The notes under the pieces were generated by a model. It did not search any database, had not been told where the DNA came from, and saw only the letters and a program-made list of their open reading frames with translations. Shown here piece by piece: positions 1-10,742 of a stretch of DNA of 10,742 nucleotides; positions within the stretch are counted from its first letter, which is position 1, and every line of letters begins with the position of its first letter. The stretch is from assembly GCA_900540005.1 (NCBI GenBank), contig UQEM01000082.1, positions 1-10,742 of the forward strand, written 5' to 3'. Position numbers and translations under genes: made by a program. Source of the stretch: an uncultured Ruminococcus sp. Its GTDB lineage: Bacteria > Bacillota > Clostridia > Oscillospirales > Ruminococcaceae.

Positions 1-50
1 GATCTACACAAGGCTATTCGTCGGCAGCGTCAGATGTGTATAAGAGACAG
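1..50 (+). other. Illumina Nextera/Tn5 i5 adapter (artefact)
   Basis: These bases are sequencing-library adapter, not genome. Bases 1-9 (GATCTACAC) are the end of the P5 primer, 10-17 (AAGGCTAT) fit an 8-base i5 index, 18-31 are the TCGTCGGCAGCGTC adapter part, and 32-50 are the 19-base Tn5 mosaic end AGATGTGTATAAGAGACAG. The recognition rests on the published Nextera adapter design. Genomic sequence begins at base 51. Reading the minus strand into the mosaic end adds the spurious residues LSLIHI and a false stop to the neighbouring gene. Confidence 0.98.
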
Positions 51-1448
51 CTGTAGTGTTACAGGAATGTCTATATCTTCGCCGTGTCGCTCCACAGTAA
101 GCTTGATAGTGTCGCCTGCCTTATAGGTATTCTTTATCTGATTAAGCTCATCACCGGTCGTGATAGCTTCGTCCTCGATACCTATGATAACATCGCCTAC
201 CTGAAGTCCTGCCTTTTCAGCAGCACTGCCTTCCTGAACGTTCTGAATGTAAACTCCCATGGGAAGTCCGAGGTAGCTTGAGTAGGCTTCTGTAACGTCA
301 ACTGTGGCGATTCCGATTTGCGGTCTTCCTGTGACATATCCGTTGTTTATCAGGTCGTCAATGATCGTTTTTGCCTCCTTGATAGGAATTGCAAATCCAA
401 GACCTTCAACAGTTGCAGAGCCGTAGCTTGATGACATTTTCGCGGAATTAATAGCGATGACCTGACCGCAGCTATTGAGAAGCGGGCCGCCTGAGTTACC
501 GCTGTTGATAGCAGCATCCGTCTGAATGAGCTTCATGCTCTTTTCATTTATAGTGATCTGTCTGTCAAGGGCTGAAACAATGCCGCTTGTAACAGAGCCA
601 AAGAGGTCGAATCCGAGCGGATTACCGATAGCGATAACGAGTTCGCCAACCCTTAATTCATCACTGTCACCGAGCGTTGCAGGAGTAAGACCTGTTTCGT
701 TGACTTTTAGGACGGCAATGTCGGTTTCAACATCATACGCGATAATTTTAGCTTCGTGCTCCGTTTCATCGCTGAAAAGTACGGAAACATCAACAGCTTC
801 GCCCGCATTGTATTCCTCGTCGTAGATAACATGAGCGTTAGTGACAATGTAGCCGTCATCGGTAATGATGAATCCCGTGCCTGTAGCCACGCCCTCTCTG
901 GTCTGGGGCTGACTTCCGCCGAATCCCCACATTCCGCCGTAAGACGTATTAGAGGTGATTTCAAATGTGGAGGAAACTCCGACAACTGACGGCATTATCT
1001 CGTCAACAATGTCTGGAATCGGCTTTGCATCGGTGCGGGAAGCAAGTTCAATGAGGCTTGGAAGTGCTTCGCCGCTGTCATCAGAAGATGAGGACGAGTC
1101 TTTTTCCGTCGAAGAATCAGATGAGTCTTTCTCTCCGGAAGCTGAAAACTCGGAAAGATGACTGTCGTTGTCGTTGAAGATCTTGTACGCCTGAACGGAG
1201 CAAGCTCCGGCAATTGCAAGGCAAAGAATAAATGCAGCAGCCTTGAGACCGACAAACTTTCTCGGTTTCTTAGGCTTTTTCGGACTCTGAGAGGTGTAGG
1301 CGTAGGAATTCTGAGAGGAATAGCTGCTCCGGAGCTGGTCGCCGTTTGAACCGGATAGATTGCCGTCAGGTGTATTTATATTTCCGTTATTATATGAATA
1401 GTGGTAGGTACTGCCATTATTTTCAGGATTGGTATAATTATCCGCCAT
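51..1448 (-). CDS. HtrA/DegP-like membrane-anchored serine protease with PDZ domain, 3' end missing
   Basis: S1C-family trypsin-like protease that in Firmicutes degrades or refolds misfolded proteins at the outer face of the membrane. 466 residues are visible. Residues 1-64 are a cytoplasmic Asn/Ser/Tyr-rich tail ending in a basic PKKPKKPRK stretch; ~65-85 is one membrane segment; ~95-126 is a Ser/Asp/Glu-rich linker; ~150-365 is the protease domain; ~375-466 is a PDZ domain. The catalytic triad is His206 (TNAHV), Asp243 (ETDIAVL) and Ser319 (GNSGGP). I chose ATG 1448 because AAAGG lies 9 bases upstream of it, whereas it directly abuts the ATG at 1457. A TATAAT -10 lies at 1486-1491 with only a weak -35. 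The gene has its own start region after the terminator of the upstream minus-strand gene. The true C-terminus is lost: everything past VTLQ in this frame is adapter. The family call is secure; which HtrA paralogue it is cannot be told. Confidence 0.95.
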
Positions 1449-1554
1449 AATAATCATCCTTTCATAGATTAACCATATACTACATATTATAGTATAACTT
1501 TTATGTGATAAATTGATGATAGCAAACAGAAAAGGGCATGAGTTATCGCATAAA

Positions 1555-1581
1555 AAAGCCTGAGACGGTGTCTCAGGCTTT
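1555..1581 (-). terminator. Rho-independent terminator of the LTA-synthase-like gene
   Basis: A 12-bp perfect stem (AAAGCCTGAGAC with GTCTCAGGCTTT) and a 3-base loop. On the minus strand it is followed by a T run (complement of the A tract 1552-1557). It lies 4 bases after the stop codon at 1586 and separates that gene from the htrA-like gene. Confidence 0.93.
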
Positions 1582-1585
1582 GGGG

Positions 1586-3481
1586 TTAATCGGTTGTAAC
1601 GAGTTCTTCTTCGGGTATCGGCGACGGTGAGTATTCCTCCATGACCGCACGGTCGATAGTTATAAGGTCAAGCTCCTCGTTATCAGGAACAGTGCTGTCG
1701 TACTCCGTTGAGTAAACGGGTATCTCCTTCATGAAATCATTCATTTTTTCAATGAAAGCATCACGCGGAGCGTCAATGATGTTGAGGATAACATAGGGAA
1801 TGTAGAAGAACGATATTTCTTCATCGGGAACAAAAGAAAAGTCTGCATCATAATTGCTCCAGAAGAAGTACTTCTGCTCATAGAGCGGCGAGCAGTTTTC
1901 TCCGGTGAGACCAAGCTGATTGTATACGCTTGTTTCGCCTCTCAGGGACGGGAAGTGGTCACCAACAAAGAATACGAGTGTAGGCTCGTCAATGTCTTTG
2001 AGCTGTGTAAGGAAGTCGTCCAAGCCCTCGTTTGTGTGCTGTATCCATTGCAGATAGTTGCCGAATTCATCGTCCGGATCTTCGCCCTGATTGTACGGCT
2101 GGTGGTTCTGCATGGTCGTTGTGTGCAGATAAATAGGCTTGTCAGAGGTATTGATCTCCTCAAGTATCTGATTGAAAACTGTTGAATCGTCTACATAAGT
2201 TCCGTAGTGCTCAACAGGTACGGTAAAATCGGTAGTTCCTGCCTGATCGTCGTGATAGATCATCTTTTCAAAGCCGAAGTGACCGTAAATAAGCTGTCTG
2301 CTGTAGAAACCGCTCTGGAACGGATGAACGTATATAGTATTGTAACCCCAACTCTTGTAATACTGAGCAAGAGCAGGCTGTTCGCGGTCTGCAAGTTCAC
2401 GCTGCGGCATATTCGGTGTATTGATACCGCGAACGGGTAGACCGAACAGAAGCTCGAACTCCGAGCGTACAGTCCAGCTTGCATAAGTAGGAGTTATCGC
2501 GATACCGCCCTTGCCTTCCTCACGAGCCTTGTCGAAGTTTGCATAAACATCGTCATCAATGTCAAGTTCGTCAAAAGCTCTGAAATCGGCGTAGGATTCA
2601 CTCATGATAACAATGACATTCGGCTTGTTGCCGCCGTTGAAGTCCTCCTCGGTGTCAACGGGAATGTCCATGATCTCGTCTATCTTTTCCTCGTTGTAAT
2701 CCTCGGGAACTACAAGACGGTTTGCGTAGCTTTCCGAAGAAGTCTGAACTATAAATGCGAGGAAACGGTTTTTAGTGAATTTCTCATTGAGGAGAAAAGT
2801 GTTTGTTGCCTTGGTAGTATCAAGTCCGAACGCTTTGTAAACAGGATTGTAAAATCCCGGGAAAATGACCATGCATACGCCGAACATTACACAGGCGACC
2901 GAGCCGACTGCTCTGTGGAGCGGTTTGCGCTTGAAAACGGGATTGAAGTAAAATGCAAGCGCAATGAACGCAATGACGATGAGATAGTAGATTATCAATC
3001 TCGGCGTTATCTTTATATAAGCGAACGACGAAAGACTTTTTACACTTCTTACAAGCTTCATATCGGAGATGATAAGGTGATTGCCGTTAGTTCCGTATTT
3101 GAAAAGCTCCGTCGTACTCAGCGCCATGTAGATGATACTTTGCGTGAGAATGGCTAACCAGCCTTTTTTCAGAATGAAAAGCAACAGCAAAAATACGATT
3201 GCCGTGACAAGAATGTCAAAGAGCATAACGGTCGGACGCTCTGCCCAGAATTTAAAATATGGAATAACGTATTTTGCCTGATTTATCTCAGCCATGCTGA
3301 CAATAAAAACAGGGAACAGTATCATGAGCCACAAATTGAGCTTTTTGTATTTATCTGTATTCTGCGCGCGCTTTTCATTAAAGTGCCGCAGTTTCGCAAA
3401 TCTTCTCTTTTCCTCCTGAGAAGCGGAATCTTTGGACTCGATAGGTTCATTTACATCGTTCATTGTTATCTTTTCTGCCAT
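1586..3481 (-). CDS. LTA synthase / phosphoglycerol transferase family membrane sulfatase
   Basis: Polytopic membrane enzyme of the LtaS/MdoB type. Such enzymes transfer phosphoglycerol from phosphatidylglycerol to a growing polyglycerolphosphate chain or to a glycan outside the cell. The protein has 631 residues: a cytoplasmic Lys/Glu-rich N-terminus, five predicted membrane helices (~47-64, 84-104, 108-125, 161-179, 189-212), and an extracellular sulfatase-fold domain (~286-575). Residues matching the LtaS active site are Glu295 (MSESYAD, metal), Thr337 (SWTVRSEFE, nucleophile), His460 (MQNHQPY) and Asp508-His509 (FVGDHFP, metal). Length and layout are normal for the family. The C-terminal ~40 residues are acidic and not clearly part of the domain. 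The start has a strong AAGGGGGA site 6 bases upstream. It is transcribed alone, from the promoter at 3539-3567 to the terminator at 1555-1581. Whether the product is lipoteichoic acid or another phosphoglycerol polymer cannot be read from the sequence. Confidence 0.93.
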   Translation of the reverse strand: MAEKITMNDVNEPIESKDSASQEEKRRFAKLRHFNEKRAQNTDKYKKLNLWLMILFPVFIVSMAEINQAKYVIPYFKFWAERPTVMLFDILVTAIVFLLLLFILKKGWLAILTQSIIYMALSTTELFKYGTNGNHLIISDMKLVRSVKSLSSFAYIKITPRLIIYYLIVIAFIALAFYFNPVFKRKPLHRAVGSVACVMFGVCMVIFPGFYNPVYKAFGLDTTKATNTFLLNEKFTKNRFLAFIVQTSSESYANRLVVPEDYNEEKIDEIMDIPVDTEEDFNGGNKPNVIVIMSESYADFRAFDELDIDDDVYANFDKAREEGKGGIAITPTYASWTVRSEFELLFGLPVRGINTPNMPQRELADREQPALAQYYKSWGYNTIYVHPFQSGFYSRQLIYGHFGFEKMIYHDDQAGTTDFTVPVEHYGTYVDDSTVFNQILEEINTSDKPIYLHTTTMQNHQPYNQGEDPDDEFGNYLQWIQHTNEGLDDFLTQLKDIDEPTLVFFVGDHFPSLRGETSVYNQLGLTGENCSPLYEQKYFFWSNYDADFSFVPDEEISFFYIPYVILNIIDAPRDAFIEKMNDFMKEIPVYSTEYDSTVPDNEELDLITIDRAVMEEYSPSPIPEEELVTTD

Positions 3482-3538
3482 TATATATCCCCCTTCGGAA
3501 ATTTGTGTATTAAATATATGTTAAGAGTTACAGTTATA

Positions 3539-3567
3539 AATATACCATAAGAAAAGTGAAAGTTCAA
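3539..3567 (-). promoter_or_regulatory. Promoter of the LTA-synthase-like gene
   Basis: On the minus strand, TTGAAC (3562-3567), a 17-base spacer, then TATATT (3539-3544), preceded by ATGG. The predicted start near 3532 leaves a ~50-base leader to ATG 3481. The spacing is ideal for the housekeeping sigma factor. The rest of the gap from 3568 to 3656 holds only a small TGCAC/GTGCA hairpin (3622-3635) after the HD gene, without a clear U tract. Confidence 0.75.
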
Positions 3568-3656
3568 GGCAAATAAAAAAATATCATCTATTATTCACAG
3601 AATTCGGCGCTTTGGTAATAGTGCACGTTTGTGCAGCTCCAAATTTGTACATTTTG

Positions 3657-4244
3657 CTAAGCCTTGAGCCAACCCTTTGCGGCAGCGTCCTCAATAACCG
3701 ATTCTATGACCTCTGCAAGCTCATGAGAGGCGTCAAAGTAGGGTCGGTTGCGGCTGAGGACCTGTTCTTTGTGAACTCCGTGCTCCTTCCACGCAATGCC
3801 GCCCTTGGTGTAATTAAGCAAAAGCGGCTGCATTCGGTCAAGAATAGAGGCAAAGCGCGATTCATATGTGATATCGTCCTCAAATTCTCTCCAAAGAGCG
3901 TAATACTCATCTCTCTGGTCATCGGGGAGCAGTCCGAAAATACGCTGTGCAGCCTTTTCCTCGCGCTCCGCCTTTGACTTATAGCCCTCCTCGTCATACA
4001 GATAGGTGTCGCCTGCGTCGATTTCCACAACATCATGGAGCAGAACCATTTTTATCACTTTCAGGGTATCAATTGGTTCTGCGGCATATTCTTCAAGCAT
4101 GAAAGCAAGTATCGCGAGATGCCAACTGTGTTCTGCGTCATTTTCCTTTCTGTCCTCGTGCAGAACATAGGTCTGCCGATAGATACTCTTCATTTTATCA
4201 AGCTCAAGCATAAAATCGAGCTGCTTTTTTAGTCTTTCGTTCAT
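3657..4244 (-). CDS. HD-domain phosphohydrolase (YfbR/HDDC2-like)
   Basis: 195-residue soluble protein of the HD superfamily, subgroup resembling the 5'-deoxynucleotidase YfbR and HDDC2. The metal-binding signature is in order: His39 (DAEHSWH), His70-Asp71 (LLHDVVEIDAGDT) and Asp136 (ILDRMQP), with Glu74 and Asp76 as the further conserved acids. The whole protein is the HD domain, as usual for this subgroup (~180-200 aa). The ATG is preceded by GGAGG 7 bases away, and this site lies in the 13-base gap after the SDR stop codon, so the two genes are one operon. A nucleotidase role is plausible from the family, but substrate specificity in HD proteins is poorly predictable, so the call stays general. 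No convincing terminator follows; transcription may end at a weak hairpin near 3622-3635. Confidence 0.9.
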   Translation of the reverse strand: MNERLKKQLDFMLELDKMKSIYRQTYVLHEDRKENDAEHSWHLAILAFMLEEYAAEPIDTLKVIKMVLLHDVVEIDAGDTYLYDEEGYKSKAEREEKAAQRIFGLLPDDQRDEYYALWREFEDDITYESRFASILDRMQPLLLNYTKGGIAWKEHGVHKEQVLSRNRPYFDASHELAEVIESVIEDAAAKGWLKA

Positions 4245-4257
4245 GATAAGCCTCCGA

Positions 4258-4962
4258 TTATATGATCATTCCGCCGTTTACCGCGAGAACTTGTCCCGTG
4301 ATATATTCGGCTTGCTGTGAAGCAAGAAAAGCTACAGCGTCGGCGACATGGTGCGGTTCGCCAAAAAATCCGAGCGGTATTTCCTCTTTGATGAGAGCTA
4401 AGTCTTCCTGCGAGAAACGGCTGTTCATTTCGGTCATTATAAAGCCGGGGGAAACGCAGTTCACACGTATTCCCGAAGGAGCGGTCTCCTTGGCTAAGGC
4501 CTTGGTGAATCCGATAAGCCCTGCCTTTGAGGCGGAATAATCTACCTCGCAGGACGCTCCCACCTGTCCCCACATAGAGGAAATGTTGATAATGCAGCCT
4601 GATTTTCTGTTTATCATTGGCGGAAGAACAGCGCGCGCGCAGTTCATTGCTCCGATGAGATTTGTCTCCATGATATTTCGCGCATTTTCCTGAGAAATAT
4701 GTGTGAAAAGGTCGATTTCCGAAATCCCCGCGTTGTTTACAAGCAGGTCGGCGAATCCGATATTTTCTATAGCGGAATTTACGGCGCGGCAGTCGGTAAC
4801 GCTGAATCCAACGGCTTCTCCGCCAATTTCAGCAGCGAGCTTCTCAGCCTTATCCTTTGAGTTCGCATAATTTACAATGACCCGATATCCATCAGCTGCG
4901 AGACGGCGGCAGACAGCTTCGCCGATACCTCCCGCCCCCCCCGTTACTATTGCGGTTTTCAT
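4258..4962 (-). CDS. Short-chain dehydrogenase/reductase, FabG-like (possible EF-P 5-aminopentanone reductase)
   Basis: Classical SDR of 234 residues using NAD(P)H. Visible motifs are the cofactor loop TGGAGGIG (7-14), NNAG (76-79), Asn101, Ser129 (INISSMWGQ) and the catalytic YSASK (Tyr142, Lys146). The C-terminus TGQVLAVNGGMII is typical of FabG-like enzymes. The start has a near-perfect AAAGGAGG 7 bases upstream. By recall, the SSMWGQVGASCEV segment resembles the YmfI-type reductases of Clostridia and Bacilli that reduce 5-aminopentanone on elongation factor P. This is family memory, not a search result. Against the fatty-acid FabG role, no fab genes are nearby. It is the first gene of a two-gene operon with the HD hydrolase, from the promoter at 5000-5028. 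Confidence 0.93.
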   Translation of the reverse strand: MKTAIVTGGAGGIGEAVCRRLAADGYRVIVNYANSKDKAEKLAAEIGGEAVGFSVTDCRAVNSAIENIGFADLLVNNAGISEIDLFTHISQENARNIMETNLIGAMNCARAVLPPMINRKSGCIINISSMWGQVGASCEVDYSASKAGLIGFTKALAKETAPSGIRVNCVSPGFIMTEMNSRFSQEDLALIKEEIPLGFFGEPHHVADAVAFLASQQAEYITGQVLAVNGGMII

Positions 4963-4999
4963 GACGTTTCCTCCTTTGTATGCAAATGTGCTGTATTAG

Positions 5000-5028
5000 A
5001 TTTTACCACATATTAAAGGAAAAATCAA
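5000..5028 (-). promoter_or_regulatory. Promoter of the SDR-HD operon
   Basis: On the minus strand, TTGATT (5023-5028), 17-base spacer, TAAAAT (5000-5005), with TGTGG just before the -10 (extended -10 type). The predicted start near 4993 gives a ~30-base leader carrying AAAGGAGG. It is divergent from the promoter at 5117-5145; the ~90 bases between them show no other clear site. Confidence 0.75.
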
Positions 5029-5116
5029 CTGCTTAAAATCCTGCTTATCGTTTCAGCTCGGATCGCGTAATTTTATGATCTGCCCGGAGAAAAATAAACA
5101 AAATGCTGAAAAGGTC

Positions 5117-5145
5117 TTGCAAAAATCACTGAAAAGAGTTATAAT
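5117..5145 (+). promoter_or_regulatory. Promoter of the SGNH-like gene
   Basis: TTGCAA (5117-5122), 17-base spacer, perfect TATAAT (5140-5145). The start near 5152 leaves a leader of ~83 bases before ATG 5235. Confidence 0.8.
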
Positions 5146-5176
5146 AATATTTATCGCCGACAGGCATAACGTCTGT

Positions 5177-5200
5177 GCACCGTGAATCAAAATACGGTGC
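5177..5200 (+). promoter_or_regulatory. 5'-leader hairpin of the SGNH-like gene
   Basis: A 7-bp perfect stem GCACCGT/ACGGTGC with a 10-base loop (5184-5193) lies in the leader between promoter and start codon. No U run follows, so it is not a terminator. It could protect the 5' end or be a regulatory site; nothing in the sequence decides. Confidence 0.45.
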
Positions 5201-5234
5201 TCATTAATCATTAAATATAGAGTTTGGAGATAAT

Positions 5235-6104
5235 ATGGCTAAAACAAAAAATGTTCAGAGAATTTCAAATAAAAAACGCGGCAGACCGAAAGTTCGCTTT
5301 AATATTGGCGGATTTATCCTGATATTCGTACTTTCGTTCGCAGCCTGCTTTGGATTTTATATGGCGGCTGCAAATCTCAATGACAATTTCTTCAATGACG
5401 AATTCGGCGGAGTGTCGGTCGAAGGAACAACGGAAGCAACCACGTCAGCCGAGCAGACATCTCAGAATGCCGCAGGAGACGAGAATACTGATAATACATC
5501 CGGTACGGATTCTGCTCCTGCTATGCTGAATCCCGTTCCGCAATCCGCAGCAGTTGACGCATCATATTTTGATAATTGCTGTCTTGTTACCGATTCGACT
5601 TTGCTCGGCATGGGCAGCGTAACGGATTTCAAGGACGTTATCGGAAGTGACAGCCTCAGCGCGTCCGGCTGCAACACAGTCAAGGTGGAGACCAATTACG
5701 GTACAGTTACCGTATATGAAACTTTGCAGATAAAAAAGCCGATGAATGTTTACTTCATGCTGGGCAGCGATATCGGAACTGTAACAGTTGACGAAATGAT
5801 CTCTAATTACACTACGCTTGTGAGCAATCTTCATGCGTACAAGCCTGATATGAATATCTATGTCATGCAGTTGCCGCCAGTCGCAGCCGATACCACCACA
5901 GTGACCAACGAGCTTATCAACGAGTACAACACAAAGCTTTTGAATATGGCAAATACAGTCGGAGTCAACTGCATTGATACCAATACGGCGCTCAAGTCGG
6001 TAGAGGGAACGCTTTCTGCTGAATACTGGTCTGCCGATACGGGGACATTTACTGACGAAGCCTATAAAACTATCGCGGGATATATACTCACACATACTGT
6101 ATGA
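5235..6104 (+). CDS. Membrane-anchored SGNH/GDSL-hydrolase-like protein, probably degenerate active site
   Basis: 289 residues. A very basic N-terminus (KNVQRISNKKRGRPKVR) is followed by one membrane segment (~25-46), an extracellular Thr/Ser/Glu-rich linker (~60-105) and a C-terminal domain (~112-289) resembling the SGNH-hydrolase fold. The SGNH blocks are seen only in altered form: LVTDST (Asp120-Ser121) stands where GDS is usual, MLGSDIG (175-181) where GxND is usual, and ADTGTFTDEAY (267-277) where D-x-x-H-x-(S/T)-x-x-G/A-Y is usual. In that last block Asp268 is kept but the His position is Thr271. Active family members are cell-wall esterases or deacetylases. Here binding or scaffolding is as likely as catalysis. 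GGAG lies 5 bases before the ATG. It is a single-gene unit between its promoter and a terminator 2 bases after the stop. The fold assignment is by motif pattern and moderate. Confidence 0.75.
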   Translation: MAKTKNVQRISNKKRGRPKVRFNIGGFILIFVLSFAACFGFYMAAANLNDNFFNDEFGGVSVEGTTEATTSAEQTSQNAAGDENTDNTSGTDSAPAMLNPVPQSAAVDASYFDNCCLVTDSTLLGMGSVTDFKDVIGSDSLSASGCNTVKVETNYGTVTVYETLQIKKPMNVYFMLGSDIGTVTVDEMISNYTTLVSNLHAYKPDMNIYVMQLPPVAADTTTVTNELINEYNTKLLNMANTVGVNCIDTNTALKSVEGTLSAEYWSADTGTFTDEAYKTIAGYILTHTV

Positions 6105-6106
6105 TG

Positions 6107-6144
6107 AAAAATGCCCAACTACAATATATTGTAGTTGGGCATTT
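6107..6144 (+). terminator. Perfect 38-base palindromic terminator
   Basis: A perfect inverted repeat: AAAATGCCCAACTACAATA (6107-6125) and its exact complement (6126-6144), ending in TTTT. It starts 2 bases after the stop codon of the SGNH-like gene. By symmetry it can work in both directions, although no minus-strand gene enters it here. Confidence 0.9.
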
Positions 6145-6225
6145 TATGATTTAACCAAAAAGCACCCTGACGAAGAATAGCTGAAAACCCGTTTTTTAAT
6201 AGATAAATGTATTAAAATATCAAAA

Positions 6226-6255
6226 AGCTATCTTAGCTAACAGCTATGATAGGCT
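6226..6255. promoter_or_regulatory. Inverted repeat upstream of the nrdD promoter (candidate operator)
   Basis: AGCTATCTTAGCT (6226-6238), spacer AAC, AGCTATGATAGGCT (6242-6255). The arms are complementary apart from one mismatch and one extra base, and each also contains AGCTA as a direct repeat. It ends 11 bases before the -35, a position suited to an activator or repressor. It lies outside the transcript from the mapped promoter, so an RNA role is unlikely. The regulator is unknown. Confidence 0.45.
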
Positions 6256-6266
6256 ATATTGTACAA

Positions 6267-6295
6267 TTGACATTGCCTTCCTTTTGGAGTATACT
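6267..6295 (+). promoter_or_regulatory. Promoter of nrdDG
   Basis: TTGACA (6267-6272, perfect consensus), 17-base spacer, TATACT (6290-6295). The predicted start is near 6302, about 50 bases before ATG 6353. Because the promoter overlaps the upstream in-frame extension of nrdD, starts before ~6302 are ruled out. Confidence 0.82.
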
Positions 6296-6335
6296 AGTAT
6301 AGACGAAAGATTAAGAGAGATACAATATATAGTAG
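6290..6335. promoter_or_regulatory. Possible pair of NrdR boxes over the nrdD start site
   Basis: 6320-6335 (ATACAATATATAGTAG) matches the NrdR box ACACTATATATAGTGT at 12 of 16 positions. A second palindrome, TATACTAGTATA (6290-6301), overlaps the -10. Its centre is 32 bases upstream, the three-turn spacing typical of NrdR box pairs. The second element fits the consensus poorly, and AT-rich promoters give chance matches, so this is tentative. Confidence 0.35.
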
Positions 6336-6352
6336 CTGGAGGTATGGCACCA

Positions 6353-8671
6353 ATGATAATTCACATTATAAAAAGGGACGGCAGAAAGGTTCCCTTTAAC
6401 ATCGAAAAGATAGCAAACGCTATTTTCAGAGCAGCTCAGACTCAGGGCGGAACTGATTTTAATACCGCTATGGAAGTGGCTGTCGAGGTTTGCAGTCTCT
6501 ATGAGAAAGAACATTCGGGAGAGACCCCGACTGTTGAAGAAATACAGGATCTCGTAGAAAAGACTCTTATTGAAAAAGGTCATGCAAAGACCGCAAAGGC
6601 ATATATCCTTTATCGTTATGAGCGCACACGTTCGCGTGAGATGAAAACTAATCTTATGTGCGTTCTCAACGAGCTTACTTTCAGCTCAGCAAAGGACAGC
6701 GATATCAAGCGCGAGAATGCAAATATCGACGGCGATACTGCAATGGGTACAATGCTCAAGTACGGAAGCGTTTCCGCCAAGGAGTATTATGAGATGTATG
6801 TTCTCGACCCGAAGCACGCAAAGGCTCACCGCGAGGGCGATATCCACATTCATGACCTTGATTTCTATACCCTCACCACGACCTGCACTCAGATAGACCT
6901 TAAAAAGCTCTTTACAAACGGCTTTTCGACCGGTCACGGCTTTTTAAGAGAACCCAATGACATTTCAAGCTATTCCGCACTTGCCTGTATCGCGATACAG
7001 TCAAATCAGAACGATCAGCACGGCGGTCAGAGCATTCCGACATTTGATTATGCAATGGCAGATGGCGTAAAGAAAACCTATGCCGCGAGATATTTCCAGA
7101 ATGTTGCAAGAGCACTTTCACTTATTGGCGGAGCTGACAACGAGTCAGATATCGTAAAATCAATAAAGGAAGAAATGCTTGAAAAGTATGACCTCAAGCC
7201 GGTTCTTGCAAATGATAACGGCTATCAGGAAAAGGAACTGGAACTTCTCCAGAACTACACCGACAAGGAAACTGCTGAAAAAATACAGGCTTTTGCTGTA
7301 AAGAACGCTGTCAAGGAGACAGACCGCGCAACTTATCAGGCTATGGAGGCTCTTATCCACAACCTCAATACCATGAACAGCCGAGCAGGTGCACAAACTC
7401 CGTTCAGTTCGATAAACTACGGTACAGACACATCTGCTGAGGGCAGAATGGTAATAAAGAATGTTCTTCTCGCACAGGAGGCAGGTCTCGGTAACGGAGA
7501 AACTCCTATTTTCCCAATCCACATCTTCAAGATCAAGGACGGCATAAATTACAATCCTACAGACCCGAACTATGATCTTTTCAAGCTTGCTTGCAGAGTT
7601 TCCGCAAAGAGACTTTTCCCAAATTTCTCATTTATTGACGCTCCTTACAATCTACAGTACTATAAGCCCGGCAATCCCGACACCGAGATTGCGTATATGG
7701 GATGCCGTACAAGAGTTATAGGCAACAACTACGATCCTTCCCGTGAGATAGTAACAGGCAGAGGAAATCTCAGCTTCACATCTATAAATCTCCCGAGACT
7801 CGCTATAAAGGCAGACCACAATGTCGGCGCATTCTTTGAGTCGCTCGACGCTATGATGGATCTCGCGATCGACCAGCTCATGCACCGCTTTAAGATCCAG
7901 GCTCAGAAGCGCGTGAGAAACTATCCGTTCCTCATGGGTCAGGGCATCTGGATAGACTCGGACAAGCTCTCGCCCGATGATACGGTCGAAGAAGTTCTCA
8001 AACACGGAACTCTCTCTGTAGGATTTATCGGTCTTGCTGAAACCCTCAAGGCTCTTATCGGAGCACATCACGGTGAAAGCGAGGAGGCTCGTGAACTCGG
8101 TCTTGAGATCGTCGGAGCTATGAGAAAGAGGCTTGACGAAGAAGCTAAGAGAACAGGTCTTAATTTCTCACTTCTTGCAACTCCGGCAGAGGGACTCTCG
8201 GGACGTTTTGTCAGAATGGACGCAAAGAAATACGGCGTAATAGAAGGAGTTACAGACCGCGAATACTATACGAACTCTTTCCATGTCCCCGTTTATTATC
8301 CTATCAGCGCATTTGAAAAGATCAGGATCGAGGCTCCGTATCATGAGCTTACAAATGCAGGACACATCAGCTACATTGAGCTTGACGGAGATCCGCTTGA
8401 AAATCTCAACGCATTCGAGAAAATCGTACGCTGCATGAAGGAGTCGGGCATAGGCTACGGCGCTATCAACCACCCGGTTGACCGCGACCCCTGCTGCGGA
8501 TACACAGGCATTATCGGAGATACCTGTCCTTGCTGCGGACGAAAAGAGCATACAGACAATGTTGCTTTTGACAGGATTCGCCGAATCACAGGCTACCTTG
8601 TAGGAACACTCGACCGATTCAACAACGGCAAGCGTGCAGAGGAGCACGACCGCGTTAAGCATCAAGTTTGA
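6353..8671 (+). CDS. nrdD: Anaerobic (class III) ribonucleoside-triphosphate reductase
   Basis: Glycyl-radical enzyme that reduces ribonucleotides to deoxyribonucleotides without oxygen. The protein has 772 residues from ATG 6353. An N-terminal ATP-cone (~1-95, KRDGRKVPFNIEKIANAIFRAA) gives allosteric control. The catalytic barrel follows, with MGCRTRV carrying the likely active-site Cys. Near the C-terminus is the zinc-binding segment (Cys714/715 in DPCCGYTG and Cys725/727/728 in TCPCCG). The radical loop RRITGYL contains Gly747. I chose ATG 6353 because the promoter overlaps earlier in-frame codons and GGAGG sits 10 bases upstream; ATG 6344 is in frame but only one base from that site. It is followed after 13 bases by nrdG. 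The alignment of these motifs to known NrdD is strong; individual Cys roles are by analogy. Confidence 0.97.
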   Translation: MIIHIIKRDGRKVPFNIEKIANAIFRAAQTQGGTDFNTAMEVAVEVCSLYEKEHSGETPTVEEIQDLVEKTLIEKGHAKTAKAYILYRYERTRSREMKTNLMCVLNELTFSSAKDSDIKRENANIDGDTAMGTMLKYGSVSAKEYYEMYVLDPKHAKAHREGDIHIHDLDFYTLTTTCTQIDLKKLFTNGFSTGHGFLREPNDISSYSALACIAIQSNQNDQHGGQSIPTFDYAMADGVKKTYAARYFQNVARALSLIGGADNESDIVKSIKEEMLEKYDLKPVLANDNGYQEKELELLQNYTDKETAEKIQAFAVKNAVKETDRATYQAMEALIHNLNTMNSRAGAQTPFSSINYGTDTSAEGRMVIKNVLLAQEAGLGNGETPIFPIHIFKIKDGINYNPTDPNYDLFKLACRVSAKRLFPNFSFIDAPYNLQYYKPGNPDTEIAYMGCRTRVIGNNYDPSREIVTGRGNLSFTSINLPRLAIKADHNVGAFFESLDAMMDLAIDQLMHRFKIQAQKRVRNYPFLMGQGIWIDSDKLSPDDTVEEVLKHGTLSVGFIGLAETLKALIGAHHGESEEARELGLEIVGAMRKRLDEEAKRTGLNFSLLATPAEGLSGRFVRMDAKKYGVIEGVTDREYYTNSFHVPVYYPISAFEKIRIEAPYHELTNAGHISYIELDGDPLENLNAFEKIVRCMKESGIGYGAINHPVDRDPCCGYTGIIGDTCPCCGRKEHTDNVAFDRIRRITGYLVGTLDRFNNGKRAEEHDRVKHQV

Positions 8672-8684
8672 TCAAGGTGATATA

Positions 8685-9185
8685 ATGGAACTCAGAATAG
8701 CCGGAACCGTCAATGATTCTATCGTTGACGGCCCCGGAATAAGATTTACTGTGTTTACACAGGGCTGTCCGCACGGCTGTCCCGGCTGTCACAATCCGCA
8801 GACGCATGATTTTTCAGGCGGAACGGTGACTGATACAGACGAACTGCTTGAAAAGATAAAGAGCAATCCGCTTCTGGACGGAGTAACGTTCAGCGGTGGA
8901 GAGCCTTTTGCACAGGCGCAGGCTCTTGCACATCTCGGCAGGCAGATAAAAGAACTCGGCATGGACGTTATAACCTATACCGGCTATACGTTTGAGCAGC
9001 TCTATGCCGACCGCTCTCAGAATGGCTGGGGCGAGCTTCTTTCCGTTACGGATTATTTGATCGACGGGCCTTTTATTCTCGCTCAGAAAAGCTATGAAGT
9101 GAGATTCCGCGGCAGCAAAAATCAGCGATATCTTGACTGTCAGGCAAGCCTTAAAGAGGGCAGGGCAGTAGAGGCTGAAATTTAA
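8685..9185 (+). CDS. nrdG: Anaerobic ribonucleotide reductase activating enzyme (radical SAM)
   Basis: Radical-SAM activase that uses a 4Fe-4S cluster and S-adenosylmethionine to create the glycyl radical on NrdD. The protein has 166 residues, normal for NrdG. The cluster motif CPHGCPGC (Cys28, Cys32, Cys35, CxxxCxxC) follows RFTVFTQG, and FSGGEP (69-74) is the SAM-binding GGE motif. The start is ATG 8685, with AAGGTGAT just upstream; the in-frame extension back to 8634 lies inside nrdD and has no such site. It is co-transcribed with nrdD and ends 7 bases before the terminator at 9193-9220. Confidence 0.96.
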   Translation: MELRIAGTVNDSIVDGPGIRFTVFTQGCPHGCPGCHNPQTHDFSGGTVTDTDELLEKIKSNPLLDGVTFSGGEPFAQAQALAHLGRQIKELGMDVITYTGYTFEQLYADRSQNGWGELLSVTDYLIDGPFILAQKSYEVRFRGSKNQRYLDCQASLKEGRAVEAEI

Positions 9186-9192
9186 ACATAAA

Positions 9193-9220
9193 AAAACGGT
9201 TTCCTTTTGGAAACCGTTTT
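9193..9220. terminator. Bidirectional terminator between nrdG and the 6S-like RNA
   Basis: 12-bp perfect stem AAAACGGTTTCC/GGAAACCGTTTT with a TTTT loop. T tracts follow on both strands (TTTT on plus; on minus the complement of A 9191-9196). It can end nrdDG from the left and the minus-strand RNA from the right. Confidence 0.92.
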
Positions 9221-9375
9221 CATTTACATAAAAAATCCGCCTTGCCGTTAATATAGCGAATAAAACCCGCACGAAGCAGGTGGGTAAACGCCCGATTGCT
9301 TCACGCTCCCTTCATCTGCAAGCAGGAGGTCTGCAATCCACAGCCGGAGCCGAATTCCCTAATTAGAAGTGTTGG

Positions 9376-9403
9376 ATTATAAAAACCATATAAACACGAA
9401 CAA
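9376..9403 (-). promoter_or_regulatory. Inner promoter of the 6S-like RNA
   Basis: On the minus strand, TTGTTC (9398-9403), 16-base spacer, perfect TATAAT (9376-9381). The predicted start is near 9370, directly before the terminal stem of the RNA. Confidence 0.55.
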
Positions 9404-9428
9404 GGCAGAATATTTATTTGTTGATTAT

Positions 9429-9458
9429 ATTATATCACAAGATGACTGAAAAAGTCAA
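9429..9458 (-). promoter_or_regulatory. Outer promoter of the 6S-like RNA
   Basis: On the minus strand, TTGACT (9453-9458), 18-base spacer ending in TGTGA, perfect TATAAT (9429-9434), an extended -10 (TGnTATAAT). The predicted start is near 9422. The downstream ATAATCAACAAA is shared with the large-RNA promoter at 9997-10025. Both promoters lie in the ~95-base gap below the DUF1292 gene. Confidence 0.65.
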
Positions 9459-9498
9459 GTATATTTTTATGTAAATTTATGAAAAAATCGTTACAGAT

Positions 9499-9816
9499 TT
9501 ATTCCTCGTCAAAGTCGTCGTAATCATCCGAATCTATTGCGTCCTGAAGTCTCTGGAGGAAAAAGCCTGCGACCTTTTCGTATTCATCATCGTCATCAAT
9601 CGATGCAAGGAACTCTTCTTCACCGTCGAATGAAGACTTGAGGATAACCATTTCGCAGTCGGAATTGAGAAAATCATCATCTTCGATAGCCGGGATCATA
9701 GCAAAGTATTCTTCACCGTCAATTTCAGCAGCATCAATAAGCTCAAACTGCTTTTTGTTTCCGTCCTCATCTATAAGTTCAAAAAGTTCAGGGGTGTACT
9801 CGTTCATTTCTGACAT
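9499..9816 (-). CDS. DUF1292 family small acidic protein
   Basis: 105 residues, extremely rich in Asp/Glu, with a C-terminal tail of almost only Asp, Glu, Ser and Tyr (~95-105). The opening pattern (LFELIDEDGNKKQFELIDAAEIDGEEYFAMIPA, described here at residues 11-43) is characteristic of DUF1292, a common Firmicute family of unknown function. In other genomes it is often encoded near alaS, an IreB-family gene or the RuvX gene; here none of these is adjacent. The start is ATG 9816 with GGAG 6 bases upstream; a TTG 12 bases earlier overlaps that ribosome site and is unlikely. Only a weak AT stem with a T run (just after the stop) could end transcription, so readthrough into the 6S-like RNA is possible. 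No function is assigned. Confidence 0.88.
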   Translation of the reverse strand: MSEMNEYTPELFELIDEDGNKKQFELIDAAEIDGEEYFAMIPAIEDDDFLNSDCEMVILKSSFDGEEEFLASIDDDDEYEKVAGFFLQRLQDAIDSDDYDDFDEE

Positions 9817-9855
9817 AAAAAACTCCAATCCGGCAAACAGCCATATAATACATTA

Positions 9856-9884
9856 ATTATACACTATAATCGGAGAATTTGCAA
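9856..9884 (-). promoter_or_regulatory. Promoter of the DUF1292 gene
   Basis: On the minus strand, TTGCAA (9879-9884), 17-base spacer, perfect TATAAT (9856-9861). The start near 9849 gives a ~33-base leader carrying GGAG. It is divergent from the large-RNA promoter at 9997-10025; the ~110 bases between show nothing else clear. Confidence 0.8.
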
Positions 9885-9996
9885 GCGGAAATGAATGGCG
9901 GAATACTTGCTTTGTTAAATTGCACAATACAATTGGCTTTGATTTGTGACTACTGCTGAAAGTGGATAAAAATCATCAAAAACTTGAAAAATACTA

Positions 9997-10025
9997 TTGA
10001 CTTTCACGAGAAGGTGTGGTAATAT
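9997..10025 (+). promoter_or_regulatory. Promoter of the large noncoding RNA
   Basis: TTGACT (9997-10002), 17-base spacer ending in TGTGG, TAATAT (10020-10025). TGG before the -10 makes it an extended -10 promoter. The predicted start is near 10032. Confidence 0.78.
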
Positions 10026-10108
10026 ATAATCAACAAAAGGGAACAGAATCCCGGAGCTGAATTTACTTGGACTGAGCATTAAGCTCAATGTAAATGATTA
10101 TACGCGGA

Positions 10109-10130
10109 AAGGTGAGTGAGTCCGATGGAA
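10109..10130 (+). repeat. Motif copy 1 (SD-like repeat in large RNA)
   Basis: AAGGTGAGTGAGTCCGATGG, followed by AA: copy 1 of the motif AAGGTGA-(T/G)-N-CCAATGGA-N-AATTT, with four extra bases before TCC. An ATG follows and opens a 16-residue reading frame (10125-10175). Part of it can be sequestered by the pseudoknot partner at 10067-10073. Confidence 0.55.
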
Positions 10131-10363
10131 GGAACTACAGAACAGCAGCGTGAAGCCGGCGGGCTTGCTGAGTGATCAAATTAAAAAAAGAGGGAATATA
10201 AGCAGTAGCTTGTTCCAATGATTGAAGTTTCAAAAATTTAAGGTTTGATTATATAAGCGGACGTTTAGCTGTATGGAAGCGGCTTCATGACTTACTAAAT
10301 TTAGATACAGGATTATCTGAAATTTCGACGTTAAGTCTTTCGATAAATCGATAAAATTTAGTT

Positions 10364-10386
10364 AGAGGTTGATTCCAATGAGAAAT
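10364..10386 (+). repeat. Motif copy 2 (SD-like repeat in large RNA)
   Basis: AGAGGTTGATTCCAATGAGA, continuing AAT. It begins just after the closing stem AAATTTAGT (10354-10362). Its ATG (10378) opens only a 6-residue frame. Confidence 0.5.
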
Positions 10387-10450
10387 CATGTTGCATAACA
10401 CGATGATTCTGGTGGGTCTTGAAAGATCCGCAATACATATTACAGTAACT

Positions 10451-10476
10451 AAGGTGATACCAATGGAGAATTTTGC
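10451..10476 (+). repeat. Motif copy 3 (SD-like repeat in large RNA)
   Basis: AAGGTGATACCAATGGAGAA, continuing TTTTGC. This is the copy closest to the consensus and most similar to copy 4. AAGGTGAT is the same ribosome-site sequence used by nrdG. Its ATG (10463) opens a 5-residue frame. Confidence 0.6.
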
Positions 10477-10548
10477 TTGACTTGATTACTTTCCGAAAGA
10501 ATGTGATAATATGAAAGTATTGAGGTACAGATTTATTCTTTAAACCGA

Positions 10549-10575
10549 AAGGGTGAGTCCAAAGGACAATTTAGC
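10549..10575 (+). repeat. Motif copy 4 (SD-like repeat in large RNA)
   Basis: AAGGGTGAGTCCAAAGGACA, continuing ATTTAGC. It has one extra G and AAAGG in place of ATGG, so no start codon. GTCC and GGAC within it form a small hairpin. It sits just before the GAAA-capped stem at 10577-10594. Confidence 0.6.
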
Positions 10576-10611
10576 GAAACGATGAAAGTCGTTTTATACA
10601 ATCGAATATCT

Positions 10612-10640
10612 AAGCCCCGACCAGTAAGTCGGGGCTTTTT
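10612..10640 (+). terminator. Terminator of the large noncoding RNA
   Basis: 10-bp perfect GC-rich stem AAGCCCCGAC/GTCGGGGCTT with a 6-base loop, ending in CTTTTT. A strong plus-strand intrinsic terminator. Confidence 0.95.
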
Positions 10641-10675
10641 ATGTTATATGAATTTGAAGTTTTCTTGCATAGCAA

Positions 10676-10702
10676 AAAGCCCCCGCTTTGCGCAGGAGCT
10701 TT
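10676..10702 (-). terminator. Minus-strand terminator at the right edge
   Basis: On the minus strand an 11-bp stem (AAAGCTCCTGC with GCGGGGGCTTT, three G.U pairs as RNA) with a 5-base loop is followed by TTTTT (complement of 10674-10678). The T tract on the plus strand is weaker, so it most likely ends a minus-strand gene coming from beyond the window. Confidence 0.75.
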
Positions 10703-10703
10703 C

Positions 10704-10742
10704 TTATGATTTAGGTCGTGTTGACACTAAGCCTAACAACGC
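10704..10742 (-). CDS. Possible C-terminal fragment of a minus-strand gene entering from the right edge
   Basis: The minus strand is open from the window end to a TAA at 10704-10706 and would encode ALLGLVSTRPKS. The stop lies one base before the terminator stem, which is typical of a gene end. Twelve residues are too few to name a family, and a short open frame by chance is possible. Confidence 0.3.
   Translation of the reverse strand, partial: ALLGLVSTRPKS

Follow-up and report, generated by a model that had tools for sequence, protein, structure and literature searches.

The window, that is the whole stretch of 10,742 nucleotides analysed here, carries on its plus strand a putative RNA gene of about 609 nt which is conserved and structured, apparently single-copy and chromosomal, and which, as judged from the sequence, extends from its own promoter to its own terminator (Table 1). 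The preliminary description of this DNA had proposed a strong extended -10 promoter and a strong terminator around some 609 bases without a gene of normal size, and all of this was borne out: the TG-extended -10 box is conserved in 44 aligned regions, the terminator stem has double changes in 6 of its 8 consensus pairs in the Ruminococcus clade, and the list of open reading frames (ORFs) of the window holds none of normal size between the two elements. The -35 and -10 boxes, together with the bases just 3' of them, are among the best-conserved positions of the 44 regions, and the position of the promoter fits a transcription start near 10032. The predicted start region (10025-10045, ATAATCAA.SAAAGRGA) is about as conserved as the promoter and contains a Shine-Dalgarno (SD)-like AAAGG without a start codon.

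Table 1. Features of the RNA gene and of its upstream neighbours, in positions of the window
Feature	Position	Strand	Remarks
6S RNA (RF00013)	9230-9414	-	76.6 bits; just beyond the DUF1292 gene; sole Rfam match in the window
DUF1292 protein (PF06949, YrzB/UPF0473)	9499..9816	-	Pfam E 2.3e-14; divergent neighbour, possible partner
Promoter, -35 box TTGACT	9997-10002	+	17-nt spacer to the -10 box
Promoter, -10 box TAATAT	10020-10025	+	TG-extended; whole promoter 9997..10025
Putative RNA gene	10032..10640	+	About 609 nt, predicted start to terminator end; no Rfam match
Module 1 and ORF1	10108..10175	+	Extended SD AAAGGTGAGTGAGTCCG; ORF1 10125-10175 (MEGTTEQQREAGGLAE, 16 codons)
Long structured arm (predicted)	10148..10290	+	10148-10158:10280-10290; 10159-10169:10256-10269; 10172-10182:10242-10252
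Most conserved core block	10300..10346	+	ATACAGGATTATCTGAAATTTCGACG..AAGTCTTTCGATAAA; predicted stem 10314-10321:10338-10345
Module 2	10364..10398	+	AGAGGTTGATTCCA and minigene with ATG, 10378-10398 (MRNHVA in the window; MRX-stop in most relatives)
Module 3	10452..10480	+	AGGTGATACCA and minigene with ATG, 10463-10480 (MENFA; mostly 2-7 codons in relatives)
Class-2 micro-ORF MKVLRYRFIL	10500..10543	+	ORF with ATG, 10511-10543; weaker GAATGTGATAAT site upstream
SD module without AUG	10550..10561	+	AGGGTGAGTCCA followed by AAG; 7 nt past the class-2 stop
GAAA-capped hairpin AAACGATGAAAGTCGTTT	10577..10594	+	GAAA 10584-10587; 99% standard pairs
Intrinsic terminator	10612..10637	+	10 pairs, 7 of them G-C, followed by a T run

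With regard to the neighbourhood, of the 34 family loci chosen through the promoter, 25 have a divergent DUF1292 gene next to the RNA (the gene is missing in the other nine, one at a contig end), as do 20 of the 28 that remain after dereplication. All 18 clade loci scanned have a 6S RNA nearby, as do 8 of the 20 loci of a mixed sample and 6 of the 20 of a diverse one. The downstream gene, viewed in 15 loci, encodes a convergent RarA-type ATPase in some and a codirectional HtrA in others, and otherwise varies; these names presumably hold for the relatives, where they were given from recognised motifs, and the window's own HtrA-type gene is backed by Pfam. Since the downstream gene varies in both identity and orientation, the RNA does not serve as leader to any one gene, and a riboswitch, leader or attenuator acting on the next gene was rejected on the same 15 loci and on the terminator that lies between. 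No tRNA was found in the window. The RNA gene had no match in the phage and plasmid collections searched, so a plasmid or phage origin was discarded as well. Bases 1-126 of the contig translate to ..IRRQRQMCIRDS.., which we take to be a common sequencing-adapter artefact of contig ends and which suggests a metagenome assembly.

Relatives were collected with the neighbouring DUF1292 protein as bait, which yielded 76 loci, mostly named Ruminococcus and many of them R. flavefaciens. The region or a part of it was matched in 43 of these loci (blastn, E up to 0.01), mostly at 68-78% identity in the main segments, so that its conservation exceeds chance. The matches start at the -35 box or shortly upstream, conservation drops past the terminator, and the RNA usually lies divergent from the DUF1292 gene (elsewhere in L003). 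The clade set comprises 44 sequences, 43 of them with the core block, and no module filter was applied to it. A DNA search of 396 family genomes gave matches in 25, some covering just the promoter or a 3' stretch of 47 bases; on reading, these relatives share the promoter and repeatedly show the element AAAGGUGAUUCCNAUG. The promoter pattern TGGTADDATAWAWWCAASRAAAGRGA occurred in 57 of the 396 genomes, compared with 2 for the reversed control pattern, and at 69 places, 11 of which were not fetched (several being BLAST matches already) and 58 of which were examined. Arrays of the ribosome-binding modules described below were present at 34 of the 58; those viewed among the other 24 were mostly ordinary genes, with a few contig ends or weak cases. 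The diverse set consists of 29 dereplicated RNAs (28 promoter-picked and that of the window; 28,064 nt), whose loci were required to have at least two modules with ORFs of at most 30 codons, a mild bias. An order-wide draw of 394 genomes gave five matches to the promoter pattern with at most one mismatch, four in genomes already drawn from the family and a fifth (L197) without modules; this search probes the promoter and not the RNA under another promoter, with which other families could carry it. We read the RNA as a vertically kept chromosomal gene at the level of the family, its apparent occurrence so far being within this family only.

None of 4227 Rfam families lies on the RNA, neither in the window at gathering scores nor for the RNA itself at E up to 10, where chance-level matches far below the cut-offs were obtained and ROOL was absent. 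The same was found at gathering score in 58 further loci (18 from the clade and two groups of 20), most of which hold the RNA; 6S, T-box, SAM, tRNA and RNase P matches in these loci adjoin the RNA and never lie on it. The covariance-model check that had been proposed for this stretch (ROOL, OLE, GOLLD, tmRNA, RNase P and 6S) was part of this search, and none of the models matches the RNA; nor did any model for raiA or for group I or II introns match over it. A group II intron had come under consideration on account of a GUGUG near 10015 and the GAAA hairpin, and no intron model matched at E up to 10. The tmRNA model (RF00023) had no match in the window and exceeded its cut-off at another place in 13 of 15 genomes searched, indicating that the RNA is not a tmRNA replacement.

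ROOL, which the preliminary description had put forward as the first class to compare, did not survive this analysis, as RF03087 gave no match at gathering or at E up to 10. It was also absent from 11 related genomes in a search that gave no match in any control genome either and that is weak taken alone. Members of ROOL form an RNA-only octameric cage. According to the accessible text of PMC12286853, ROOL env-120 has 659 nt, and ROOL and GOLLD are encoded in phages or prophages, often near tRNA islands. In contrast to ROOL and GOLLD, the present gene lies among ordinary chromosomal genes, with no tRNA in the window and no phage or plasmid match. It resembles ROOL, GOLLD and OLE in length class, in its many stems and GNRA-type loops and in a function that is poorly understood, and differs from all three in having no covariance-model match and in carrying conserved micro-ORFs. 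Since an independent, conserved and structured unit of about 609 nt falls into no Rfam family, a new large RNA class is justified, as had been foreseen for the case that ROOL failed.

The folding energy of the RNA is -164.6 kcal/mol (z -4.40 against 20 shuffles), and without the terminator z is -3.96 against 100 shuffles, no shuffle folding as well in either case; since the reverse strand gave z -3.70, energy alone cannot name the strand. A consensus fold was made from 39 clade sequences with a mean identity of 72%, the most divergent ones (L055, L057, L058, L060 and L061) being dropped. It contains 120 pairs, of which 94% are standard compared with 33-45% for slid partners, and 24 have double changes in at least two sequences compared with 5-10 for slid partners, which supports the presence of stems. 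Only 2 pairs passed a stricter tree-based G-test for covariation; the pair counts against slid partners were therefore used instead, and individual long-range helices, such as one closing the whole molecule, are not proven. Helix 10172-10182:10242-10252 of the long arm is the best supported, with double changes in 9 of its 11 pairs, the other two arm helices having one each; the core stem has none. The GAAA pointed out before does cap a hairpin. The long arm shares its 5' strand with the 3' half of ORF1, and a ribosome on ORF1 would therefore be expected to disturb the arm. By eye, the element GCGGCUCG within ORF1 and the stem is kept in spite of a different reading frame (L167 and L169 compared with the rest).

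The RNA does not appear to be plainly noncoding: it presents a row of strong putative ribosome-landing sites, most of which are joined to a conserved tiny gene of 1 to about 25 codons. Internal repeats had been recognised in the preliminary description, and they are present; what it had missed is their nature, namely ribosome-binding modules followed by conserved micro-ORFs. Each module is an SD extended along the 16S tail, then NCC, then AUG, and the pattern [AG]GG, 4-11 nt, [TGA]CC, N, AUG was found 110 times in sense and never in antisense in the 29 dereplicated RNAs, compared with a mean of 2.7 and a maximum of 8 in 200 shuffles. A UCC spacer sets this RNA apart; [GT]TCCNATG was present at 87 of its 255 SD-led ATGs and at none of the 68 SD-led starts of long ORFs (at least 150 codons) in the same loci, one of which matches the full, looser module. 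Pairing of the module with the 16S tail, whose sequence was assumed, has a predicted mean energy of -14.0 kcal/mol, compared with -10.6 when UCC is replaced, a gain that is partly built in because the module pattern demands CC.

Neighbouring modules are spaced by at least 43 nt, with a mode of 50-55 nt, roughly the room that one initiating ribosome takes up. Six modules stand in a row at a 50-55-nt pitch in L180, and the largest count is nine, in L147. The modules are not predicted to be more open than the rest, their mean unpaired probability being 0.365 vs 0.396 for the background, which gives no support to the idea of modules as open linkers. Clusters of minigene modules (at least two sites with ORFs of at most 7 codons) were sought on both strands of 907 kb from 136 loci; 74 clusters were found in 72 loci, 70 of which had exactly one. 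The 64 loci without a cluster include cases in which the RNA lies outside the fetched stretch, has fewer than two strict matches or is absent. Four-module clusters were seen in L065, L067 and L068 (minus strand, about 5200-5640 in reverse-strand coordinates) adjoining DUF1292 genes only 45% identical to that of the window, which indicates that the RNA may extend beyond the range of the promoter pattern.

Three classes of ORF recur in these RNAs: a first ORF of 13-26 codons (ORF1), start-stop minigenes, and short ORFs of the MKxxR[YF] type (class 2). In the 29 RNAs, the module AUG has a frame-0 stop at most 3 codons away in 67 of 110 cases; the corresponding figures are 17 of 108 for frame +1 and 32 of 108 for frame +2 (with sites treated as independent, Fisher p 4e-12 and 4e-6, respectively). 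Counted per RNA, the frame difference was positive in 23, negative in 5 and tied in 1, and for the remaining AUGs of these RNAs the median distance to the stop is 9 codons. The effect was also evident at 93 clade NCC-N-AUG sites 3' of the core, chosen without an SD requirement, where a stop fell within 2 codons at 58, 2 and 2 sites and within 6 codons at 84, 23 and 22 sites in frames 0, +1 and +2, respectively. The stop itself is kept as its identity swaps among TAA, TAG and TGA. Start, stop and frame of the micro-ORFs are thus under selection, and their evolution suggests that they are translated.

These frame-specific stops and stop swaps, together with a third-position excess in the nine-codon ORFs described below, are conserved codon-level patterns of the kind that the preliminary description had named as evidence against its own reading, and, strictly taken, its term noncoding does not hold; structure and micro-ORFs coexist in the RNA. 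A plain structured noncoding RNA of ROOL-like type, whose AUGs and stops would be incidental to an A/U-rich motif, would agree with the supported stems and the strong folding energy. We consider it highly improbable, since the frame tests weaken it strongly and no Rfam family matches.

ORF1 was found by script in 71 of 78 sequences, with 13-26 codons within a search range of 11-32. It has 16 codons in 37 clade copies, that of the window included (stops TAA 22, TGA 14 and TAG 1), and is frameshifted in L011. It often starts with M[EDA]...E[SQE]Q, and the codons of this motif are synonymous across the family (GAA/GAG, TCA/TCG, CAG/CAA). Single-base codon differences number 269, 914 and 988 at positions 1, 2 and 3, with 796 synonymous and 1375 non-synonymous ones (pair counts, which are non-independent events), a pattern that is no clean coding signal because much of ORF1 is also constrained by the stem. 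In most start-stop minigenes, Met is followed by no more than two codons (MA, MY, MK, ME, MES, MDS). Module 2 has ATG in 43 of 44 clade sequences, exactly 3 codons in 34 of 44 and the form AUG-AGA-NNN-stop in most of the clade, and the stops of the 43 ATG copies are TAG 21, TAA 13 and TGA 9; exceptions are 17-18 codons in three clade members, 6 in the window, and L063, which lacks the AUG. For module 3, an ATG lies at most 6 bases from the aligned place in all 44 sequences (L055 and L061 without the module), and the ORF has at most 7 codons in 40 of them.

As to class 2, 29 ORFs of 7-15 codons were found, often of the form MK..R[YF]...[LN]I. In the clade, ATG is present in 35 of 44 sequences and the ORF has 9-10 codons in 32 of these 35; four of the nine sequences without ATG (L045, L048, L050 and L051) read TTG or GTG, with the ORF otherwise open. 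Their class-2 region is readable in two frames, as a GTG/TTG-started MK.RYT.KI or as an ATG-started ORF of the MMYIEKEVHI type, and because of this overlapping ORF the TTG/GTG starts are no more than suggestive. In a comparison over all pairs of 21 nine-codon copies (two of them unlike class 2), single-base codon differences amount to 173, 97 and 265 at positions 1, 2 and 3 (again non-independent), 158 of the differences being synonymous and 377 non-synonymous. As non-synonymous differences outnumber synonymous ones in both ORF1 and class 2, the constraint on the peptides is loose.

SD sites without AUG are linked to these ORFs. Of 44 such sites, 35 have an ORF of 6-17 codons ending at most 25 nt upstream, vs 22.6% of random positions, with 24 of the 35 at 6-7 nt and five at 13 nt, and 28 of the 44 lie 4-9 nt past a micro-ORF stop, vs 5.5% of random positions; it should be underlined that the pattern for these sites is loose and that at least one of them (L186, position 167) is in fact an AUG site. 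Of the 31 clade sites, 29 have a micro-ORF upstream, which ends at 6-7 nt in 21 cases. Class-2 ORFs of the HDLNI/RDLN type in L165, L180, L193 and L196 are among the five cases at 13 nt, and one of this type with an extra codon ends 9 nt before such a site in L164. In L086 and L194 (same genome, G116), units of a class-2 ORF, an SD without AUG and a GAAA hairpin are repeated three times in tandem, by eye about 140 nt apart. The SD sites without AUG (10550-10570 and relatives) are GGGGUGAGUCCGACAGGUUAC-like and look similar to GGGGUGAAGUCGUAACAAGGUAAC, which we take to be a strand of the 16S decoding site.

Two further readings bear on these arrays. A short motif present in many copies, not all of them with an AUG, and the frequency of DUF1292 as divergent neighbour might speak for a sponge in which SD-like modules titrate a trans-acting factor that recognises ribosome-binding sites; this could be a C-rich sRNA or a protein that binds RNA, for which the DUF1292 protein is a possible candidate. 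Such a sponge would need neither an in-frame stop after each AUG nor class-2 ORFs, and the model of the DUF1292 protein (mean pLDDT 70.8; predicted beta sheet and C-terminal helix) had no informative structural match, the best Foldseek E being 0.66, so that we regard this reading as quite improbable. A sponge of the CsrA type, considered on account of GGA motifs, was rejected since the in-frame stops argue against it. The RNA could also be a polycistronic mRNA, a micropeptide operon whose ORF1 products (E-S/E-Q start) and MKxxR[YF]xxxLNI peptides would act in trans or as signals. The E[SQE]Q-type motif of ORF1, often kept with synonymous codons across the family, points in this direction, as do the maintained length of class 2, its frequent R[YF] core and [LN]I-like end, and its third-position excess. 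However, most modules encode 0-2 freely varying residues past Met, which are hardly specific peptides, the SD sites without AUG that are tied to class-2 stops yield no peptide, non-synonymous differences exceed synonymous ones, and the UCC spacer and the RNA stems are conserved as well. We therefore judge a micropeptide operon to be unlikely, but it is one of the two main rivals to the reading that we prefer.

In its accessible part, PMC8708949 describes minigenes as two- to six-codon ORFs with a strong SD, such as axe-txe mg2, B. subtilis ycbK and the LEE leaders, and reports that strong SDs let ribosomes re-initiate without leaving, that two-codon ORFs favour peptidyl-tRNA drop-off and that an SD-bound ribosome can protect RNA from RNase E. 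The modules show the same features, that is a strong SD, an AUG, a few codons and a stop, kept by selection, and fast re-initiation and peptidyl-tRNA drop-off would thus be expected of them. The minigenes covered there occur singly or in pairs within leaders of real genes, whereas in the present case the body of a terminated RNA is made up of several copies, and no downstream gene belongs to it. The RNA also resembles the leader peptides and uORF attenuators presented in the accessible text of PMC8632094, in which a short conserved ORF over a stem precedes a terminator, but differs from them in that its downstream gene varies and can be convergent, and in having several ORF classes and SD sites without AUG. 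Among the matches listed in a search of titles and abstracts, in which many subscription journals lie outside coverage, no such RNA was present. Single minigenes have been described, and so have leader peptides; for a structured, terminated RNA with a body of arrayed minigenes we found no precedent.

The published behaviour of minigenes (PMC8708949, as far as accessible), combined with an RNA made up of such elements, led us to choose ribosome engagement as the proposed function: the RNA may be a structured molecule built to engage, load and hold ribosomes at many places at once, to which we assign a probability of about 0.4. Each module could pair with nearly the whole 3' tail of 16S rRNA and offer an AUG, and with the stop usually so near, a ribosome that starts there would terminate a few codons on and then stay, re-initiate or be handed on. 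Where ORFs of 9-12 codons end just 5' of an SD without AUG, a terminating ribosome would be caught and its restart blocked, and translation of ORF1 would open the long stem formed by the second half of this ORF. Ribosome occupancy itself would then be the function, in a device that holds or senses ribosomes; the minigene peptides would be by-products, and those of ORF1 and class 2 may act on their own ribosome. Two observations sit less well with ribosome holding: the lack of predicted openness of the modules is a poor fit with constitutive ribosome loading, and the conserved peptide patterns of ORF1 and class 2 suggest that the peptide matters in at least some ORFs.

A strong ribosome-binding site with a minigene may also, according to the accessible part of PMC8708949, act solely by protecting its own RNA, which leads to the other main rival, a structured regulatory RNA under ribosome control in cis. 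The minigenes would here be RNase shields, ORF1 would switch the long stem, and the active part would be the core or the 3' domain. This would agree with the cases described in that source in which strong-SD minigenes protect transcripts in cis, with the overlap of ORF1 and the 5' strand of the main stem, where GCGGCUCG is kept regardless of frame, and with the core block being the most conserved part. Up to nine modules, tandem arrays at 50-55 nt and units of class 2 with an SD without AUG exceed the apparent needs of shielding, however, and we find this rival rather unlikely.

Returning to ribosome engagement, a more specific form of it, which we view as doubtful, is that the RNA is a ribosome-directed counterpart of 6S RNA which mimics many translation starts. 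Ribosomes would be parked or counted through the start-stop minigenes and the start-less SD traps, and the gene sits near that of an RNA which occupies RNA polymerase. The likeness to 6S RNA is that a core machine would be occupied, in the proposed sense only, and that the gene lies in the same cluster; unlike 6S RNA, it is a separate gene with no match to the 6S model, and its proposed target is the ribosome and not RNA polymerase.

Loci of this kind can be overlooked by scans for noncoding RNA that reject a codon signal, and equally by gene callers that impose a minimum length. If ribosome engagement is right, the RNA would be of a kind between mRNA and noncoding RNA, with genes that are mostly too short for proteins and yet have their start and stop kept across a bacterial family. 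It would then offer a natural setting in which to study ribosome trapping, re-initiation at minigenes and SD sites that lack a start, and might be a global regulator of translation in fibre-degrading bacteria of the gut and rumen.
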